The notes under the pieces: generated by a model
Told to the model about the DNA's origin: nothing
Seen by the model: the letters and a program-made list of their open reading frames with translations, nothing else
Database searches by the model: none
Made by a program: the position numbers and the translations under genes
Assembly: GCF_034263275.1 (NCBI RefSeq)
Contig: NZ_CP139559.1
Location: 6,324,001-6,388,000 of the forward strand
Length of the DNA: 64,000 bases
Direction of reading: 5' to 3'
Origin: Mucilaginibacter sp. cycad4
Lineage (GTDB): Bacteria > Bacteroidota > Bacteroidia > Sphingobacteriales > Sphingobacteriaceae
Shown: one piece after another, positions 1-64,000 of the stretch
Numbering within the stretch: the first letter of the stretch is position 1
Layout: each line of letters opens with the position of its first letter

Positions 1-797
1 CCGATCTGCAATCGCTCCAGAAGCAAAATCCCAAACTCAGCCTGCTCACCGGCTTCAGGGATGATGGTAAAGTAATGAAGCTCACCAGTCCGCAGTTAAA
101 AAACACGGCGGTTATATTTAAGCAGAGTTATGCTTTACAACTTACCAACCCCATAAAAGGTGTGGATATCCGCTACACTACCGATGGTTCGGTACCTGAT
201 AGTATCAAGGCTGCATCTTACAAACCGGGGCTTGTATTTACCCAAAGTACGGTGGTCAGGACAAGGGCATTTAAAGCGGGCTGGGTTGGCAGCGATACCG
301 TACAGTTTAATATTTATAAATGCGCCTATACGCCCGATAGCATTAGCTTTGTCAAGTATCCTGATGACAAATACAAAGGCGATGGCGCTAAAACAATTAT
401 CGATAAAGAATTAGGTGGTGATAACTTTGGCAACGGAAAATGGCTGGCCTCGCAAAAAGACCTGGCTGTGATCATGTGGTTTAATAAACCAATTGACCTG
501 CATTCGGTTAGCCTCAACGTCATGCGTAATACAGGGTCCCAGATCTTTTTGCCCGCCGGGGTTGAGGTTTGGGGAGGCACCGATCAAAACCATCTCAAGC
601 TGTTAAGCATACTTAAAACAAGGACACCAAAAAAATCTGATCTGTTTGTTTTGATCCCATTGGAATGCAAGTTAAGATCTTCTCAACCGGTATCCTGCAT
701 AAAACTGGTTGCCCAATCGCTTAAAAGTGTTCCGGCATGGCATCCGGCTAAAGGCAAACCAGGCTGGGTGTTTTTGGATGAGGTGTTTTTGAATTGA
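1..797 (+). CDS. C-terminal part of large protein with chitobiase-type FN3 domain (partial)
   Basis: The reading frame is open to the left edge, so the start lies outside the window; an in-frame ATG at 75 is probably internal. The first residues look like the end of a leucine-rich or helical segment. Then comes a chitobiase/FN3-associated domain, recognised from YTTDGSVPDS around 34-43 residues after the ATG. The last ~130 residues, with VWGGTD and WVFLDEVFLN, resemble a discoidin-type (F5/8 C) beta-sandwich that often follows it. Such modules end large envelope proteins in Bacteroidota, some with cytochrome c domains. The catalytic part is not visible, so the overall function is unknown. It is co-directional with the glycan locus but separated from it by repeats and a divergent sigma gene. 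Confidence 0.7.
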   Translation, partial: DLQSLQKQNPKLSLLTGFRDDGKVMKLTSPQLKNTAVIFKQSYALQLTNPIKGVDIRYTTDGSVPDSIKAASYKPGLVFTQSTVVRTRAFKAGWVGSDTVQFNIYKCAYTPDSISFVKYPDDKYKGDGAKTIIDKELGGDNFGNGKWLASQKDLAVIMWFNKPIDLHSVSLNVMRNTGSQIFLPAGVEVWGGTDQNHLKLLSILKTRTPKKSDLFVLIPLECKLRSSQPVSCIKLVAQSLKSVPAWHPAKGKPGWVFLDEVFLN

Positions 798-831
798 GAG
801 GAGATACGGTTGAGCGAAACTTATTCTCCCC

Positions 832-886
832 ACGTCATTGCGAGTAACCATCAGGAAAATCCTGAAAAAAAATGTAATGACGTACA
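832..886. repeat. Degenerate CGTCATTGCGAG-type inverted repeat
   Basis: The left arm begins CGTCATTGCGAG and the right arm ends GTAATGACGT. This is a shortened copy of the inverted repeat seen at 1083-1176 and 13983-14076. Confidence 0.45.
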
Positions 887-915
887 AGCTATACTTTAGG
901 GGATGTTGCGCGGGG

Positions 916-1030
916 GCGCGTTAGGGATAGCAGCGTAAAGCCCACAGCGCGGGTTGGGTTTGCGGGCAGGCAAGGCGAGGACTTGCATCCGCCAGCTGGC
1001 GGACCGGCCCGTTAGCTAACGGCAACGCCC
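916..1030 (+). repeat. Dispersed ~110-bp repeat with GCGTT/AACGC ends, copy A
   Basis: The copy starts GCGCGTTAGGGAT and ends GGCAACGCCC, so its ends form a short inverted repeat. Inside it has AAAGCCCACAGCGCGGGTTGG and GCGAGGACTTG blocks, shared with copies at 43452-43558 and 62683-62782. Shorter inverted-orientation copies lie at 21476-21558 and 62909-62988. An inner palindrome CCGCCAGCTGGCGG is particular to this copy. No reading frame is evident. Confidence 0.75.
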
Positions 1031-1082
1031 ATATCATAAAACGCATCGAAAAAATATCTTAATAATCAACAATTTACGATCA

Positions 1083-1176
1083 CGTCATTATAAGGCACGA
1101 AGCAATCCCCTAAATACAGAGAGGCTTGAATGGCTGCTGTGTACAGTTCGCGATTGCTTCGTGCCTCGCAATGACG
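1083..1176. repeat. Long inverted repeat, CGTCATTGCGAG family
   Basis: Two arms of about 27 bp (1083-1109 and 1150-1176) are near-perfect reverse complements around a ~40-bp centre. A perfect copy of the same family is at 13983-14076. It lies downstream of the sigma gene, which reads leftwards, and could act as a transcript-end hairpin, though it lacks a clear T-run. Confidence 0.75.
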
Positions 1177-1203
1177 GGTGGAGAATTTATGTTAATCTTT
1201 CCC

Positions 1204-1764
1204 TTAAAAAAACATATACGTCACATGCTTCAGCACCTGGCGTAGTTTTTCAAGGGCGATGCCCATCTGGCGCTCCACGGTTTTGGGAGAGATATTTAGC
1301 TGTACGGCAATTTCTCTGTATTTCATATCGCTGAAACGGCTCAGTACAAAAATCTCACGGCATTTTTCGGGGAGGGTAGCAATGGCGGCTTCTATTTGCA
1401 GGGCAAGTTCCTTTTCTTCCAATCCATTTTCCAGCGTATTGCGCAGCTCATCAAACAGGTTATTTTTTTCGAGATAATTAACGTAAAGGTTCTCTATTTT
1501 CTGGCGCTTGAGATAATTGAGGCTCCGGTTTTGCACCATTTTAAAAAGATAGGAGCTTACCGATGAGCAAAAAGTGACCTCATGCCCGCGCTCCCACAGG
1601 TGGGTAAACACATCGGCGGTAATTTCTTCGGCGATGGCTAAATCGTTCACAAAACGATTGGAAAACAGGGTTAACCGGGTATAATACAGCTTAAACAGGG
1701 TTTCAAATGATTTTGCATCACCCTGTGTAAATGTGGTTATAGGTAGTTTGTTTTCCTGGATCAT
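1204..1764 (-). CDS. ECF RNA polymerase sigma-70 factor (Bacteroides type)
   Basis: This 186-residue protein has the usual ECF layout. Region 2 spans about residues 20-90 (FETLFKLYYTRLTLFS, then AEEITADVFTHLWE). Region 4 spans about 125-180 (LPEKCREIFVLSRF, then YREIAVQLNISPKTVERQM). It should direct RNA polymerase to promoters of the neighbouring TonB-dependent uptake system, with the FecR protein at 2005 as its anti-sigma factor and the SusC STN domain as signal source. The gene is divergent from fecR, separated by ~240 bp, whereas the more usual order in Bacteroidota is sigma then fecR on one strand. The C-terminus (HVTYMFF) is short. Confidence 0.9.
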   Translation of the reverse strand: MIQENKLPITTFTQGDAKSFETLFKLYYTRLTLFSNRFVNDLAIAEEITADVFTHLWERGHEVTFCSSVSSYLFKMVQNRSLNYLKRQKIENLYVNYLEKNNLFDELRNTLENGLEEKELALQIEAAIATLPEKCREIFVLSRFSDMKYREIAVQLNISPKTVERQMGIALEKLRQVLKHVTYMFF

Positions 1765-2004
1765 TAATCCTGCCTTTAATTAATCCGAATACTTTTTAAA
1801 AAACTTTAACAAGCTACAAGTTTTTCCGGTTCTTATCAAATTTAATATGGAAATAATGAAAAGCTAACCCCAAACATTCTGTAAAAAAACGGTTACGCGC
1901 AATATGCATGGCCCATCTGGTGCCAAAGCCGAATAAAATTGAAAATATTTCACGCTCTTTTGAGGGTATCTGTTTTTTCAATTGTCTTAACGATAATATT
2001 ACAA

Positions 2005-3069
2005 ATGGATAACGAAGAAGTAAAACTACTGTTGGTAAAATACATAACCGGCGAAGCTACCGCACAGGAGCTTGAGCAGGTTAAACAATGGATAAGTGCG
2101 CACCCCGAGAACGAGCAGTATTTTGCGCAGTTGTACGAAACCTGGCATAACATGCTTTACCTGCAGCCAATGGTTGTAAATAAAGATGATGCTTACAATA
2201 AACTTTCGGCCGATATAGAGCCCAGGCAGCCATCGCGCTATGCAAGGCTGATCACCTGGGGCAAAGCGGCTGCAGCTATTGCTTTATTTGCGGCTGTTAC
2301 GGCTACCTTATATAACAGGTATTCAAAAAATGTGGAGAGTGTAAGGCAAATAGCTGTTACCCCCGGGTCAATAAAAAAGGTTGTTTTAAGCGATGGCACA
2401 CAGGTTTGGCTTAATGCGGGCAGTAAACTTAATTATACGGCCGATTTTGGTAAAACAACGCGCACCGTTTACCTGGAGGGCGAAGCATTTTTTGATATCG
2501 CCCCCGGCAAAAAGGAGATCCCTTTTATTGTAAATACAAAAAACTATACGATAAGGGATATCGGTACAAAGTTTAATCTTAAGGCCTATGCTTCCGACCC
2601 GTTTTTTGAAACCACAGTAGTAAAAGGCGAGGTATCTGTAGAGGGAAATGCAGATAACAATGCGCATGAAATGAGCCGCATTTATGTAAAGCCGCGGCAG
2701 GTGCTCCGGATCTACTATCACCCTAAAAAAGAGAATTACAGCTATGCAGCCCCCGAGCCCAAAAGCCTGAACGAGATCCAGGTATCAGAGATAGACTCGG
2801 CAAAGCTTGACCGCTATGACGGATGGAAGGAAAACCTGCTGGTGTTTGATGGCGCAACACTCAGCGATATTGCTAAAGTGCTGGAACGAAGATATAACGT
2901 AACCATAAACATGACCGATGCCGAATTGAGCAGCATCCGTTATTCGGGCAGCTTTAAAAACATTCCGAGCATTGAAAAAGTGCTGGCTATTATAAAGGCC
3001 AATACAGCCATCAATTACTCAGTAAACGGCAACACAGTAAACATTACACGAAACAACAATAATGATTAA
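2005..3069 (+). CDS. FecR-family anti-sigma factor
   Basis: The start is placed at the ATG giving MDNEEVKLLLVKYITGEAT, which matches how this family begins; an upstream in-frame ATG at 1939 would add 22 hydrophobic residues and is less likely. The protein has 354 residues. Its cytoplasmic N-terminal part binds sigma, and one membrane segment lies near residue 90 (AAAAIALFAAVTATLY). The periplasmic FecR domain follows (VVLSDGTQVWLNAGSKL, YLEGEAFFDI), then a C-terminal DUF4974-type domain (LLVFDGATLSDIAKVLERRY). It relays the substrate-loaded state of the SusC protein to the ECF sigma factor encoded divergently at 1204-1764. Confidence 0.92.
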   Translation: MDNEEVKLLLVKYITGEATAQELEQVKQWISAHPENEQYFAQLYETWHNMLYLQPMVVNKDDAYNKLSADIEPRQPSRYARLITWGKAAAAIALFAAVTATLYNRYSKNVESVRQIAVTPGSIKKVVLSDGTQVWLNAGSKLNYTADFGKTTRTVYLEGEAFFDIAPGKKEIPFIVNTKNYTIRDIGTKFNLKAYASDPFFETTVVKGEVSVEGNADNNAHEMSRIYVKPRQVLRIYYHPKKENYSYAAPEPKSLNEIQVSEIDSAKLDRYDGWKENLLVFDGATLSDIAKVLERRYNVTINMTDAELSSIRYSGSFKNIPSIEKVLAIIKANTAINYSVNGNTVNITRNNNND

Positions 3070-3130
3070 TCTAACTAAAACAAAAAAGGAAACTATGATC
3101 AAAAACTAACATTCTCTTTTACATAAAAAA

Positions 3131-3157
3131 CCCGGATGTGCTACCAACACGCCCGGG
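3131..3157. other. Short hairpin between fecR and susC
   Basis: CCCGGATGTG and CACGCCCGGG pair with one mismatch and one wobble around a 7-nt loop. No T-run follows on the plus strand, so it may be an mRNA-processing or attenuation element rather than a terminator. The function is unproven. Confidence 0.35.
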
Positions 3158-3225
3158 CTAAAGCAATCAAAGCTAATACCCTACGCTTGGGGAAGCATCG
3201 TATTAACTGATTAACAAACAAATTT

Positions 3226-6200
3226 ATGATTAATTTTTACAGAAAGTCCATTCTGGCCGCCGGCCCGTGGCAAAAAACGATCAAAATTATGAAGCTGGTA
3301 ACCGTTCTGCTCTTAACGGGCATTATGCAAATACACGCTGCCGCTTATTCACAAAACGTTTACAACTTTAGTGTAAACAATATTTCTGTTAAGCAAATGT
3401 TTAAGCAGATTGAAAAAAGCAGTAAGTACACTGTTTTTTACCGGCTTGACCAGGTTGACGTTGACAGGAAAATAAACGTGGACGTGCAGGATGCGCCTAT
3501 TGAGTCGGTAATGAAACAGGTGCTTCAAAAACAGCCGCTCACTTTCCAGGTGGTTGATGATATCATCATTATAAAACCAGCCGATGCACAACCTGTTGTC
3601 ACGGTAACCGTAACAGGTGTAGTTAAAGACATTAACGGACAGCCATTACCGGGCGTAAGCGTAAAGCTCAGGGGCAGTAATTTAGGTACAGTTACCAACG
3701 TTGACGGTAAATACAGCCTTACCCTGCCCGATGGCAACGGCACGCTTGAATTTGGCTTTTTAGGCTTTACCACGCAGGCTATTCCGGTAAACGGGCAAAC
3801 CACTATTAATGTAACCCTGCTTGAAGAATCAAAAGCGCTGAACGAGGTGGTTGTGGTTGGTTATACCACTCAAAAGAAAAAGGACCTTACCGGCGCTGTT
3901 GCGGTAGTAAACGTTAAAGACCTTAATAAACAGGCCTCTTCATCAGTAAACAGTCAGTTACAAGGCCAGGCATCGGGTGTTACGGTGACCGGCTCGGGCC
4001 AGCCGGGCGAAGAACCGCAGGTACATATCAGGGGTTTTAACACCTTTGGTAATAATACACCATTATATGTGGTTGATGGTGTGGAAACCTATGACGTAAG
4101 CACATTAAACCCTAATGATGTTGAAACCTTCCAGGTGTTAAAAGATGCAAGCTCTGCATCAATATACGGAGCAAGGGCGGCAAACGGTGTTATCATCATC
4201 ACCACAAAAAGAGGTAAAGGCAAGGTAAACATTCAGTACGATGCTTACTATGGTACACAGCGGCCTAAAGGCGGTAATGTTTGGAACACCATAACGCCGC
4301 AGCAAATGGCCGATCTGCAGCTTACCGCCCAAAGAAATTCGGGTGATAACTCCATTAAAGATCCCCTGTACAACCCAACCGGTACAGGCACAGGTTTTAC
4401 ATTGCCTGATTATATCACACCAGCCGGTGCCAAAGAAGGTGATCCTTCTGTTAATCCTTCAAAATATTATGTAAACCCTAACTATACATCGGCCGCTGAT
4501 CTTGGCAATTTTTACCGGATCACGAGGGCTAATAAGGCCGGTACCGACTGGTATCATGAGCTATTTAAATCGGCCCCGATGAACAGCCATAATATATCGT
4601 TAAGCGGCAGTAACGATTTGGCTAATTATCTTTTCTCGCTTAATTATTTTAATCAGCAGGGTACTTTGATCGATACTTACCTTAAAAGGTATACTTTACG
4701 CTCAAACACCAATTTCAATGTAACCAAACACATCAGGGTGGGCGAAAACCTATCTTACTCCATAACCAAATTACCGCAGGTAAACAACGGGCAAACACAC
4801 CAGCAGGTAAGCACCAATGACCCCGACGGCGTTATTGCACACGGGTTAAGGGAACAGCCCATCATTCCTGTTTATGACATTAAGGGCAACTATGCCGGCA
4901 GCTATGGTACCGGTCTTGGCGATGCCAATAACCCGGTAGCTATACAGCAGCGTACAAAAAATAACGGATCAACAAGCTATCGTATTTTAGGCAACGTGTT
5001 TGCCGAAGCCGACATTATCAAAGGCCTTACTTTACGCACAAGCTTTGGCGGCGATATCATCAACAGCAATGATCACTCTTTCACGTTCCCTACTTATGAA
5101 AACGTGGAAAACTCTTCAGTAAACACTTATAGCGAAAGCTCAGATAACAGTTATACTTATAACTGGACAAATACCTTAAGCTTTCAACACACATTTGGCA
5201 AGCATAACGTTAGCGTGGTAGTTGGTACCGAGGCAGTTGAAGATCATGACAGGTTTGTTGGCGGCAGCATCCAGGGCTTTTACACTTTTGATCCCGATTA
5301 TGTAAACCTTTCTACCGGTACAAATAACAAGAACACCTATAGTGGTAAATCCAATAGTTCGTTATTTTCAGAGTTTGCCCGCCTCGATTACACCTTCAAT
5401 GATAAATACCTGTTTAACGCTACTATCCGCCGTGATGGTTCTTCAAAGTTTCCTGTTGACCAGCGGTATGGCTACTTCCCCGCATTCAGTGCAGGCTGGC
5501 GCATCTCGCAGGAAAACTTTATGAAAGGCATCAGCTGGCTCACCGATCTAAAATTAAGAGGCGGCTGGGGTATTATGGGCAACCAGATTAATATGGGAGA
5601 TAAGGATGCTCATGTTACGTTCAGCAATGATATAGGCCAGTCATATTACCCTATAGACGGCTCACTTAATTTAACTCCCGGCTTTTACCAGGACCAAACA
5701 GCAAACCCGCATGCCTTATGGGAAAAGGACATTAACTCCAACTTTGGGTTTGATGCCACCCTGCTTGACGGCAAAATAGCTGTAACTGCCGATTATTATC
5801 GTAAAGATATTAAAGACCTCCTGTATAATGCCACGCAATTAGGTACAGCCGGCAACGGTGCTTTTCCTGCGCAAAATGTAGGTAAAATGAAAACTGATGG
5901 TTTGGACCTTTCAATTACAGGCAACTTTAAAGTAAGCAGCGACCTGAGCTTTAACGCAACCGGTACCCTGACTACCTATAACAACAAGGTATTAAGGGTA
6001 TCTGACGACAGGGACTACTTTCCGGGTGCGGCATCAAGCCGGTTTGACGGGCCAATTACCCGCAGCCAGGTTGGCCATTCATTAGGCGAGTTTTATGGCT
6101 ACCAGATTGCCGGTTTCTGGAACTCACAGGCCGAAATTGACGCCGCAGATGCAAGCGCACAAAAAATAACCAATGATCCTAATGCCTTCTACCAGTCGGA

Positions 6201-6789
6201 TGTTAAGGTTGGCCGTTTCCGTTATAAGGATGTAAACGGCGATGGGGTCATTACCGATGCCGACCGTACCTTCCTCGGTAATCCTAACCCTAAAGTTACC
6301 GCCGGTTTAAACCTGGGCGTAAACTATAAAAACTTTGATGCCAGCATTTTCCTTTATGGCTCATTCGGCAATAAATTATGGAACAGTGTTAAATACTGGA
6401 GAGATTTTTATGCGTCATTCGGCACGGCCAAAAGTTACACCGCGCTTAATGATTCATGGACACCAGGCAATCATAACGCCAAAGCGCCTATCCAGGAGCT
6501 TGATGCATCAACAAGCAGCGGCGCCACGCCAAACTCATACTTTGTTGAAAACGGCACTTATGTACGCATGCGCAATGCCCAGGTTGGCTACACATTTAAC
6601 CTTCCGGGTTTGAAAAAGGCCGGCATCCAGAAACTGCGGCTCTATGTATCGGCAACCAACCTGTTCACCTTAACCGGTTACAGTGGTGTTGACCCCGAGC
6701 TGAGCGGTAACACCAAAGATTTTGGTATTGACGAAGGCAGTTACGCCAGTCCGCGCACCTTTTTATTCGGAATTAATTTTTCATTATAA
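3226..6789 (+). CDS. SusC/RagA TonB-linked outer-membrane transporter with STN domain
   Basis: This 1187-residue protein has a signal peptide ending near AAAYSQ (~residue 42). An STN signalling domain (~46-115, SVKQMFKQIEKSSKYTVFYR) is followed by a carboxypeptidase-regulatory-like domain (~128-200, GVVKDINGQPLPGVSV). The SusC signature region (LNEVVVVGYTTQKKKDLTGA) leads into the plug (LYVVDGVE, GARAANGVIIITTKRG) and a beta-barrel ending in FLFGINFSL. It imports glycan fragments across the outer membrane with the SusD lipoprotein encoded next. The STN domain marks it as a transducing receptor that signals to FecR. Two methionines lie near the N-terminus (residues 1 and 23); the first is used because it begins an ordinary long Bacteroidota SusC leader. 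Confidence 0.96.
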   Translation: MINFYRKSILAAGPWQKTIKIMKLVTVLLLTGIMQIHAAAYSQNVYNFSVNNISVKQMFKQIEKSSKYTVFYRLDQVDVDRKINVDVQDAPIESVMKQVLQKQPLTFQVVDDIIIIKPADAQPVVTVTVTGVVKDINGQPLPGVSVKLRGSNLGTVTNVDGKYSLTLPDGNGTLEFGFLGFTTQAIPVNGQTTINVTLLEESKALNEVVVVGYTTQKKKDLTGAVAVVNVKDLNKQASSSVNSQLQGQASGVTVTGSGQPGEEPQVHIRGFNTFGNNTPLYVVDGVETYDVSTLNPNDVETFQVLKDASSASIYGARAANGVIIITTKRGKGKVNIQYDAYYGTQRPKGGNVWNTITPQQMADLQLTAQRNSGDNSIKDPLYNPTGTGTGFTLPDYITPAGAKEGDPSVNPSKYYVNPNYTSAADLGNFYRITRANKAGTDWYHELFKSAPMNSHNISLSGSNDLANYLFSLNYFNQQGTLIDTYLKRYTLRSNTNFNVTKHIRVGENLSYSITKLPQVNNGQTHQQVSTNDPDGVIAHGLREQPIIPVYDIKGNYAGSYGTGLGDANNPVAIQQRTKNNGSTSYRILGNVFAEADIIKGLTLRTSFGGDIINSNDHSFTFPTYENVENSSVNTYSESSDNSYTYNWTNTLSFQHTFGKHNVSVVVGTEAVEDHDRFVGGSIQGFYTFDPDYVNLSTGTNNKNTYSGKSNSSLFSEFARLDYTFNDKYLFNATIRRDGSSKFPVDQRYGYFPAFSAGWRISQENFMKGISWLTDLKLRGGWGIMGNQINMGDKDAHVTFSNDIGQSYYPIDGSLNLTPGFYQDQTANPHALWEKDINSNFGFDATLLDGKIAVTADYYRKDIKDLLYNATQLGTAGNGAFPAQNVGKMKTDGLDLSITGNFKVSSDLSFNATGTLTTYNNKVLRVSDDRDYFPGAASSRFDGPITRSQVGHSLGEFYGYQIAGFWNSQAEIDAADASAQKITNDPNAFYQSDVKVGRFRYKDVNGDGVITDADRTFLGNPNPKVTAGLNLGVNYKNFDASIFLYGSFGNKLWNSVKYWRDFYASFGTAKSYTALNDSWTPGNHNAKAPIQELDASTSSGATPNSYFVENGTYVRMRNAQVGYTFNLPGLKKAGIQKLRLYVSATNLFTLTGYSGVDPELSGNTKDFGIDEGSYASPRTFLFGINFSL

Positions 6790-6812
6790 CAGCAATATTT
6801 AAACGGATTACA

Positions 6813-8594
6813 ATGAAAGCTAAAAAATATATTTCCATAGCGCTTTTAAGCACGTTATTGCTTGGCGCATGTAAAAAATCATTTCTCGACAAGCCTATTA
6901 ACGGCGCCCTTGAACCACAATTTCTCGAAACAGAATCAGGAGCGAATGAACTGCTTGTAGGTGCCTATGCTGTGTTGGATGGCCAGCAGGGCGGCGATGC
7001 CTCAGTAGGCGGCGGCGGCGCATGGGAAGCTTCGCCCGATAACTGGATCTACGGCGGCGTGGTGGGCGGTGACGCTTCAAAGGGTAGTATTGCCGGTGAT
7101 CAGCAGCAAATTGAGCCCATGATGAAATATAATGCCGATGCCAGCAACGGTTTTTTCGATAGCAAATGGAGGGCCGACTATGAAGGCGTAGCACGCACAA
7201 ACAATACCATAAAAATAACCAATAAGGTTACGTCGATATCTGCATCAAACAAAACTAATATATTGGCCCAGGCACGCTTTTTAAGGGCACATTATTATTT
7301 CGATCTGAAAAAGATGTTCAACAATGTACCTTATCTTGATGAAACAACCACCGACATCAATCAGCCAAACACCACTGATATCTGGCCAAAAATTGAAGCG
7401 GATTTTAAGTACGCGTATGATAACCTGCCTAACACGCAGCCCGAGGTTGGCCGCGCAAATAAATGGGCCGCGGGTGCATACTTAGCCAAAACTTACTTAT
7501 ACGAGCATAAATATACCGAAGCCAAAGTGGTATTCGATGCGGTTATTGCGCAGGGGATAACTTCCGATGGTAAAAAATATGCGCTCAATGCTAAGTATAA
7601 TGACAATTTCAGGGCATCAACCAACAATAGCGCCGAATCTGTTTTTGCGGTACAGGCAGCAGCTAATACCGATCCAAACGGCCCGTCGCAAGCCAATAAC
7701 GGCGATATGCTGAACTTTCCTTACGGTAACAGCAGTCCGTTCAGTTGTTGCGGTTTTTACCAGCCATCAATTGATCTGGCTAATCACTTCCGCACCAATT
7801 CGGCTACAGGACTGCCTTATCTTGATGATTACAACAGCCACGCTATCAAAACCGATATGGATTTGGCCTCTGCTGATAATTTCACACCGGATGCCGGTAC
7901 TATAGATCCACGGCTTGACTGGACTGTTGGCCGTCGCGGGGTTCCTTACCTTGACTGGGGATTACACCCGGGTGCCGACTGGATAAGGGACCAGCAATAT
8001 GGAGGCCCTTATTCGCCTATTAAAAATGTTTACGGCCAGGCCGAACAGGATGTAAACGGCGATAATACTTCATGGGCCCCGGGCTCGGGCATTAATTACA
8101 ATCTCATCCGTTATGCCGATGTGCTGTTAATGGCTGCCGAAGTTGAGGCGCAGGTGGGTAGTTTGGATAAAGCCGAAAGCTATGTAAACATGGTGCGCAA
8201 CCGCGCCGCTAACCCCGACGGCTTTGTACATAAATATAAAGATGACGAAGACCCAACCGGGGGTTTTACCAATACAGCTGCCGCCAATTATAAAATAAAC
8301 CCTTACCCTGCCGGGGCCTTTGCCAGCAAAGACTTTGCGCTTAAAGCCATTTATTTTGAGCGTAAAATTGAGCTTGCAATGGAAGGCCACCGCTTTTTTG
8401 ACCTGGTACGCTGGGGTATAGCCGATATCGAGCTTAATGCTTACATCGCTTATCAAAGCACATTGACAAATGATGTAAAAGGTGGCAAGTTTGTTAAAGG
8501 TAAAAGCGAATATTACCCGATCCCGTTGTCAGAAATTGACTTGAGTGCCAAGGGCGGGTCGCCGGTACTGAAACAAAACCCGGGATATCATTAA
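6813..8594 (+). CDS. SusD/RagB nutrient-binding outer-membrane lipoprotein
   Basis: This 593-residue lipoprotein has lipobox LLGAC (Cys20) followed by KKSFLDKP, the usual SusD start. TPR-like segments include ARFLRAHYYFDLKKMFNNVPY. The C-terminal RagB/SusD signature is ALKAIYFERKIELAMEGHRFFDLVRWG. It sits on the cell surface as a lid on the SusC transporter and binds the glycan. It follows susC by 23 bp, certainly in one operon, and a strong hairpin at 8668-8700 ends the transcript. Confidence 0.96.
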   Translation: MKAKKYISIALLSTLLLGACKKSFLDKPINGALEPQFLETESGANELLVGAYAVLDGQQGGDASVGGGGAWEASPDNWIYGGVVGGDASKGSIAGDQQQIEPMMKYNADASNGFFDSKWRADYEGVARTNNTIKITNKVTSISASNKTNILAQARFLRAHYYFDLKKMFNNVPYLDETTTDINQPNTTDIWPKIEADFKYAYDNLPNTQPEVGRANKWAAGAYLAKTYLYEHKYTEAKVVFDAVIAQGITSDGKKYALNAKYNDNFRASTNNSAESVFAVQAAANTDPNGPSQANNGDMLNFPYGNSSPFSCCGFYQPSIDLANHFRTNSATGLPYLDDYNSHAIKTDMDLASADNFTPDAGTIDPRLDWTVGRRGVPYLDWGLHPGADWIRDQQYGGPYSPIKNVYGQAEQDVNGDNTSWAPGSGINYNLIRYADVLLMAAEVEAQVGSLDKAESYVNMVRNRAANPDGFVHKYKDDEDPTGGFTNTAAANYKINPYPAGAFASKDFALKAIYFERKIELAMEGHRFFDLVRWGIADIELNAYIAYQSTLTNDVKGGKFVKGKSEYYPIPLSEIDLSAKGGSPVLKQNPGYH

Positions 8595-8667
8595 TTAAAG
8601 CTAAAAGCAAAATGCGCAAAGCTAAAAGCTATTAAAACTGGCGCGTTCGTTTTGTAAACGACTTATA

Positions 8668-8704
8668 ACTTACCGGGACAATATGCTTTCCCGGTAAGTT
8701 TATT
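8668..8704 (+). terminator. Rho-independent terminator after susD
   Basis: A perfect 12-bp stem (AACTTACCGGGA / TCCCGGTAAGTT) with a 9-nt loop is followed by a T-rich stretch. It separates susCD from the next gene. Confidence 0.7.
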
Positions 8705-8764
8705 ATCTTGCCTTAACATCCCTGCTTCTGAAAAGCTTGATTATAAACATTTTTAAACCCATTT

Positions 8765-9892
8765 ATGGACAAATCATCATCGCGGTTTTTATCGCTGGAT
8801 GTATTTCGTGGCATGACTTTATGCTTCATGATCATTGTAAATACGCCAGGCAGCGGGGCAGCCGCTTTTTCGCCCCTTGAGCATGCCGCATGGCACGGCT
8901 TCACCCCAACCGATCTTGTGTTCCCTTCCTTTCTGTTTGCAGTAGGCAACGCCATGAGCTTTTCAATGAAACGCTACCAGGAAATGGGTAATGCGGCTGT
9001 TTTAAGCAAGATCTTCAGGCGTACCCTGCTCATATTTTTAATAGGCTATTTGATGTACTGGTTCCCTTTCTTTTCAACAAACGGGGGCTTCCACTTAAAA
9101 CCTATTGCCCATACCCGTATTATGGGGGTTTTGCAGCGCATTGCACTGTGTTACTGCTTTGCCTCGCTCATGATCCATTTTCTGTCTAAACGTACGGTAT
9201 TTGTTTTATCCGGCTTGTTTTTGATCATCTACTGGATCATCCTGCTGGTATACGGCAACCCCGCCGACCCGCTGAGCATGACCGGTAACGCAGGTATCTA
9301 TCTCGATAAATTTTTGTTTGGTGTTGATCACCTGTATCACGGCGAAGGGATCCCTTTTGAACCAGAAGGCGTACTGAGCACATTACCGGCTATTGTTAAT
9401 GTGGTAGTGGGTTACTACGCAGGTAAATTCATCCAGCAAAAAGGGAAGGGCTATGATACTACCACCAAATTGTTATTAACAGGTTGCCTCTTTATCTTCC
9501 TGGCCCTTTGCTGGAATATGGTTTTCCCGATTAATAAAAAACTGTGGACAAGCTCATTTGTGCTGGTTACCACCGGGCTTGATCTGGTGATCCTGTCGGC
9601 CCTGATCTACGCTTTGGAAATCAATAACTGGAACAAAGGTAACTGGGCGCGCTTTTTTACCATCATGGGTAAAAACCCGCTGCCTATTTATGTGCTTTCT
9701 GAAATATTACTGATCCCCGTAAGCATGTTCATGATAAGCGGAACAAACGCCGTTGATTGGATAAACGCCTCTTTTTACCAGGCCATAGCTCCCGGACCTG
9801 TTGGCTCATTGCTGTTTGCCATTAGCTTTATGCTGATCTGTTGGCTGGTTGCCTATGTGCTTGATAAGCGGAATATCTATATCAGGGTGTGA
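8765..9892 (+). CDS. NagX/HGSNAT-type multi-pass acyltransferase-family membrane protein (DUF5009)
   Basis: This 375-residue membrane protein has about ten hydrophobic segments. It opens with SRFLSLDVFRGMTLCFMIIV, typical of the DUF5009 / heparan-alpha-glucosaminide N-acetyltransferase-like family. HGFTPTDLVFPSFLFAVG places the conserved His and Asp near residues 46-52. Bacterial members commonly lie in N-acetylglucosamine utilisation loci and are called NagX; whether they transport or acetylate the sugar is not settled. Its place between susCD and a GH20 hexosaminidase supports a GlcNAc-related role at the inner membrane. Confidence 0.85.
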   Translation: MDKSSSRFLSLDVFRGMTLCFMIIVNTPGSGAAAFSPLEHAAWHGFTPTDLVFPSFLFAVGNAMSFSMKRYQEMGNAAVLSKIFRRTLLIFLIGYLMYWFPFFSTNGGFHLKPIAHTRIMGVLQRIALCYCFASLMIHFLSKRTVFVLSGLFLIIYWIILLVYGNPADPLSMTGNAGIYLDKFLFGVDHLYHGEGIPFEPEGVLSTLPAIVNVVVGYYAGKFIQQKGKGYDTTTKLLLTGCLFIFLALCWNMVFPINKKLWTSSFVLVTTGLDLVILSALIYALEINNWNKGNWARFFTIMGKNPLPIYVLSEILLIPVSMFMISGTNAVDWINASFYQAIAPGPVGSLLFAISFMLICWLVAYVLDKRNIYIRV

Positions 9893-9935
9893 TTTGTGGG
9901 GGATTACACAGATTGATTTTGATTTCACCGATTTT

Positions 9936-10095
9936 GTCTGAACCGGGATTTTGGGAGATTTGTAGGATGGCGGGATTTTTTGCCCGGCGGCCATGTCCTC
10001 ACGGCCGCATGCTCTGCAAATTCAAAAAATTCCTTAAAATTCGAGTTCAGACAAAAAAATCCCGCTCATCTTTAAATCCCCAAAAACATGGTTCA
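9936..10095. repeat. AT-rich inverted repeat ('CTGAACC...GGTTCAG' family)
   Basis: The left part carries TTTGTCTGAACCGGGATTTT and the right part AAAACATGGTTCAG, making loose inverted arms. An inner block TTCGAGTTCAGACAAA recurs at 62853-62868. No convincing gene lies in this 270-bp gap; the short open frame across it is built from the repeat. Confidence 0.5.
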
Positions 10096-10162
10096 GAAAA
10101 TACTTTTTAATTTTATTTAAAAAGTTTAATTTGCGTACATCCAATTAAATAAACAATTCTTT

Positions 10163-12070
10163 ATGAAGAAATTATCCTTATTGCTCTGCGGCTGTATGGC
10201 GCACCTGCTTTCTGTAGCCCAAACAGCCAAACCGGCCCTCGCGCTTATCCCGCAGCCGGTAAAAGTTACCCAAACTACCGGCCAGTTTGTGCTGCCCAAA
10301 ACGGTGGTTGTAGAGGCCGGTTCTTCGGCCGATGTGGCAAATGTAGCCGTCTATCTTAAAAGAAAACTATCTACGGCTACAGGTGCATTCATAACTATAA
10401 AAAGTATCGCGCCGACAGCGCCCATCAGGCTCGTTTTAAACAAAACAACCGATACCCTGATCAAAACCGAAGGATATAAACTATCGGTAACACCTAAAAA
10501 GGTAGTGATCCGCGCTAATGATGCCGCCGGGTTATTTTACGGGGTACAAACATTTTTTCAGTTGTTGCCTAAAGAAATTGAAGGACAGGAAGCAGCCAAA
10601 GGCGTAAAATGGACTGCTCCCGCAGTTGAGATTACCGACTACCCAAGGTTTGCCTGGAGAGGATTGATGTTTGACGTAGCCCGTCACTTCTTTACCAAGG
10701 CCGAGGTTAAGCAATACATCGACGCTATGGTTAAATACAAATTCAACCTGCTGCATTTACACCTTACCGATGATGAAGGCTGGCGTGTGGAGATCAAAAG
10801 CCTGCCACGGTTAACCGAAGTAGGGGCACATAATGTTAAAAAGGTGGGCCAGTTTGGTACTTTTAGCCCTCCAGCGGCAGATGAGCCACGTACTTCCGGC
10901 GGCTTTTACACGCAGGAAGACATCAAAGAACTGGTACAATACGCTAAAGACAGGTTTGTAAACATCCTGCCTGAAATTGATGTTCCGGGCCACAGCCTTG
11001 CTGCTGTAGTGGCTTACCCGGAGCTTTCATGTACTCCCGGTGCCGATAAATACGTAGTAAACTCGGGCGAGCCTTTTATGGACTGGAGCGGTCCGCACAA
11101 TAAAGCTATTGTTGATAATACCCTTTGCCCTGCAAATGAAAACGTTTATACTTTTTTAGATAAAGTAGTAACCGAGGTTGCACAATTGTTCCCATTCGGT
11201 TATATCCATTTAGGCGGCGATGAGTGTGCCAAAAACTTCTGGGAGCAAAGTGATGCCATAAAAGCGCTGATGGCCAAAGAAAACCTGAAGGGTATGAATG
11301 AGGTACAGGCCTATTTTGAAAAACGGCTTGAAAAAATTGTAGAATCAAAAGGTAAAAAATTCATGGGTTGGGATGAGATCATTGAAGGTGGTTTAGGTCC
11401 TAATGCTGCTGTAATGAGCTGGAGGGGAATCCAGGGCGGGATCACTGCTGCCAAAGCCGGTCATGAAGTGGTGATGAGTCCAACAACGTTTGCATATCTT
11501 GATTACATGCAAAGCGACCGTGTGAACGAAACTAAGATCTACGCCACACTTCGCCTTAACAAAACTTACTCATGGGAGCCGGTACCGGACAGCGTTGATG
11601 CACGCCTCATTAAAGGCGGACAGGCCAACCTGTGGACAGAGCAGGTGTACAACATTCGCCAGGCCGAATATATGACCTGGCCACGTGGTATGGCTATTGC
11701 CGAGGATGTATGGTCGCCAAAGGGCGCTAAAAACTGGGACGGATTTTTCAGCAGGGTTGAGAAACATTTCCCGCGCTTTGACGAAGCCGAAACCAAGATA
11801 GCCCCAAGCGCTTACGACCCATCATTTGATGCTACATTGAATGCTGACAGTACGTTAAAAATCACTTTAACCAATGAGGTGAACGGACTGGATACTTATT
11901 ACAGCTTTGATAATTCGTTCCCCGACAGGTTTTACCCTAAATATACAGCGCCGATAGATGCCCCTAAAGATGCAACTACATTAAGGGTGATCACCTATCG
12001 CGGTAAAAAGCCAATAGGCCGCATGGTTACCATGCCATTAGCTGAGTTGAAAAGCAGGATTAAGAAGTAA
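10163..12070 (+). CDS. GH20 beta-N-acetylhexosaminidase, secreted
   Basis: This 635-residue protein has a signal peptide ending near LLSVAQ (~19). An N-terminal GH20b domain leads to the catalytic barrel (~165-510): YPRFAWRGLMFDVARHFF, then HLHLTDDEGWR. The catalytic pair is in HLGGDECAKNFW (Asp/Glu near residue 354), where a neighbouring Asp polarises the substrate acetamido group. The C-terminal part (TYYSFDNSFPDRFYPKYT) is a chitobiase-type FN3 domain. It releases terminal GlcNAc or GalNAc from chitin-like, peptidoglycan or glycoconjugate chains in the periplasm or at the surface. It is the only glycoside hydrolase directly joined to this SusCD locus. Confidence 0.95.
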   Translation: MKKLSLLLCGCMAHLLSVAQTAKPALALIPQPVKVTQTTGQFVLPKTVVVEAGSSADVANVAVYLKRKLSTATGAFITIKSIAPTAPIRLVLNKTTDTLIKTEGYKLSVTPKKVVIRANDAAGLFYGVQTFFQLLPKEIEGQEAAKGVKWTAPAVEITDYPRFAWRGLMFDVARHFFTKAEVKQYIDAMVKYKFNLLHLHLTDDEGWRVEIKSLPRLTEVGAHNVKKVGQFGTFSPPAADEPRTSGGFYTQEDIKELVQYAKDRFVNILPEIDVPGHSLAAVVAYPELSCTPGADKYVVNSGEPFMDWSGPHNKAIVDNTLCPANENVYTFLDKVVTEVAQLFPFGYIHLGGDECAKNFWEQSDAIKALMAKENLKGMNEVQAYFEKRLEKIVESKGKKFMGWDEIIEGGLGPNAAVMSWRGIQGGITAAKAGHEVVMSPTTFAYLDYMQSDRVNETKIYATLRLNKTYSWEPVPDSVDARLIKGGQANLWTEQVYNIRQAEYMTWPRGMAIAEDVWSPKGAKNWDGFFSRVEKHFPRFDEAETKIAPSAYDPSFDATLNADSTLKITLTNEVNGLDTYYSFDNSFPDRFYPKYTAPIDAPKDATTLRVITYRGKKPIGRMVTMPLAELKSRIKK

Positions 12071-12082
12071 GAATAATTTATA

Positions 12083-12128
12083 AACAAGAAGCCCTCCGGA
12101 TTGAATTTCGGAGGGCTTCTTGTTTCTC
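12083..12128 (+). terminator. Rho-independent terminator after the GH20 gene
   Basis: A perfect 16-bp stem starts AACAAGAAGCCCTCCG and has a 10-nt loop. It begins 13 bp after the stop codon and is followed by T-rich sequence. Confidence 0.8.
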
Positions 12129-12130
12129 TA

Positions 12131-12251
12131 TCGCCAACGCTTGGCTCCGGCCGAGTGTTTACTATTTAAACAGCCTTTGGGCGCCGAAGTTTGGTTACGC
12201 AGGCCAGAGGCCTGGGAATAGTTGCCACTCGGCAGGAGACGAGCGGCGGCG
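12131..12251 (-). repeat. Dispersed ~115-bp structured repeat, copy 1
   Basis: On the minus strand it runs GCCGCCGCTCG, then GCCGAGTGGCAACTATT near one end and AATAGTAAACACTCGGC near the other, so it can fold into a long hairpin. A diverged copy lies on the plus strand at 48751-48861. It fills the gap between the GH20 terminator and the stop of the convergent peptidase gene. Confidence 0.65.
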
Positions 12252-12256
12252 TTTTT

Positions 12257-13873
12257 TTATTTCAACTCCGGAAACTTAACTGCTTCAAAAATGCTTTTCT
12301 CAGTTGCAGCTTTTTCAACATCCTGCCATTTGCGTGGTGCATCGATGGATAGAATGGTGCCGCTGTCTTTACCTATCTGTACATCGTCCTCAATCCGTAC
12401 CCCTATATTCCACCATTTTTTATCGCATGGACTGCCGGCAGGGATATAGATGCCCGGCTCAACGGTGATCACCCAATTTTCTTCCAGGTTGCCGCGGCCG
12501 CCTTTATCATGCACATCAAGCCCTAAATGGTGCGAACAGCCATGCGGATAATATTTGCGCACTTCTGAAGCGTCCTTGATAATACCAAGCTTAATTAATC
12601 CGGCCGATAATACCTCTGCCGATTTTTGTTCAAGACTGGCATAGGGAACACCTGCTTTACATAGTTTAAAGATCTCTTCCTGTGCATCGTATACTAATTG
12701 GTAAATGGCTTTTTGTTCTTCGGTAAATTTACCGTTGGCCGGTACAGTTCGGGTAACATCGGCAGAGTAGCCATGGTATTCCGCGCCAACATCCATCAGC
12801 AATAACTGGTTATTGATTTTTGTGGCCGAATTTTCCTCATAATGCAGGATACAGCCGTTTGCGCCTGCGCCTACAATTGGTGGATAGCCCTCATCCTCTG
12901 CCCCGTATCTTTTATGAACATAGGTCATGATCCCTTCAACCTCACGCTCACTCATGCCCGGTTTAACCGACTTCATTACCTCCAGGTGAGCAAGGCTTGA
13001 GATCTCCACAGCCTTCTTCAATACTGCCATCTCCTCGGGTGTTTTTACACCACGAAGCTTGCTCGTAAATTCAGCAAAGCCGGTATTGCCTCCATAAGTT
13101 GCAGCAATTTTTGCTTTAACATCGGCAAGTGTAACAGAATCAGGCCTGGCCACCAATTGCTGTATAAGTGGGTTGTTTTTATGGTCTTCATCTGCAAACT
13201 TATCTTTAAAATAAGCCATGAAGCGGCCAATGTTTTGAGGAGTAACCATTCTTGCTATCATATTAAGATCGCCGATAACCTGCCTGCTGGTTTCCGCTAT
13301 GCCTGCCTTCGTTTTAAATGATGCAACAAGTTTTTTCAACTCCCCGGTCGATCCATCTCCGGTAACATCTTCGGGAAGCACGTCATAATACACATTGGCA
13401 AACTTTTTAAAATCCACCGGGAATTTTGCAAAATCCTCGCTGTTGTAAGTCCGCTTAAATCCAAGTTGCGATTTGGCACCTTCTACACCCAGCCTGCGGC
13501 CCGTCCATTGCTCGCGGCCTGCATCACGGTGCCGCACAAACAAAACTTCGTTATAGCTACTATCGCCATCGGCCTGCATGTCTTTAAACACTAAAAGAAC
13601 TGAGTTTGGCTCCTTGTATCCCGAAAAATAATATAGGTCGGGATTAGGATGGTATACATAATTAACATCGTTCGAAAACACCTGCTCAGGATACGAGAAG
13701 ATCACCGTTACCGAATTGGCAGGCATCAGGTCACGGAGGGCCTGGCGTCGTCCGGCATGAAACTCCTTGCTTAAATAATCGGTGGGTAAGTTTTCGGCGG
13801 CTTGTCCGAAACAGCGGTTGCTGCCAGTCAGGGCCAGTAAAATTACTAATGCCCGAAGAAATGATCGCGTCAT
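12257..13873 (-). CDS. Xaa-Pro aminopeptidase-like M24B metallopeptidase, exported
   Basis: This 538-residue protein has a signal peptide (MTRSFLRALVILLALTG). The N-terminal creatinase-like domain carries PNPDLYYFSGY. The pita-bread catalytic domain shows the five metal ligands of the family: two Asp in LLMDVGAEYHGYSADVTRT (~361 and ~372), His in CSHHLGLDVHD (~446), Glu in VEPGIYIP (~472) and Glu in RIEDDVQI (~493). It should remove N-terminal residues ahead of proline from peptides in the periplasm. It is transcribed towards the GH20 gene and appears to stand alone. Confidence 0.92.
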   Translation of the reverse strand: MTRSFLRALVILLALTGSNRCFGQAAENLPTDYLSKEFHAGRRQALRDLMPANSVTVIFSYPEQVFSNDVNYVYHPNPDLYYFSGYKEPNSVLLVFKDMQADGDSSYNEVLFVRHRDAGREQWTGRRLGVEGAKSQLGFKRTYNSEDFAKFPVDFKKFANVYYDVLPEDVTGDGSTGELKKLVASFKTKAGIAETSRQVIGDLNMIARMVTPQNIGRFMAYFKDKFADEDHKNNPLIQQLVARPDSVTLADVKAKIAATYGGNTGFAEFTSKLRGVKTPEEMAVLKKAVEISSLAHLEVMKSVKPGMSEREVEGIMTYVHKRYGAEDEGYPPIVGAGANGCILHYEENSATKINNQLLLMDVGAEYHGYSADVTRTVPANGKFTEEQKAIYQLVYDAQEEIFKLCKAGVPYASLEQKSAEVLSAGLIKLGIIKDASEVRKYYPHGCSHHLGLDVHDKGGRGNLEENWVITVEPGIYIPAGSPCDKKWWNIGVRIEDDVQIGKDSGTILSIDAPRKWQDVEKAATEKSIFEAVKFPELK

Positions 13874-13982
13874 AATGATAAAGGAATAATGTCAGTCAAA
13901 AAACGGTTTAAGATACTAAATATCAGGAAATATCACATTCACCCTTTTAGGGGGAATTGTTCGATATATATGGTAATAAAAA

Positions 13983-14076
13983 CGTCATTGCGAGGCACGA
14001 AGCAATCCCCAAGAGGCAGAGCAGCCATGCAGGTTTCTCTGTAAAGTTGGGGATTGCTTCGTGCCTCGCAATGACG
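13983..14076. repeat. Perfect 28-bp inverted repeat, CGTCATTGCGAG family
   Basis: The arms at 13983-14010 and 14049-14076 are exact reverse complements over 28 bp. It lies just downstream of the GH43 stop, which is transcribed leftwards, and upstream of the peptidase gene. The same family occurs at 832, 1083, 32129 and 43610. Confidence 0.85.
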
Positions 14077-14093
14077 GATGTAGAAAGAGGGGG

Positions 14094-15086
14094 CTATAAC
14101 TTCCTCGCCGTTACACCTTCATTGGTGATCTTAACCGGCAGGATCTTGCCATCCTTATCAAAGTACATTTTGTCGATACAGGTAACGCGGTGGTTGCCAT
14201 CGGTTTCGGTTAATGGGCGGCGGTGATAAACAATATACCATTCATCCTTACCTGGCACCTGGATCACCGAATGGTGACCTGCACCCGTGGCAATATTCGC
14301 GTCCTGTTTTAATATCGTCCCAATACGGTTAAACGGACCAAATGGCGAATCGCCAATGGCATAAGCCACACGATAATCCGGACCAGTCCAGCCGCCTTCG
14401 CTCCACATAAAGTAGTATTTGCCTTTGCGCTTAAACATCACAGGGCCTTCAACATAATCTTTGGGAGTGATCAGTTTATAGGTTTCGCCATTATCAAATG
14501 GTTCAACGCCGGTAAAATCATTTTTTAGTTTTACAATGTTACACTGGCCCCAGCCACCGTAGATCATGTAGTACTGGCCATTATCGTCTTTAAAAACAAA
14601 CTGGTCGATAGGTTGCGCTTTATTGATGATCTGCCCGATAAGCGGTTTGCCCAAAAGGTCTTTGAACGGGCCTTCTGGTTTATCGCCAACGGCAACACCT
14701 ATGCCTCCAACCTCGTTATTGTTCTGGATATCGTTAGCGCCAAAAAAGATATAATATTTGCCATCCTTCTCGGTCACCGCAGGTGCCCACATCGCGCGCT
14801 TTGCCCATTTTACGGCAGCAGTATCAATAATACGCGGGTGTTTTGTCCAGTTGATCAGATCGGGCGATGAAAAGGCATCCATAAATACCTGGTCGTTATA
14901 TTTAGCAGAGTAGGTAGGGTACACCCAGTATTGCTTATTAAAGATCTTAGCCTCCGGATCGGCATACCAGCCTTCAACAATAGGGTTACCGGATGTCTTT
15001 TTCTCTTGCGCTAATGCTTTGTTTGCAGATGTAGTGAGTGCAGTACCAAACACAGCCAGTAAAACAAGTTTTTTAGGGATGATCAT
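14094..15086 (-). CDS. GH43-family glycoside hydrolase, secreted
   Basis: This 330-residue protein has a signal peptide ending near NKALAQ (~27). It shows the five-bladed-propeller signatures of GH43: the catalytic base Asp in EGWYADPEAKIF, the pKa-tuning Asp in KAQPIDQFVFKDD, and the general-acid Glu in KDYVEGPVMFKRKGKYY. Expected substrates are alpha-L-arabinosides or beta-xylosides; the sequence alone does not decide which. It ends in an additional strand (PVKITNEGVTARKL) and has no carbohydrate-binding module. It is a lone gene, not joined to a SusCD pair, with AT-rich hairpin repeats upstream. Confidence 0.9.
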   Translation of the reverse strand: MIIPKKLVLLAVFGTALTTSANKALAQEKKTSGNPIVEGWYADPEAKIFNKQYWVYPTYSAKYNDQVFMDAFSSPDLINWTKHPRIIDTAAVKWAKRAMWAPAVTEKDGKYYIFFGANDIQNNNEVGGIGVAVGDKPEGPFKDLLGKPLIGQIINKAQPIDQFVFKDDNGQYYMIYGGWGQCNIVKLKNDFTGVEPFDNGETYKLITPKDYVEGPVMFKRKGKYYFMWSEGGWTGPDYRVAYAIGDSPFGPFNRIGTILKQDANIATGAGHHSVIQVPGKDEWYIVYHRRPLTETDGNHRVTCIDKMYFDKDGKILPVKITNEGVTARKL

Positions 15087-15147
15087 TGGGAAATAGATTT
15101 TTGGTCTAAGATATTAAAATTGATAAAACGTTTTAGTAATGGTGCAC

Positions 15148-15510
15148 TAATTTATTCGAATTGAAGCGAATTACACGAATTTGAGATTATCGGGATTAGA
15201 CAGCGAGCTACAGAGAAATCGCTTTTAACCACATGCAGATAGAAAAATTTTTACACGAATTTTTACCAATTAATCGAATTACACGAATCTTAAATTAAAT
15301 AAAAAATTCGTGTAATTCGATTAATTGTGAATGGTTTGCAAAGCATTCGTGTAGAAATTTTCAGATGGGCTTTAGTAAAACAGATCGAACTATTTTAAAT
15401 AGCGATTTCCCTGCTGTGAGCTACTAATTAAAATCAATTCGCCAATATAACTCCTGTTAATTCGTGTAATTCGATTAAATTGTGTTCAACTTAAAAGTAT
15501 TCGTGAAAAT
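15148..15510. repeat. Nested AT-rich inverted repeats (ACACGAAT family), left of the helicase gene
   Basis: The core is a perfect inverted repeat: ATTAATCGAATTACACGAAT at 15269-15288 and its reverse complement at 15306-15325. Outer arms include TTTTTACACGAAT (from ~15248) with ATTCGTGTAGAAATTT, and AGAAATCGCTTTT (~15216) with AAATAGCGATTTC (~15401). A further half copy is at 15460-15480. No gene is seen in this 427-bp gap. Confidence 0.75.
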
Positions 15511-15513
15511 CTT

Positions 15514-16743
15514 TTAATTACCCGTATTCTGTTGTTTCGGTTTCTTTTTTCCCCAGCGACGGTTGGGCTTTCTTTTAGCATCTCCCTGTGCCAGTTCAGA
15601 TTTAACGGGCTGTATTGCAGCCAATTCATCGGGAAGATCCATCAGCTTAATAGGTTTTTCTATCAGCTTTTCGATGTTCTTAAGCTTGCGCTCGTCGCGG
15701 TGATTAACAAAAGTAATGGCAGTACCGGTTGTGGCAGCACGGGCCGTACGACCGATACGGTGGATATAATCTTCCGGATCGCCGGGAACATCGTAGTTAA
15801 TTACCAGGTCAATCCCCTCAACATCAATACCGCGCGAAAGGGCATCGGTACCGATGATAACCGGTAATTGTTTGTTTTTGAATTTAAGGAGGATCTCTTC
15901 GCGCTCTTTCTGCTCCAGGTCGGAGTGGAAGGACATGGCGTTGATCTTGATGGCCTTCAATTCTTTGTATAACGCTTTAACAATTTCCTTGCGAGATGCA
16001 AAGATGATGATGCTTGTAAATGCCGAATCTTTCAGGATGTGCTGTACCAGCGGCGTTTTTTGCTGATCATGCACCCGGTAAACCTGCTGGTCGATACCTA
16101 CAGCCGGCTGCGAAATAGCGATATTGATCTGCTCCGGATCCTTCAAAATAGCTTTGGCCAATGAACGGATACGGCCCGGCATGGTGGCCGAAAACAACAG
16201 CGTTTGCCTTTCTTTAGGCAGGTAGCTGATGATCTTCATAATATCATCCGAAAAACCCATATCCAGCATGCGGTCGGCTTCATCAAGTACCAGGTGGGTA
16301 AGATGATTGAGCTTCAGCACACCCGATGTAAGGTGGGCGATAAGCCTGCCGGGAGTAGCTACGATAATATTTACATTGTTTTGAATGCCACGGCGCTGCT
16401 GTTCGTAAACAATACCATCGCCGCCGCCAAAAACAGCAATAGAGCTGATGCCTGTAAAATAGGCAAGGCCTTCAACCTGCTGATCTATTTGCTGGGCAAG
16501 TTCGCGGGTTGGGGCAAGGATCAGGGCACTGGTATGGTGTTTATTGGTTTTGCTGATGCTGTTTAAAACAGGCAGCAAATAAGCGCCGGTTTTACCTGTA
16601 CCGGTTTGAGCGCATGCAATCAGGTCGCGCCCCTCCATAATGGTTGGGATAGCCATGGCCTGTATGGGTGTAGGGTTCAGGAAACCCATACTCTCTACAC
16701 CTTCAAATAATTGCTCGTTAAATTTAAAATCCTGGAAAGTCAC
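15514..16743 (-). CDS. DEAD-box ATP-dependent RNA helicase, RhlE-like
   Basis: This 409-residue protein begins with a Q motif (FNEQLFEGVESMGFLNPTPIQ). Walker A is AQTGTGKT (~43-50), motif Ia PTRELAQQ, motif II VLDEADRMLDMG (~152), motif III SAT, motif V GTDALSRGIDVEG and motif VI HRIGRTARA. A basic tail (KRKPNRRWGKKKPKQQ) probably binds RNA. It remodels RNA duplexes during ribosome assembly or mRNA decay, especially in the cold. Symbol not assigned because Bacteroidota carry several rhlE paralogues. The gene is flanked on both sides by copies of the same AT-rich hairpin repeat. Confidence 0.95.
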   Translation of the reverse strand: MTFQDFKFNEQLFEGVESMGFLNPTPIQAMAIPTIMEGRDLIACAQTGTGKTGAYLLPVLNSISKTNKHHTSALILAPTRELAQQIDQQVEGLAYFTGISSIAVFGGGDGIVYEQQRRGIQNNVNIIVATPGRLIAHLTSGVLKLNHLTHLVLDEADRMLDMGFSDDIMKIISYLPKERQTLLFSATMPGRIRSLAKAILKDPEQINIAISQPAVGIDQQVYRVHDQQKTPLVQHILKDSAFTSIIIFASRKEIVKALYKELKAIKINAMSFHSDLEQKEREEILLKFKNKQLPVIIGTDALSRGIDVEGIDLVINYDVPGDPEDYIHRIGRTARAATTGTAITFVNHRDERKLKNIEKLIEKPIKLMDLPDELAAIQPVKSELAQGDAKRKPNRRWGKKKPKQQNTGN

Positions 16744-16863
16744 TATATCTTATAAGTAAATTATGCAAGGTATAAAAATTTAACGGTAAATGAGGGTTTT
16801 AGGGTTTATTCGCTCGGTGCAAACGCATTAAAATGGTCAGACCTATGAATAAATGGGGGTGAA

Positions 16864-16990
16864 AAATTTTTACACGAATTGATTTTCAAATCGGACACAA
16901 TTAATCGAATTACACGAATTTTTTATTGATGTCAATTTGAAATTCGTGTAATTCGATTAATACGTAAAAATTAGTGCGAAGATTTTTCGT
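16864..16990. repeat. AT-rich inverted repeat (ACACGAAT family), right of the helicase gene
   Basis: ATTAATCGAATTACACGAAT at 16900-16919 pairs perfectly with 16942-16961. Outer TTTTTACACGAAT (from 16868) pairs imperfectly with the stretch near 16965-16990. The 392-bp gap between helicase and acetyltransferase holds this and a short CATTTCCCTGG block, with no gene. Confidence 0.8.
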
Positions 16991-17135
16991 TTATCGTTTC
17001 TTAATCTGCGTGCGATTAAAAGCCATTTCCCTGGTTATTCCCTGCGGTTAAAGGGAAATATAAATCAAGGCGCAACTCTTTAATGACACTCATGTTACCT
17101 TTACAATCAATTCAAAAATTTATTTTTGAACACCT

Positions 17136-17666
17136 ATGAATATTATCACTAAAACGCCGCGCTTACTGATCCGCGAATTTACAGCCGAAGATGAAGAACT
17201 CTCTACCCTGATCGATGCCGATGACCGCCTTACTCAATACGTAAAGAAACGTACTCCGCAAGAGAGCAAACAGGTATTTAAAGACACGCTGAAAGAATAC
17301 CAAAACGGATCGGGCCTGGGCAGATGGGGAGTATTTAATATCGCCGATAACGATTTTATAGGTGTTTGCGCCCTCAAACCCAGCGATTTTGACAAAAGCC
17401 GCATTGAGCTGGGCTACCGCCTGCACCTCAAATATTGGGGCCAGGGCATCGCCACCGAATTGGCCGAAGCGCTGATCAATTATGGATTAAATAAAGTTGG
17501 CTTAAAAGAGGTTTGCGCAGTTACCCATCCCCAAAACGCGGCATCACAAAGGGTGCTGATCAAAGCAGGATTTGTGCGTGAGGGGATTGTATTTTGGTAT
17601 GGTGAGGATGTGCCGTTTTTTCGGGTAAAGAACCCCACCCAACCCTCCCCGAAAGGGAGGGCTTAA
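17136..17666 (+). CDS. GNAT-family N-acetyltransferase (RimJ/RimL-like)
   Basis: This 176-residue protein is of the ribosomal-protein-type GNAT group: it starts TKTPRLLIREFTAED, has IELGYRLHLKYWGQGIATEL for the acetyl-CoA-binding loop near residue 105, and ends the fold with ASQRVLIKAGFVREG. The substrate cannot be read from the sequence. The last eleven residues (NPTQPSPKGRA) are encoded by a C-rich intergenic repeat, so the natural protein probably ended near FFRVK. Its TAA lies in a TTAA that also gives the stop of the convergent phosphatase gene. Confidence 0.88.
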   Translation: MNIITKTPRLLIREFTAEDEELSTLIDADDRLTQYVKKRTPQESKQVFKDTLKEYQNGSGLGRWGVFNIADNDFIGVCALKPSDFDKSRIELGYRLHLKYWGQGIATELAEALINYGLNKVGLKEVCAVTHPQNAASQRVLIKAGFVREGIVFWYGEDVPFFRVKNPTQPSPKGRA

Positions 17667-17715
17667 AAGCGTTTATTAAAGTCTCCCCGCCGGGGGAGAT
17701 TTAGAGGGGGGTGTA
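17636..17715. repeat. C-rich/G-rich inverted repeats supplying two stop codons
   Basis: CCCTCCCC-GAAA-GGGAGGG is followed by TCTCCCCGCCGGGGGAGA. The TTAA at 17663-17666 ends the plus-strand acetyltransferase and the minus-strand phosphatase. Related blocks occur at 19690, 31163, 32198 and 36306. It may also form a bidirectional terminator. Confidence 0.65.
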
Positions 17716-18142
17716 ACTCTTTAATAATATCCTTACAACCGTTTTCAATCAATTCAAAAACCGGTTCAAACTGGTTGTCGTCATAGTAAGGATCGGGCAC
17801 TACCTTATCGCCTAAAAGGAGCTTTACTTTAGCGGCCTGTTCTTCGTTGCGGGCCATATCAAGCACATCGCTCAAATTATTGCGATCCATTACAAAGATG
17901 TGGTCAAAATCGTCAAAGTCGCTTCGTTTAAACTGGCGACAAACCTGTTTACTGATATCAATGCCATGGTTGCGTGCGGCGCGGATCGAACGCCTGTCGG
18001 GAGCTTCGCCTATATGCCATCTACCCGTACCTGCCGAATCAACATCCCAGCCCAGACCATTTTCGTCTGCCAGGTGCTGCATGATCCCTTCGGCCAGCGG
18101 CGAACGGCAGATGTTGCCGAGGCATACCATTAGTATTTTCAT
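17663..18142 (-). CDS. Low-molecular-weight protein-tyrosine phosphatase
   Basis: The start is set at the ATG giving MKILMVCLGNICRSPLAEG, because the P-loop of this family begins within the first ten residues; the frame extends 25 residues upstream only through a repeat. The signature is C-L-G-N-I-C-R-S (nucleophilic Cys near residue 7), and the general-acid Asp is in PDPYYDD. Bacterial members dephosphorylate tyrosine kinases of polysaccharide export or other phosphoproteins. The C-terminal tail (HPPLNLPRRGDFNKRF) is translated from the C-rich repeat and is unlikely to be conserved. The protein is 159 residues as called. Confidence 0.92.
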   Translation of the reverse strand: MKILMVCLGNICRSPLAEGIMQHLADENGLGWDVDSAGTGRWHIGEAPDRRSIRAARNHGIDISKQVCRQFKRSDFDDFDHIFVMDRNNLSDVLDMARNEEQAAKVKLLLGDKVVPDPYYDDNQFEPVFELIENGCKDIIKELHPPLNLPRRGDFNKRF

Positions 18143-18254
18143 GTGTTGGTTGATTAGGTGAGTGGTTGGATTAAGTGAGTGGTTTTCCGCGTTGAAAGCC
18201 GACTGGTATGCAACCACTCACTTAATCAACCCAATAAACCACTCACTCAAAAAA
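18143..18254. repeat. GTTGATTAAGTGAGTGG-type inverted repeat, copy 1
   Basis: GGTTGATTAGGTGAGTGG and GGATTAAGTGAGTGG on the left are answered by CCACTCACTTAATCAACC on the right. The same family lies between sdhA and sdhB at 39963-40030. It forms the upstream region of the phosphatase gene. Confidence 0.75.
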
Positions 18255-19049
18255 TCAACCAAAAATCTGATTCAATACACCGGCCAAACGTACGCCGGCT
18301 TTTACCATTTGCTGATTAAGAGTAGCTATATGGTTAAAGTTATATTTGTAACCAAGTTTATCGCCGGTTTTAGTTTCGGCATATAGTTTATCAGCCAGCT
18401 GGTTGCTTTCGTATATCCACTGGCTCATTGGCGCTTTTTGTAACTCGGTGCGCTGAGCAGCTGTTGTGTGGTTTATCATGGCGGTGTACTCGGTGTAGCT
18501 TAATTGCTGAAGGTCAATCAGCTCGCTGTCCCAAACCGAGTGCAGGTTACTGTCTTTACCAAACCATTGTACTTTTACATCATTACCGCCTTTATCGCTC
18601 AGGTGACCGGTGTGTAGCGGCTGGTGTACATCCTCCACAATATGGATCAGCATGCGCAGGTAAAGCAGCTTGTTGGTTTTGGTAGTAGTTTTCTTTTTAA
18701 GTTCGGCCACCAGGAAATTCATTTTGGTATAAGCATCGGTAATCGTATCGGCCTTTAAATAAGCCTGCAGGTCCGGATAGCTGTAAGCTTTTTCCAGGTT
18801 AATAAAATGCCAGTTATACAGGTAATTGTAGGCCGGGTCTGATTTAATAAAATCGGCCCAGTTGCTGGTGATGGCGATGCTTTCATCGCCTAAAATAGCC
18901 TGTATGGCTTTGCGGGCTTTGGGGGTAAGGTAGCTATCGGCAATCTGGCCGCAAATGCGGTGACCGTTGGTGCCCCAGGCCATACTTTGCAGCGGGATAT
19001 AAAATATCGCCACCAGCAGTAAAAGTTTTTTTAAGGTTTGTGTTTTCAT
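18255..19049 (-). CDS. S1/P1-family zinc nuclease, exported
   Basis: This 264-residue protein has a signal peptide (MKTQTLKKLLLLVAIFYIPLQSMA). Cleavage before WGTNGHR would expose the N-terminal Trp whose backbone amine binds zinc in this family. Other ligands are visible: HIVEDVHQPLHTGH, GGNDVKVQW and NLHSVWDSEL. It cleaves single-stranded DNA or RNA outside the cytoplasm, probably for phosphate and nucleoside scavenging. Its ATG overlaps the stop of the upstream lipoprotein gene in TAATG, so the two are translationally coupled. Confidence 0.93.
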   Translation of the reverse strand: MKTQTLKKLLLLVAIFYIPLQSMAWGTNGHRICGQIADSYLTPKARKAIQAILGDESIAITSNWADFIKSDPAYNYLYNWHFINLEKAYSYPDLQAYLKADTITDAYTKMNFLVAELKKKTTTKTNKLLYLRMLIHIVEDVHQPLHTGHLSDKGGNDVKVQWFGKDSNLHSVWDSELIDLQQLSYTEYTAMINHTTAAQRTELQKAPMSQWIYESNQLADKLYAETKTGDKLGYKYNFNHIATLNQQMVKAGVRLAGVLNQIFG

Positions 19050-19672
19050 TACAATGGTTTTGGAATACAGCTTGTTCTTTTTATCAGATGCGCGTTAATG
19101 GGTATTACGTTGGATGTACTTACAAACCTGATGAGCGAATCGCCTTTGCGGTGAACTTTAAAATATTCTTCATAGTCGCCAAACCTGAAACAGCCCTGTT
19201 CATTTTTATAGGAGCCATCAGCATTGCAAAACTGCCCTTTGATATGCAGCGTATCCTGCCTTTGCGAGTATGTTCCGCGAATATATTCATCCCAATGCCC
19301 TTTGCTCATGCAAGTATCGGCTCCGTAGTTAACCTTGCTAACGGTACTAATCTTCAAAAGAAATGAATCGCAGCTGAATTTGATATCATATAGCGAATAT
19401 GTTACCAGGCTTTTCTGCGCAGGCACGCTATCCTGTTTCCATTCGCCCTGTAGTTTACTATCCCCCGGTTCCTGCATATCGGGGTTACGGGTACAGGAGG
19501 CTACCATTATAAGGCAAAAGGCGAAAGGTAAAAGGCGAAAGGTGTTTTTTAAACTGAAAGTTGGAAGGTGAAAGGCAAAAGGCGAAAGGCGAAAGGCCTT
19601 TTTGAACGCCGACGGCATAAGGCTTAAAGCCTTAGTCATTGAGAGATAGCGCAAATTAAAGCGTTTTGGCAT
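19049..19672 (-). CDS. Putative lipoprotein of unknown function with repeat-built N-terminus
   Basis: I do not recognise the family. The mature part (~145 residues, from CTRNPDMQEPGDSKLQGEWK) is rich in Cys and reads like a small beta-rich lipocalin-type lipoprotein. A lipobox MVASC sits at residue 60, too far from the first ATG for an ordinary signal peptide. Residues ~20-54 (such as FRLSPFAFHLPTFS) are encoded by a decayed GGCGAAAGG tandem repeat. A Met directly before VASC (codon 19507-19505) is the last internal start and would remove the signal sequence. It is coupled to the S1/P1 nuclease gene through a TAATG overlap. The true start is uncertain. Confidence 0.6.
   Translation of the reverse strand: MPKRFNLRYLSMTKALSLMPSAFKKAFRLSPFAFHLPTFSLKNTFRLLPFAFCLIMVASCTRNPDMQEPGDSKLQGEWKQDSVPAQKSLVTYSLYDIKFSCDSFLLKISTVSKVNYGADTCMSKGHWDEYIRGTYSQRQDTLHIKGQFCNADGSYKNEQGCFRFGDYEEYFKVHRKGDSLIRFVSTSNVIPINAHLIKRTSCIPKPL
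19508..19610. repeat. Decayed tandem repeat of AAAAGGCGAAAGG units
   Basis: Units such as AAGGCAAAAGGCGAAAGG repeat with small changes, in two blocks (19511-19545 and 19565-19600). They run through the 5' part of the lipoprotein reading frame and encode its Phe/Leu/Pro-rich leader on the minus strand. Confidence 0.7.
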
Positions 19673-19689
19673 AAACTGTATGCATTAAA

Positions 19690-19716
19690 AAGCCCCTCTC
19701 CATCCGGAGAGGGGTT
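19690..19716 (-). terminator. Terminator after fumC
   Basis: On the minus strand CCCCTCTCC-GGAT-GGAGAGGGG is followed by CTTTTTAATG, just after the fumC stop. It belongs to the C-rich repeat class found at other gene ends here. Confidence 0.75.
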
Positions 19717-19726
19717 GGGGTGAGGC

Positions 19727-21124
19727 CTATTTTAAACTGCCTATCATATTTTCGGGGCGTACCCACTCGTCAAACTGCTCGTTGGTTAGTAAGCCTAAGC
19801 CAATAGCTGCTTCACGTAGTGAGCTGCCGTTTTTCAGAGCTGTTTTAGCAATTTTTGCCGCGTTTTCGTAACCGATGTGCGGGTTAAGCGCGGTTACCAG
19901 CATCAATGAATTTTCGAGGTGTTTTTTGATGCCTTCGTAATTTGGCTCAATACCTACAGCGCAATGATCATTGAACGACACACAAGCATCCCCAATTAAC
20001 CTTGCCGATTGCAGGAAGTTGGCCGCCATAACCGGTTTAAACACGTTCAATTCGTAATGACCGTTTGAGCCGCCTATCGAAATAGCCACATCATTACCCA
20101 TAACCTGTGCGGCTACCATGGTAACAGCTTCGTTTTGGGTTGGGTTAACTTTACCCGGCATAATTGATGAACCAGGCTCGTTATCCGGGATATGGATCTC
20201 GCCAATACCCGAACGCGGACCAGAGGCCAGCATCCTGATATCGTTAGCAATTTTCATTAATGAAACCGCAATTTGTTTCAGTGCGCCATGACTTTCAACA
20301 ATAGCATCGTGAGCGGCAAGCGCTTCAAATTTATTTTCGGCAGTGATGAATGGCAAGCCGGTAAACTGAGCAATGTACTCAGCAACTTTAACATCATAAC
20401 CTTTAGGTGTATTGATCCCTGTACCAACAGCAGTACCGCCAAGGGCAAGTTCTGAAAGATGGTCAAGCGTGTTACGCAATGCTTTTAAGCCGTGGTTAAG
20501 CTGTGATACATAACCTGAAAATTCCTGGCCTAAAGTGAGTGGGGTAGCATCCATCAGGTGGGTACGACCGATTTTCACTACCGATTTAAAAGCTTCAACC
20601 TTAGCCTGCAAAGTATCGCGCAGTTTCTCGATGCCCGGGATGGTTACATCAATCAGGATCTTGTAAGCCGCTATGTGCATAGCGGTTGGATAGGTGTCGT
20701 TTGATGATTGTGATTTGTTCACATCATCATTTGGGTGGATGAAGGTTTTACCTTCGCCCAGTTTATTGCCTTGTAATACGTGCGCACGGTTAGCAACCAC
20801 CTCGTTCACGTTCATGTTTGATTGTGTGCCCGAGCCAGTTTGCCAGATCACCAGCGGAAACTCCGAAGCCAGCTGCCCGGCCAGGATCTCGTCGCAAACC
20901 TGTGCTATCAGGTCGCGCTTTTCTTCAGGTAATACGCCTAAATCGGTATTGGTAAAAGCGGCAGCCTTTTTCAGGTATGCGAAAGCGTCGATAATTTCCT
21001 TTGGCATTGATGCCTCCGGACCAATTTTAAAATTATTGCGTGAGCGTTCGGTTTGCGCTCCCCAGTATTTGTCGGCAGGTACCTGTACCTCGCCCATGGT
21101 ATCGTGTTCGGTTCTGAAACTCAT
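19727..21124 (-). CDS. fumC: Class II fumarate hydratase
   Basis: This 465-residue protein, normal in length, starts [23 protein letters not shown]. It has the superfamily signature [13 protein letters not shown] (~318), whose loop carries the catalytic Ser, and the conserved [13 protein letters not shown] and [10 protein letters not shown] blocks near residues 100 and 188. It hydrates fumarate to L-malate in the TCA cycle and needs no iron-sulfur cluster. It is a single gene with a -7 promoter box upstream and a terminator downstream. The window also holds sdhCAB, though not adjacent. Confidence 0.97.
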
Positions 21125-21144
21125 GGTATTAAATTTTGCAGGGG

Positions 21145-21152
21145 CAAAGTTA
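21145..21152 (-). promoter_or_regulatory. Bacteroidota -7 box (TAACTTTG) for fumC
   Basis: TAACTTTG on the minus strand matches the TAnnTTTG consensus and ends 20 bp before the ATG. No clear -33 TTTG was seen. Confidence 0.5.
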
Positions 21153-21250
21153 TGTTTTTATATGATGCGGGGGAATGTAGGGTGTAAACTTTTTGATAGG
21201 AGAAAAATTATTCTGAACCGGGGTTAAGCTTTTGGTTGGCGTTCTCGCCC

Positions 21251-21412
21251 GTTGTTGGTGTTGTCACCAACAACTCTGCGTCAAGCAATTGCGTTAGCAA
21301 ATGGAAGATATCATGATTGTAGTTAAGAAAAGTTGTTGGTGACAACACCAACAACGGCACGAGGGAATTAGAAAATATTCCGAACAGTGGTTGTGTTGTC
21401 ATCACCAACAAC
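21251..21412. repeat. Three GTTGTTGGTG palindromes
   Basis: GTTGTTGGTG-TTGT-CACCAACAAC is at 21251-21274, GTTGTTGGTG-ACAA-CACCAACAAC at 21332-21355, and a weaker GTGGTTGTG...CACCAACAAC at 21387-21412. Each can form a 10-bp hairpin. They occupy the 454-bp gap between the fumC promoter and the oxidoreductase stop, with no gene present. Confidence 0.85.
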
Positions 21413-21475
21413 GGCGCGAAGACAAGCACAAAAATCCGGACAATCCCAAAATCCTAAAAATCACGGTTCGGACAT

Positions 21476-21558
21476 GGGCGTTGCCTCCGGCCGGGCTTTC
21501 CGCTCATACGCCCGCAGGCATTACGCTCGTGGGCCGGTATCCGCTGCAATCTAACGCG
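21476..21558 (-). repeat. Dispersed GCGTT/AACGC-ended repeat, short copy D
   Basis: On the minus strand it reads CGCGTTAGATTGCAGCGGAT at one end and GGAAAGCCCGGCCGGAGGCA then ACGCCC at the other. It matches the ends of copies A-C but has a different, shorter centre. Confidence 0.75.
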
Positions 21559-21578
21559 AATTCCGTTCAATTAATCTT

Positions 21579-23249
21579 CTATGTATTTGCAATCAAATCA
21601 AAATATTCGTCATCTTCATTTTTACCGCCGAAGCCTTTGCCAATTGTTTCGTGGCTCTCCACAAAATCAACACGGGCAATCCATTTTACCATTTTATACC
21701 CTATCTGATTCTCTATCCTGAGCCTGAGCGGAGCGCCGTAAGCTGGGGTAAGTGGCTCGTAATTCATTTCCCAGGCCAGAATCGATGCCGGCTTCATGCA
21801 ATTATCCAGCGTATGGGTGTCATAGTAGGTTCCGCCATATAGGCCTTCTCCAAATGAATAAAAAACCACCGTTGTAACATTTGCGTGTGGCCTAACCAAC
21901 TCAACAAGTGCCTTTATAGGTACACCGCCCCACTCTGCAATGCCCGACCATCCCTGGATACAATGGTGCATGGTGATGTTTTGCTCCTTGCCAAGCTCAA
22001 TCAAGTCCGTAAGAGATAGCTCTACCGGGTTATCAACCAGTCCGCCAACTTTAAGCTTATAATCTTTAAACCCATCAGCAGCCAGTGTGTGCCATTCTTC
22101 AGAATTGGGTATTTTTCCGTTTGCCCAAAAGTAGGGTGATATATCTTTTGGCTGATAATAAATATGGGGTTTAAACTTATTGATAGATAGTTTCCAAAGC
22201 GTTCCGTTAATGGCGGCTTCTGCCTTTTGCAGCAAACGGGGCCTTTTCCAGGATAGCCAGTGCGCTAAAAAACCAAATGCTATGATAAACAATATAAAGC
22301 CTAAACCAATGTAAAGCCCTGAAGTATCTGTGGGATTATCTGTTCCGTTGATGATGTGGTTCATGTTGCGGACAAGTCCTGTCGCCGCAACCATACTCAC
22401 GTGGATTACAATGAACGCCAGGTAGCCAAGCATTACTAAAAAATGAACAGAACGGGCACCCTGCCTGTTCCCGAAAAGCTTTGGCAGCCAGTGAAAACGA
22501 TTTTCAATAGCCGGTGACATGGCCATACCGCTAAGCATGGCTATCGGTGCAAGTATAAATACCACCCCAAAATAAGAGAGTTGCTGAAGCGCATTATAAT
22601 GATAAAACCCGTTTGGCTCAACCGGCATATTCAGGGTGGCGTAGTGCACAAATACGTTCCATGAATCGGGCAGGATCTGCCATGATACAGGTACAAGCCG
22701 TTTCCATTGATTGGTGGTAAAAAGCAGTATGGTAAATACCACGCCATTTAAAAGGAAAAACGGAACATTGATAAAATGCCAGCAACGGGCAAGGCCTACG
22801 GTGTGCCGGTAACCCGGCAGGCCAACAACCGGACTTAAATAGCGGGCTTCATCTTTTGCTGTCCAAAGGTTATTATCGGGTATTTTTAAGGGGGTGAATT
22901 TGATCCATTCAGAATTGGGCGTACAATCATTATTCCAGTACAAACGCGGGTGGTCTGCCAGGATGGAAAGTCCGCTTCTGATGATAATAATCAAAAAGAA
23001 AAAGTTAACCCAATGGCTCAGGCATAACCACCAGGGGAAGCCTTTTGGGTCGGCTTCGGTAACCGGGAGGAAAGAAGCGGATGGATCGGCGGGCAGTCCC
23101 CATGTAAGATACTGCATCCATGCAACGCCAACCGTGGCCAGTAACAAAGCACCGGTAATAACAAATATATAAGGCTTAATTCCTAAAAATAATCTTCTGT
23201 CTGCCGGGAAATGAACCGCTTGTTCCGCTGCGTTAAAATTGGTAAACAT
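21579..23249 (-). CDS. Cytochrome b561-type membrane domain fused to sulfite-oxidase/MsrP-like molybdopterin domain
   Basis: This 556-residue protein has five or six hydrophobic segments in residues ~25-350, carrying His residues suited to b-heme (LSHWVNFFF, ARCWHFINV, VHFLVMLGYLAFIVIHV). The C-terminal ~180 residues form an oxidoreductase molybdopterin-binding domain: YKLKVGGLVDNPVELSL, then the molybdenum-ligand Cys in MHHCIQGWSGIAEWGG (~428), and NYEPLTPAYGAPLRL. It resembles MsrPQ (YedYZ) made as one chain, passing electrons from quinol or heme to a periplasmic S-oxide or taking them from sulfite. DRRLFLG ahead of the first membrane segment resembles a twin-arginine motif. It is divergent from a TDT transporter gene. 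Confidence 0.88.
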   Translation of the reverse strand: MFTNFNAAEQAVHFPADRRLFLGIKPYIFVITGALLLATVGVAWMQYLTWGLPADPSASFLPVTEADPKGFPWWLCLSHWVNFFFLIIIIRSGLSILADHPRLYWNNDCTPNSEWIKFTPLKIPDNNLWTAKDEARYLSPVVGLPGYRHTVGLARCWHFINVPFFLLNGVVFTILLFTTNQWKRLVPVSWQILPDSWNVFVHYATLNMPVEPNGFYHYNALQQLSYFGVVFILAPIAMLSGMAMSPAIENRFHWLPKLFGNRQGARSVHFLVMLGYLAFIVIHVSMVAATGLVRNMNHIINGTDNPTDTSGLYIGLGFILFIIAFGFLAHWLSWKRPRLLQKAEAAINGTLWKLSINKFKPHIYYQPKDISPYFWANGKIPNSEEWHTLAADGFKDYKLKVGGLVDNPVELSLTDLIELGKEQNITMHHCIQGWSGIAEWGGVPIKALVELVRPHANVTTVVFYSFGEGLYGGTYYDTHTLDNCMKPASILAWEMNYEPLTPAYGAPLRLRIENQIGYKMVKWIARVDFVESHETIGKGFGGKNEDDEYFDLIANT

Positions 23250-23402
23250 ATGAGGTAGGTGTAAATAGTTACGTAAAAACTTACATATTATTTAAAGTAT
23301 TACAACACTGTTAAAGGTAATTAATAATTTGTGGATCTTTATTAATTAATAATACCAAATGCAATGGCTTAAACGCCATAACCATTATATATAAACCACA
23401 TA

Positions 23403-24476
23403 TTGAAAGTAATAGAACAACATCCGCCATTGTCAAAACCAGGCGAGCCCATCACAGGCCATTCGCTCCAATCCTTTTTTCCGGGTTATTTTGCATTGGT
23501 AATGGCAACAGGCATAGTTTCCATCGGCGCTTTTTTATACCATATGCCCATCATTGCCAATACCCTGTTTGCAGCGAATATTGGTTTTTACATCGTGTTA
23601 TGGGTGATTTTCTTTCTGCGGGTTTTTAAATATCCAACGGCTGTTTGGAAAGATATCACCAGCTCATCGCGCGGTGTAACTTTTTTAACCATGGTTGCCG
23701 CTAATAATGTTTTGGGCAACCAGTTTGCTTTAATGACCAATCATCAGGAGGTGGCTGTATTTTTATGGTGGCTGGGCATAGCGTTATGGATACTGATCAC
23801 CTACACTTTTTTTATTGTGATTACGGCTAAAGAACCAAAGCAAGGTGTGGAAGCAAGCTTAAGCGGCGCCTGGCTGCTTATTGTAGTTGCAACCGAATCT
23901 GTTGCTGTGTTGGGCGCATTAATTGCCGGCCAAATGGCCTGCCGCGATGTGGTGATTTTTATTTCATTTTGCGCTTTTTTAATAGGAGGCATGCATTACA
24001 TGGTATTTATTTCCCTGATTATATACCGCTGGCTTTTTTTGAGCATGAAAGCCGAATTACTTACTCCGCCTTATTGGATAAATATGGGAGCAGTTGCCAT
24101 AACCACGCTGGCAGGTTCACGTTTGCTGATTTACGCCCGTACCCATGAATGGATAGCAGGTATTCAGTATTTTTTACCCGGCTTTACAGTTTTGTTTTGG
24201 GCCTTTGCTACCTGGTGGCTTCCTATACTATTTTTGCTTCCTGTATGGCGGCATATTTTACAGCGGGTGCCGCTCAAATATGATCCGCAGTATTGGTCGC
24301 TGGTGTTTCCGGCAGGGATGTATACGGTAGCCACTTTTAATTTTTCAAAAGTACTTGGTCTCCCGTTTGTTATGCACATCTCAAACGGTTTTATCTATTT
24401 ATCGATGGCAGCCTGGGCTATCGTTTTTATCGGGATGGCACGAAGTTTTATCCGGTTTATTTTTCCTCCTAAATAA
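23403..24476 (+). CDS. TDT-family transporter (TehA / Ssu1-like)
   Basis: The predicted start is TTG, as no upstream in-frame ATG fits; the next ATG would cut into the first membrane segment. This 357-residue protein has about ten hydrophobic segments. The first carries the family pattern FFPGYFALVMATGIVSIGAF, and the late region has QYWSLVFPAGMYTVATFNFS. The tellurite-resistance/dicarboxylate transporter family includes sulfite exporters (Ssu1), malate carriers and SLAC1-type anion channels; the substrate is not readable here. It is divergent from the sulfite-oxidase-like gene with 153 bp between starts, which favours a sulfur-anion substrate as a hypothesis. Confidence 0.85.
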   Translation: MKVIEQHPPLSKPGEPITGHSLQSFFPGYFALVMATGIVSIGAFLYHMPIIANTLFAANIGFYIVLWVIFFLRVFKYPTAVWKDITSSSRGVTFLTMVAANNVLGNQFALMTNHQEVAVFLWWLGIALWILITYTFFIVITAKEPKQGVEASLSGAWLLIVVATESVAVLGALIAGQMACRDVVIFISFCAFLIGGMHYMVFISLIIYRWLFLSMKAELLTPPYWINMGAVAITTLAGSRLLIYARTHEWIAGIQYFLPGFTVLFWAFATWWLPILFLLPVWRHILQRVPLKYDPQYWSLVFPAGMYTVATFNFSKVLGLPFVMHISNGFIYLSMAAWAIVFIGMARSFIRFIFPPK

Positions 24477-24537
24477 CCCGGGCCAGCCAAAACCCGTGAA
24501 TTCCCCGGGAAAATGTCAATCAATATTTAAAGGACAA

Positions 24538-25197
24538 TCACTTCACATCCTCAATTTTTACCACTTTATAATCAATCCCTAATCTTTTGGCGTTCTCTTC
24601 AACGGTTTGATCAAAGCCGGCCTGTTTACGACGCTCATTCACAGTAGCGGCATCCTTTATTGGCCAAACATAATAGCCAACTTTTTGCCCGTTACGCAAT
24701 GGCTTTGATGTAGCCTGCGAACCATAGATCTGCTCCTTCCCTTCGTTCATTAACTGACGATCAAGCATCATGGCATACAGCCTAAAGGGCAATTCTTTAT
24801 TCTCGGCAGCGGTTTTCATGAGGGGCATGTACTGATTTATTTTAGGCGAGTGCTGGATTACGTACCATGCAGCCTCGTTGGTTGGTTCGCCAACAAGTGT
24901 TTTGCCGGGGTAACTGTATTTTTTGAATAATTGTTCAACAAAAACAACATTAGCCGAATCAATACGATTTTGAAGCCCCCAATAATGCGACATTGCCCTG
25001 CCGGAAGACATGGATATTGCCTTTAATACAGAATCGCTCTTGCCTGGTGTCATCAGCCAGGTAAGGGTATCCCGGTATTTTTGATCAAGCGCCAGCACAC
25101 TGTCAAGCTGCTTCTTTAAAACAGGGTTAAACTTTTGTTGCGCGAATGAACTGCCTGCTATTAGCAACAGCGTTAAAGCAATGATCAGGTTTTTCAT
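24538..25197 (-). CDS. Exported DUF6624-like protein
   Basis: The start is set at MKNLIIALTLLLIAGSSFAQ, a clean signal peptide; an ATG three codons upstream is possible. The mature ~200 residues carry VIQHSPKINQYMPLMKTAA and AMMLDRQLMNEGKEQIYGSQ, the pattern I associate with DUF6624. The function is unknown. The gene precedes nothing on its strand except the transporter it converges with. It is downstream of 25238-25843 with a 41-bp gap, possibly co-transcribed. Confidence 0.75.
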   Translation of the reverse strand: MKNLIIALTLLLIAGSSFAQQKFNPVLKKQLDSVLALDQKYRDTLTWLMTPGKSDSVLKAISMSSGRAMSHYWGLQNRIDSANVVFVEQLFKKYSYPGKTLVGEPTNEAAWYVIQHSPKINQYMPLMKTAAENKELPFRLYAMMLDRQLMNEGKEQIYGSQATSKPLRNGQKVGYYVWPIKDAATVNERRKQAGFDQTVEENAKRLGIDYKVVKIEDVK

Positions 25198-25237
25198 AAT
25201 AAGCAAGGTTTAAGCAAATAAAACGCAAAAACCTGTA

Positions 25238-25843
25238 TCACAGATATAAACTATCGGCTTTTTCAAATAATTTCTTATTAGCCTCGGTAGCCCCTAACGA
25301 ATAATTGAACCGCGATAAGGCATACAGCAGCGGCAGTTTGGCCGGTGCAATTTCATTTTGCTGCAGATCGGTAAGCCAGTCGGCGCCATCAAACTCTGCC
25401 CGGTACTTTTTTTCAAGACGCTCATATATCCTGCAGGCATCATCATGATCAAGCCATTCGGGTTTGATATAAAGGCCGGTTAAGTCGCCCATTTTTTTGC
25501 GTTCCTCGGCTTCGGCTGTATCGGCACTGCCAAATACAAAATAAAAGTACAGCCATAGCAACAAACCCGCTCCCCCTATTACAGAGGCGGTTGAATTGCG
25601 TTCAATAAAAAATAATATAAAAGCAATAAAAGCGGTAATAAGCGAAAACATGCGCGCGTAGCCTGCAATGATGCTTTGGTGGTTCAGCGGAATATTAAAC
25701 CCGTTGCGGCTTCGCCAGGCCGACCGGGTTACCAGCATGGAACTGGTTGGGAACAGCGGAATGCCAATAACCACAAATTTGGTCTCTATCCACTGCCCGT
25801 TAACCTCATGCACTTTGCCCAAAAACAATGATCCTATTAACAT
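25238..25843 (-). CDS. Membrane protein of unknown function
   Basis: I do not recognise the family. This 201-residue protein begins with a soluble stretch (HEVNGQWIETKFVVIGIPLFP) that resembles the start of small Bacteroidota membrane proteins. Two adjacent membrane segments follow at ~65-105 (MFSLITAFIAFILFFIE and VIGGAGLLLWLYFYFVF). The rest is a charged cytoplasmic C-terminal half (DHDDACRIYERLEKKYRAEF). It shares strand and a short gap with the DUF6624-like gene. Confidence 0.65.
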   Translation of the reverse strand: MLIGSLFLGKVHEVNGQWIETKFVVIGIPLFPTSSMLVTRSAWRSRNGFNIPLNHQSIIAGYARMFSLITAFIAFILFFIERNSTASVIGGAGLLLWLYFYFVFGSADTAEAEERKKMGDLTGLYIKPEWLDHDDACRIYERLEKKYRAEFDGADWLTDLQQNEIAPAKLPLLYALSRFNYSLGATEANKKLFEKADSLYL

Positions 25844-26041
25844 ATCAGGTATAATTTAGTCGCGTTATTATAAACCACAACTTATAAAAGTGCTTTTAAA
25901 CAAATGTTAAATATTTATTAAAAACTAAATATTAATAAACGGCATTCCAATTACCTTTCGCTTTTTATTTTACAAATAAGAAAATCAAACTTAATTAACT
26001 AAAAAATGTTAACTGTAAAAACAAATACATAAAACACTACT

Positions 26042-26650
26042 ATGAAAAAGTTAAGTTTAATTGCAATGATGGCCCTGGCGGCATTATCATTCCAGGCCTG
26101 TAATGGCGGAGCAAAAAGCGGCAGCGGCGATAGCACAGCGGCAGCAACAACAGATACTGCCGACAGCGCCAACAAAGTAAAAGACACTACTACTACCGGT
26201 GCAACAGGCATTGCCGTTACTGCCGATGATGCAAAATTTGCAACTGAAGCAGCCAATGCCGGCTTAGCCGAAGTTGCTGTTGGCCAGCTGGCCAGCGAAA
26301 AGGCAACCAATGCCAAAGTAAAAGATTTTGCTAAAATGATGGTTACCGACCACAGCAAAGCAAACGACGAACTAATGGCCATAGCCAAAACTAAAAACAT
26401 TACCCTGCCATCGGCACCTGATGATGAGCATCAGAAAATGAAAGCCGACCTGGCAGCCAAATCAGGCGCTGATTTTGACAAGGACTATGTTGATGCGATG
26501 GTTAAAGGGCATAAAAAAGTTGAATCACTGTTTGAAGATGCATCAAAAAACTGCAAAGATGCCGACCTTAAAGCCTTTGCAGCTAAAACATTACCTGTTA
26601 TCCAACACCATTTGGCCGAAATTGAGACTATTCAAAAAGGTATGAAGTAA
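26042..26650 (+). CDS. DUF4142 lipoprotein
   Basis: This 202-residue protein has lipobox LSFQAC (Cys20), a Ser/Thr/Ala-rich linker to ~55, then the DUF4142 four-helix ferritin-like domain: FATEAANAGLAEVAVGQLAS, FAKMMVTDHSKANDEL and the final HHLAEIETI. The domain is common in Bacteroidota and Proteobacteria and often stress-linked, with no settled activity. The gene is monocistronic, with a terminator right after it. Confidence 0.9.
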   Translation: MKKLSLIAMMALAALSFQACNGGAKSGSGDSTAAATTDTADSANKVKDTTTTGATGIAVTADDAKFATEAANAGLAEVAVGQLASEKATNAKVKDFAKMMVTDHSKANDELMAIAKTKNITLPSAPDDEHQKMKADLAAKSGADFDKDYVDAMVKGHKKVESLFEDASKNCKDADLKAFAAKTLPVIQHHLAEIETIQKGMK

Positions 26651-26675
26651 TCAGCTATTGATTAATTCACACCGG

Positions 26676-26708
26676 AAAAGGGAGATGTAACAATCTCCCT
26701 TTTTCTGT
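26676..26708 (+). terminator. Rho-independent terminator after the DUF4142 gene
   Basis: AAAAGGGAGAT / ATCTCCCTTTT has a 6-nt loop and is followed by a T-rich tail. Confidence 0.8.
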
Positions 26709-26770
26709 TTTATCCCCTTGTACGTATGTGGCTAAAACGATACTTTTAACACAGCAAAATCTACTTTAAT

Positions 26771-27787
26771 ATGTCGAAACCAATAGTAACCGGCCTCATG
26801 GCCTACGGAATGTCGGGACGGATTTTTCACGCCCCGTTTTTAATTACCAATCCGGGCTTTACTTTTAAGGCCGTGGTTGAGCGCCATGAAAAAAAAGCCG
26901 GCAAAAAATATCCAGATGTGATCAGCTACGATAACATCAACCAGTTGCTTAACGACGATGAAATAGAGCTTATTGTCGTTAACACTCCTAACAACACCCA
27001 CTTTGATTATGCCGTGCAAGCGCTAAATGCAGGTAAGCATGTACTGATCGAGAAGCCTGCAGCCGTAACCTCAAGCGAGGTAAAAGCCTTGTTTGACCTG
27101 GGTAAAAAGCTCGATCTGAAAGTGATGATCTACCAAAACCGCCGTTATGACAGCGGTTTCCTTTCGGTAAAGGAGGTGATTGAAAGCGGCAGGTTAGGGG
27201 AATTGATCGAGGTCCATTTCAGGCTGGACAGGTACCGCATGGACATCGGTGCAAAACAATTCAAGGAAACGGCGGGCATTCCGGGCGGTGGCCTTACTTA
27301 TGATCTTGGTGCGCATTTGGTTGATAATGCGATCAGTATTTTCGGCAGGCCGCTGAGCTATGAAAAAACCACTGCTACGCACCGGCCAGGATCACAGGTT
27401 GACGATTATTTCAACATCCATCTCAAATACCCTAACCAGCTTAATGTTTATTTAACCTCGGGATTGTTAATAGCCGAGCACACCTACGGTTTTGTAGTAC
27501 ACGGCACGCTGGGCAGCTTTGTTAAAATGCGTACCGATGTACAGGAAGCCCAGCTTGATGCTGATATGATGCCAACCGACAAAGGCTTTGGCATTGAACC
27601 CGAAGGCAGCGACGGTAAACTGGTATTGGTGGGTGCCGACGGACAGAAAACCGTGGAGTGGATAAAGTCACCAAAAGGTAATTATAATGGCATATTTAAT
27701 GCGGTGTATCATACCGTGCGCGAAAATGCGTTATTCCCGGTAACTGAAGAGCATGTTGCCTGGCAAATTGAATTGCTTGAAAGCTAA
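26771..27787 (+). CDS. Gfo/Idh/MocA-family NAD(P)-dependent oxidoreductase
   Basis: This 338-residue protein begins with a Rossmann fold (GLMAYGMSGRIFHAPFL, a GxxxxG dinucleotide loop). The family signature is HVLIEKPAAV (~95-104), whose EKP lysine is catalytic. The C-terminal domain has GGGLTYDLGAHLVDNAISIF with the substrate-binding His. HAPFL and IYQNRRYDSGF match the YdgJ/YvaA branch that oxidises inositol-like or sugar substrates; the actual substrate is unknown. It is followed closely by a thioredoxin-like lipoprotein gene. Confidence 0.92.
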   Translation: MSKPIVTGLMAYGMSGRIFHAPFLITNPGFTFKAVVERHEKKAGKKYPDVISYDNINQLLNDDEIELIVVNTPNNTHFDYAVQALNAGKHVLIEKPAAVTSSEVKALFDLGKKLDLKVMIYQNRRYDSGFLSVKEVIESGRLGELIEVHFRLDRYRMDIGAKQFKETAGIPGGGLTYDLGAHLVDNAISIFGRPLSYEKTTATHRPGSQVDDYFNIHLKYPNQLNVYLTSGLLIAEHTYGFVVHGTLGSFVKMRTDVQEAQLDADMMPTDKGFGIEPEGSDGKLVLVGADGQKTVEWIKSPKGNYNGIFNAVYHTVRENALFPVTEEHVAWQIELLES

Positions 27788-27826
27788 AAATGTTGTAACT
27801 ATGCTTATTAAATGCTAATTAAAATA

Positions 27827-28315
27827 ATGAAGAAACTGTATTTGCTGCTTTGTCTGATTATTGCCACAGGTTGCAGCCAGGCACAAACGCCACCTGTCAA
27901 CTCGGGCTTACCGCCCTATCACATCCTCACTACAGACAGTGTTTACGTTACTCCTGCCAATCTGAAAAAAAACAAACCGGTAATGGTGATCTATTTTTCG
28001 CCCGATTGCAGCCATTGCCAGCACCTGATGTATGATCTGAAACCCGAGCTGCCCAAGTTAAAAGATGTGCAGATTGTGATGATCACCTTTATGCCTATGC
28101 TTAAAGGGATCCAAACCTTTCAGCGCGATTTTGACCTGGCCAAGTACCATAACATCACCATCGGTACCGAAGGTTATACGTACCTGGTGCAAAAGTTTTA
28201 CAGTGTGCAAACCACCCCATATATAGCCATTTATAACAAGTACGGTAAATTATTTCAGTCGTACCCCAAAGTACCAAAAATTCCGGTGCTGATGGAAACG
28301 CTTAAAAAAGTATAA
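27827..28315 (+). CDS. Thioredoxin-like lipoprotein
   Basis: The start is set at MKKLYLLLCLIIATGCSQAQ, which gives a lipobox (IATGC); an ATG five codons earlier exists. The thioredoxin fold has the redox pair in DCSHCQHL (~65-70), preceded by KPVMVIYFSP, with the cis-proline in VQTTPYIAIYN. The CSHC motif and lipid anchor suggest a periplasmic thiol-disulfide protein like TlpA or DsbD partners. Whether it reduces or oxidises is not clear. It follows the oxidoreductase gene by 39 bp. Confidence 0.85.
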   Translation: MKKLYLLLCLIIATGCSQAQTPPVNSGLPPYHILTTDSVYVTPANLKKNKPVMVIYFSPDCSHCQHLMYDLKPELPKLKDVQIVMITFMPMLKGIQTFQRDFDLAKYHNITIGTEGYTYLVQKFYSVQTTPYIAIYNKYGKLFQSYPKVPKIPVLMETLKKV

Positions 28316-28334
28316 AGCAGCTAACTTATAGCTG

Positions 28335-28372
28335 AAGCCGGTTAACGTCGCGTTAACCGGCTTTGTTGTTTT
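28335..28372 (+). terminator. Rho-independent terminator after the thioredoxin-like gene
   Basis: A 13-bp perfect stem AAGCCGGTTAACG / CGTTAACCGGCTT with a 3-nt loop is followed by TGTTGTTTT. Confidence 0.8.
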
Positions 28373-28451
28373 CAGTCCGCTGATATCGGTGCCCTTCAAG
28401 GTCCTCTGCAAGAGCCTCTGAAGAAACATGAATCCAAATGTGCGCTGTCTC

Positions 28452-28531
28452 GTCCTAAAAAAAGTTTACATTTTATGAGATAGTCCTGTTATGTATTTAC
28501 AAGTGTAGTGATGTCCTGTGATACGTTTACA
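28452..28531. repeat. Three 19-bp iterons at the left end of the insertion sequence
   Basis: Boxes at 28452-28470, 28483-28501 and 28513-28531 fit GTCCT-N3-A-N3-R-TTTACA. They start 31 and 30 bp apart, about three helical turns. The right end has one such box, inside its inverted repeat. They look like transposase-binding sites, and the inner two overlap or flank the orfB stop region. Confidence 0.8.
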
Positions 28532-29436
28532 ATGTTAGTGTTTTTGCGATAATAGTTCTTCCACAATTTTTGAGGTAGCAAGCTTTTATCATGCACATGT
28601 TGGGGCGTTAGCAGACCGATACTGAAGTGTGGCCGGTGTTTGTTATACAACTCGATAGCTCTATCCAGTAATTGTTTTGCTTGTTGCTTATTCTCAGGCC
28701 GGTGATGCTTAAGATATTCTTCTTTAAGAATGCCGTTCATTCGTTCAGCAACGGCATTCTCTAATGGGTCACCGTTCTCGGTCATACTGATCTTGATGTA
28801 TCTGTCCTGTAATAGCTTTACATAGCTTTCTGTGCAATATTGCACTCCCCGGTCCGAGTGATGTATAAGTGCCTCCGGCAATTGTTCAGGCAGGTCTTTT
28901 AAAGCCATTTTCAAGGCCTGTATCGTTTCGATCGTTTCTAAGGTATCAGCCAAATGATAGCCAACTACTTTGTGCGAATAAGCGTCCGTTATCAAACTGA
29001 TGTACAAATGTTCTTCTTTTACTTTCCAGTAGGTGATATCGCTTACCCACAGTTGGTTAGGCCTGACGACCTCCAGGCTGCGTATGATATTCGGCCATCT
29101 GTTGAACCGGTGACCCGACCAGGTCGTCACATGCCGCCTGCGGCGTTTCTTTACTAACAGTCCATTAGCTGACAACAGGTCGAACAGTGCATCCCGTCCC
29201 ATTTTAATGCCATGATCAAGCAAAAAAGGGTGCAGCTTTTCATAAAGCTTCCTGCCACCCATTGCCCGGTGGTCTTGGCGAATGCTGACAACCTCCTGCA
29301 ATATAAGTGTATCCTCTATTCCAGATGCTTCTTGTTGCCAAAAGTGCTGATAATAGGCCTGACGGGTAATACCAAGTAACCGACATAATCGTACAAGGCT
29401 GATCCTTGTATACATGTCTTTCATCTCATGGATCAC
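28489..29436 (-). CDS. IS3-family transposase OrfB (DDE integrase)
   Basis: This 315-residue protein has an N-terminal HTH_21-like region (RISLVRLCRLLGITRQAYY) and then an rve integrase core. The DDE triad is visible: Asp in WVSDITYWK (~131), Asp in HHSDRGVQYCTES (~193), Glu in NAVAERMNGILKEEY (~229). Downstream is LLDRAIELYNKHRPHFSIG, typical of this family. It starts with GTG overlapping the orfA stop in GTGA and lacks a good start context, so it is probably made as an OrfAB fusion by -1 frameshifting. Confidence 0.95.
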   Translation of the reverse strand: MIHEMKDMYTRISLVRLCRLLGITRQAYYQHFWQQEASGIEDTLILQEVVSIRQDHRAMGGRKLYEKLHPFLLDHGIKMGRDALFDLLSANGLLVKKRRRRHVTTWSGHRFNRWPNIIRSLEVVRPNQLWVSDITYWKVKEEHLYISLITDAYSHKVVGYHLADTLETIETIQALKMALKDLPEQLPEALIHHSDRGVQYCTESYVKLLQDRYIKISMTENGDPLENAVAERMNGILKEEYLKHHRPENKQQAKQLLDRAIELYNKHRPHFSIGLLTPQHVHDKSLLPQKLWKNYYRKNTNIVNVSQDITTLVNT

Positions 29437-29834
29437 TTGGTATCCGACTTTTTTCGGATAGGAATATTAAGATCACGTTCAGCAATCTCGATCATACGCT
29501 TGTACATTTCACTGCGAAGCTGCTCATCTTCAAGCTGACGTTCGAGTTCTTTGATGCGTTGTTGTTCTTGCGACAAGGCACCTGTAGGCGGATCTTTATG
29601 GGGCTTCTTTGCGGGCAAGGATAGTGGTTTTACTGATGACAAATATCTGTCTTTTTCCGAAACTTCTGCATAACCTAACTTCTGCATCCAACGCGTTATG
29701 CCACTATGTATCTTGATATCATATTTCCTCAACAACGCCTTTTGACTAACACTGCCAGCCAAATACTCTTTGATAACTGAATGCTTAAATTCAAGTGAAT
29801 AATGTCCTTTTCCATCAATAATGATCTTTTCCAT
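29433..29834 (-). CDS. IS3-family OrfA (helix-turn-helix protein)
   Basis: This 133-residue protein has an HTH_Tnp_1-type domain (YSLEFKHSVIKEYLAGSVSQKALLRKY, a helix-turn-helix with SQKALLRKYDIK). A leucine-zipper coiled coil at ~90-120 (QQRIKELERQLEDEQLRSEM) serves multimerisation. It binds the element ends and joins OrfB through frameshifting near RKKSDTK. The spacing to the right inverted repeat is 14 bp. Confidence 0.92.
   Translation of the reverse strand: MEKIIIDGKGHYSLEFKHSVIKEYLAGSVSQKALLRKYDIKIHSGITRWMQKLGYAEVSEKDRYLSSVKPLSLPAKKPHKDPPTGALSQEQQRIKELERQLEDEQLRSEMYKRMIEIAERDLNIPIRKKSDTK
29448..29454 (-). promoter_or_regulatory. Slippery heptamer A-AAA-AAG for -1 frameshifting
   Basis: In the orfA frame the codons are CGA AAA AAG, so A-AAA-AAG sits in the canonical phase. 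A -1 slip leads directly into the orfB frame 12 bases before the GTG. This is the known expression mode of IS3 elements. Confidence 0.85.
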
Positions 29835-30055
29835 GTAGTTTATTTTTGTGTAAACTCATTTCAGGACAAGACAGAAAGAGCATATTTTCCGGCTCCGTAG
29901 GTGCCTCGTGTTGAAATTCAGGTTGGTGAATTTTGTGGATTAACTTAAACTTGCAGAGGGCCCGGAGGGAACAAAGCCGTCGTTTTGTTTTCAATACGAT
30001 TTAAAATCAACGCGATCAAAACTAATCAGCGATACTGATTACGCTTCAGAATAGT

Positions 30056-30063
30056 TACCTTTG
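30056..30063 (+). promoter_or_regulatory. Bacteroidota -7 box (TACCTTTG) for gcvT
   Basis: It matches TAnnTTTG exactly and ends 21 bp before the chosen ATG, giving a leader of about 18 nt. Confidence 0.55.
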
Positions 30064-30084
30064 CGGCCATTATTTAAGTTGACA

Positions 30085-31170
30085 ATGAAGAATACCGCAT
30101 TAACCGATATCCACGTAAAAACCGGCGCCAAAATGGTTCCATTTGCCGGTTACAACATGCCCGTTCAATACGTTGGCATTAACGCCGAACACGAAACCGT
30201 GCGTAAGGCCGTTGGTGTTTTTGACGTAAGCCACATGGGCGAATTCATTTTAAAAGGTGAGAACGCGCTTGATCTGATTCAGCGGGTTACCAGTAACGAC
30301 GCCTCAAAATTATACGATGGCAAAGTGCAGTACTCATGCGTGCCGAATGAAAACGGTGGTATTGTTGACGATCTGCTGGTTTACCGGATCGACGAAAAAA
30401 CCTATATGCTGGTGGTTAATGCCTCAAATATTGAAAAAGACTGGGACTGGATCTCCAAATACAATACCAACGGCGTGGATATGAAAAACATATCCGACCG
30501 TACATCACTGCTGGCTATCCAGGGCCCTAAAGCTGCTGAAGCCTTGCAAAGCCTAACTGAGGTTGATCTGGTATCCATGGAATATTACACCTTTAAAAAA
30601 GGCACATTTGCAGGTGTCGACAACGTGTTGATATCAGCCACCGGCTATACCGGTGCAGGTGGTTTTGAGATCTATTTTGAAAATCAATATGCCGAACAGA
30701 TCTGGGATGCTATTTTCAAAGCAGGCGAACCATTCGGCATTAAGCCAATTGGCTTAGGTGCCCGCGATACTTTACGCCTGGAAATGGGCTTTTGCCTTTA
30801 TGGTAACGACATAGATGATACCACTTCACCACTTGAAGCTGGTTTGGGTTGGGTAACCAAATTCAATAAAGAATTTACCAATGCCGAGGCGCTGCAAGCC
30901 CAAAAACAAGCGGGCGTAAACCGCAAACTGGTAGGCTTTGAAATGATAGATCGCGGTATCCCCCGCCATGATTATGTTATCGTTGATGCCGATGGCAATA
31001 CTATAGGTAAAGTAACCTCGGGTACGCAATCACCATCTTTACAAAAAGCTATTGGTATGGGCTATGTAGATACCGCTTTCGCCAAAGAAGGTACCGAGAT
31101 CTTTATCAGTATCAGGGATAATAAAATTAAGGCACAGATTGTAAAGCCTCCTTTTTATAAAGCCCCCTAA
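30085..31170 (+). CDS. gcvT: Aminomethyltransferase (glycine cleavage T protein)
   Basis: The start is placed at [20 protein letters not shown], the normal start for this family; the frame extends eight codons further as TTG. The 361-residue protein has FDVSHMGEF, the folate-binding FDVSHM region, and the catalytic Asp in [29 protein letters not shown] and FYKAP lie near the end. It transfers the methylene group from lipoyl-H protein to tetrahydrofolate. GcvH and GcvP are not nearby, and no glycine riboswitch was recognised upstream. Its stop lies inside a C-rich repeat, which supplies the last two residues. Confidence 0.96.
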
Positions 31171-31316
31171 CCCCCTGAAGGGGGGACGCTTTCAAACTCC
31201 CCTCTTGAAAGGGGCCGCGAAGGAAAGAGCGAGAGCAGGGGTGTGTTATGCGATATTTATTCATTAATGCGTAACACACTCCTCCGCCCCTCTCAAGAGG
31301 GGAATCGCGCAGCCCC
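31163..31316. repeat. C-rich/G-rich repeat cluster after gcvT
   Basis: CCCCCTAACCCCCTGAAGGGGG gives the gcvT stop. CTCCCCTCTTGAAAGGGG follows, then TGTGTTATGCGATATTTATT, whose arm is answered by AATGCGTAACACAC and CCCCTCTCAAGAGGGG. Together they form a large imperfect inverted repeat. No gene lies in the gap to comB. Confidence 0.7.
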
Positions 31317-31360
31317 GGCTTTTTATCTCTCTGTTATTATTCATTAATTTAAATTCAAAA

Positions 31361-32122
31361 ATGTCTGAAAATATCAATATCCAAACTCCTCCGTTAGCTA
31401 ACGGAGGCCGGGGGGCACACGTTTGCCTAACCCCGGCATTACTGCCGCTTTTTAATGTGGAAGACTACATTGTAGTGGTTATTGATATTTTCAGGGCAAC
31501 ATCATCTATATGTTATGGTATTGAAAACGGTGCTGAGGCTATTATACCGGTATCACAAGTTGAGGAGTGTGCCGCGTATAGAGAGAAAGGGCTGGATTAC
31601 CTTCTTGCCGCCGAACGCGACGGATCGGTAGTTGAGGGTTTTGATTTTGGCAACTCGCCATTTTCATACACTAAAGAAAAAGTAGCTGGTAAAACAATTG
31701 TGTTAACCACTACCAACGGCACGCATGCGCTTCATCTGTCGCGCAGCGCAAAAAAAATTGTTATTGGTTCGTTCCTGAACCTTACCGCTTTAAGCAACTG
31801 GCTTAACACCCAAAACGAAAACGTGCTGCTGGTATGCGCCGGCTGGAAAAACAATTTTAATTTGGAGGATACCCTGTTCGCCGGTGCCGTAATTGAGCAG
31901 TTAAAAGATAAAGGATTTGCACTGGACGATGCCGCGATAGCCGCCAATGATCTTTTCCAGGTTGGTAAAAACGATATCAATGTTTATCTCAAGAAAACCT
32001 CTCACGGCGAGCGCCTGAAAAAATTAGGCATTGAAAAAGATATTGAGTTTTGTTTACAGGTTGATTTGACTACAGCTATCCCCGTTCTGGAAGCTGAAAA
32101 GCTGGTGAGTTTAGAGGTTTAA
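31361..32122 (+). CDS. comB: 2-phosphosulfolactate phosphatase (ComB family)
   Basis: This 253-residue protein has the ComB signatures VVVIDIFRATSSICYGIENGA (~41-60) and LAAERDG, and TNGTHAL in the middle. The enzyme dephosphorylates 2-phosphosulfolactate, a step to sulfolactate in coenzyme M or sulfonate synthesis; many bacteria keep it without coenzyme M. Residues ~9-20 (TPPLANGGRGAH) are encoded by CTCCGTTAGCTAACGGAG, a palindromic repeat inserted in frame ahead of the usual VCLTPALL start. No other gene for sulfonate synthesis lies beside it. Confidence 0.88.
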   Translation: MSENINIQTPPLANGGRGAHVCLTPALLPLFNVEDYIVVVIDIFRATSSICYGIENGAEAIIPVSQVEECAAYREKGLDYLLAAERDGSVVEGFDFGNSPFSYTKEKVAGKTIVLTTTNGTHALHLSRSAKKIVIGSFLNLTALSNWLNTQNENVLLVCAGWKNNFNLEDTLFAGAVIEQLKDKGFALDDAAIAANDLFQVGKNDINVYLKKTSHGERLKKLGIEKDIEFCLQVDLTTAIPVLEAEKLVSLEV

Positions 32123-32128
32123 AATACT

Positions 32129-32163
32129 TATGTCATTGTGAGCAAGCGTCGCAATGACATAAG
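32129..32163. repeat. Short CGTCATTGCGAG-family palindrome after comB
   Basis: TATGTCATTGTGAGC and GCGTCGCAATGACATAA are imperfect reverse complements. It begins seven bases after the comB stop and could end that transcript. Confidence 0.5.
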
Positions 32164-32205
32164 TTGTTGATGCCCAGAAAGAGCCAACGTAAGTAAGCAC
32201 CCCCT

Positions 32206-33738
32206 TTAGGGGGCGGGGGGGGCAGCGAACTCTACAAGCGCCTTTTCAATCCTGCTGATAGTCTCTTCTTTACCAAGCAACGCAACAATATCAAACACAT
32301 GTGGGCCAAACTTGCCGCCAACCAGCATAATGCGGAAAGGCAGCATCACGTCGCCAACCTTTAATCCTTTTTCTTCGGCAAGGGCTTTGAATTTAGTTTC
32401 GAGGTCATGCGCATCAATAGCTGCTTCATTATTTAGTAAAGCAATGAACTCGCGGTAAAATTCTGTTTTGGCATCTGTCCATTTGGGTTTTACGGCGTTA
32501 AGATCATATTCCTTTGGCTGCTCAAAGAAGAAACCTGCCTGCTGATAAAAATCAGGTAATAACACGCAACGATCTTTGATCAAACCAATAACTTTTCCAA
32601 GATGGTCGTCGTCCTCAATGGTAACTCCTTTATCAGCAAATACTCTTATAACATCCGACTTCAGACTTTCGATTTCAGACTTCTTAATCCACTCGGCATT
32701 GAACCATTTGGCCTTCTCAAAATCAAACTTAGCGCCCGATTTATTTACCCGCTCTATCGAAAATTTTTCGATCAGTTCATCAAGCGTAAAAATTTCCTGT
32801 TCGGTACCATCGTTCCAGCCCAAAGTAGCCAGCAGGTTCAGGAATGCTTCGGGTAAAAAACCAAGCTCGCGGAAACCTGGAGTTAACTCGCCTGATTTTG
32901 CATCAAACCAGTTCATGGCATATACCGGGAAACCTAAACGTGCACCATCGCGCTTACTCAATTTACCATGTCCATCGGGTTTCAAAATCAGCGGCAGGTG
33001 TGCCCATTGGGGCATGTCGGCCTTCCAGCCCAAATACTCCCAAAGCAGCAAATGTACCGGGGCCGAAGGCAACCACTCTTCGCCGCGAAAAGCGTGAGTG
33101 ATCTTCATCAGGAAATCATCAACCACAACAGCCAAATGGTAAGTAGGCATACCATCGGCTTTTAACAATACCTTATCATCAACCAGACCGGTTTCAAAGC
33201 TCACATACCCGCGGATCATGTCATTAAAACTTATCGTTTCACCCTCCGGCATTTTGATGCGGATCACGTGTGGCGTTCCGGCAGCAAGTAATGCATCAAC
33301 CTCGTGCTGAGGCAATGAAAGCGAGTTTCTTAAGGTATGGCGATAGGCCAGGCCATACTGAAAATTGGGGATTTCCTTCCGGTTCTTGTCCAGCTCCTCG
33401 GCAGTATCAAAGGCGTAATAGGCATGGCCTTCCATCACCAGGCGTTCGGCATATTCGCGGTAAAGTGGTTTACGTTCGCTTTGGCGGTACGGGGCGTAAG
33501 GACCGCCGGCAACCGGGCTTTCATCGGGGTGAAGGCCGCACCATTTCAGGCAGTCTAAAATATATTCTTCGGCACCTTCCACGTAGCGGGTCTGGTCGGT
33601 ATCCTCAATTCGCAAAACAAAATCGCCTCCATGCTTTTTGGCGAATAAATAATTGAACAACACAGTGCGCACACCGCCAAGGTGTAAACCACCTGTAGGG
33701 CTCGGCGCAAAACGGACTCTTACTTTTTTATCGGTCAT
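32206..33738 (-). CDS. gltX: Glutamyl-tRNA synthetase
   Basis: This 510-residue class I synthetase has the HIGH motif as PSPTGGLHLGGVRTVLF (~11-27) and the KMSKS motif as GKLSKRDG (~258-265). It charges tRNA-Glu, and in organisms lacking GlnRS also tRNA-Gln. The length and order of blocks are normal. The last residues AAPPAP and the TAA come from a C-rich repeat (CCCCTTTAGGGGG). A -7 box sits 8 bp before the ATG, so the mRNA leader would be only a few bases. Confidence 0.97.
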   Translation of the reverse strand: MTDKKVRVRFAPSPTGGLHLGGVRTVLFNYLFAKKHGGDFVLRIEDTDQTRYVEGAEEYILDCLKWCGLHPDESPVAGGPYAPYRQSERKPLYREYAERLVMEGHAYYAFDTAEELDKNRKEIPNFQYGLAYRHTLRNSLSLPQHEVDALLAAGTPHVIRIKMPEGETISFNDMIRGYVSFETGLVDDKVLLKADGMPTYHLAVVVDDFLMKITHAFRGEEWLPSAPVHLLLWEYLGWKADMPQWAHLPLILKPDGHGKLSKRDGARLGFPVYAMNWFDAKSGELTPGFRELGFLPEAFLNLLATLGWNDGTEQEIFTLDELIEKFSIERVNKSGAKFDFEKAKWFNAEWIKKSEIESLKSDVIRVFADKGVTIEDDDHLGKVIGLIKDRCVLLPDFYQQAGFFFEQPKEYDLNAVKPKWTDAKTEFYREFIALLNNEAAIDAHDLETKFKALAEEKGLKVGDVMLPFRIMLVGGKFGPHVFDIVALLGKEETISRIEKALVEFAAPPAP

Positions 33739-33746
33739 GATGGGGG

Positions 33747-33754
33747 CAAAGATA
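33747..33754 (-). promoter_or_regulatory. Bacteroidota -7 box (TATCTTTG) for gltX
   Basis: An exact TAnnTTTG match on the minus strand lies eight bases before the gltX ATG, implying a nearly leaderless transcript. Confidence 0.55.
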
Positions 33755-33761
33755 GTTTATA

Positions 33762-33880
33762 AGTCCGGAAGTCGGAAAGTCCGCGAGTCCGAAAGATTAG
33801 GAGTTTAAAAGTCTGCCCGAAAGTAAAATCCGAACTTTTACCAGATCAATCTGCGGACTTGCGGACTTTCCGACTTCCGG
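33762..33880. repeat. Inverted repeat of AAGTCCGGAAGTCGG units
   Basis: The ~29-bp left arm (33762-33790) pairs with 33852-33880, with one or two mismatches. The unit AGTCCGxAAGTCGG is itself internally repetitive. It fills the divergent gap between gltX and the kinase gene. Confidence 0.75.
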
Positions 33881-33946
33881 ATATCTCCCTCCCAACAAAA
33901 ATTATATTTTACAAAGCAATTTTACGTTATTTGGGCTGTGCCCAGC

Positions 33947-35161
33947 ATGAACCCATATCAACAGAAAAAACGTTGGAAATATTTGCTCCTTGCCTTTGCA
34001 GTAGTAATTGCCAGCGGTTCATTATTTTATACCAGTTACCTGGTACGTAACATTTCAAAATCTGAGCGCACCCGCGCGCAGGTTTGGGCGATGAGCATGA
34101 GGCAGTTACTAAACTCAGACGATGACGATTTTTTCAATTATGTAATTGCTGTACGTGATAGCTTAACCGTGCCTGCTATTATTACCGATGAAAAAGGAGA
34201 GATCATTTTACAGCGCGGATTGGATACTACCAAAGCTTATACTAAGCTGGAAGCTGAGTATAAAAAGAAAAAATATGATCCGGCCTATTTTAAGGAAGAG
34301 CTTAATTATATGAAAGGCCAGCACCCGCCTATAAAGTTTAAAGTGTTGGGCGATGATAATTATGTTTATTATAAAGACTCGGCACTACTTACGCAACTTC
34401 GTTTATTTCCATATATCCAGCTTACAGTAATTGCCATATTTTTGTTGATGGCGTATACGGCCTTTAGCTCGTCGCGCAAATCAGAGCAGGACCAGGTTTG
34501 GGTTGGCTTGGCCAAAGAAACCGCGCATCAGCTGGGTACACCAATATCATCCCTCATGGCCTGGATAGAGTTGATGAAGGAGAAATTCAACGCCGAAGAC
34601 GATGTTCTGATGGCGGAAATGGAAAACGACGTAAAGCGGCTGGAAATTGTAGCCGACCGTTTTTCAAAGATCGGTTCCAAGCCGGTACTGGAGGAGCACG
34701 GCGTTTATGCTGTAGTGAAAGATTTTGTTGATTATTTTAAAGTTCGTGTAAGCAAAAACATCAGCTTTGAAATGACAGGTAACCCGCACCTCAAAGCCGG
34801 GCTCAATATTCCGTTGTTTGACTGGGTATTGGAAAATTTGTTAAAAAATGCCGTTAACGCCATTGAGGGCAAGGGTAGCATCAAGGTTGAAATTAGCGGC
34901 AACAAGGTTAAGAACCAGATTTTTATTGACATTACAGATACCGGCAAAGGCATCCCCCGTTCAAAGTTTGATACTGTTTTTCAGCCTGGCTATACTACCC
35001 GTAAACGAGGCTGGGGGCTGGGTTTATCGCTCACCAAACGGATCATGGAGAACTACCATAACGGGCAGGTTTTTGTAAAAGATTCGGAAGTAGGTAAAGG
35101 AACAACTTTTAGGATTGTACTAAAAAATACGCGAAATGATAACAAAACCAAAACCAGGTGA
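33947..35161 (+). CDS. Membrane sensor histidine kinase
   Basis: The start is at MNPYQQKKRWKYLLL, ahead of the first membrane segment (~14-34); a GTG three codons upstream is possible. The 404-residue protein has an extracytoplasmic sensor of ~110 residues between two membrane helices (second ~148-168). The dimerisation His is in AKETAHQLGTPISSLMAW (~190). The N box is LENLLKNAVNAIEGKG, G1 is DTGKGIP and G2 GWGLGLSL. No response regulator is adjacent. Its 3' end overlaps the DinB-like gene by 26 bp, so the two share a transcript. Confidence 0.92.
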   Translation: MNPYQQKKRWKYLLLAFAVVIASGSLFYTSYLVRNISKSERTRAQVWAMSMRQLLNSDDDDFFNYVIAVRDSLTVPAIITDEKGEIILQRGLDTTKAYTKLEAEYKKKKYDPAYFKEELNYMKGQHPPIKFKVLGDDNYVYYKDSALLTQLRLFPYIQLTVIAIFLLMAYTAFSSSRKSEQDQVWVGLAKETAHQLGTPISSLMAWIELMKEKFNAEDDVLMAEMENDVKRLEIVADRFSKIGSKPVLEEHGVYAVVKDFVDYFKVRVSKNISFEMTGNPHLKAGLNIPLFDWVLENLLKNAVNAIEGKGSIKVEISGNKVKNQIFIDITDTGKGIPRSKFDTVFQPGYTTRKRGWGLGLSLTKRIMENYHNGQVFVKDSEVGKGTTFRIVLKNTRNDNKTKTR

Positions 35162-35651
35162 TTATTCGCCATTTGCAGCGGGATATGTGGGGCTTGTTGG
35201 CGACAATGATGTAATTAACATGCTTGAGCAGCAAATGGAGAGCAGCTACCAGCTATTCAACAGCCTAACCGACGAACAGGGACTGTATACTTATGCCCCT
35301 GGGAAATGGACAGTTAAGCAGGCACTGGGCCATATGATTGATACCGAACGCACCTTTGCCTATCGTGCCCTGGTGTTTTCGCGCAATCATATCGAACTGC
35401 CGGGTTTTGACCAGGATATTTATGTTAATAATACCGATTTTAACAGTCAAAATATAAAAGACCTTGCCGAAGAGTTCCGTGCATTGCGCCAGGCTAACCT
35501 TTATATGATTAAAGCATTCAGCGATGAGCAGCTAAATCGTAACGGTATTGCCAGCAACCATTTGTTTACTGTTGCGGCATTTGTATTTATGCTGGCCGGG
35601 CATGAGCGCCATCACCTAAATTTATTTAAAGAGCGGTACGGGATAGGGTAA
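35136..35651 (+). CDS. DinB/YfiT-like four-helix metal-binding protein
   Basis: This 171-residue DinB-superfamily protein has the three-His metal site pattern: WTVKQALGHMIDTERTFAYR (His ~67), and near the C-terminus LAGHERHHLNLFKERYG. Members include thiol-dependent transferases, such as bacillithiol-type enzymes, and damage-induced proteins. The substrate is not readable. Its start lies inside the end of the kinase gene in another frame, which is tight coupling to a signalling gene. Confidence 0.85.
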   Translation: MITKPKPGDYSPFAAGYVGLVGDNDVINMLEQQMESSYQLFNSLTDEQGLYTYAPGKWTVKQALGHMIDTERTFAYRALVFSRNHIELPGFDQDIYVNNTDFNSQNIKDLAEEFRALRQANLYMIKAFSDEQLNRNGIASNHLFTVAAFVFMLAGHERHHLNLFKERYGIG

Positions 35652-35805
35652 GGTATTTATATTACGCATCGTAACAAATCGGGAAGTTCTCCCTTTTAGT
35701 GAGGAGAAGACAAGGCGTTTAAAAATAAAGACTTACGAAGTTTTTACTTCGTAAGTCTAAGCTCTGTGGTTTGCCCAGGGGCGGAAGGGGGACGTAATGA
35801 ATGTC

Positions 35806-36180
35806 CTATTTCTCTTTGTACAATTCTTCTTTATCCAGCACTTCCTTTTTTTCGATGCGGTATGATAAAAACAAGCCCGCCCCTCCGAATATAGCTATCA
35901 GCGCTACATATAAAAAGAAAACATCATCGTCAAAGCTATTGAATACGCTGCGGTTTAAAACATATGCTAAAAATAAACCGATACCTGAGCCGATGAGCAA
36001 TAAGCCCCATTTTAAATTTTGATACGGAGCCGATTGTGGTTTATAACTCCTTGGATCCATGTTTCGTTCTATCATTGCTAATTTCTCCCGTTTGTTTAAG
36101 TAAACGATGCCGAAGATCATCGCGAATAAGCTGAGGGGTATTATTATTCCGGCTAATACGCCCAATTGTCCAGGTCCCAT
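35806..36180 (-). CDS. DUF6249-type membrane protein, probable ECF-regulon member
   Basis: This 124-residue protein has membrane segments at ~7-28 (GVLAGIIIPLSLFAMIFGIVYL), ~57-75 and ~88-106. The cytoplasmic loop has REKLAMIERNMDPRSY, a pattern I associate with DUF6249. The function is unknown. Upstream at 36253-36285 is the same 33-bp motif that precedes the ECF sigma operon at 61997-62578. The sigma factor therefore probably drives this gene, although it lies about 26 kb away. Confidence 0.8.
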   Translation of the reverse strand: MGPGQLGVLAGIIIPLSLFAMIFGIVYLNKREKLAMIERNMDPRSYKPQSAPYQNLKWGLLLIGSGIGLFLAYVLNRSVFNSFDDDVFFLYVALIAIFGGAGLFLSYRIEKKEVLDKEELYKEK

Positions 36181-36252
36181 AATATTTGTTTTTTTAATTA
36201 AGTAATATTGTTTTTTTTCTCTGTAAATACTCCATTGCGGTGTATTTGTAAG

Positions 36253-36285
36253 CTATGACCACACGTTTTTTAAACAGGTTACACC
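36253..36285 (-). promoter_or_regulatory. Predicted ECF-sigma promoter upstream of the DUF6249 gene
   Basis: On the minus strand it reads GGTGTAACCTG-N10-GTGTGGTCATAG. It matches 62589-62621 at all 23 fixed positions with the same 10-bp spacer. The GTAACC and GGTCATA parts sit where -35 and -10 elements of ECF sigma factors are expected. The downstream ATG is 72 bp away. Confidence 0.75.
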
Positions 36286-36305
36286 CTGATAAAAAAATAT
36301 TTTCG

Positions 36306-36333
36306 CTCCCCCTTCAGGGGGCAGGGGGGCATT
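36306..36333. repeat. C-rich/G-rich repeat fragment upstream of pdeM
   Basis: CTCCCCCTTCAGGGGGCAGG is followed by GGGG. It is of the same class as repeats at gene ends elsewhere in the window. Confidence 0.5.
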
Positions 36334-36336
36334 TAT

Positions 36337-36344
36337 TAACTTTG
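36337..36344 (+). promoter_or_regulatory. Bacteroidota -7 box (TAACTTTG) for pdeM
   Basis: An exact TAnnTTTG match ends five bases before the ATG at 36350, so transcription should begin at or within a few bases of the start codon. Confidence 0.55.
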
Positions 36345-36349
36345 CCTCA

Positions 36350-37009
36350 ATGATAAGTGCGGCTACTCCTTTTAACCTGCTGGGGCAGGACCTTTTATTG
36401 CTTCCGCAAAAAGCAATTTACTGGCAACAGCAAAACGCCCTGATAATTGCCGATGTACATTTGGGGAAGGTTGGGCATTTTCGTAAGGCCGGGATAGCAG
36501 TACCGCGGGATATGGAACAAAGCGACCTGGCCGTACTTTCCGATCTGATTTACGAACACAAACCGGAGAAACTGATTTTCCTGGGCGATCTGTTCCACAG
36601 CGACTTGAACAACGACTGGGATTGGTTCATTCTCTGGCGAAGTCAGTTCCCGGCGTTACAGATCATCCTGATCCGCGGCAATCACGATATCATTGCAGAT
36701 AAGCATTACCATAACCTGAATATCGAACTGCACGACGAATTGTTGATCGGGCCGTTTCTGATGATGCACCATCCGCTTGCCAATGACAAGGAGGAAAAGG
36801 CAGGTTACGTTTTCTGTGGGCATATCCATCCTGGGGTAAACTTAAGCGGTCGGGCACGTCAAAGCATCACACTGCCGTGTTTTGCCTTCGGCAGCAGGCA
36901 GGGAATACTACCGTCATTCGGAAAATTTACCGGGCGGGTAGCAATCCGAAGCCTTCAAAACGACAGGATCTTTGCTGTACTTAAAGATAAGGTTGTGGCT
37001 ATCGCCTGA
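36350..37009 (+). CDS. pdeM: Ligase-associated DNA-damage-response phosphoesterase PdeM
   Basis: This 219-residue calcineurin-like phosphoesterase has all its metal motifs: DVHLGK (~34-39), GDLFHSD (~80-86), RGNHD (~110-114), MMHHPL (~137) and CGHIHPG (~152-157). LLPQKAIYWQQQNALIIADVHLG matches the PdeM group, which usually travels with an ATP-dependent DNA ligase and an Lhr-type helicase. Those partners are not in this window. It probably trims damaged DNA ends. The leader is nearly absent judging by the promoter box. Confidence 0.9.
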   Translation: MISAATPFNLLGQDLLLLPQKAIYWQQQNALIIADVHLGKVGHFRKAGIAVPRDMEQSDLAVLSDLIYEHKPEKLIFLGDLFHSDLNNDWDWFILWRSQFPALQIILIRGNHDIIADKHYHNLNIELHDELLIGPFLMMHHPLANDKEEKAGYVFCGHIHPGVNLSGRARQSITLPCFAFGSRQGILPSFGKFTGRVAIRSLQNDRIFAVLKDKVVAIA

Positions 37010-37163
37010 TTTTTACTCGTAAAACCCTCTTTATTTCAATGAATTACCCGTCATAGTATTGTATTTGTATATTGAATACTAGTGCATTGCTTTAGATTGA
37101 TTCTAAATAGTTTTTTGATCTTCAATAAGCCAAAACCTCTTCTATGTTTTGTTATTTAATAAA

Positions 37164-37171
37164 TACTTTTG
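37164..37171 (+). promoter_or_regulatory. Bacteroidota -7 box (TACTTTTG) for sdhCAB
   Basis: An exact TAnnTTTG match lies 20 bp before the sdhC ATG and implies a leader of about 17 nt. Confidence 0.5.
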
Positions 37172-37191
37172 CCTAACAAATCCAATTCATA

Positions 37192-37983
37192 ATGAGCGAA
37201 TTCAAACAAACCTTAAACTCGTCGCTGGGCAAAAAGCTGATCATGGCTTTAACAGGCTTGTTTCTGTGTACCTTTTTAATTGTGCACGTAGGCGGCAACC
37301 TGTTGTTGTTTAAACACGATGACGGTTTCAGTTTTAACGTGTATGCCAACTTCCTTACGCATTTTCCGCCTATTGAAGTAATTGCATACCTGTTGTACCT
37401 TTCCATTTTAGTGCATGCACTATACGGCTTGATCCTGACTGTCAAGAACCGTAAAGCCCGCCCTGTACGTTATGCAGTAGCGGCAAAATCTGATGCCTCA
37501 TGGTCATCAAAAAACATGGGCCTGCTGGGTTCAGTCCTGTTCCTGTTCATCGTTATCCACATGGGCGATTTCTGGTTCCGTTACCATAACGACAAAACTA
37601 TGGGCTTTAAGGAGTACCGTACCGACCTGGCAACAGGCGAAACAAAAGTTAGCGATTACACCCCGGCCAATGCCGAATTCAGCCACTCGGTATCAACCGA
37701 AAACAATGTGGAAGTTGTTAGGGTAAAAGACCTGCACGCACGTGTTACTACCAGCTTCAGCAACCTTATTTACGTTATATTTTACGTAATAGCCATGGGT
37801 GCTGTAGCATTTCACCTGCTGCATGGTTTCCAGAGTGCGTTCCGTACGCTGGGCTGGGTGCACCGTAAATATACCCCGGTAGTTTACTTTATTGGCACAT
37901 GGCTGTTCGCGGTTATCATTCCGCTGCTTTTCGCCGCCATGCCGGTTTATTACTACTACTTATCAACCCAGGGAGCTCACTAA
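37192..37983 (+). CDS. sdhC: Succinate dehydrogenase cytochrome b subunit
   Basis: This 263-residue protein is of the Bacillus/Wolinella-type single-subunit cytochrome b558 class (five membrane segments). Heme-ligand His candidates occur in FLIVHVGGNLL, YLSILVHALYGL, IVIHMGDFWFR and AFHLLHGFQSAFRTLGW. It anchors SdhAB and passes electrons to menaquinone in the inner membrane. It is the first gene of sdhCAB, 41 bp ahead of sdhA. Confidence 0.94.
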   Translation: MSEFKQTLNSSLGKKLIMALTGLFLCTFLIVHVGGNLLLFKHDDGFSFNVYANFLTHFPPIEVIAYLLYLSILVHALYGLILTVKNRKARPVRYAVAAKSDASWSSKNMGLLGSVLFLFIVIHMGDFWFRYHNDKTMGFKEYRTDLATGETKVSDYTPANAEFSHSVSTENNVEVVRVKDLHARVTTSFSNLIYVIFYVIAMGAVAFHLLHGFQSAFRTLGWVHRKYTPVVYFIGTWLFAVIIPLLFAAMPVYYYYLSTQGAH

Positions 37984-38024
37984 GTTAGCTGGCCAAAAGC
38001 CACAAACATAAATACAAAGAAGAG

Positions 38025-39959
38025 ATGACATTAGATGCTAAAATTCCTCAAGGCCCATTAGCCGAAAAATGGAGCAAGCATAAATTTGATCTGAAGCTGG
38101 TTAACCCCGCCAACAAGCGTAAATACGATATCATCATCGTAGGTACAGGTTTGGCCGGTGCTTCGGCGGCTGCAACACTGGCCGAACTGGGTTACAATGT
38201 TAAGGCATTTTGTTTCCAGGACAGCCCCCGCCGTGCGCACTCTATCGCCGCACAGGGTGGTATCAATGCTGCTAAAAATTACCAGAACGACGGTGACAGT
38301 GTTTTCCGTTTATTTTACGATACGATTAAAGGTGGTGACTACCGCGCCCGTGAAGCCAACGTTCACCGCCTGGCCGAAGTTTCGGTAAACATCATTGACC
38401 AGTGCGTTGCACAGGGCGTGCCTTTTGCCCGCGAATATGGCGGCTTGCTGGATAACCGTTCATTCGGTGGTTCGCAGGTATCGCGTACATTTTACGCGAG
38501 GGGCCAAACAGGGCAGCAGCTGTTATTAGGTGCATACTCTGCCCTTAACCGCCAGATCCATGCCGGTAAAGTTAAAGTTTATACCCGCCACGAAATGCTT
38601 GACGTGGTAACTATCGATGGCCATGCCAAAGGTATTGTTACCCGTAACATGCTTACCGGTGCTATTGATACCCATGCAGGCCACGCGGTATTATTGTGCA
38701 CCGGTGGTTACAGCAACGTGTTCTATCTGTCAACAAACGCCATCGGCTCAAACGTAACGGCAGCCTGGAGGGCACACAAACGCGGTGCTTTCTTCGGTAA
38801 CCCTTGCTATACTCAAATTCACCCGACCTGTATCCCGGTATCCGGCGATCACCAGTCTAAGTTAACGCTGATGTCTGAATCGCTGCGTAACGACGGTAGG
38901 GTATGGGCACCTAAAACTGTTGAAATTGCCGAGCAATTACGCAAAGGTACTTTGAAAGCTGACCAGGTTAAAGAAGATGACCGCGATTACTTCCTGGAAC
39001 GTAAATATCCTGCTTTCGGTAACCTTGTTCCGCGCGACGTTGCTTCACGTAACGCCAAGGAAATGGTTGAAGAAGGCAGAGGTGTGGGTGGTTCGGGCTT
39101 CGCGGTATTCCTTGACTTTGCTGATGCCATTAAACGTTTAGGCGAAGAAACTGTTAAAGCCAAATACGGTAACCTGTTTGATATGTATATCCAGATCACC
39201 GACGAAAACCCGTATAAACAACCAATGCGTATTTACCCGGCGGTCCACTATACCATGGGCGGCCTTTGGGTTGATTATAACCTGAGCACTACCATTCCTG
39301 GTTTATATGCTTTAGGCGAATGTAACTTCTCCGATCACGGTGCCAACCGTCTTGGTGCATCAGCATTGATGCAGGGTTTATCAGACGGTTATTTCGTAAT
39401 CCCTTATACCCTTGGTGATTATTTGGCTAAAACCGGTCCTAAAAAGGTTGATACCAGCCACCCTGCTTTTGAGCAAACCAAACAGGATGTAATTGCCCAT
39501 GTAAATAAATTGCTTGCATTAAAGGGCACAAAAACCGTTAATGAATACCACCGCGACCTCGGTCACATCATGTGGGAATATTGCGGTATGGCCCGTACCG
39601 ATGAAGGCCTGAGAAAAGCAAAAGGCCTGATCCAGGCATTGAAAGCTGATTTCTGGAAAAACGCCATCGTAACCGGCGAAAACGAAGAAGTAAATGCTTC
39701 GTTAGAAAGGGCTGGTCGTGTGGCCGATTTCATCGAGCTTGGCGAACTGATGATCGACGACGCTTTAATGCGTAAAGAATCATGCGGTGGCCACTTCAGG
39801 GTTGAATCGCAAACACCAGATGGTGAAGCATTGCGTGATGACGAAAACTTCGCGTTTGTAGCCGCCTGGGAGTTTAAAGGCGAAAATCAGCCGGAAGAGT
39901 TACATAAAGAGCAACTAACATTTGAAGCAGTACACCTGTCTCAACGTAATTATGCATAG
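38025..39959 (+). CDS. sdhA: Succinate dehydrogenase flavoprotein subunit
   Basis: This 644-residue protein has the FAD dinucleotide fold [22 protein letters not shown] (~36-57). The His for covalent FAD is in [18 protein letters not shown] (~71-88). Active-site blocks are [34 protein letters not shown] and [18 protein letters not shown]. The length fits the epsilon-type/Bacillus-type enzyme. It oxidises succinate to fumarate in the TCA cycle and is co-transcribed with sdhC and sdhB. Confidence 0.97.
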
Positions 39960-39962
39960 TGA

Positions 39963-40030
39963 ATGGTTGATTAAGTGAGTAGTTGATTAAGTTAAAACTA
40001 CTCACCCAATCAACCACTCACTTAATCAAC
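39963..40030. repeat. GTTGATTAAGTGAGT-type inverted repeat between sdhA and sdhB
   Basis: ATGGTTGATTAAGTGAGTAG on the left pairs with CAATCAACCACTCACTTAATCAAC on the right. It belongs to the same family as 18143-18254. It begins within five bases of the sdhA stop and could form an intercistronic RNA hairpin. Confidence 0.8.
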
Positions 40031-40062
40031 TGAAATAACGATATCTCAAATCTAAGTAAAAG

Positions 40063-40848
40063 ATGAGTAACGGAAATATGAACCTGACGCTTAAAGTATG
40101 GCGTCAAAAAAATGCTCAAACCGCGGGTAAATTTGTAAGCTACAAAGCTGAGAACATTTCGCCTGACATGTCGTTCCTTGAAATGCTCGACGTGGTTAAC
40201 GAAAGCCTTACCCACAAAGGTGATGAGCCAATTAACTTCGACCACGACTGCCGCGAAGGGATCTGCGGTATGTGTTCATTATATATCAACGGTCACCCGC
40301 ACGGCCCGAAACGCGGTATCACTACCTGCCAGCTGCACATGCGTACCTTCCACGATGGTGAAACCATCACCATTGAACCATGGCGCGCAGAAGCATTCCC
40401 GATTGTAAAAGACTTAGCGGTTGACCGCTCTGCATTTGACAGGATCCAGCAAGCTGGTGGCTATGTTTCGGTAAATACCGGTGGCGTACCTGATGGTAAC
40501 GCTATCCCAATCCCTAAGGTTATTGCTGATGAGGCTTTCAACTCGGCTACCTGTATTGGTTGCGGTGCCTGCGTTGCAGCTTGTAAAAACGCTTCGGCCA
40601 TGCTGTTCGTATCGGCTAAGATCACCCAATTAGGGTTATTGCCGCAAGGCCAGCCAGAGCGCTACCGTCGCGTGCAATCAATGGTTGCCCAGATGGATGA
40701 AGAAGGCTTTGGTAGCTGTACCAACACTGGTGCCTGCGAAGCTGAATGCCCTAAGGAAATTAAACTGACCAACATTGCCCGCATGAACAACGACTATTTC
40801 AGCGCGAAACTGTTCAGGGAAGAAGAAGTACACGAACAAAATCATTAA
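40063..40848 (+). CDS. sdhB: Succinate dehydrogenase iron-sulfur subunit
   Basis: This 261-residue protein has the [2Fe-2S] ligands in [15 protein letters not shown] (~65-79) plus a later Cys in TTCQLHM. The [4Fe-4S] motif is [11 protein letters not shown] (~166-176), and the third cluster is [12 protein letters not shown] (~222-233). It carries electrons from SdhA FAD to the cytochrome b. It follows sdhA after a hairpin-forming repeat, an unusual 103-bp gap inside an otherwise tight operon, and ends at a strong terminator. Confidence 0.97.
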
Positions 40849-40872
40849 TTGATCATTTGTTTTGGATATCGT

Positions 40873-40904
40873 AAACGGCCCGGCTTGCCCGGGCCGTTTT
40901 ATGT
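40873..40904 (+). terminator. Rho-independent terminator after sdhB
   Basis: The stem AAACGGCCCGG / CCGGGCCGTTT has a short loop and is followed by TATGTTTTG. Confidence 0.8.
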
Positions 40905-41026
40905 TTTGTTCAGAAGCTGATAAGCGACGTGATAAAATAAGGTAATAAAAACGCTCTTGCGTGTTTGGGAATAAGCACGCAAATTTTTTTTGATCCGGCT
41001 TAAGGCTTAGAACTAAGGCTTCCGAC

Positions 41027-41344
41027 TTACTCCTCTCCCACCAGCTTAAATACCATCCCATCCATATCTTCAGAGATCCTGATCTGGCAGGCCAGTCGAC
41101 TTGCAGGCGGGGCGTAGGGTAGCGTATCCAGTACGTCGAGTTCGGTATCCGTAGCAGTAAAATACTCTTCGGGCCCTTCTATCACCTGTACGTGACAGGT
41201 GGCACAAAGCGCCATGCCGCCGCAGGTGGCCAGTATATCATATTCAGATGCCTTTAACACTTCCATCAGGCTCAGGTTTATGCCTTCCGGAATTTCAACG
41301 GGCCTGCTGCCTCCGTCGCGGTCAATTATGGTTAAATTTATCAT
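41027..41344 (-). CDS. 2Fe-2S ferredoxin, adrenodoxin/ISC type
   Basis: This 105-residue protein has its four cluster Cys in ILATCGGMALCATCHV (~39, ~45, ~48) and RLACQI (~85), spaced as in vertebrate-type/ISC ferredoxins. It carries single electrons in the cytoplasm. Its ATG is two bases after the stop of the ferredoxin-NADP reductase gene, so the two are one operon and probable redox partners. Confidence 0.93.
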   Translation of the reverse strand: MINLTIIDRDGGSRPVEIPEGINLSLMEVLKASEYDILATCGGMALCATCHVQVIEGPEEYFTATDTELDVLDTLPYAPPASRLACQIRISEDMDGMVFKLVGEE

Positions 41345-41346
41345 GG

Positions 41347-42357
41347 CTAAAAAGCGCTAACACCGTAAACGGTAGTGTATTTAAAACTCAGTTTTTGCTC
41401 GGGGTAAACATATTTGAAGGCACTTTGGGCCATTAAAGCACTCTCATGAAAACCGCATAAGATCAGCTTAAGCTTACCGGGGTAGATATTGATATCGCCA
41501 ATGGCGTAAATACGTTCAATATTAGTGCTGTAATCAACGGTATTTACTGCAATGGCCGATCTGTCGATATTCAAACCCCAGTCGGCAATAGGGCCGAGTT
41601 TGGGGCTAAGGCCAAATAAAGGAATGAGGTGATCGGCTTCAATATGGCTCACCTGCTGGTCGCGATCAAGCAGGGTGATCTCCTGCAAACGATCATCGCC
41701 GGTTAAAGCAACTACGTTTGATTTAAGGATCAGGTCGATCTTACCTTCCCTGGCCAGTTCAAATACTTTTTCGGCACTATCGGGTGCTCCACGGAAAGTA
41801 TCCCCCCTATGGATCAGTGTAACCCGTTCGGCTACATTGCTCAGGAAGACAGCCCAGTCAAGTGCAGAATCGCCGCCACCTGCAAGCACCACTTTTTTAT
41901 TACGGAAATGTTCGGGGTTCTTCACCATATAGGCTACACCTTTTCCCTCAAAATCCGTAAGGCGGTCAATTTCCGGTTTACGGGGTTCAAAGCAGCCAAG
42001 GCCACCGGCAATTACCACCACCTGGCAATGCACAATCGTACCATCATTCGTGCTGATGTTGTAGGATCCGTCTTCATTGCGTTGCAGGTTTTCCACCCGC
42101 TCGCCCAAACTAAAGGTGGGATGAAACGGGGCTATCTGCAGCATCAAGTTATCCACCAGTTGCTGTGCGGTAACATCGGGATAGCCGGGAATATCATAAA
42201 TAGGTTTATGCGGATAGATTTCAGAAAGCTGGCCGCCAACCTGTGGCAGCACATCAATAAGGTGGCAGCGCATTTTGAGCAGCCCGGCTTCAAAAACAGC
42301 AAATAAACCAACAGGCCCCGCGCCTATAATGCAGATATCGGTAGTAATTTTTTCCAT
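41347..42357 (-). CDS. Ferredoxin-NADP(+) reductase, thioredoxin-reductase-like type
   Basis: The start is set at MEKITTDICIIGAGPVGLFA; the frame extends eight codons upstream. The 336-residue protein has the FAD loop GAGPVGLFAVFEAG, a second Rossmann loop VVLAGGGDSALDWAVFLS for NADPH, and the closing YAIGDINIYPGKLKLI. There is no CxxC between the domains, so it is not a thioredoxin reductase. It is closest to the Bacillus YumC-type enzyme. It should pass NADPH electrons to the ferredoxin encoded immediately downstream. Confidence 0.92.
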   Translation of the reverse strand: MEKITTDICIIGAGPVGLFAVFEAGLLKMRCHLIDVLPQVGGQLSEIYPHKPIYDIPGYPDVTAQQLVDNLMLQIAPFHPTFSLGERVENLQRNEDGSYNISTNDGTIVHCQVVVIAGGLGCFEPRKPEIDRLTDFEGKGVAYMVKNPEHFRNKKVVLAGGGDSALDWAVFLSNVAERVTLIHRGDTFRGAPDSAEKVFELAREGKIDLILKSNVVALTGDDRLQEITLLDRDQQVSHIEADHLIPLFGLSPKLGPIADWGLNIDRSAIAVNTVDYSTNIERIYAIGDINIYPGKLKLILCGFHESALMAQSAFKYVYPEQKLSFKYTTVYGVSAF

Positions 42358-42434
42358 ATATGATCGCCTTTGTTTCAGCAATCAAATTTGCCGCTAAACC
42401 AACTGACAATCAAATGATATAAAGTAATATGCGA

Positions 42435-43334
42435 TTACTTTAAGTTATAACTGGCGAGGCAAAAACGCTTAAATAATTCTATCAGCTTGCTGTGTTTTCC
42501 ATGCAGTTGAATGAACTGAAAAGTGCGGAAAATCTCTAATCCTTTAACATCAATAATAGTGAGCTCGTTGTATTTTAGTTCACTCACTACCGATTGGATA
42601 GAAAGAAAAGTTGCTGTTTCTGAGTATAAAAGATATTGTTTTATGGCGATACTGCTTTCCAGTTGAATCTCGATATTCAGATCTTTAGGGTTGATCTGCA
42701 CCGCAGCCAGGGCATTGAAGATAACATCCAGGGTGCCCGATCCGGCTTCCCTTAAAACCAGCGGAATTGCGGGTAATTGTTTAGGTGTGATCTCGGCCTT
42801 TTTGGATAACTTATTGTTAGCACTGGTCACCAGTACAATTTCATCCTTAACAAAATCGGTATAGGATAATTGCGGCGAATGGGCAGCCCCTTCTACAATG
42901 GCAATATCTATTTTTTCGGCCAATACCAGCTGCGAGATCTGATCTGTATTGGCCTGGATAAAGTTGAAAGTAACCTTTGGATATGTTTTTTTGAACAGAG
43001 CCAGCAGCTTGGGCAAAATAGTTTGCGCCACGGTGGTACTGGCCCCTATGTGCAACGTACCGGCTTCCAGGTTATTAAGCTGGGCCAGTTCGGTTTCCAG
43101 GTCGGTATAGGTTTGGAAAATCTTTTCGGCATATTTTTCAAGGATCTTGCCGGCAGTGGTAAGGGAAATATTATTGCCGTTTCGTTTAAACAATTGTACG
43201 CTGAGCTGCTGCTCCAGTTCCTTGATATGTTTGGTGACCGCGGGCTGGGTGATAAATAACTCGGACGCAGCTTTGGTAAAGCTTAACCGCTGTGCTACTG
43301 TATAAAAAACCTTCAGCCTGAAATCAAATATCAT
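42435..43334 (-). CDS. LysR-family transcriptional regulator
   Basis: This 299-residue protein has an N-terminal winged helix (LSFTKAASELFITQPAVTKHIKEL, ~18-41) and a C-terminal LysR substrate-binding domain with LHIGASTTVAQTILPKLL and LREAGSGTLDVI. The pattern is close to the CysL/CbbR-like branch, but the ligand is unknown. It lies on the same strand, 77 bp upstream of the ferredoxin reductase gene, so it may regulate or be co-transcribed with that redox pair. Confidence 0.92.
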   Translation of the reverse strand: MIFDFRLKVFYTVAQRLSFTKAASELFITQPAVTKHIKELEQQLSVQLFKRNGNNISLTTAGKILEKYAEKIFQTYTDLETELAQLNNLEAGTLHIGASTTVAQTILPKLLALFKKTYPKVTFNFIQANTDQISQLVLAEKIDIAIVEGAAHSPQLSYTDFVKDEIVLVTSANNKLSKKAEITPKQLPAIPLVLREAGSGTLDVIFNALAAVQINPKDLNIEIQLESSIAIKQYLLYSETATFLSIQSVVSELKYNELTIIDVKGLEIFRTFQFIQLHGKHSKLIELFKRFCLASYNLK

Positions 43335-43451
43335 TGAGCCAATTTAGGAATAAATAGTTTATCCGGTATGGCATTGTGAGTAAGCATCAAGGCAACCTGA
43401 AAAAAATAATTATGACTTAAGAAATTTATTTTAAGGATGTTGTGCGATGGC

Positions 43452-43558
43452 TGCGTTAGGGATTGCAGTGAAAGCCCACAGCGTGGGTTGGGATTGTGGG
43501 AAGGCAAGGCGAGGACTTGTAACGGAAAAGCCCGGCCCGTTGGCTAACGGGAACGCCC
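43452..43558 (+). repeat. Dispersed GCGTT/AACGC-ended repeat, copy B
   Basis: It starts TGCGTTAGGGATTGCAGTGA and ends CCGTTGGCTAACGGGAACGC. It is co-linear with copy A (916-1030), and both are followed by the same AT-rich tail (TTTAATAATCAACAA...). This and the next repeat fill the 377-bp gap; no gene was seen. Confidence 0.8.
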
Positions 43559-43607
43559 AAACCTATAAAACAGATCGAAAATATATTTAATAATCAACAA
43601 CTTACAA

Positions 43608-43692
43608 TCATGTCATTGCAGTGAAGCAATCGCATACTATACAGGGGCGGCTATGCTTCCGTGCGATTGCCACACTGCACGCAATGGCATAA
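43608..43692. repeat. CGTCATTGCGAG-family inverted repeat, diverged copy
   Basis: ATGTCATTGCAGTGAAGCAA on the left is answered by GCACGCAATGGCAT on the right around a GC-rich centre. It follows copy B directly, just as 1083-1176 follows copy A. Confidence 0.6.
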
Positions 43693-43711
43693 AGTTATAC
43701 CGATGTGTTTT

Positions 43712-44251
43712 TTAACTTGTAGCCAATTGCGGGCTGGCATTCTTACGTTTTAATATCAATGCCGCTATCAGAGCAATCACCAGGCCAACAGGCAGTACTT
43801 CCATATAAGTAAGTATGATAACACCCAAAGGATTTTTATACATGTTTACATAAGTAGCCATACTTGCGGTTTGCTGTTTAAGTTCCGCGTCTGTTGCGCC
43901 ATGGGCTTTGGCATCCCTTAAAACATGAGCTACATATTTGGTCATAAAATCGGGATAGAAGTTATAGAATTCAATGAGCCATACAAGTACATAAACAGTT
44001 GATGTGATCAACACAATGTAAAAACCTATCTTAAAAGCTTTACCAAAGCTGATGACGCCACCATTGTATTTATCGCGATAGTTTTTGATGGCTACGAATA
44101 TTAATGAGAAAGCCAGCAGCATAGAACCGTAGCCAACCCACATGCTGCCCTGAAAATTGGGGTTGTTGTAACACAGGGCACCCGAAATGCTCATCGTTGC
44201 CGCTATGATCAAACCGGAGATTGATCCAAAAACAAGTACATTCTTTTTCAT
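43712..44251 (-). CDS. DUF4199 membrane protein
   Basis: This 179-residue protein has four membrane segments (~6-27, ~36-55, ~72-93, ~143-165). IKNYRDKYNGGVISFGKAFKIG lies in the loop after the second, the typical DUF4199 pattern. The function is unknown. It is downstream on the same strand of a membrane-anchored LuxR regulator, with a long inverted repeat between them, so regulation by that protein is likely. Confidence 0.88.
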   Translation of the reverse strand: MKKNVLVFGSISGLIIAATMSISGALCYNNPNFQGSMWVGYGSMLLAFSLIFVAIKNYRDKYNGGVISFGKAFKIGFYIVLITSTVYVLVWLIEFYNFYPDFMTKYVAHVLRDAKAHGATDAELKQQTASMATYVNMYKNPLGVIILTYMEVLPVGLVIALIAALILKRKNASPQLATS

Positions 44252-44304
44252 ATCGTTTTATGTTTTGATAGCACAAATTTGATAGTTCGGTATATTTTGA
44301 AGGT

Positions 44305-44355
44305 CATACTTTAGGGTGATTTTGTAAACACAAGTCAATTTAACCCTAAAGTATG
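44305..44355. promoter_or_regulatory. Long inverted repeat between luxR-like and DUF4199 genes (candidate operator)
   Basis: CATACTTTAGGGT (44305-44317) and ACCCTAAAGTATG (44343-44355) are perfect reverse complements. Pairing continues inward with a few mismatches to about 20 bp per arm. No T-run follows on the minus strand, which argues against a plain terminator. Confidence 0.55.
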
Positions 44356-44362
44356 AGCATGC

Positions 44363-44830
44363 TCAGGGAATGATACACAACCGTTTGGCCATTTCGACAG
44401 CCTGGGTACGGCGCTTAACTTCCATTTTTTCAAACACCTTTGCCGAATGCGTTTTGATGGTATTCAACGATACAAACAACCGCTCAGAAATTTCCTGGTT
44501 ACTTAGCCCTTCGGCCATCAGTTGCAAAACTTCCAGCTCACGTTTACTAAGGCCGAGCTTATCAAGTTCGGTTTGATTAATGGTAAATTCGGGGCCATTG
44601 TTAATGTAAACCTGTTTTTCAACAACTACTGTTTTGGGTTTGGTAAGTTTAAGTGCAAGCCAAATTCCCAGTACGGTGAAAAATACTGCTATAGCACCCA
44701 TGTAAGCTTCATAGGCATTATCAATAATGATCAGTTTAAGCTCAAGCCATTTCAACAAAAACAACAGCAATGCAAGCGCTACCGCGTACAGTATGGTATG
44801 TTTGTTTTTAGCCAATAGATTTGAAGCCAT
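44363..44830 (-). CDS. Membrane-anchored LuxR-type transcriptional regulator
   Basis: This 155-residue protein has two membrane helices (~12-32 and ~42-62), then a short linker, then a C-terminal LuxR/GerE helix-turn-helix: LSKRELEVLQLMAEGLSNQEISERLFVSLNTIKTHSAKVFEKM (~93-135). It has no receiver domain. The DNA-binding domain must be cytoplasmic, so the protein would act while tethered to the inner membrane. It sits upstream of a DUF4199 membrane protein, perhaps its partner or target. Confidence 0.88.
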   Translation of the reverse strand: MASNLLAKNKHTILYAVALALLLFLLKWLELKLIIIDNAYEAYMGAIAVFFTVLGIWLALKLTKPKTVVVEKQVYINNGPEFTINQTELDKLGLSKRELEVLQLMAEGLSNQEISERLFVSLNTIKTHSAKVFEKMEVKRRTQAVEMAKRLCIIP

Positions 44831-44896
44831 ATTATAATCACTGAATTATCTTAAAATTAGGATTATTTAAGATAAGCAGAAAAGCCCACAAAACAA

Positions 44897-44918
44897 AAAA
44901 GCGGGAATATCCCGCTCT
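44897..44918 (-). terminator. Rho-independent terminator for the 44956-45336 gene
   Basis: On the minus strand AGCGGGATATTCCCGCT forms a stem and is followed by TTTTTTGTTTTG. Confidence 0.75.
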
Positions 44919-44955
44919 TAAACTTATAATCTAATCCTGAAAATTTTGGTTCCCT

Positions 44956-45336
44956 TTATTCATCAGCGCTATCGCCTGTTTTAGCCGCGTCTTTCTTAGC
45001 TTTTTTATCAGCCTTTAATTTTGCATAGGCTTTTTGTTGTTCGGGGGTGAAAATCTTGTTTAAGCCGGTAGCAGTGCGTTGTTTGATCTTTTGATCGGCC
45101 AGGTGACTTGTTTTTTTATCTTGTTTCAGTTTTTTCAGGCTATCGATACTTGTTGCCTGGGTAAGCAGGATAACGTTCACTTTTTTAGCCTGGTCGGCAG
45201 TAAGTTTTAAGTTTTTTTGCAGGTGCTCGGTTTTGTTGGCCGCTTTTTGAGCAGGCGTTTTTTCAACCTTTTTTTGTGCGTTGGCTGCGAAGTTTAGTCC
45301 GCCGGCAAGGGCCAGTAGCATCAGTAGTTTTTTCAT
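44956..45336 (-). CDS. Small exported basic helical protein
   Basis: This 126-residue protein has a signal peptide (MKKLLMLLALAGGLNFAANA). The rest is Lys/Ala-rich and helical, with KNLKLTADQAKKVNVILL and TPEQQKAYAKLKADKK resembling the Spy/LTXXQ pattern of envelope chaperones (DUF4890-like). The family is not certain. It may help extracytoplasmic folding or metal stress. It is a single gene with its own terminator, divergent from the DUF1800 gene. Confidence 0.75.
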   Translation of the reverse strand: MKKLLMLLALAGGLNFAANAQKKVEKTPAQKAANKTEHLQKNLKLTADQAKKVNVILLTQATSIDSLKKLKQDKKTSHLADQKIKQRTATGLNKIFTPEQQKAYAKLKADKKAKKDAAKTGDSADE

Positions 45337-45500
45337 GTTTTTTTATTTTTTGCAGATAATTAATTTATTGACAATATAGATCAGTTTTAGTTTAAATGGC
45401 CATACATTTAAGTTTGTTTTACAATTAAATTAAACCAAAGGGCTTTTTTATGGTCATACTAATGCAAAAGTTAAATTTTTAATTTAATAACCCGGATACT

Positions 45501-47444
45501 ATGAAAAAGGCTGTTAAGTACTGGTGTGGCTTTGTTGTGTTGTTGTGTTTGTTTACCGTATTTACTGCCTTTTTGCCGGGCTATCCTACTGCAAGTTTAA
45601 AATTTCCCTATAAACAGGCGGGTTTAACAGCCGAACAGGCTGCGGCTCATTTATTGAGCCGTTTTACTTATGGGGCAACCCCGGGCGAAGTAGAAGAAGT
45701 AGCCAAAATAGGCCTTGAAAAGTGGTTTGCCCAACAATTGGATGCCCAACTCCCGGATGATTCCCTTAATCAACTCTTAAATAAATACGATGCCTTAAAA
45801 CTGAGTAATACAGAAGTTGTTGCCCAATACCCCAAAGGCGCGCAGGTTTTGCGAATGGCTGTCAGGGATGGTGTAGTCAACAAAGATTCGGTAAAAACAG
45901 ATCGCAAGGCTTATCGCGATCAGTTGCAAAACTACATGCAGCAAAACGGACTAAAACCCGAGCAGGAGCTGTTACGCCAATTCATCAACCAAAAAATATT
46001 AAGAGCTGCTTACAGCAATAATCAATTACAGGAAGTAATGACCAGCTTTTGGTTCAATCATTTCAATGTATCTATAGTAAAAAACGACTGCTCCCAGTTT
46101 ATTCCCGCTTATGAGCGCGATGTGATCCGCCCGAATGCCCTTGGCAAATTTAATGATCTGTTATTAGCTACTGCCAAATCGCCGGCTATGCTATATTATT
46201 TGGATAATTTCAGCAGCTCGGGGAATAAGGACAATATGGAGCAAGGCAATGTGCCAATCCGTCGCCGGTTGATACAGCAAATGCAAAGTGCCGATACAGG
46301 TCGGTTTACCAATATGCCCAAACTAAACAAAGCAAAAAAAGCACAGGGGCTTAATGAAAATTATGCCCGCGAGGTAATGGAACTGCATACCCTTGGCGTT
46401 GATGGCGGCTATACCCAGCAGGATGTTACCCAGGCTGCCAAAGTGCTTACCGGCTGGTCGGTTTACCCAATGGGTACTTACGGACAAGCCGGGCAAAAAC
46501 TGATGACCCGCATTGGAGATGAAAAACTGCAAAGCCGCGGTTTTGTACATGATAGCGATTTTCTGTTTAACCCCAACAAGCATGATAATGGCGAAAAGAC
46601 GGTATTAGGCCATCATTTTGCAGCCGGAGGCGGGTACGATGAGGGTGTGCAACTGCTTAATATGCTGGGACATCAACAAGCTACGGCGAAATTTATATCA
46701 AAGAAAATAGCTGTGCGATTTGTGAGCGATAGCCCGCCGCAAAGCCTTATTGATAAAATGGCCCGTACTTTTATGAATAAGGATGGTGATATTAAACAGG
46801 TATTGATCACCATGGTTAATGCGCCTGAATTTTGGAGCGCGGCAGCCGTAAGGGAAAAAACAAAATCGCCTTTTGAGCTGGCCATAGGCTCGGTACGTTC
46901 CTTACATGCCGATATTACCCAGCCTTACCAGTTATTTAACTGGATCAATAAAATGGGCGAAAAGATGTACTATTACCAGGCCCCGACCGGCTTCCCCGAT
47001 AAAGGCCAATACTGGATCAATACCGGAGCATTGCTTAACCGTATGAACTTTGGTTTGGCGCTGGCATCGGGCCGGATCCCCGGGGTAAAGGTTGGTCTTA
47101 CAGCACTCAATAACCATCACGAGCCCGAAAGCGCACAAGCCGCGCTCATGACCTATAGTAAGATCATTATGCCGGGCCGTAAGCTTGATGAAACCATCAA
47201 GCGGCTTACCCCGATGCTTAACGATCCCAAACTTATGGAAAAGGTTGACAAAGCCAGCGCCAAAACTCCTGCCGCAACCGCGGTGCCGGCGGCTGCCAAC
47301 GATGAGATGATGGATCAGCAGGCGGGCTTAAAAGGTAAACGAAAAAATAATTTTATAGCGATGCAAACTAACACGGGTAACAACTCTATGCTGGCGCAGG
47401 TGGTTGGGGTTATCATTGGCTCGCCCGAATATCAGAGGCGTTAA
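45501..47444 (+). CDS. DUF1800 family exported protein
   Basis: This 647-residue protein has an N-terminal hydrophobic segment (VKYWCGFVVLLCLFTVFTAF). DUF1800 blocks are LLSRFTYGATPGEVEEVAKIGLEKWF, MTSFWFNHFNVSI, LNENYAREVMELHTLGVDGGYTQQDV and FSSSGNKDN. The domain is widespread in Bacteroidota and Planctomycetes, always near DUF1501, with no established activity. An Ala/Pro linker at ~590-615 breaks the C-terminal part. It is 18 bp ahead of the DUF1501 gene and is one operon with it. Confidence 0.93.
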   Translation: MKKAVKYWCGFVVLLCLFTVFTAFLPGYPTASLKFPYKQAGLTAEQAAAHLLSRFTYGATPGEVEEVAKIGLEKWFAQQLDAQLPDDSLNQLLNKYDALKLSNTEVVAQYPKGAQVLRMAVRDGVVNKDSVKTDRKAYRDQLQNYMQQNGLKPEQELLRQFINQKILRAAYSNNQLQEVMTSFWFNHFNVSIVKNDCSQFIPAYERDVIRPNALGKFNDLLLATAKSPAMLYYLDNFSSSGNKDNMEQGNVPIRRRLIQQMQSADTGRFTNMPKLNKAKKAQGLNENYAREVMELHTLGVDGGYTQQDVTQAAKVLTGWSVYPMGTYGQAGQKLMTRIGDEKLQSRGFVHDSDFLFNPNKHDNGEKTVLGHHFAAGGGYDEGVQLLNMLGHQQATAKFISKKIAVRFVSDSPPQSLIDKMARTFMNKDGDIKQVLITMVNAPEFWSAAAVREKTKSPFELAIGSVRSLHADITQPYQLFNWINKMGEKMYYYQAPTGFPDKGQYWINTGALLNRMNFGLALASGRIPGVKVGLTALNNHHEPESAQAALMTYSKIIMPGRKLDETIKRLTPMLNDPKLMEKVDKASAKTPAATAVPAAANDEMMDQQAGLKGKRKNNFIAMQTNTGNNSMLAQVVGVIIGSPEYQRR

Positions 47445-47462
47445 TTGCAGGAGGATAAATAA

Positions 47463-48734
47463 ATGGTATCAAGAAGAGGATTTTTAAAATCGGGCGGACT
47501 GGCCCTTTTAGGCGTAGGATTGCTGGGCGGGATACCCGGTTTTTTAGCCGAGGCAGCTGCGAGCGAAAAGATCTTATCACCCTATAAAAAGAAAAAAACG
47601 CTGGTATGTATCTTTCAGCGGGGCGCTATGGATGGCCTGATGGCTGTTACCCCATTTACAGATGATTATTTGAAAGCAGCCCGGCCAAACCTGTTCATGT
47701 CGGCAGCCAAAAATGGTGCGGGCAACCCGTTGATAGACCTGGACGGGCGCTTTGGTTTGCACCCTGCCATGAAGGCATTTGAACCCATGTTCCGCGAAAA
47801 GCGTTTGGGCGTTGTTCATGGCATAGGCTCACCCAATAATACCCGTTCGCATTTTGATGCACAGGACTATATGGAATCGGGCACTCCATTCAATAAAGGC
47901 ACCTCAAGCGGCTGGCTTAACCGCGCCGTGGGTTTGCTTGGCCATGATGCACTTACTCCTTTTACAGCGGTGAGCATGACATCGGCCATGCCGCGTTCTT
48001 TTTATGGCGATAATCCCTCGGTAGCCATCAGCAATTTGCAGGATTTTGCCATTCAAATGCGGGGCAATCCTGCCGGAGCTAATATGGCAGCAAAAAGTTT
48101 TGAAGACTTGTATGATCAAACCGCATCGGGTTTATTGAAACAAACCGGAAAGGAAAGTTTTGAGGCCATGAAAATGCTGCAGAAAACCGATGTTAAAAAT
48201 TATACACCTGCCAATGGCGCTGTTTACCCCAACTCGGCATTGGGCAATTCGCTGAAACAAATAGCCCAACTCATTAAAATGGATGTGGGACTGGAAGTTG
48301 CCTTTGCCGAATCGAACGGGTGGGATACCCACTTTAACCAGGGAACCGAAAATGGCATCTTCGCCCGGAATGTTGCCGACCTAAGCAACAGTATGATGGC
48401 CCTGTGGACTGACCTTGGCGCCTACCAGGACGATGTTACTGTAATGACCATGACCGAATTTGGCCGTACCGTACATCAAAACGGGACAGGTGGTACCGAT
48501 CATGGCAGGGCCTCATGTAATTTTATTTTAGGTAATAATGTAAGCGGCGGTTTAGTTTATGGCGATGTGAAGCCGCTCGCCGTCGAGAACCTTGAAGATG
48601 GCCGCGACCTTGCGGTAACTACCGACTTTAGAAGTGTGTTCAGTTCAGTAGCTGATAAGCATCTCTCCATAAATAATGATCATATACTGTTTCCCGACTG
48701 GAAAGGGGATAGGGTGAATGTGATGAAAGGGTAA
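47463..48734 (+). CDS. DUF1501 family protein with twin-arginine signal
   Basis: This 423-residue protein begins with a twin-arginine signal SRRGFLKSGGLALLGVGLLGG (~3-23), so it is exported folded. The sulfatase-like fold of DUF1501 is seen in FQRGAMDGLMAVTPF, GLHPAMKAFEPMFRE, SNGWDTHFNQG and MTEFGRTVHQNGTGGTDHGR. The conserved Asp/His residues suggest a metal-dependent alkaline-phosphatase-superfamily site, but no substrate is known. It is paired with DUF1800. Confidence 0.93.
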   Translation: MVSRRGFLKSGGLALLGVGLLGGIPGFLAEAAASEKILSPYKKKKTLVCIFQRGAMDGLMAVTPFTDDYLKAARPNLFMSAAKNGAGNPLIDLDGRFGLHPAMKAFEPMFREKRLGVVHGIGSPNNTRSHFDAQDYMESGTPFNKGTSSGWLNRAVGLLGHDALTPFTAVSMTSAMPRSFYGDNPSVAISNLQDFAIQMRGNPAGANMAAKSFEDLYDQTASGLLKQTGKESFEAMKMLQKTDVKNYTPANGAVYPNSALGNSLKQIAQLIKMDVGLEVAFAESNGWDTHFNQGTENGIFARNVADLSNSMMALWTDLGAYQDDVTVMTMTEFGRTVHQNGTGGTDHGRASCNFILGNNVSGGLVYGDVKPLAVENLEDGRDLAVTTDFRSVFSSVADKHLSINNDHILFPDWKGDRVNVMKG

Positions 48735-48750
48735 GTAAGACCGAAGTACT

Positions 48751-48861
48751 GCCGCCGCTCGCCTCCTGGCAAGTGGTAACTATTGCACAGCACACTGGCC
48801 TGTATGCAATCGCGGGCATCCTGCTGCATAAAGGCGCCCGGCTGAAGTCGGGCGTTGGTAA
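48751..48861 (+). repeat. Dispersed ~115-bp structured repeat, copy 2
   Basis: GCCGCCGCTCGCCTCCTGGC, then AAGTGGTAACTATT, ACTGGCCTG and CGGGCGTTGG appear in the same order as on the minus strand of 12131-12251. It lies just after the DUF1501 stop. Confidence 0.6.
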
Positions 48862-48974
48862 AGTGCAGTCAAGTTTCAAAAGCTATTTTTGATACATATC
48901 GACTAAAAACTGAACCGATATGAATAACCCCCATTTAGCAGTTTAAGTTAAATTCGTTTAAACAGTTCATTTCC

Positions 48975-49478
48975 ATGAAAAAAACCATCTGTCTGTTCAG
49001 CCTTTTCCTATTGTTTAGTTTAACGCTTTCTGCACAGGAAATAAAAGGCAATTATGCAATCAAGAATGAGCAAACCGGGATGCTGTTACGGGTTAAAGAC
49101 GCACATTCAGAAAACGGTACCCCACTGGTTGCTTACTATCCCGAAAACTGGAAATGCATGACCTGGAATTTTAAACATATTGCAGCGAATACCTATCAGC
49201 TTCAGAATTTGCTTACCAATAAAACATTTCAGCCTAAGGGCGATGCTGATGTAAACGTAGCTTTAGAGGAACAACCGCTTAATGCAAACAGCGCCAATCA
49301 GCAATATGAATTTGAGGCGATAGATAAAGATACTTTCATGATTAAACTGAAAGGAACAGACTTATACATTACTCCATCTGATAAAAAGGGAGCAGTTAAC
49401 TCACAGATAGTTTTAGCTAAAAAGACAAATACAAAAGACCAGTATTGGGATATTTACCCACAATCGCCTGCCATGTGA
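48975..49478 (+). CDS. Exported ricin-type beta-trefoil-like protein
   Basis: This 167-residue protein has a signal peptide ending LTLSAQ (~20). The mature protein shows three trefoil-like blocks: GNYAIKNEQTGMLLRVKDAH, NTYQLQNLLTNKTFQPKGD and DTFMIKLKGTDLYITPSD, with QYWDIYP at the end standing in for the QxW motif. It is probably a carbohydrate-binding lectin of RICIN type (~40% helix-free), though no catalytic domain is attached. It is a single gene. Confidence 0.72.
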   Translation: MKKTICLFSLFLLFSLTLSAQEIKGNYAIKNEQTGMLLRVKDAHSENGTPLVAYYPENWKCMTWNFKHIAANTYQLQNLLTNKTFQPKGDADVNVALEEQPLNANSANQQYEFEAIDKDTFMIKLKGTDLYITPSDKKGAVNSQIVLAKKTNTKDQYWDIYPQSPAM

Positions 49479-49559
49479 TTCACTATCTGAAGATGCTGTG
49501 CTAAGCGGTAATATTGCGATGAATAGGATTATGCAACTGTATCTGCCTGCAACAGTGCG

Positions 49560-50165
49560 TTAATCAGCCGTAAATAAAAGATTCAGCGAAACTGCTATCT
49601 CGTCGGTGATAACTGTGTTTTTTATGGCCGAAAAGAAATCCCATGCTTCACGTTTGGGCTGCATATCGATTTTCCACTTAATACGGTCAATTGTTGTATT
49701 TGCTTTAGCGCTGATAATATCGTTCTTTTTGATGATAGCTGCCATAAATTCAATGGAATTACTGATCCCTTTTATAGTAAGGATGCCGGCCACTTTAAAA
49801 TTGGTTGATTGGCCAACGCGTGTAATTTCTTTAACAACCATGGTTGCTTCCGGGTATCGGTCTATTGCAAAAAAGCCTTCTTTTTTCAACTCTTCATCTA
49901 CCTTTTTATTCCCGGCTGCATCGGCATGATCGGTGCTGCGCATAGTGTTCATATTCAGGCTAAAGGTTCCGTTTTTAGGTTCGCCGCCGGCTGTATAATC
50001 CAGGTTGCCCGAGTTAAAAAGCAGATAGCCGTAATGACCGCCCATGGTTTTGCGGGTATCCCATAAAACTTTACTTTTTTTAACATCTAAATGGTAGGTT
50101 TGCTGTGCCGCGGCCGGGAGCAGGGCCATGGACAGCAACAGGATAATTGCGGATTCTTTTAACAT
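49560..50165 (-). CDS. YceI-family periplasmic protein
   Basis: This 201-residue protein has a signal peptide (ESAIILLLSMALLPAAAQ). The lipocalin-like YceI domain follows: YHLDVKKSKVLWDTRKTMGGHYGYL, then FSLNMNTMRSTD, FFAIDRYPEATMVVKEI and AGILTIKGISNSIEF. YceI proteins bind polyisoprenoid-like lipids in the periplasm. Two bases of intergenic logic matter here: a -7 box lies 20 bp upstream, and the divergent neighbour encodes a membrane-bound transcription factor. Confidence 0.92.
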   Translation of the reverse strand: MLKESAIILLLSMALLPAAAQQTYHLDVKKSKVLWDTRKTMGGHYGYLLFNSGNLDYTAGGEPKNGTFSLNMNTMRSTDHADAAGNKKVDEELKKEGFFAIDRYPEATMVVKEITRVGQSTNFKVAGILTIKGISNSIEFMAAIIKKNDIISAKANTTIDRIKWKIDMQPKREAWDFFSAIKNTVITDEIAVSLNLLFTAD

Positions 50166-50185
50166 TGCTTAATTGATTTATGGCG

Positions 50186-50193
50186 CAAACCTA
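50186..50193 (-). promoter_or_regulatory. Bacteroidota -7 box (TAGGTTTG) for the yceI-like gene
   Basis: TAGGTTTG on the minus strand fits TAnnTTTG and lies 20 bp before the ATG. Confidence 0.5.
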
Positions 50194-50268
50194 CTCAGCT
50201 TCAATATGTTTGTTATTGCTGATATTGTAAATAAAATTGTAAACTTTGTAAATTAAATCTCCAGGAAT

Positions 50269-51165
50269 ATGGCCGGCTCCAAATCACCAATGAATAAGAC
50301 AACCAAACGCCTGCTGGGGCTTGGTTGTCTGCTGCTCATGACCCTTTTATGTGTGGCTTTCAGCTTTACCGGTAAGGATGACTTTGATATGGCCCGGCAG
50401 GAAATTCTGCTCCGCAGAATTGGACATGAGGTGCTGTTATATTCAGGTGATAGTACGTCGCGGGTGATGCCGGTACAAAAGGTTGCCGAAAATGAGTACC
50501 AGTTACGGTTTGAAAATGAATTTTCTTTTCAGCCTGATTCGCTCGAAAAAGCAATCGGCAGTGCGCTGGCAAAGGACAACCTGGCTAACGACTATATTGT
50601 GAGCGTTTTGAATTGTACAGGGAAGGATGTGATATTTGGCTATGCTATATTCAAAAATAAAAAAGATAACATAATGCCCTGCTCGGGGCGGAAACAGCCT
50701 AAAAGCTGTTATGTGATCAACCTCAAATTCAAAAGCCAGGGATTGAATATGCCTCAAAAAGGCTATTTAATTGGCGGGATACCTTTATTGGCATTTATCG
50801 GGCTTGTAATTTCAATGTCGGGTAAAGGCCGAAAAAATATAGTTGAAAACAGCCCTGCCCCGGATAATGGTTTTAAAATGGGTAATATCATATTTAACCC
50901 GGCCAGGCGGCAGTTGCAAAGTGCCGGAATGGTTACCGAACTTACCTTAAAAGAAAACAAACTGCTGCTCATCTTCGCCCGGTCGCCAAATGTGATCATT
51001 GAAAGGAGCAGGCTTCAGAAGGAGATTTGGGAAGATGAAGGCGTAATTGTTGGCCGGAGCCTTGATATGTTCATATCAAAACTACGCAAAAAACTGGAGC
51101 ATGATCCGGCTATTAAACTGGTGAATATACACGGCAAGGGATATAAGCTGGAAATCAACGGGTAA
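50269..51165 (+). CDS. ToxR-like membrane-bound winged-helix regulator
   Basis: This 298-residue protein has two membrane helices (~14-31, LLGLGCLLLMTLLCVAFSF, and ~163-181, LIGGIPLLAFIGLVISM). They enclose a ~130-residue extracytoplasmic domain with two or three Cys (LNCTGKDV, MPCSGRKQ, KSCYVI). The C-terminal ~90 residues form an OmpR/PhoB winged helix: ELTLKENKLLLIFARSP, then GRSLDMFISKLRKKLE and IHGKGYKLEI. It senses outside and binds DNA inside, without phosphorylation. It is divergent from the YceI gene with 103 bp between starts, a likely target. Confidence 0.88.
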   Translation: MAGSKSPMNKTTKRLLGLGCLLLMTLLCVAFSFTGKDDFDMARQEILLRRIGHEVLLYSGDSTSRVMPVQKVAENEYQLRFENEFSFQPDSLEKAIGSALAKDNLANDYIVSVLNCTGKDVIFGYAIFKNKKDNIMPCSGRKQPKSCYVINLKFKSQGLNMPQKGYLIGGIPLLAFIGLVISMSGKGRKNIVENSPAPDNGFKMGNIIFNPARRQLQSAGMVTELTLKENKLLLIFARSPNVIIERSRLQKEIWEDEGVIVGRSLDMFISKLRKKLEHDPAIKLVNIHGKGYKLEING

Positions 51166-51487
51166 TTACTTTTGTGATTACAAACTACAGGTAATCCAAA
51201 GGCCAAAATACAGTAACACGGCTTTTTACAAATGATTTTTATAGCAGCAATGCATATCTTCAAACCTTTCTGTCAAAAAAATAGCTGATTTATCGCATAC
51301 AGGTAAATTTCGATACGATTTTGAATGCCCCCTCTTTAATTTACTACTTTTGGACTGCCTATCAGCTTTGCTTTCGGATAAACAAAAACATCCTGAGAAA
51401 AGCATAAAGGTGTTACACTGATAATCATTTGTTAAAAACTGCCCTGCATCTTCAGCGTTTTATTAATCACCATAATTGAAAAACAAA
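51166..51487. other. 322-bp gap without a gene
   Basis: No reading frame or repeat was recognised here. The only notable element is a TACTTTTG box at 51345-51352 (TAnnTTTG type), which would give the hydrolase gene a ~130-nt leader. Confidence 0.5.
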
Positions 51488-52309
51488 ATGAGTAAAATTA
51501 CAGTAAAAGACGGAACCGAAATTTATTACAAGGACTGGGGAACCGGGCAACCATTGGTTTTTCATCACGGCTGGCCCCTATCTGCCGATGACTGGGATGC
51601 CCAGATGTTCTTCTTCCTTGAACAAGGATACCGGGTTATAGCGCACGACCGCCGCGGTCACGGACGCTCAAGCCAAACCGCAACAGGTAATGAAATGGAC
51701 ACCTATGCAACCGATGTTGCCGAGCTTGTTGAGGCACTTGACCTGAAGGATGCAATCCACATCGGGCACTCTACAGGTGGTGGCGAGGTTATTCATTACG
51801 CTGCAAAATATGGAAAAGGCCGCATTGCCAAAGCTGTGCTGATCAGTGCGGTTCCTCCTGTTATGGTTCAAAGCGAAAGTAACCCCGATGGTGTTCCGAT
51901 TGCTGTATTTGACGGGATCCGTGAAAGTACGGCAACTCAAAGAAATCAATTTTACCAGGACCTAACTATTCCGTTTTACGGTTATAACCGCGAAGGTGCT
52001 AAAGTTTCACAAGGCATCAGGGACAACTGGTGGCGCCAGGGCATGATGGGTGGTATAAAAGCACATTATGACTGTGTTAAAGCTTTTTCGGAAACAGATT
52101 TTACAGAAGACCTTAAAAGCGTGGATATTCCTGTACTTGTTTTGCATGGCGAAGACGACCAGATCGTTCCGTTTGCAAACTCGGCACTAAAGTCTATAAA
52201 GCACCTGAAAAATGGTAAACTGATCTCTTACCCGGGTTTCCCGCATGGTATGCCTACTACCGAGGCTGCAACCATCAACAAAGATCTTTTAGCTTTTATT
52301 AAAGAATAA
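51488..52309 (+). CDS. Alpha/beta hydrolase (non-heme chloroperoxidase/arylesterase type)
   Basis: The start is at MSKITVKDGTEIYYKDWGTG, the normal start of this group; a TTG four codons earlier is in frame. The 273-residue protein has the oxyanion loop HHGWPLSADDWD, nucleophile elbow IGHSTGGGEV (Ser ~96), Asp in LHGEDDQIVPF (~223) and His in GFPHGMPTTEA (~252). It hydrolyses esters, and members can perhydrolyse acids in vitro. The natural substrate is unknown. It is a single gene followed by a terminator. Confidence 0.92.
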   Translation: MSKITVKDGTEIYYKDWGTGQPLVFHHGWPLSADDWDAQMFFFLEQGYRVIAHDRRGHGRSSQTATGNEMDTYATDVAELVEALDLKDAIHIGHSTGGGEVIHYAAKYGKGRIAKAVLISAVPPVMVQSESNPDGVPIAVFDGIRESTATQRNQFYQDLTIPFYGYNREGAKVSQGIRDNWWRQGMMGGIKAHYDCVKAFSETDFTEDLKSVDIPVLVLHGEDDQIVPFANSALKSIKHLKNGKLISYPGFPHGMPTTEAATINKDLLAFIKE

Positions 52310-52347
52310 TATAAAAAGTTATTTTGTTAAATTAAATAACTATAACT

Positions 52348-52382
52348 AAATCGACTGCCCGTAAAAGGCAGTCGATTTTACT
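52348..52382 (+). terminator. Rho-independent terminator after the hydrolase gene
   Basis: AAATCGACTGCC / GGCAGTCGATTT has a 7-nt loop and is followed by TACTAATG; the stem is perfect over 12 bp. Confidence 0.7.
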
Positions 52383-52433
52383 AATGTTTCTCAGTAATTA
52401 TTATTAAAGAATAATTTAAACATTATATACAAG

Positions 52434-53270
52434 TTATCCCACCGGTTCCATTTTTAATTTATCCTGTGTTTTAACTTTAATTATTTCAAGTATCGTTGTA
52501 TCCTGTACAATGTTTGTATCATCATTATGCTCGTGAAAATCAGCCATTTTTCTAAACCTGATCATATCACCGGCACCCCGGCTAATTTTTTCCAGATATT
52601 CTTCTTCCGACCGGCAGTAATAATGATTTATTTGAATCTTATCTACATTCACATCTGAAAATGCACCTGCCACCGGCTCAAAGTTTTCATTTACCGCAAA
52701 CTTTTCGTTCGTGTAATAAAAATAATGGGGGTTATCACACTTGTCGGCAAACTTTGGCTGAATGATACATTTAGTATGGCGGTTTTTGGGGAAATTTGTT
52801 TCCGATCGTAATACAAAGCTCTCCAATTGTGGTTTATTGGTTCGTTTTTTATGGCCGTTTGAACCAAATATAAGCCAGTTAACGTTGAGGCCGCCATATT
52901 CTTTATAATCTTCAAGAAATTCGGACAGATTGTATGGATATGCTTTAGGAACAATAAATTCATCCATATCAACAAATGCTATCCATTGGGTGGATTCACC
53001 AAACCTTTTAACACAGTCATTATAGGCATTCATCTGTTGGCCCTGCCCTTTTATTTTTCTAACAGTTACATAGGAGCTTAACTTCAGTTTCTTCAACGTT
53101 TCTTTGACGGAAATTTTACTCTCGTTGTCATAAAGATAAAAATGCTCTACTCCAATTAATAAGTAATAATTTATCCATTCTTCAAGGTAAGTATTTTCGT
53201 CTTTTATGATGGCGCAAACAGTGAGCTTGTAGTGCTGTTTTGATTTTGTAAAATATTTTAAGGCATGCAT
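52434..53270 (-). CDS. Glycosyltransferase family 92-like protein
   Basis: This 278-residue protein begins with a short basic stretch and then LTVCAIIKDENTYLEEWINYYLLIGVEHFYLYDNES, a pattern of the GT92/DUF23 group. The metal-binding DxD equivalent is FVDMDEFIVP (~98-107). HYFYYTNEKF and IQINHYYCRSEEEYLEKISRG match the later conserved His/Cys region. It probably adds a hexose, often galactose in characterised members, to a surface glycan. The base composition is more AT-rich than the surroundings, which suggests transfer with the neighbouring glycosyltransferase region. Confidence 0.85.
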   Translation of the reverse strand: MHALKYFTKSKQHYKLTVCAIIKDENTYLEEWINYYLLIGVEHFYLYDNESKISVKETLKKLKLSSYVTVRKIKGQGQQMNAYNDCVKRFGESTQWIAFVDMDEFIVPKAYPYNLSEFLEDYKEYGGLNVNWLIFGSNGHKKRTNKPQLESFVLRSETNFPKNRHTKCIIQPKFADKCDNPHYFYYTNEKFAVNENFEPVAGAFSDVNVDKIQINHYYCRSEEEYLEKISRGAGDMIRFRKMADFHEHNDDTNIVQDTTILEIIKVKTQDKLKMEPVG

Positions 53271-53335
53271 AGATATATACAGATTAGTTTGTGAATAAGG
53301 TTTAGTTACCGGTCAACTTGTTGTACAAGGGCTTA

Positions 53336-53548
53336 TCAGGTATTATGCCGCCGGGCAAATCTTCTTGCAAAATTCATTTTTGATAAGTCTTTACGTTCCT
53401 TCGCAAACGAAAACAAATCGTCATAATCAGCAAACATGGATTTGTAATAGCGGAAGGCCAATACTTATTACGCTTGTTTAATAACGCGTGATATAGTTTT
53501 TTCAATATAATTTTTGTCGGCAGATTTCAGGTTATGATATCCTTTCAT
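53336..53548 (-). pseudogene. Decayed reading frame, possible glycosyltransferase C-terminus
   Basis: On the minus strand MKGYHNLKSADKNYIEKTIS... runs into two consecutive TAA codons (53470-53465). It then continues in the same frame as LAFRYYKSMFADYDDLF, then SFAKERKDLSKMNF and ARRFARRHNT before TGA at 53336. The downstream part looks like real protein sequence. It is flanked by glycosyltransferase genes on both sides, so a broken glycosyltransferase is the simplest reading. The family was not identified. Confidence 0.45.
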
Positions 53549-54049
53549 ATTACCGGATAATAAAATATTAGTGTTTTTTTAATTACGATAAAATTTTCGT
53601 TAACGCTACATGCTTTCTGAGGTAATTTACCCTTTATGTCAATTTTCCGGTTGCCTTTTAAAAAGTTGGGCAGTAATGCCATGATGATCCGGAATTAATT
53701 GTTTTCTGGCGATTATTTAAACCGCAAAATCTTGTTTTTGAAGCAAGAAACTATAATACTGAAAATGAAAGCTGTTTGTAACACAATTATGTTATTGGGT
53801 ATAAATCCCAAAGATATAAAAACATATATACAATTGTAAAGGCTTCCTCCCCCTCCTCTATGTGATTAATACAAAATCGCTTGGTTATCTGCGGTTATGC
53901 CTGATTTAAGTACGGCCGCAAAAAAGGCATCAATATTGCTTGAAGTTTTCTTCAGGAATATATCGTATAAGTTAACTCCGATGGGTTAAATATGTTAAAA
54001 AATGATTGCATTGTAATTATTCGTTAAAAGTTTACGTTAATACTAAGTA
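53549..54049. other. ~500-bp AT-rich stretch without an intact gene
   Basis: A minus-strand fragment near 53675-53540 (MALLPNFLKGNRKIDIKGK...) may be more of the decayed coding sequence in another frame. The rest is AT-rich with no recognised element. The region looks like an eroded part of a glycan-synthesis locus. Confidence 0.4.
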
Positions 54050-55072
54050 ATGAACAAAAGTTTACTATCTATGAAAGATACCCCCCTTGTTTCTATTGTA
54101 TTGTGCACATACAACGGAGAGAAGTACCTGCGTCAGCAATTGGACACGTTGATTACACAAACTTATGAAAACGTTGAAATTATAGCAGTTGATGATTGCT
54201 CTTCGGATAGCACATGTGATATTCTGCAGCAATATGCAGCTTTGCATCCCCGGTTTCATGTTTATAAAAATGACCGTAACGTCGGTTTCGCAAAAAACTT
54301 TGAAATAGCCTTTGGCTATTCAAAAGGAGAACTCATCGCTTTTTGTGATCAGGATGATTTATGGCACCCTGAAAAGATTGAATTACAGGTAAACGCAATA
54401 GGCAATAACCAGCTTATTTATCATGATTCGGAGTTTATTGATGAATACGGCCAACGCTTTTCTTATTATAACTCGGAAGTGGTTAATGATAGCGGGAGTA
54501 ATTACAACTACAAAATGTCGGATGTTTATAATTTTTATAAAGGCAACGACCCGGAAGTTTTCCTGCTGCAAAATTGTGTTTCCGGCCATGCTATTATGGC
54601 GAGGCGTGATTTACTGAAGCACGCCCTTCCTTTTAATAAAGAGTTTTATCACGATTGGTGGCTCAGTTATGTTGCTGTAAATATTGGTACTATAGATTTT
54701 ATACCAAAGTGCCTGGTTAAGTATCGTCGTCATGCTGAAAGCAGTACTGTAAAGGATAGAAACACGGAAACTAAAGGTCAAAAGCTAAAACAGGATATCA
54801 AATGGATAGCTCATTGTTTAAAATTTAAGTCGAACAAGAACCCTGAATTTGTAAAAAGGCTGTATAATCTTTATAGCGGATATACCAGCCATTTTTTGTC
54901 GCTGCGTTTATGGTGGCTCCTTAAACAAAATGCCCATAAACTATATTACTTAACCAAGCGCAGTGAAATATCACAACAACGCGATGTAAACCGCTTTATC
55001 TGGGGTGTGAGGTCACGCGATTTTTGGTACACGCATATCAAAAAGAAGCCGGAAAAAGTATTTAATATTTGA
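54050..55072 (+). CDS. GT2-family glycosyltransferase, rhamnosyltransferase-like
   Basis: This 340-residue protein has a GT-A fold: VSIVLCTYNGEKYLRQQLDTL (~14-34), IIAVDDCSSDSTCDIL, and the metal-binding FCDQDDLWHPEKIELQ (~103-118). FNKEFYHDWWLSYVA carries the acceptor-side acidic residues. The DQDDLW form is typical of dTDP-rhamnose-type (RfbF-like) enzymes. It would extend O-antigen or capsule chains at the cytoplasmic face. An in-frame ATG at residue 8 (MKDTPLVS) is an equally good start. Confidence 0.92.
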   Translation: MNKSLLSMKDTPLVSIVLCTYNGEKYLRQQLDTLITQTYENVEIIAVDDCSSDSTCDILQQYAALHPRFHVYKNDRNVGFAKNFEIAFGYSKGELIAFCDQDDLWHPEKIELQVNAIGNNQLIYHDSEFIDEYGQRFSYYNSEVVNDSGSNYNYKMSDVYNFYKGNDPEVFLLQNCVSGHAIMARRDLLKHALPFNKEFYHDWWLSYVAVNIGTIDFIPKCLVKYRRHAESSTVKDRNTETKGQKLKQDIKWIAHCLKFKSNKNPEFVKRLYNLYSGYTSHFLSLRLWWLLKQNAHKLYYLTKRSEISQQRDVNRFIWGVRSRDFWYTHIKKKPEKVFNI

Positions 55073-55116
55073 GTTCCATGCTTTCGTGATAGCCCGTTTA
55101 CTATTGAAATGTTTAT

Positions 55117-55124
55117 TATTTTTG
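55117..55124 (+). promoter_or_regulatory. Bacteroidota -7 box (TATTTTTG) abutting the Crp-family start
   Basis: An exact TAnnTTTG match ends one base before the first ATG and four before the second, so the transcript should start at the second ATG, leaderless. Confidence 0.5.
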
Positions 55125-55125
55125 G

Positions 55126-55704
55126 ATGATGCATCCGGAATTTGAAACATATCTGCGAAGAAGCAACCTGTCTGAAGAGGCGATCCAACGGGTCAGTGAT
55201 CTGGCAGTGGCAAGGAAGTTGCGTCGTAACGAACTCTTTTTTAGCGCAGGCGAAATTTGCCGGCATAAAGTTTTTGTACTGAACGGATTACTGTACACCT
55301 TCAATATTTCTGCCGATGGCAATCAGCATATTCTGCAATTCTCGCCCGAAAACAGCTGGACGCTTGATGTTGAAAGTTACGACCGCCAGATACCCGCACA
55401 AGTGAGCATAGGAGCGGTAGAACCCAGTACAATACTCTGCTGGCAGAAAAAAGATTTTGATATGTTGCTGACGGAGGTGCCGCAACTGAAAAAATTTGCC
55501 GAAGGGCTCATTGCCCGTAACATCCATTACAGCCGAAAGCGGATCCTTATTTCATTAAGCGCAACGCCCGAAGAAAAGTACGAGGATTTTGTCCATACTT
55601 TTCCAGACTACCTGGCTCGTTTGCCCTTGCGCATGATTGCCGCTTATCTTGGCATCTCCATAAAAACCCTTACCCGGATCCGTCACGCACAGCTTCAGCG
55701 CTAA
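55126..55704 (+). CDS. Crp/Fnr-family transcriptional regulator
   Basis: This 192-residue protein has a cyclic-nucleotide-binding-type beta-roll (~25-115, LRRNELFFSAGEICRHKVFVLNGLLYTF, then HILQFSPENSWTLD). A C-terminal helix-turn-helix follows: LPLRMIAAYLGISIKTLTRIRHAQL (~165-190). The cAMP-contacting residues are not conserved, as in many Bacteroidota members, so the signal is unknown. Either ATG at 55126 or 55129 may be used. It is 74 bp ahead of an SDR-type gene on the same strand, a likely target. Confidence 0.92.
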   Translation: MMHPEFETYLRRSNLSEEAIQRVSDLAVARKLRRNELFFSAGEICRHKVFVLNGLLYTFNISADGNQHILQFSPENSWTLDVESYDRQIPAQVSIGAVEPSTILCWQKKDFDMLLTEVPQLKKFAEGLIARNIHYSRKRILISLSATPEEKYEDFVHTFPDYLARLPLRMIAAYLGISIKTLTRIRHAQLQR

Positions 55705-55778
55705 TTGAAATTATGGTCAGCTGACCATTTTTAGCGGATTTTTATTAGTGAATTTTGTATTAACAAAATCATTAATGT

Positions 55779-56675
55779 ATGCGTGTATTTGTAACCGGAG
55801 CCTCCGGATTTGTAGGCTCAGCAATAGTAAAAGAACTTTTAGGCACGGGTCATGAGGTACTGGGCCTTGTCCGTTCAGATAAGGGTGCCGAACAGGTGGC
55901 GTCAACCGGTGCCGAAGTATACCGCGGCGATGTCAATGACCTTGAATTTATTCAGCAAGGGGCCGCTGCCTGTGATGCTGTTATCCATACGGCCTTTAAC
56001 CACGATTTTTCGCAGTTTAAAGCCAACTGTGAGGCCGATCGCAAGGTAATCGAGGCCCTGGGCGATGCACTGGCCGGAACAAACAAACCTTTAGTTATTA
56101 CCTCCGGAGTAGGGCTTTTGAATTATGGCCGGCTGGTTACCGAAGATGACGCGCCGCCTGGAGGATCAGATGTTATTCCGCGAGTAGCTTCAGAAGAAGC
56201 CGCTGTGGCTGCAGCTGCAAAAGGTGTAAAGGTTTATACGGTGCGCCTGCCGCCAAGTGTACATGGTAAGGGCGATCATGGTTTTGTACCGATGATCATT
56301 AACATGGCCCGGGAAAAAGGAGAATCGGTCTATATAGCTGAAGGAAGTAATCGCTGGCCCGCAGTTCATCGTTTAGATGCCGCGGTTTTATATCGCCTGA
56401 TCATAGAAAAGCAACCGGAACTTCGCGTATTTCATGCCGTAGCTGAAGAAGGCATCGCATTCCGGGAAATTGCTGAAGCTATTGGCGGGGGCCTGCATTT
56501 GCCTGTATTGAGCAAAACCGGGGATGAAGCGGCGGCGCATTTTGGCTGGTTTTTGCACTTTGCATCATTGGGTTGCCCGTCATCAAGCGAAAAAACGCGC
56601 GCTACCTTAAATTGGCACCCCAAAGCGACAGGATTAATTGCTGATATAGGCGCTGCAGGTTATTTGCTGAAATAG
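55779..56675 (+). CDS. NAD(P)-dependent epimerase/SDR-family protein
   Basis: This 298-residue protein is an extended-type SDR: MRVFVTGASGFVGSAIVKEL gives the TGxxGxxG cofactor loop (~6-13), and DAVIHTAFNHDFSQF follows. The usual YxxxK catalytic pair is not obvious. VASEEAAVAAAAKGVKVYTVRLPPSVHG occupies its place, as in the DUF1731/NAD-epimerase-like proteins often found with a regulator. The substrate is unknown, and base composition is like the neighbours. It is followed by a terminator shared with the convergent LytTR gene. Confidence 0.88.
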   Translation: MRVFVTGASGFVGSAIVKELLGTGHEVLGLVRSDKGAEQVASTGAEVYRGDVNDLEFIQQGAAACDAVIHTAFNHDFSQFKANCEADRKVIEALGDALAGTNKPLVITSGVGLLNYGRLVTEDDAPPGGSDVIPRVASEEAAVAAAAKGVKVYTVRLPPSVHGKGDHGFVPMIINMAREKGESVYIAEGSNRWPAVHRLDAAVLYRLIIEKQPELRVFHAVAEEGIAFREIAEAIGGGLHLPVLSKTGDEAAAHFGWFLHFASLGCPSSSEKTRATLNWHPKATGLIADIGAAGYLLK

Positions 56676-56706
56676 AGGTTTGACCAAAGCTTTCAGTTTA
56701 ACCCAA

Positions 56707-56752
56707 AGAAAAAGGAGCTGTTGTATAATGTGCAACAGCTCCTTTTTATCAT
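56707..56752. terminator. Bidirectional terminator between convergent genes
   Basis: AAAAAGGAGCTGTTG / CAACAGCTCCTTTTT has a 10-nt loop and gives A/T runs on both sides. It can end both the SDR and the LytTR transcripts. Confidence 0.85.
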
Positions 56753-56764
56753 TGTCACAAGCTG

Positions 56765-57469
56765 TTATGAAACAACCAAACCGCGAACAACTTCATAATA
56801 AGCATCGCTTACAGGCAGCTCGATACCCGCCAATTGCACTTTACGATTTTGTATCGATCTTATTTTGTTTACCGGAACAATATAGCTGCGGTGAATCCGC
56901 TGAAATTTAGCCGCGGGCAGTTTTTTCAATACTTCTTTTAAAGGTATTAGTGTAAGCACGGGTTTATCATTGGTTAAATGGATCCGGATATAATTTTCCA
57001 TGCTTTCGATATACCTGATTGTGCTCAGCGCGATCTTTATAACCCGGTATTCCGATTGTACGTACAGGCTTTCGTCTATATCATTAGGTTTGCCTTTCGC
57101 CTCGTTTTTATACTGATGAATCATAAGCGCTTTTTCTATTGCCCGGGTAAAGCGTTCAAGTTCTACTGGTTTTTCAACAAAATCCACAGCTTCCAGCTCA
57201 AAGCCTTCATAAGCATAGTTCCGGTAGGATGTTGTGAAAATGATCATGGGCTTTACTGTCAGCGATCTTGCAAGGTCAATACCGGTGATATCAGGCATAT
57301 TGATATCCAAAAAAACCAGGTCGACCGCCTTGCTTTTTAAGAATTCGGCTGCTGAAATTGCGTCTTCAAATGTTTTGATAAGCTGCAGGGCCGGAAACTG
57401 CGATACATATTCACTAATGAGCTTTAATGCTAAAGGCTCATCATCAATGGCTATACATTTTAAGTTCAT
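56765..57469 (-). CDS. LytTR-family response regulator
   Basis: This 234-residue protein has a receiver domain: CIAIDDEPLALKL, phospho-acceptor Asp in LVFLDINMPDITG (~54), and IIFTTSYRNYAYEGFE. A LytTR DNA-binding domain follows (~140-230, IRYIESMENYIRIHL, IHRSYIVPVNKI). It should be phosphorylated by the LytS-type kinase, whose gene ends two bases upstream. The nearby TonB receptor (58901) is the obvious target but reads divergently. Confidence 0.95.
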   Translation of the reverse strand: MNLKCIAIDDEPLALKLISEYVSQFPALQLIKTFEDAISAAEFLKSKAVDLVFLDINMPDITGIDLARSLTVKPMIIFTTSYRNYAYEGFELEAVDFVEKPVELERFTRAIEKALMIHQYKNEAKGKPNDIDESLYVQSEYRVIKIALSTIRYIESMENYIRIHLTNDKPVLTLIPLKEVLKKLPAAKFQRIHRSYIVPVNKIRSIQNRKVQLAGIELPVSDAYYEVVRGLVVS

Positions 57470-57471
57470 GA

Positions 57472-58611
57472 TTAAGTTTGTAAGGTTAACTGAACAATAT
57501 ACTCCTGGTTATCATTGCTGATATTTAATATATGCCTGCCGTTATACAAATGCTCTAAACGGCGGCGCGTGTTTTTGATCCCTATCCCGATGCCGGTATG
57601 TTCGTTGTTACCTGAACTGAAAATCCGGTTCTTACAATAAAAAAACAGGGTTGTTTCGCGGATAGCCAGTTTGATTGTGATAGTTGATCCTTCATGTTTG
57701 CTAACGCCATACTTGAAAATATTTTCAATAAAGGTCATTAACAACAGGGGGGCTATTTGTCTTCCGTCAACCTCGCCATCTACCTCAAAATCAACAATGG
57801 TGAGGCTGCCTGTGCGTAAACGCTGCAATTCAATATAACTGGTAATGCAATCAATTTCACGCTGCAGCGGGGCAAAATTTTCGGTTATATCTTCCGTAAC
57901 ATAGCGCATAATTTTTGAAAGCCTCATAACGCTGTCGGCTGCATGATCATCCTTCGTTAAAACAAGCGTATAAATATTGTTCATGGTATTGAACAGAAAA
58001 TGCGGGTTGATCTGTGCTTTCAGAAAAGAGAGTTCGGCGGTTGCTTTGTCTGCTTCTGCCCGGGCAGCCTTTTGCTCGGTAAGCAGCCATTTCCGGATGA
58101 CCTTAGTAGCCCCGCTAAAGGCAAGAAGCGTAAAAAAAATGAAGAAACTGGTAATATCCAGCGGCTGTTTAAATGGCGACCTGCTTAAAGGCCTGTCCCG
58201 ATAGGATGGCAAACCAGGGCCTTGCCCCGGCAGCTTTCCCGATTGATGATTTCCACTGCCGGGCTGAATGAAGGATGAATATCTGGCCGGAGAGCCGCCA
58301 AAACTTTCTTTTTCATGAATGTGGAGCAACCGGTCAAATGGGCGGATACAAAATACCCCAAACAGTAAAACAAATGCAGCAAGGCTATAGGAAACGTATT
58401 TTTTATTGAGCAGCAGCCGCTGAACAAGAAAAGTATTGCTGTAAAAAACAATCATAAAAGTAAGTCCGAACAGCCAGTAGTCGGCGTTGTGCAAAAGGAT
58501 CATGATATCGCCAAAGCCGTTGCCGCTATGCAAAAAGATCAGTGGAATGGCCATAAGCGTTATCCAGCCGGCCAAATGCAGGGCCACTGAAATCGTTTTA
58601 ATTCGTGACAT
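57472..58611 (-). CDS. LytS/YehU-type sensor histidine kinase
   Basis: The start is at MSRIKTISVALHLAG; the frame extends five codons further. The 379-residue protein has four membrane helices (~9-30, ~41-60, ~75-95, ~160-180). The phospho-acceptor His is in AQINPHFLFNTMNNIYTL (~210), the His_kinase family pattern, and the ATPase domain has GIGIGIKNTRRRLEHLYNG. A Pro/Gly-rich loop (~115-145) lies between membrane helices 3 and 4. It is paired with the LytTR regulator gene in one operon. Confidence 0.93.
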   Translation of the reverse strand: MSRIKTISVALHLAGWITLMAIPLIFLHSGNGFGDIMILLHNADYWLFGLTFMIVFYSNTFLVQRLLLNKKYVSYSLAAFVLLFGVFCIRPFDRLLHIHEKESFGGSPARYSSFIQPGSGNHQSGKLPGQGPGLPSYRDRPLSRSPFKQPLDITSFFIFFTLLAFSGATKVIRKWLLTEQKAARAEADKATAELSFLKAQINPHFLFNTMNNIYTLVLTKDDHAADSVMRLSKIMRYVTEDITENFAPLQREIDCITSYIELQRLRTGSLTIVDFEVDGEVDGRQIAPLLLMTFIENIFKYGVSKHEGSTITIKLAIRETTLFFYCKNRIFSSGNNEHTGIGIGIKNTRRRLEHLYNGRHILNISNDNQEYIVQLTLQT

Positions 58612-58900
58612 ACAGTAAAGTAACACAATCGGTTTTTACAGGGAAACAAACAATCGGTGACCGGGCCAAATGTATAGATGAAATACCCATTCAATTAGCT
58701 GAAAGGGGAATTCTGCAGGAAACGAATAGCAGGAGAAAAGGCCCTGATTTGAAACATGGCGATCTGTTCATCATTAAAAAAGGGCCGTTCATCTATGCCA
58801 GCTGTCTTAAATTAAAGTTTGCCGTTACGTTTACATTGGGGGAAAAAGCACCCGGGCATTTATTCTCAATCAGCAGAAACATGCGCCTGGTATTGATAAC

Positions 58901-61174
58901 ATGAAACTTAAGATATTTGCATTAAATATACTACTTCTGCTATTGAGCAGCCACGGGCTGTATGCGCAGCAAAAAACTATTTCGGGAATGGTTATTGACA
59001 GTGCCACCCGTGTGCCGGTTAACGGCGTTACCGTTGTTTTAAACCCGGTAAACCAAACAGCTATTACAGGCGAGACCGGGCACTTTTCATACAGGAACGT
59101 GGGGCCGGCGGCACTATCCCTTACAATTACCGCCGTGGGCTACCAAAAAAAAGTTATTCCACTTACCGAACCCGACCTTAAGCCCCTGATATGCCTGAGC
59201 CCGAAACAGACCCTGTTGACCGATGTGGTGATCACCGCTAATAACCCGAACCCTTATAAAGCCATCAGCGAAACAGATATAAAATTACGCGGTGTTTCCA
59301 ATTCGCAGGAAGTACTGCGTATAGTTCCGGGCCTGTTTATTGGTCAGCATCAGGGAGGCGGTAAAGCCGAACAGATCTTTTTAAGGGGCTTTGACAATGA
59401 TCATGGTACCAATATCAATATGAGTGTTGACGGTATGCCAATCAATATGGTATCACAAGCACATGGACAGGGCTATGCCGACAGTCATTTTATCATCCCG
59501 GAAACAATTGAAAGTACCAACTATCAAAAAGGCATGTATAATGCAGAGAAAGGCGACCTGGCAGTTACCGGGTTTGTGAACTTTAACACAGCCAACGCAA
59601 TCAGTTCAAACCAGGTTAAAATAGAAGGCGGGCAATATAATACTTACCGGGTGTTTGGCATGGTCAACCTGCTTGGTGAAAAAGCTAAAGCCGATAACCA
59701 GTCCTGGTATGCCGCTTCAGAATACCGGTACAGCGATAGTTATTTTAACAATCCGCAACACTTTAAACGCTTCAACTTTTTCACCAAATATCATGGGAGG
59801 TTAAATGCTAATAATTGGCTAACGGTTAGCACTTCTGCCTTATCCAGCGCCTGGAAAGCATCGGGCCAGATTCCGGAAAGCGCGGTGAACGATGGTATCG
59901 TTGGTTTTTACGGCGCGCTTGACCCCAACGAAGGCGGAACAACATCGCGCATCAATGTGAATGCACAGCTTTTAACCGGGCTTCCAAATCACGATATCCT
60001 CAAAAACCAGTTTTATTATTCGCGTTATAAATTTGATCTGCATACTAATTTTACGTTTTATCTTGCAGATACAGTTCATGGTGACGAGATCCGTCAACGG
60101 GAATCACGCAATTTGTATGGCTACAACGGCAGTTATCTTCATGAAGGTTATATTGGCAACACCAGGCTGACAACGGAAGCAGGGATCAATACCCGGCTGG
60201 ATATGACCAGGGGTTCGGAATTGTCGCATACGGCGAATAACTTCACTGTTATCAATCCCATTAAATCAGGTGATATTACCGAATTGAGTGCCGGAACCTA
60301 CCTGAATGAAACGTTCCGGTTCAGCTCAAAATTTTCCGTGAGCGCAGGTTTAAGGTTTGATCAGTTTTATTACCGGTATAATAACAAACTGGCTACTGAC
60401 AGCACGCTTAACGGTATTGGTGTTTATACCGCCAATAATAATGTAGTGAGCCCTAAATTGAATTTTTATTACCAGGTTAATGACAAAACCCAGCTTTATT
60501 TATTAACCGGGAAAGGCTTCCATTCCAATGATACACGGGTGGTTGTGGCACGGGGAGGTTTGCAAACTTTGCCCGCAGCATACGGTGCCGATTTGGGCAC
60601 AGTATTTAAGCCTGCAAAAACCCTGTTATTCAACGCCGCCTTATGGTACAGTTACCTGGAAAAAGAATATGTATATGCTGGTGATGGAGGTTCGGTAGAA
60701 TTTAGTGGCCGTACCCGCCGCATTGGTTTTGACTTGTCCGGACGCTACCAACCGCTCAAATCCTTATACTTTGATGCGGACATTAATTACGCATGCGGGC
60801 GTTCGCCGGACGACCCGGCCGGGGCAAACAATATTCCTTTAGCACCAGTTTGGAGCAGCGCAGGCGGCATAACTTATATTTTTAAAAACGGTTTGAACGG
60901 AAGCCTACGCTACCGGTATCTTGGTGACCGCCCTGCAAATGCCGATTATAGCCTGACTGCCAGGGGCTATTTCATCAATGACCTGGTATGGAATTATACC
61001 CAGCCCAAATATGAAATTGGTTTAACGATAAATAACCTGTTCAATGTGCGGTGGAAGGAAACTCAATTTGAAACAGTTACCCGGTTAAAAAACCAGGCGC
61101 CTGTTGATGGAATAGCTTTTACGGCAGGAACAAAGTTCGCAGCCTTGGTGCATCTCAGTTATTTCTTTAAATAA
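58901..61174 (+). CDS. TonB-dependent outer-membrane receptor
   Basis: This 757-residue protein has a signal peptide ending GLYAQ (~22). A carboxypeptidase-regulatory-like domain (~27-105, ISGMVIDSATRVPVNGVTVVL) leads to the plug (~118-225, QIFLRGFDNDHGTNINMSVDG) and a barrel to the C-terminal Phe (VHLSYFFK). It has no SusD partner and is too short for SusC, so it fits siderophore, metal or vitamin uptake. The ligand is unknown. The gap before it (58612-58900) holds no convincing gene. Confidence 0.94.
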   Translation: MKLKIFALNILLLLLSSHGLYAQQKTISGMVIDSATRVPVNGVTVVLNPVNQTAITGETGHFSYRNVGPAALSLTITAVGYQKKVIPLTEPDLKPLICLSPKQTLLTDVVITANNPNPYKAISETDIKLRGVSNSQEVLRIVPGLFIGQHQGGGKAEQIFLRGFDNDHGTNINMSVDGMPINMVSQAHGQGYADSHFIIPETIESTNYQKGMYNAEKGDLAVTGFVNFNTANAISSNQVKIEGGQYNTYRVFGMVNLLGEKAKADNQSWYAASEYRYSDSYFNNPQHFKRFNFFTKYHGRLNANNWLTVSTSALSSAWKASGQIPESAVNDGIVGFYGALDPNEGGTTSRINVNAQLLTGLPNHDILKNQFYYSRYKFDLHTNFTFYLADTVHGDEIRQRESRNLYGYNGSYLHEGYIGNTRLTTEAGINTRLDMTRGSELSHTANNFTVINPIKSGDITELSAGTYLNETFRFSSKFSVSAGLRFDQFYYRYNNKLATDSTLNGIGVYTANNNVVSPKLNFYYQVNDKTQLYLLTGKGFHSNDTRVVVARGGLQTLPAAYGADLGTVFKPAKTLLFNAALWYSYLEKEYVYAGDGGSVEFSGRTRRIGFDLSGRYQPLKSLYFDADINYACGRSPDDPAGANNIPLAPVWSSAGGITYIFKNGLNGSLRYRYLGDRPANADYSLTARGYFINDLVWNYTQPKYEIGLTINNLFNVRWKETQFETVTRLKNQAPVDGIAFTAGTKFAALVHLSYFFK

Positions 61175-61493
61175 CTCCTATCCGGGGGGATTTTTTAGAT
61201 GGAACTTGTTATGGATTTGAGGAAGAGGTTGGCTGTAAAAAATAAAAGCCTCCCAACCTTGCGTCGGGAGACTTTCAACCTAAACCTTATCACAATTAAA
61301 CCGGTAAGTTTACCAGTTCGTGAATCTTATTACAATCACTGTGCCAAAGTTGGCAACTTTTTAAATTTTTATTTAATGTATCCTTGTTGATACATTAATC
61401 TTAGGTTAAAACTGATATTTCTGTTACAAACGGCAGTCGCAAATAGTGTTAATGTGACACTATGGATAATTTGGCATATAGAAAACTGAACAC
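61175..61493. other. 319-bp gap with one terminator-like hairpin
   Basis: On the minus strand CTCCCGACGCAAGGTTGGGAG (61242-61262) is followed by GCTTTTATTTTTT, a good Rho-independent terminator for the anti-sigma transcript. The short open frame at 61199-61390 crosses it and is not supported. Confidence 0.55.
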
Positions 61494-62000
61494 TTATGCC
61501 TCTTTTGCAGCTTTTTTTCTACGCAGATAACTGTCAGTTAAAAATAGCGCCAAAATTACATCAAATACGAAAAAACTTTTCATGAAGGCGCTGTTGAAAA
61601 TGCTGTTAGCTGCGGGCAATTTAACATCTGCAAGTAGTTTAATGTTTACAACACTGAACGGATTTCCTGAAATTTGGACATTTGAAAGGGTGATTGCCAG
61701 CAGGGCCAATATGCTTAGCACAAAAAAGGCAGCAATACCCAGTATAATCTTTTTATTTATAGTTGATTTCAGAGGTGCCAGCGCCTGATCTGCCCTGATA
61801 GCCTCCATTACATTATAGTTAAAAGCCATTGATGGTTCATCAAGTTCCAGATCAGCAAATTCCTGGTTCAACACCAGCAGTTTAGTGTACTTTTGTTTGT
61901 ACAGTTCGTCTTCCTCAATAAGCCGGGCAATGGTTTCCTGCTCAGCCGGTGTGCAGGTACCATCAATATAGTTCCAAAGTTTTTCTTCGATGGTATTCAT
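61494..62000 (-). CDS. Membrane anti-sigma factor-like protein
   Basis: This 168-residue protein begins with an N-terminal zinc-finger-less anti-sigma region (EEKLWNYIDGTCTPAEQETIARLI), the usual start of Bacteroidota ECF partners. Two membrane helices follow at ~85-106 and ~142-160. There is no long periplasmic domain, so the signal may be membrane state. Its ATG overlaps the sigma stop in ATGA, giving coupled synthesis. Confidence 0.82.
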   Translation of the reverse strand: MNTIEEKLWNYIDGTCTPAEQETIARLIEEDELYKQKYTKLLVLNQEFADLELDEPSMAFNYNVMEAIRADQALAPLKSTINKKIILGIAAFFVLSILALLAITLSNVQISGNPFSVVNIKLLADVKLPAANSIFNSAFMKSFFVFDVILALFLTDSYLRRKKAAKEA

Positions 62001-62578
62001 ATCAGTTCTTTCACCTCGTGTTTTAAATTGCGCTCCAGCTTTTCTTTCAAACGCTGGCGTGCCCTAAATAGTTTAACCTTAACGGTATTTGTTTCAATCC
62101 CCATTGTTTGGGCAATTTCTTCTAACGATTGCTCCCCCTTATAAAACAAGGTAATGATAGTGGCATCATCGGGCAGTAACTGCTCAATTGCCTGGTTCAG
62201 GTAATATGACCGCGATTTGTTTTCTGCATTGTTAGTATCATACGCCGATTCATGGCTTTCAACCTGTACAAAGGTACCTTCATCATCAATCGAATCGGTA
62301 TCCACCCGTTTCTTTCTTAAAAATGTCATAGCTGTAGTATAAACTATACTATACAGCCATGTACTAAATTTCGACTGCCCCTGGAACGAAGCCAGCGAGC
62401 GGTACGCTTTCACAAAACAATCCTGCGCAATCTCTTCAGCATCTTCCCGGCCCTTTGCAAAACGCATGGCCAGTGTAAAAACAAAACGCTGGTGCCGCTT
62501 AACCAAATCAGCGTACGCGAACTGGTTACCCGTCAGGGTTTGCTCAATAAGTTCGATATCTGAAAGCTTGCTCTGCAT
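61997..62578 (-). CDS. ECF RNA polymerase sigma factor, probably autoregulated
   Basis: This 193-residue protein has region 2 (YADLVKRHQRFVFTLAMRF, AEEIAQDCFVKAYRSLASF, KFSTWLYSIVYTTAMTFLRK). Region 4 is LLPDDATIITLFYKGEQSLEEIAQTMGIETNTVKVKLFRARQRLK. It is of the RpoE/SigW-like kind rather than the FecR-linked kind. The 33-bp motif at 62589-62621, ten bases before the ATG, also precedes the DUF6249 gene and is probably its own target promoter. It is coupled to the anti-sigma gene. Confidence 0.94.
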   Translation of the reverse strand: MQSKLSDIELIEQTLTGNQFAYADLVKRHQRFVFTLAMRFAKGREDAEEIAQDCFVKAYRSLASFQGQSKFSTWLYSIVYTTAMTFLRKKRVDTDSIDDEGTFVQVESHESAYDTNNAENKSRSYYLNQAIEQLLPDDATIITLFYKGEQSLEEIAQTMGIETNTVKVKLFRARQRLKEKLERNLKHEVKELI

Positions 62579-62588
62579 TATATAACCT

Positions 62589-62621
62589 CTATGACCACAC
62601 TTTTACAGACCAGGTTACACC
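62589..62621 (-). promoter_or_regulatory. Predicted autoregulated ECF-sigma promoter
   Basis: On the minus strand it is GGTGTAACCTG-N10-GTGTGGTCATAG, identical at 23 fixed positions and spacer length with 36253-36285. It ends 10 bp before the sigma ATG, so the leader would be very short. Confidence 0.75.
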
Positions 62622-62682
62622 TTTAAGTAAATATAATTTATTTTGATGGTAATAGGTATTGTATTAGAGGATTGTGTGTGGG

Positions 62683-62782
62683 GCGCGTTAGGGATTGCAG
62701 TGAAAAGTCCACAGCGCGGGTTGGAATTGCGAGAAGGAAAAGCGAGGACTTGTAACGGAAAGCCCGGGCCGCAGGCAACGCC
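62683..62782 (+). repeat. Dispersed GCGTT/AACGC-ended repeat, copy C
   Basis: It starts GCGCGTTAGGGATTGCAGTG and ends CCGGGCCGCAGGCAACGCC, with the GCGAGGACTTGTAACGGAAA block inside, as in copy B. Confidence 0.8.
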
Positions 62783-62786
62783 ATTT

Positions 62787-62863
62787 CTGAACTCGAATTA
62801 AACGAATTTTAAGAATTTACTTAGCATTCTGTTAATTCTTTAATTCAAAAAATTCGAGTTCAG
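62787..62863. repeat. AT-rich inverted repeat between copies C and E
   Basis: CTGAACTCGAATT (62787-62799) and AATTCGAGTTCAG (62851-62863) are perfect reverse complements around AATTCTTTAATT-like sequence. The right arm, extended to TTCGAGTTCAGACAAA, recurs at 10039-10054. Confidence 0.75.
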
Positions 62864-62908
62864 ACAAACCAGTTAACCTCTAATCACCGATCACCAATCT
62901 CTTTTACG

Positions 62909-62988
62909 CGCGTTGCCTGCGGCCGGGCTTTACGCTCATACGCCTGCAGGCATTATGCTCCAGGCCAGTATCCGCTTCAATCCAACGC
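62909..62988 (-). repeat. Dispersed GCGTT/AACGC-ended repeat, short copy E
   Basis: It is the reverse-orientation short form, like copy D (21476-21558), sharing GCCGGGCTTTACGCTCATAC-type sequence. With copy C it makes an inverted pair around an AT-rich hairpin. Confidence 0.75.
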
Positions 62989-63126
62989 AAATTTAGGTTC
63001 AATTTAGATTGTGTTGTTTAAATTCAATAATCCAAATATGCACCCCTTTTATTCGTAACATACACCCCAATATTCAATCTCATAATTTTGTATTTTTACA
63101 TTTAATATAAGGGATATCGTACGTTG

Positions 63127-64000
63127 ATGGATGAAAACAGGCTAAATATTTTAAATGGCTCAAACAGGATGCTCAGCAAGCTTCAGCTGCTATCGGTGTT
63201 TTTTGAAGATGAACTCATTTATAAGATCTACCTGCGTACCCAGGTTATCCATAAACTTTTTGAAACCAATCCCGAAATCGATATCAATAAGCTGGAACTT
63301 TTTCATGTACAATTTACCACCAGTTTGGTCGACCTGCTCCGCAAGATCAAGAAGAACAACGAGAACAATGTAAGCCTTGTGCTCGACGAGATCCAGCTTA
63401 CCCGGGAGATGATTGATAAGATGGATGACAATGTGCTCACCGAGCAGGATTTCAAGATTGACAGGCAAAGGCAGGCGCTGAAAGTAAACCTTTCATTGCG
63501 GAAGCTTTACCAGGTACTTTCAGATAACTCAACCGATTATCCTTTCTCTAAAAATATCAATGCCTTTAGCCTGCGTTATGGTTCCGATTTTTTTTACAAC
63601 ATAACGCCCGAGCTCTATAATGAACTGGTGCAGCATAGCTATAACGATACCTATCATAATAATTATGCTGTTATTCAGCGTAAGCTGATGGGGGTGTTGT
63701 TAAAACGTGAGTTTCGTACGGAGTTTTACTGTGGTTTAAAGGCTGGTAACCTGATACTGGAAGTGTATAAGTTTATGGATGAAGACAGGCACTTTTTATT
63801 TTCGCCTGCCAATAATTTATTCCTATTTTGCGATGTTACAAAGCTTTCGGGCATCGAGCATAATAACAATCTATCGAAAAGGGAAAAGCTGATGCACGAG
63901 CTGCAGGATAAAATTGATAAGCTGCAAAGCGATGTAGTAACCATGAAAGCATACATGCCGCCCGAAATAAAAAGCTTATTAGCCGAAAACTATAAAAAAA
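63127..64000 (+). CDS. Protein of unknown function, runs off the right edge (partial)
   Basis: The ATG at 63127 (MDENRLNILNGSNRMLSKL) opens a frame that is uninterrupted to the window end, 291 codons so far. I do not recognise the family. It is soluble and helix-rich, with a middle part of mixed structure (SLRYGSDFFYNITPELYNEL, YCGLKAGNLILEVYKFMDE). A coiled coil near the edge is REKLMHELQDKIDKLQSDVV, followed by YMPPEIKSLLAEN, a form seen ahead of output domains. The frame is supported by protein-like composition throughout. Confidence 0.75.
   Translation, partial: MDENRLNILNGSNRMLSKLQLLSVFFEDELIYKIYLRTQVIHKLFETNPEIDINKLELFHVQFTTSLVDLLRKIKKNNENNVSLVLDEIQLTREMIDKMDDNVLTEQDFKIDRQRQALKVNLSLRKLYQVLSDNSTDYPFSKNINAFSLRYGSDFFYNITPELYNELVQHSYNDTYHNNYAVIQRKLMGVLLKREFRTEFYCGLKAGNLILEVYKFMDEDRHFLFSPANNLFLFCDVTKLSGIEHNNNLSKREKLMHELQDKIDKLQSDVVTMKAYMPPEIKSLLAENYKK

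Follow-up and report, generated by a model that had tools for sequence, protein, structure and literature searches.

Introduction

In established ECF biology, a membrane anti-sigma factor holds the sigma factor, a signal frees it, and the freed sigma factor transcribes its targets. Systems in which an autoregulated ECF/anti-sigma pair controls a target are well known and are represented by the RpoE-RseA and SigW-RsiW type, with membrane class I anti-sigma factors. FecI/FecR-type systems, which also combine an ECF sigma factor with a membrane anti-sigma factor, are common in Bacteroidota. In Bacteroides, EcfO-Reo and Das1-Dma1 are ECF/anti-sigma systems, and EcfO-Reo is described as answering envelope stress (PMC13114119, PMC12596196). 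Class I anti-sigma factors have been reported beside only 6% of ECFs in the phylum (PMC7406223). Riemerella anatipestifer RA0C_1534 is a sigma70-family factor that H2O2 induces and that the bacterium requires to tolerate this oxidant; we liken it by description to the sigma factor studied here, as another Bacteroidota member of that family, and the available part of the report describes neither a partner nor a promoter (PMC6557517).

Here, we analyzed a 64,000-nucleotide stretch of the Mucilaginibacter sp. cycad4 chromosome (hereafter the window), which contains the following features:

61997-62578, minus strand: ECF sigma factor, 193 aa, sigma2 and sigma4 domains (Pfam Sigma70_r2 3.7e-17, Sigma70_r4_2 8.9e-12)
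61494-62000, minus strand: predicted anti-sigma factor, 168 aa, two transmembrane (TM) helices, class I-like domain without zinc ligands
62589-62621, minus strand: predicted ECF promoter of the sigma/anti-sigma operon (-35 TGTAACC, N17, -10 GTCA), present at all 116 genus orthologues with fixed spacing
35806-36180, minus strand: DUF6249 membrane protein, 124 aa, three predicted helices (Pfam PF19762 7.6e-21)
36253-36285, minus strand: predicted ECF promoter of the DUF6249 gene, present at all 116 genus orthologues
36225-36247, minus strand: small hairpin close to where the DUF6249 leader is predicted to begin, inverted repeat AAATAC-A-CC...GG-A-GTATTT

The window pair shares with the RpoE-RseA and SigW-RsiW type a sigma2-sigma4 protein, a self-read promoter (here predicted), and an overlapping gene for an anti-sigma factor with a cytoplasmic domain and TM helices. 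It differs in its apparently very small regulon of two promoters, its -35 element TGTAACC, and its divergent dedicated partner, DUF6249. EcfO-Reo and Das1-Dma1 are likewise Bacteroidota ECF/anti-sigma pairs, but their anti-sigma factors span both membranes, whereas the two TM helices of the 168-aa window protein lie close together and its length falls short of such a span; moreover, the EcfO regulon encodes NigD proteins, whereas the partner here is DUF6249 (PMC13114119, PMC12596196). The FecR anti-sigma factor and the TonB receptor within the regulon that mark FecI/FecR (SusC-type) systems are both lacking: the window anti-sigma factor had no FecR match among Pfam and TIGR-type profiles, and a position weight matrix (PWM) scan of the window detected no motif before the neighbouring TonB-receptor-like gene (58901-61174). 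Our search of open-licence literature found no paper on DUF6249 or PF19762 in bacteria; given this restriction, the sigma/DUF6249 synteny may already have been recorded with a 'hypothetical protein' label.

An initial annotation had proposed an ECF promoter shared by an autoregulated sigma operon and a DUF6249 regulon gene, and conservation, synteny, co-occurrence across genomes and co-varying promoters all back this proposal; the membrane-stress function and the effector role that it also assigned are conjectural. We consider it very probable that both 33-bp sites are promoters read by the ECF sigma factor at 61997-62578, which, once released from its anti-sigma factor, would transcribe its own operon and DUF6249.

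Results

Two matched sites precede the sigma and DUF6249 genes

The motif GGTGTAACCTG-N10-GTGTGGTCATAG was matched with no mismatch on the minus strand at 36253-36285 and 62589-62621, exactly as first annotated. The two copies share 23 fixed bases and differ in their N10 spacers. The distances given initially were also correct: the 62589-62621 site lies 10 bp from the sigma start codon (ATG, 62578), and the 36253-36285 site lies 72 bp from that of the DUF6249 gene (ATG, 36180). None of 100 dinucleotide shuffles of the window contained any match to the motif. In a genome-wide motif search allowing up to three mismatches, the two window sites were the sole full-motif matches in the whole 7.11-Mb chromosome.

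Since the ATG of the sigma gene lies only 14 nt after GTC, the leader of the sigma transcript would be extremely short. A transcript start 8-12 bp after GGTCATAG would fall at or inside the sigma ATG; at ECF promoters, a start approximately 5-9 nt after GTC is more likely, giving a very short sigma leader. Upstream of the sigma promoter, at 62764-62927, we also noted nested inverted repeats, with 18-nt arms CCGGGCCGCAGGCAACGC (94% complementary) around 23-nt arms, which look like a small repeat element.

The window sigma factor consists of regions 2 and 4 only, both scoring above cut-off, and it reached 108.6 bits against TIGR02937 (cut-off 42.9). Its relatives in the PDB include RpoE-type sigma-E (1or7), SigW and SigH. 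The anti-sigma gene overlaps the sigma stop codon by 4 nt and is thus placed for co-transcription. The zf-HC2 score of its product is 15.1 bits, below the cut-off of 22.2 that some zinc-type relatives exceed. In an HMM-HMM comparison, the protein matched zinc-type relatives over its full length (probability 97.6%). A further sigma70 region 2 match (7e-6; window ~1498-1698, minus strand) belongs to an ECF-type gene near the window start.

A shorter core is conserved across the genus

We compared the upstream DNA of the sigma and DUF6249 orthologues from 116 Mucilaginibacter genomes that hold both genes. TAAC-N18-GTC was present in 232 of 232 upstream regions (116/116 for sigma and 116/116 for DUF6249) with invariant spacing, whereas a mis-spaced control search, using a 12-base spacer in place of the 13-base one, yielded chance-like matches only. 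Near-invariant across the 116 genomes were TGTAACC, GTC and an A at position 32, and T10 and A30 were conserved at 90-100%, giving the consensus TGTAACCT-N16-GTCA-n-A(G) for both promoter classes. Sigma promoters usually run on as AGAGAG; in DUF6249 promoters the continuation is ATAGCT and the spacer is A-rich. We also trained a PWM on one half of the remaining genomes: every held-out site scored at least 6.2 bits, compared to -5.0 for the best unrelated position in the window.

From this conservation, the predicted determinant is TGTAACC-N17-GTCA, and the recognition site is smaller than the 23 shared bases suggest. The 33-bp near-identity in cycad4 is partly local to the strain. Both copies of the 33-bp promoter described initially are exact, but the recognition core within them is narrower. 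Outside the core, the two promoters of a genome resembled each other only slightly in excess of expectation (10.58 vs 10.25, 22/2000 permutations). Near-identity of 23 fixed bases in two places might otherwise point to a recent duplication or a mobile fragment (chance or a repeat family) with no regulatory function. The differing spacers and the lack of further copies in the genome speak against such an origin, and the fact that all 116 genomes carry the copies at equivalent positions ahead of orthologous genes refutes it, so that its probability is negligible.

The two genes are ancestral neighbours and are lost together

In cycad4 the sigma and DUF6249 genes lie 26.4 kb apart, and the DUF6249 gene had been described as distant. 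Instead, the two are ancestral divergent neighbours: they are adjacent in 91 of the 116 Mucilaginibacter genomes, with matched 5' ends 199 to 3815 bp apart, and are separated in the remaining 25, cycad4 among them. Both predicted promoters were kept in 25/25 genomes with separated genes. That both sites persist after the genes moved apart amounts to a natural experiment favoring joint regulation. In the cycad4 lineage, in which DUF6249 has left sigma, a PdeM-type ligase-associated phosphoesterase gene (TIGR04123; 36350-37009, plus strand) lies divergent from DUF6249.

The genes also disappear together. Five of 121 Mucilaginibacter genomes lack the sigma gene; four of these lack DUF6249 as well, and the fifth has only a weak match (8.8e-5). 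This co-loss is significant over the 121 genomes (Fisher p = 6e-7).

The pairing extends to other genera and across the phylum

We next sampled 20 genomes from other Sphingobacteriaceae genera, fetching 2-2.5 kb per locus. The motif preceded 18 of the 20 sigma genes which, together with its presence upstream of sigma in 116/116 genomes of the genus, is the self-promoter expected of an autoregulated module. The two sigma genes without a motif of their own (L353 and L365) are explained by operon order: they lie in tandem DUF6249-sigma-anti-sigma arrangements, in which DUF6249 comes first and a single motif stands ahead of it. DUF6249 fell inside the fetched sequence at 17/20 loci, and the motif was upstream of it in 17/17.

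In a search of 198 Bacteroidota genomes, PF19762 was present in 62. With the window sigma factor as the query, an ECF sigma gene was found to adjoin DUF6249 in 28 of 30 phylum loci examined (25 divergent, 3 tandem); the two exceptions were the window's own locus and L389. In a tree, the DUF6249-adjacent sigma factors grouped together, separately from 28 sigma paralogues encoded by cycad4 (support 85/84). At almost all readable loci, the gene after sigma encodes a membrane protein for which two TM helices are predicted; the sigma-then-anti-sigma order is likewise the same in the other Sphingobacteriaceae genera and at nearly all readable phylum loci. HxxxCxxC-like zinc ligands are kept in the anti-sigma factors of the DUF6249-linked module at L368, L380, L383, L385, L387 and L391, and have been lost from those of Sphingobacteriaceae, including the window's.

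A motif-anchored test found G[TAC]AAC-N-GTC before 22/28 phylum sigma genes (shuffle background 5%) and 27/30 DUF6249 genes (background 12%); overlap between search windows had confounded a de novo matched-pair search of short intergenic regions between divergent genes. The two promoters of a locus co-vary, with GTAACC, GAAACC or GCAACC in front of both genes. The variable -35 base agreed within 20 of 21 promoter pairs against 10.9 expected (0/200,000 permutations), a count that ignores shared ancestry, so that the agreement is less independent than the permutations suggest and the p-values overstate independence. The sites, their conservation, their co-inheritance and this co-variation were all computed directly. 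Synteny, co-inheritance and co-varying promoters tie DUF6249 to one ECF/anti-sigma pair across Bacteroidota, a link that gives DUF6249 a predicted regulator, a promoter and a testable and likely role, and that cleanly defines the -35 and -10 elements of one ECF group of the phylum.

A paralogous module carries different promoters

A second DUF6249-like gene (~5407050-5407380) is present on the cycad4 chromosome; it diverges from another ECF sigma gene, which is followed by a gene for a membrane-anchored protein. This second module (~5407050-5408480, locus L423) is composed as follows, numbered within the locus:

984-1316, minus strand: DUF6249
1438-1995, plus strand: ECF sigma factor
1992-2405, plus strand: membrane protein

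Matched promoters TTGCAACCG-N14-TTGACTACT lie on both sides, and their sequence is unlike that of the first module. Such paralogous pairs, each with matched promoters of a different sequence, provide a naturally occurring example of insulated ECF circuits.

The regulon seems to comprise two transcription units

Scanning the whole chromosome with a promoter profile returned the two sites at E values of 1.8e-5 and 5.3e-4 and nothing else below 0.2. Looser patterns matched mostly inside genes, and the near-matches at 2713985, 4995558, 6799702, 1595269 and 6876244 were rejected, as they lie inside long open reading frames. We also set aside a TGTAACG-type site at 5476103-5476132 (L006), which is intergenic and precedes a DUF4097 gene: genus orthologues of this gene carry TGCAACG...GTC, so the site probably belongs to another ECF factor. 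These sequences suggest that the DUF4097 gene is part of another ECF regulon with a related -35 element. Intergenic matches with one mismatch were found at 3304298 and 4287591. The predicted regulon thus seems to consist of two transcription units, with weak further sites possible. Given that the genome offers no other convincing site, DUF6249 is probably the main output of the sigma factor.

AAC-type -35 elements are frequent among ECF promoters, and the genome contains 66 Pfam sigma70_r2 matches, that is, 60-odd sigma70-family genes, another of which could also read the sites. The sites might then be served by a different ECF sigma factor, or by several with overlapping specificity, and not chiefly by the adjacent one; the resemblance of the TGTAACG/TGCAACG-N-GTC promoter of the DUF4097 gene to the two sites fits such overlap. 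Nevertheless, we regard this as unlikely, since the sigma gene and the two sites share their pattern of inheritance and loss, the variable -35 base changes in step at the two promoters of a genome, and the paralogous module uses a different sequence.

Proposed circuit and the role of DUF6249

We therefore favor the adjacent sigma factor as the reader of both sites, and we infer its binding, the action of the anti-sigma factor, the envelope signal and the role of DUF6249 by following known ECF behavior. In the resting state, the sigma factor would be held by the two-helix membrane anti-sigma factor co-encoded at 61494-62000. An envelope signal would free it, and RNA polymerase with sigma would bind TGTAACC (-35) and GTCA (-10), 17 bp apart. 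Transcription of its own operon would provide positive feedback as well as new anti-sigma factor, and the same sigma factor would transcribe the DUF6249 gene. DUF6249, a predicted small three-helix inner-membrane protein, might then act as an effector or as a second feedback part.

The window DUF6249 protein scored 74.5 bits against PF19762, well above the gathering cut-off of 33. Its AlphaFold model (pLDDT 78.5) has helices at residues 3-38, 54-78 and 87-123, and a fold search with this model gave no match at E < 0.001. The alignment of the family shows a conserved charged loop motif, ERxAMIEKGxxP. This loop would suit a protein that, under sigma control, regulates the same sigma factor by negative feedback, as a co-anti-sigma factor, sensor or adaptor, and is not an output. 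DUF6249 also remains beside sigma phylum-wide and is co-lost with it, and a second paralogue pairs with a second ECF sigma factor and its own matched promoters, a tight pairing that is typical of regulators. On the other hand, a dedicated anti-sigma gene already lies next to sigma, and DUF6249 has no detected sequence or fold similarity to known anti-sigma factors. On balance, we give a regulatory DUF6249 substantial weight while judging it somewhat improbable. Also less likely than not, and put forward tentatively, is the broader idea that sigma, anti-sigma and DUF6249 form an ancient, closed unit, found phylum-wide and with nearly a single output, that determines how much DUF6249 the inner membrane contains and is subject to feedback from DUF6249 on the sensor.

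Lastly, we examined the predicted DUF6249 transcript leader, which is approximately 70 nt long. RNAalifold gave no consensus structure for the DUF6249 leaders, probably because their loops misalign. The hairpin at 36225-36247 is kept in relatives, weakly and with different pairings. By single-sequence folding, the mean z of the 116 leaders was -1.47, compared to -0.03 and +0.55 in control stretches.
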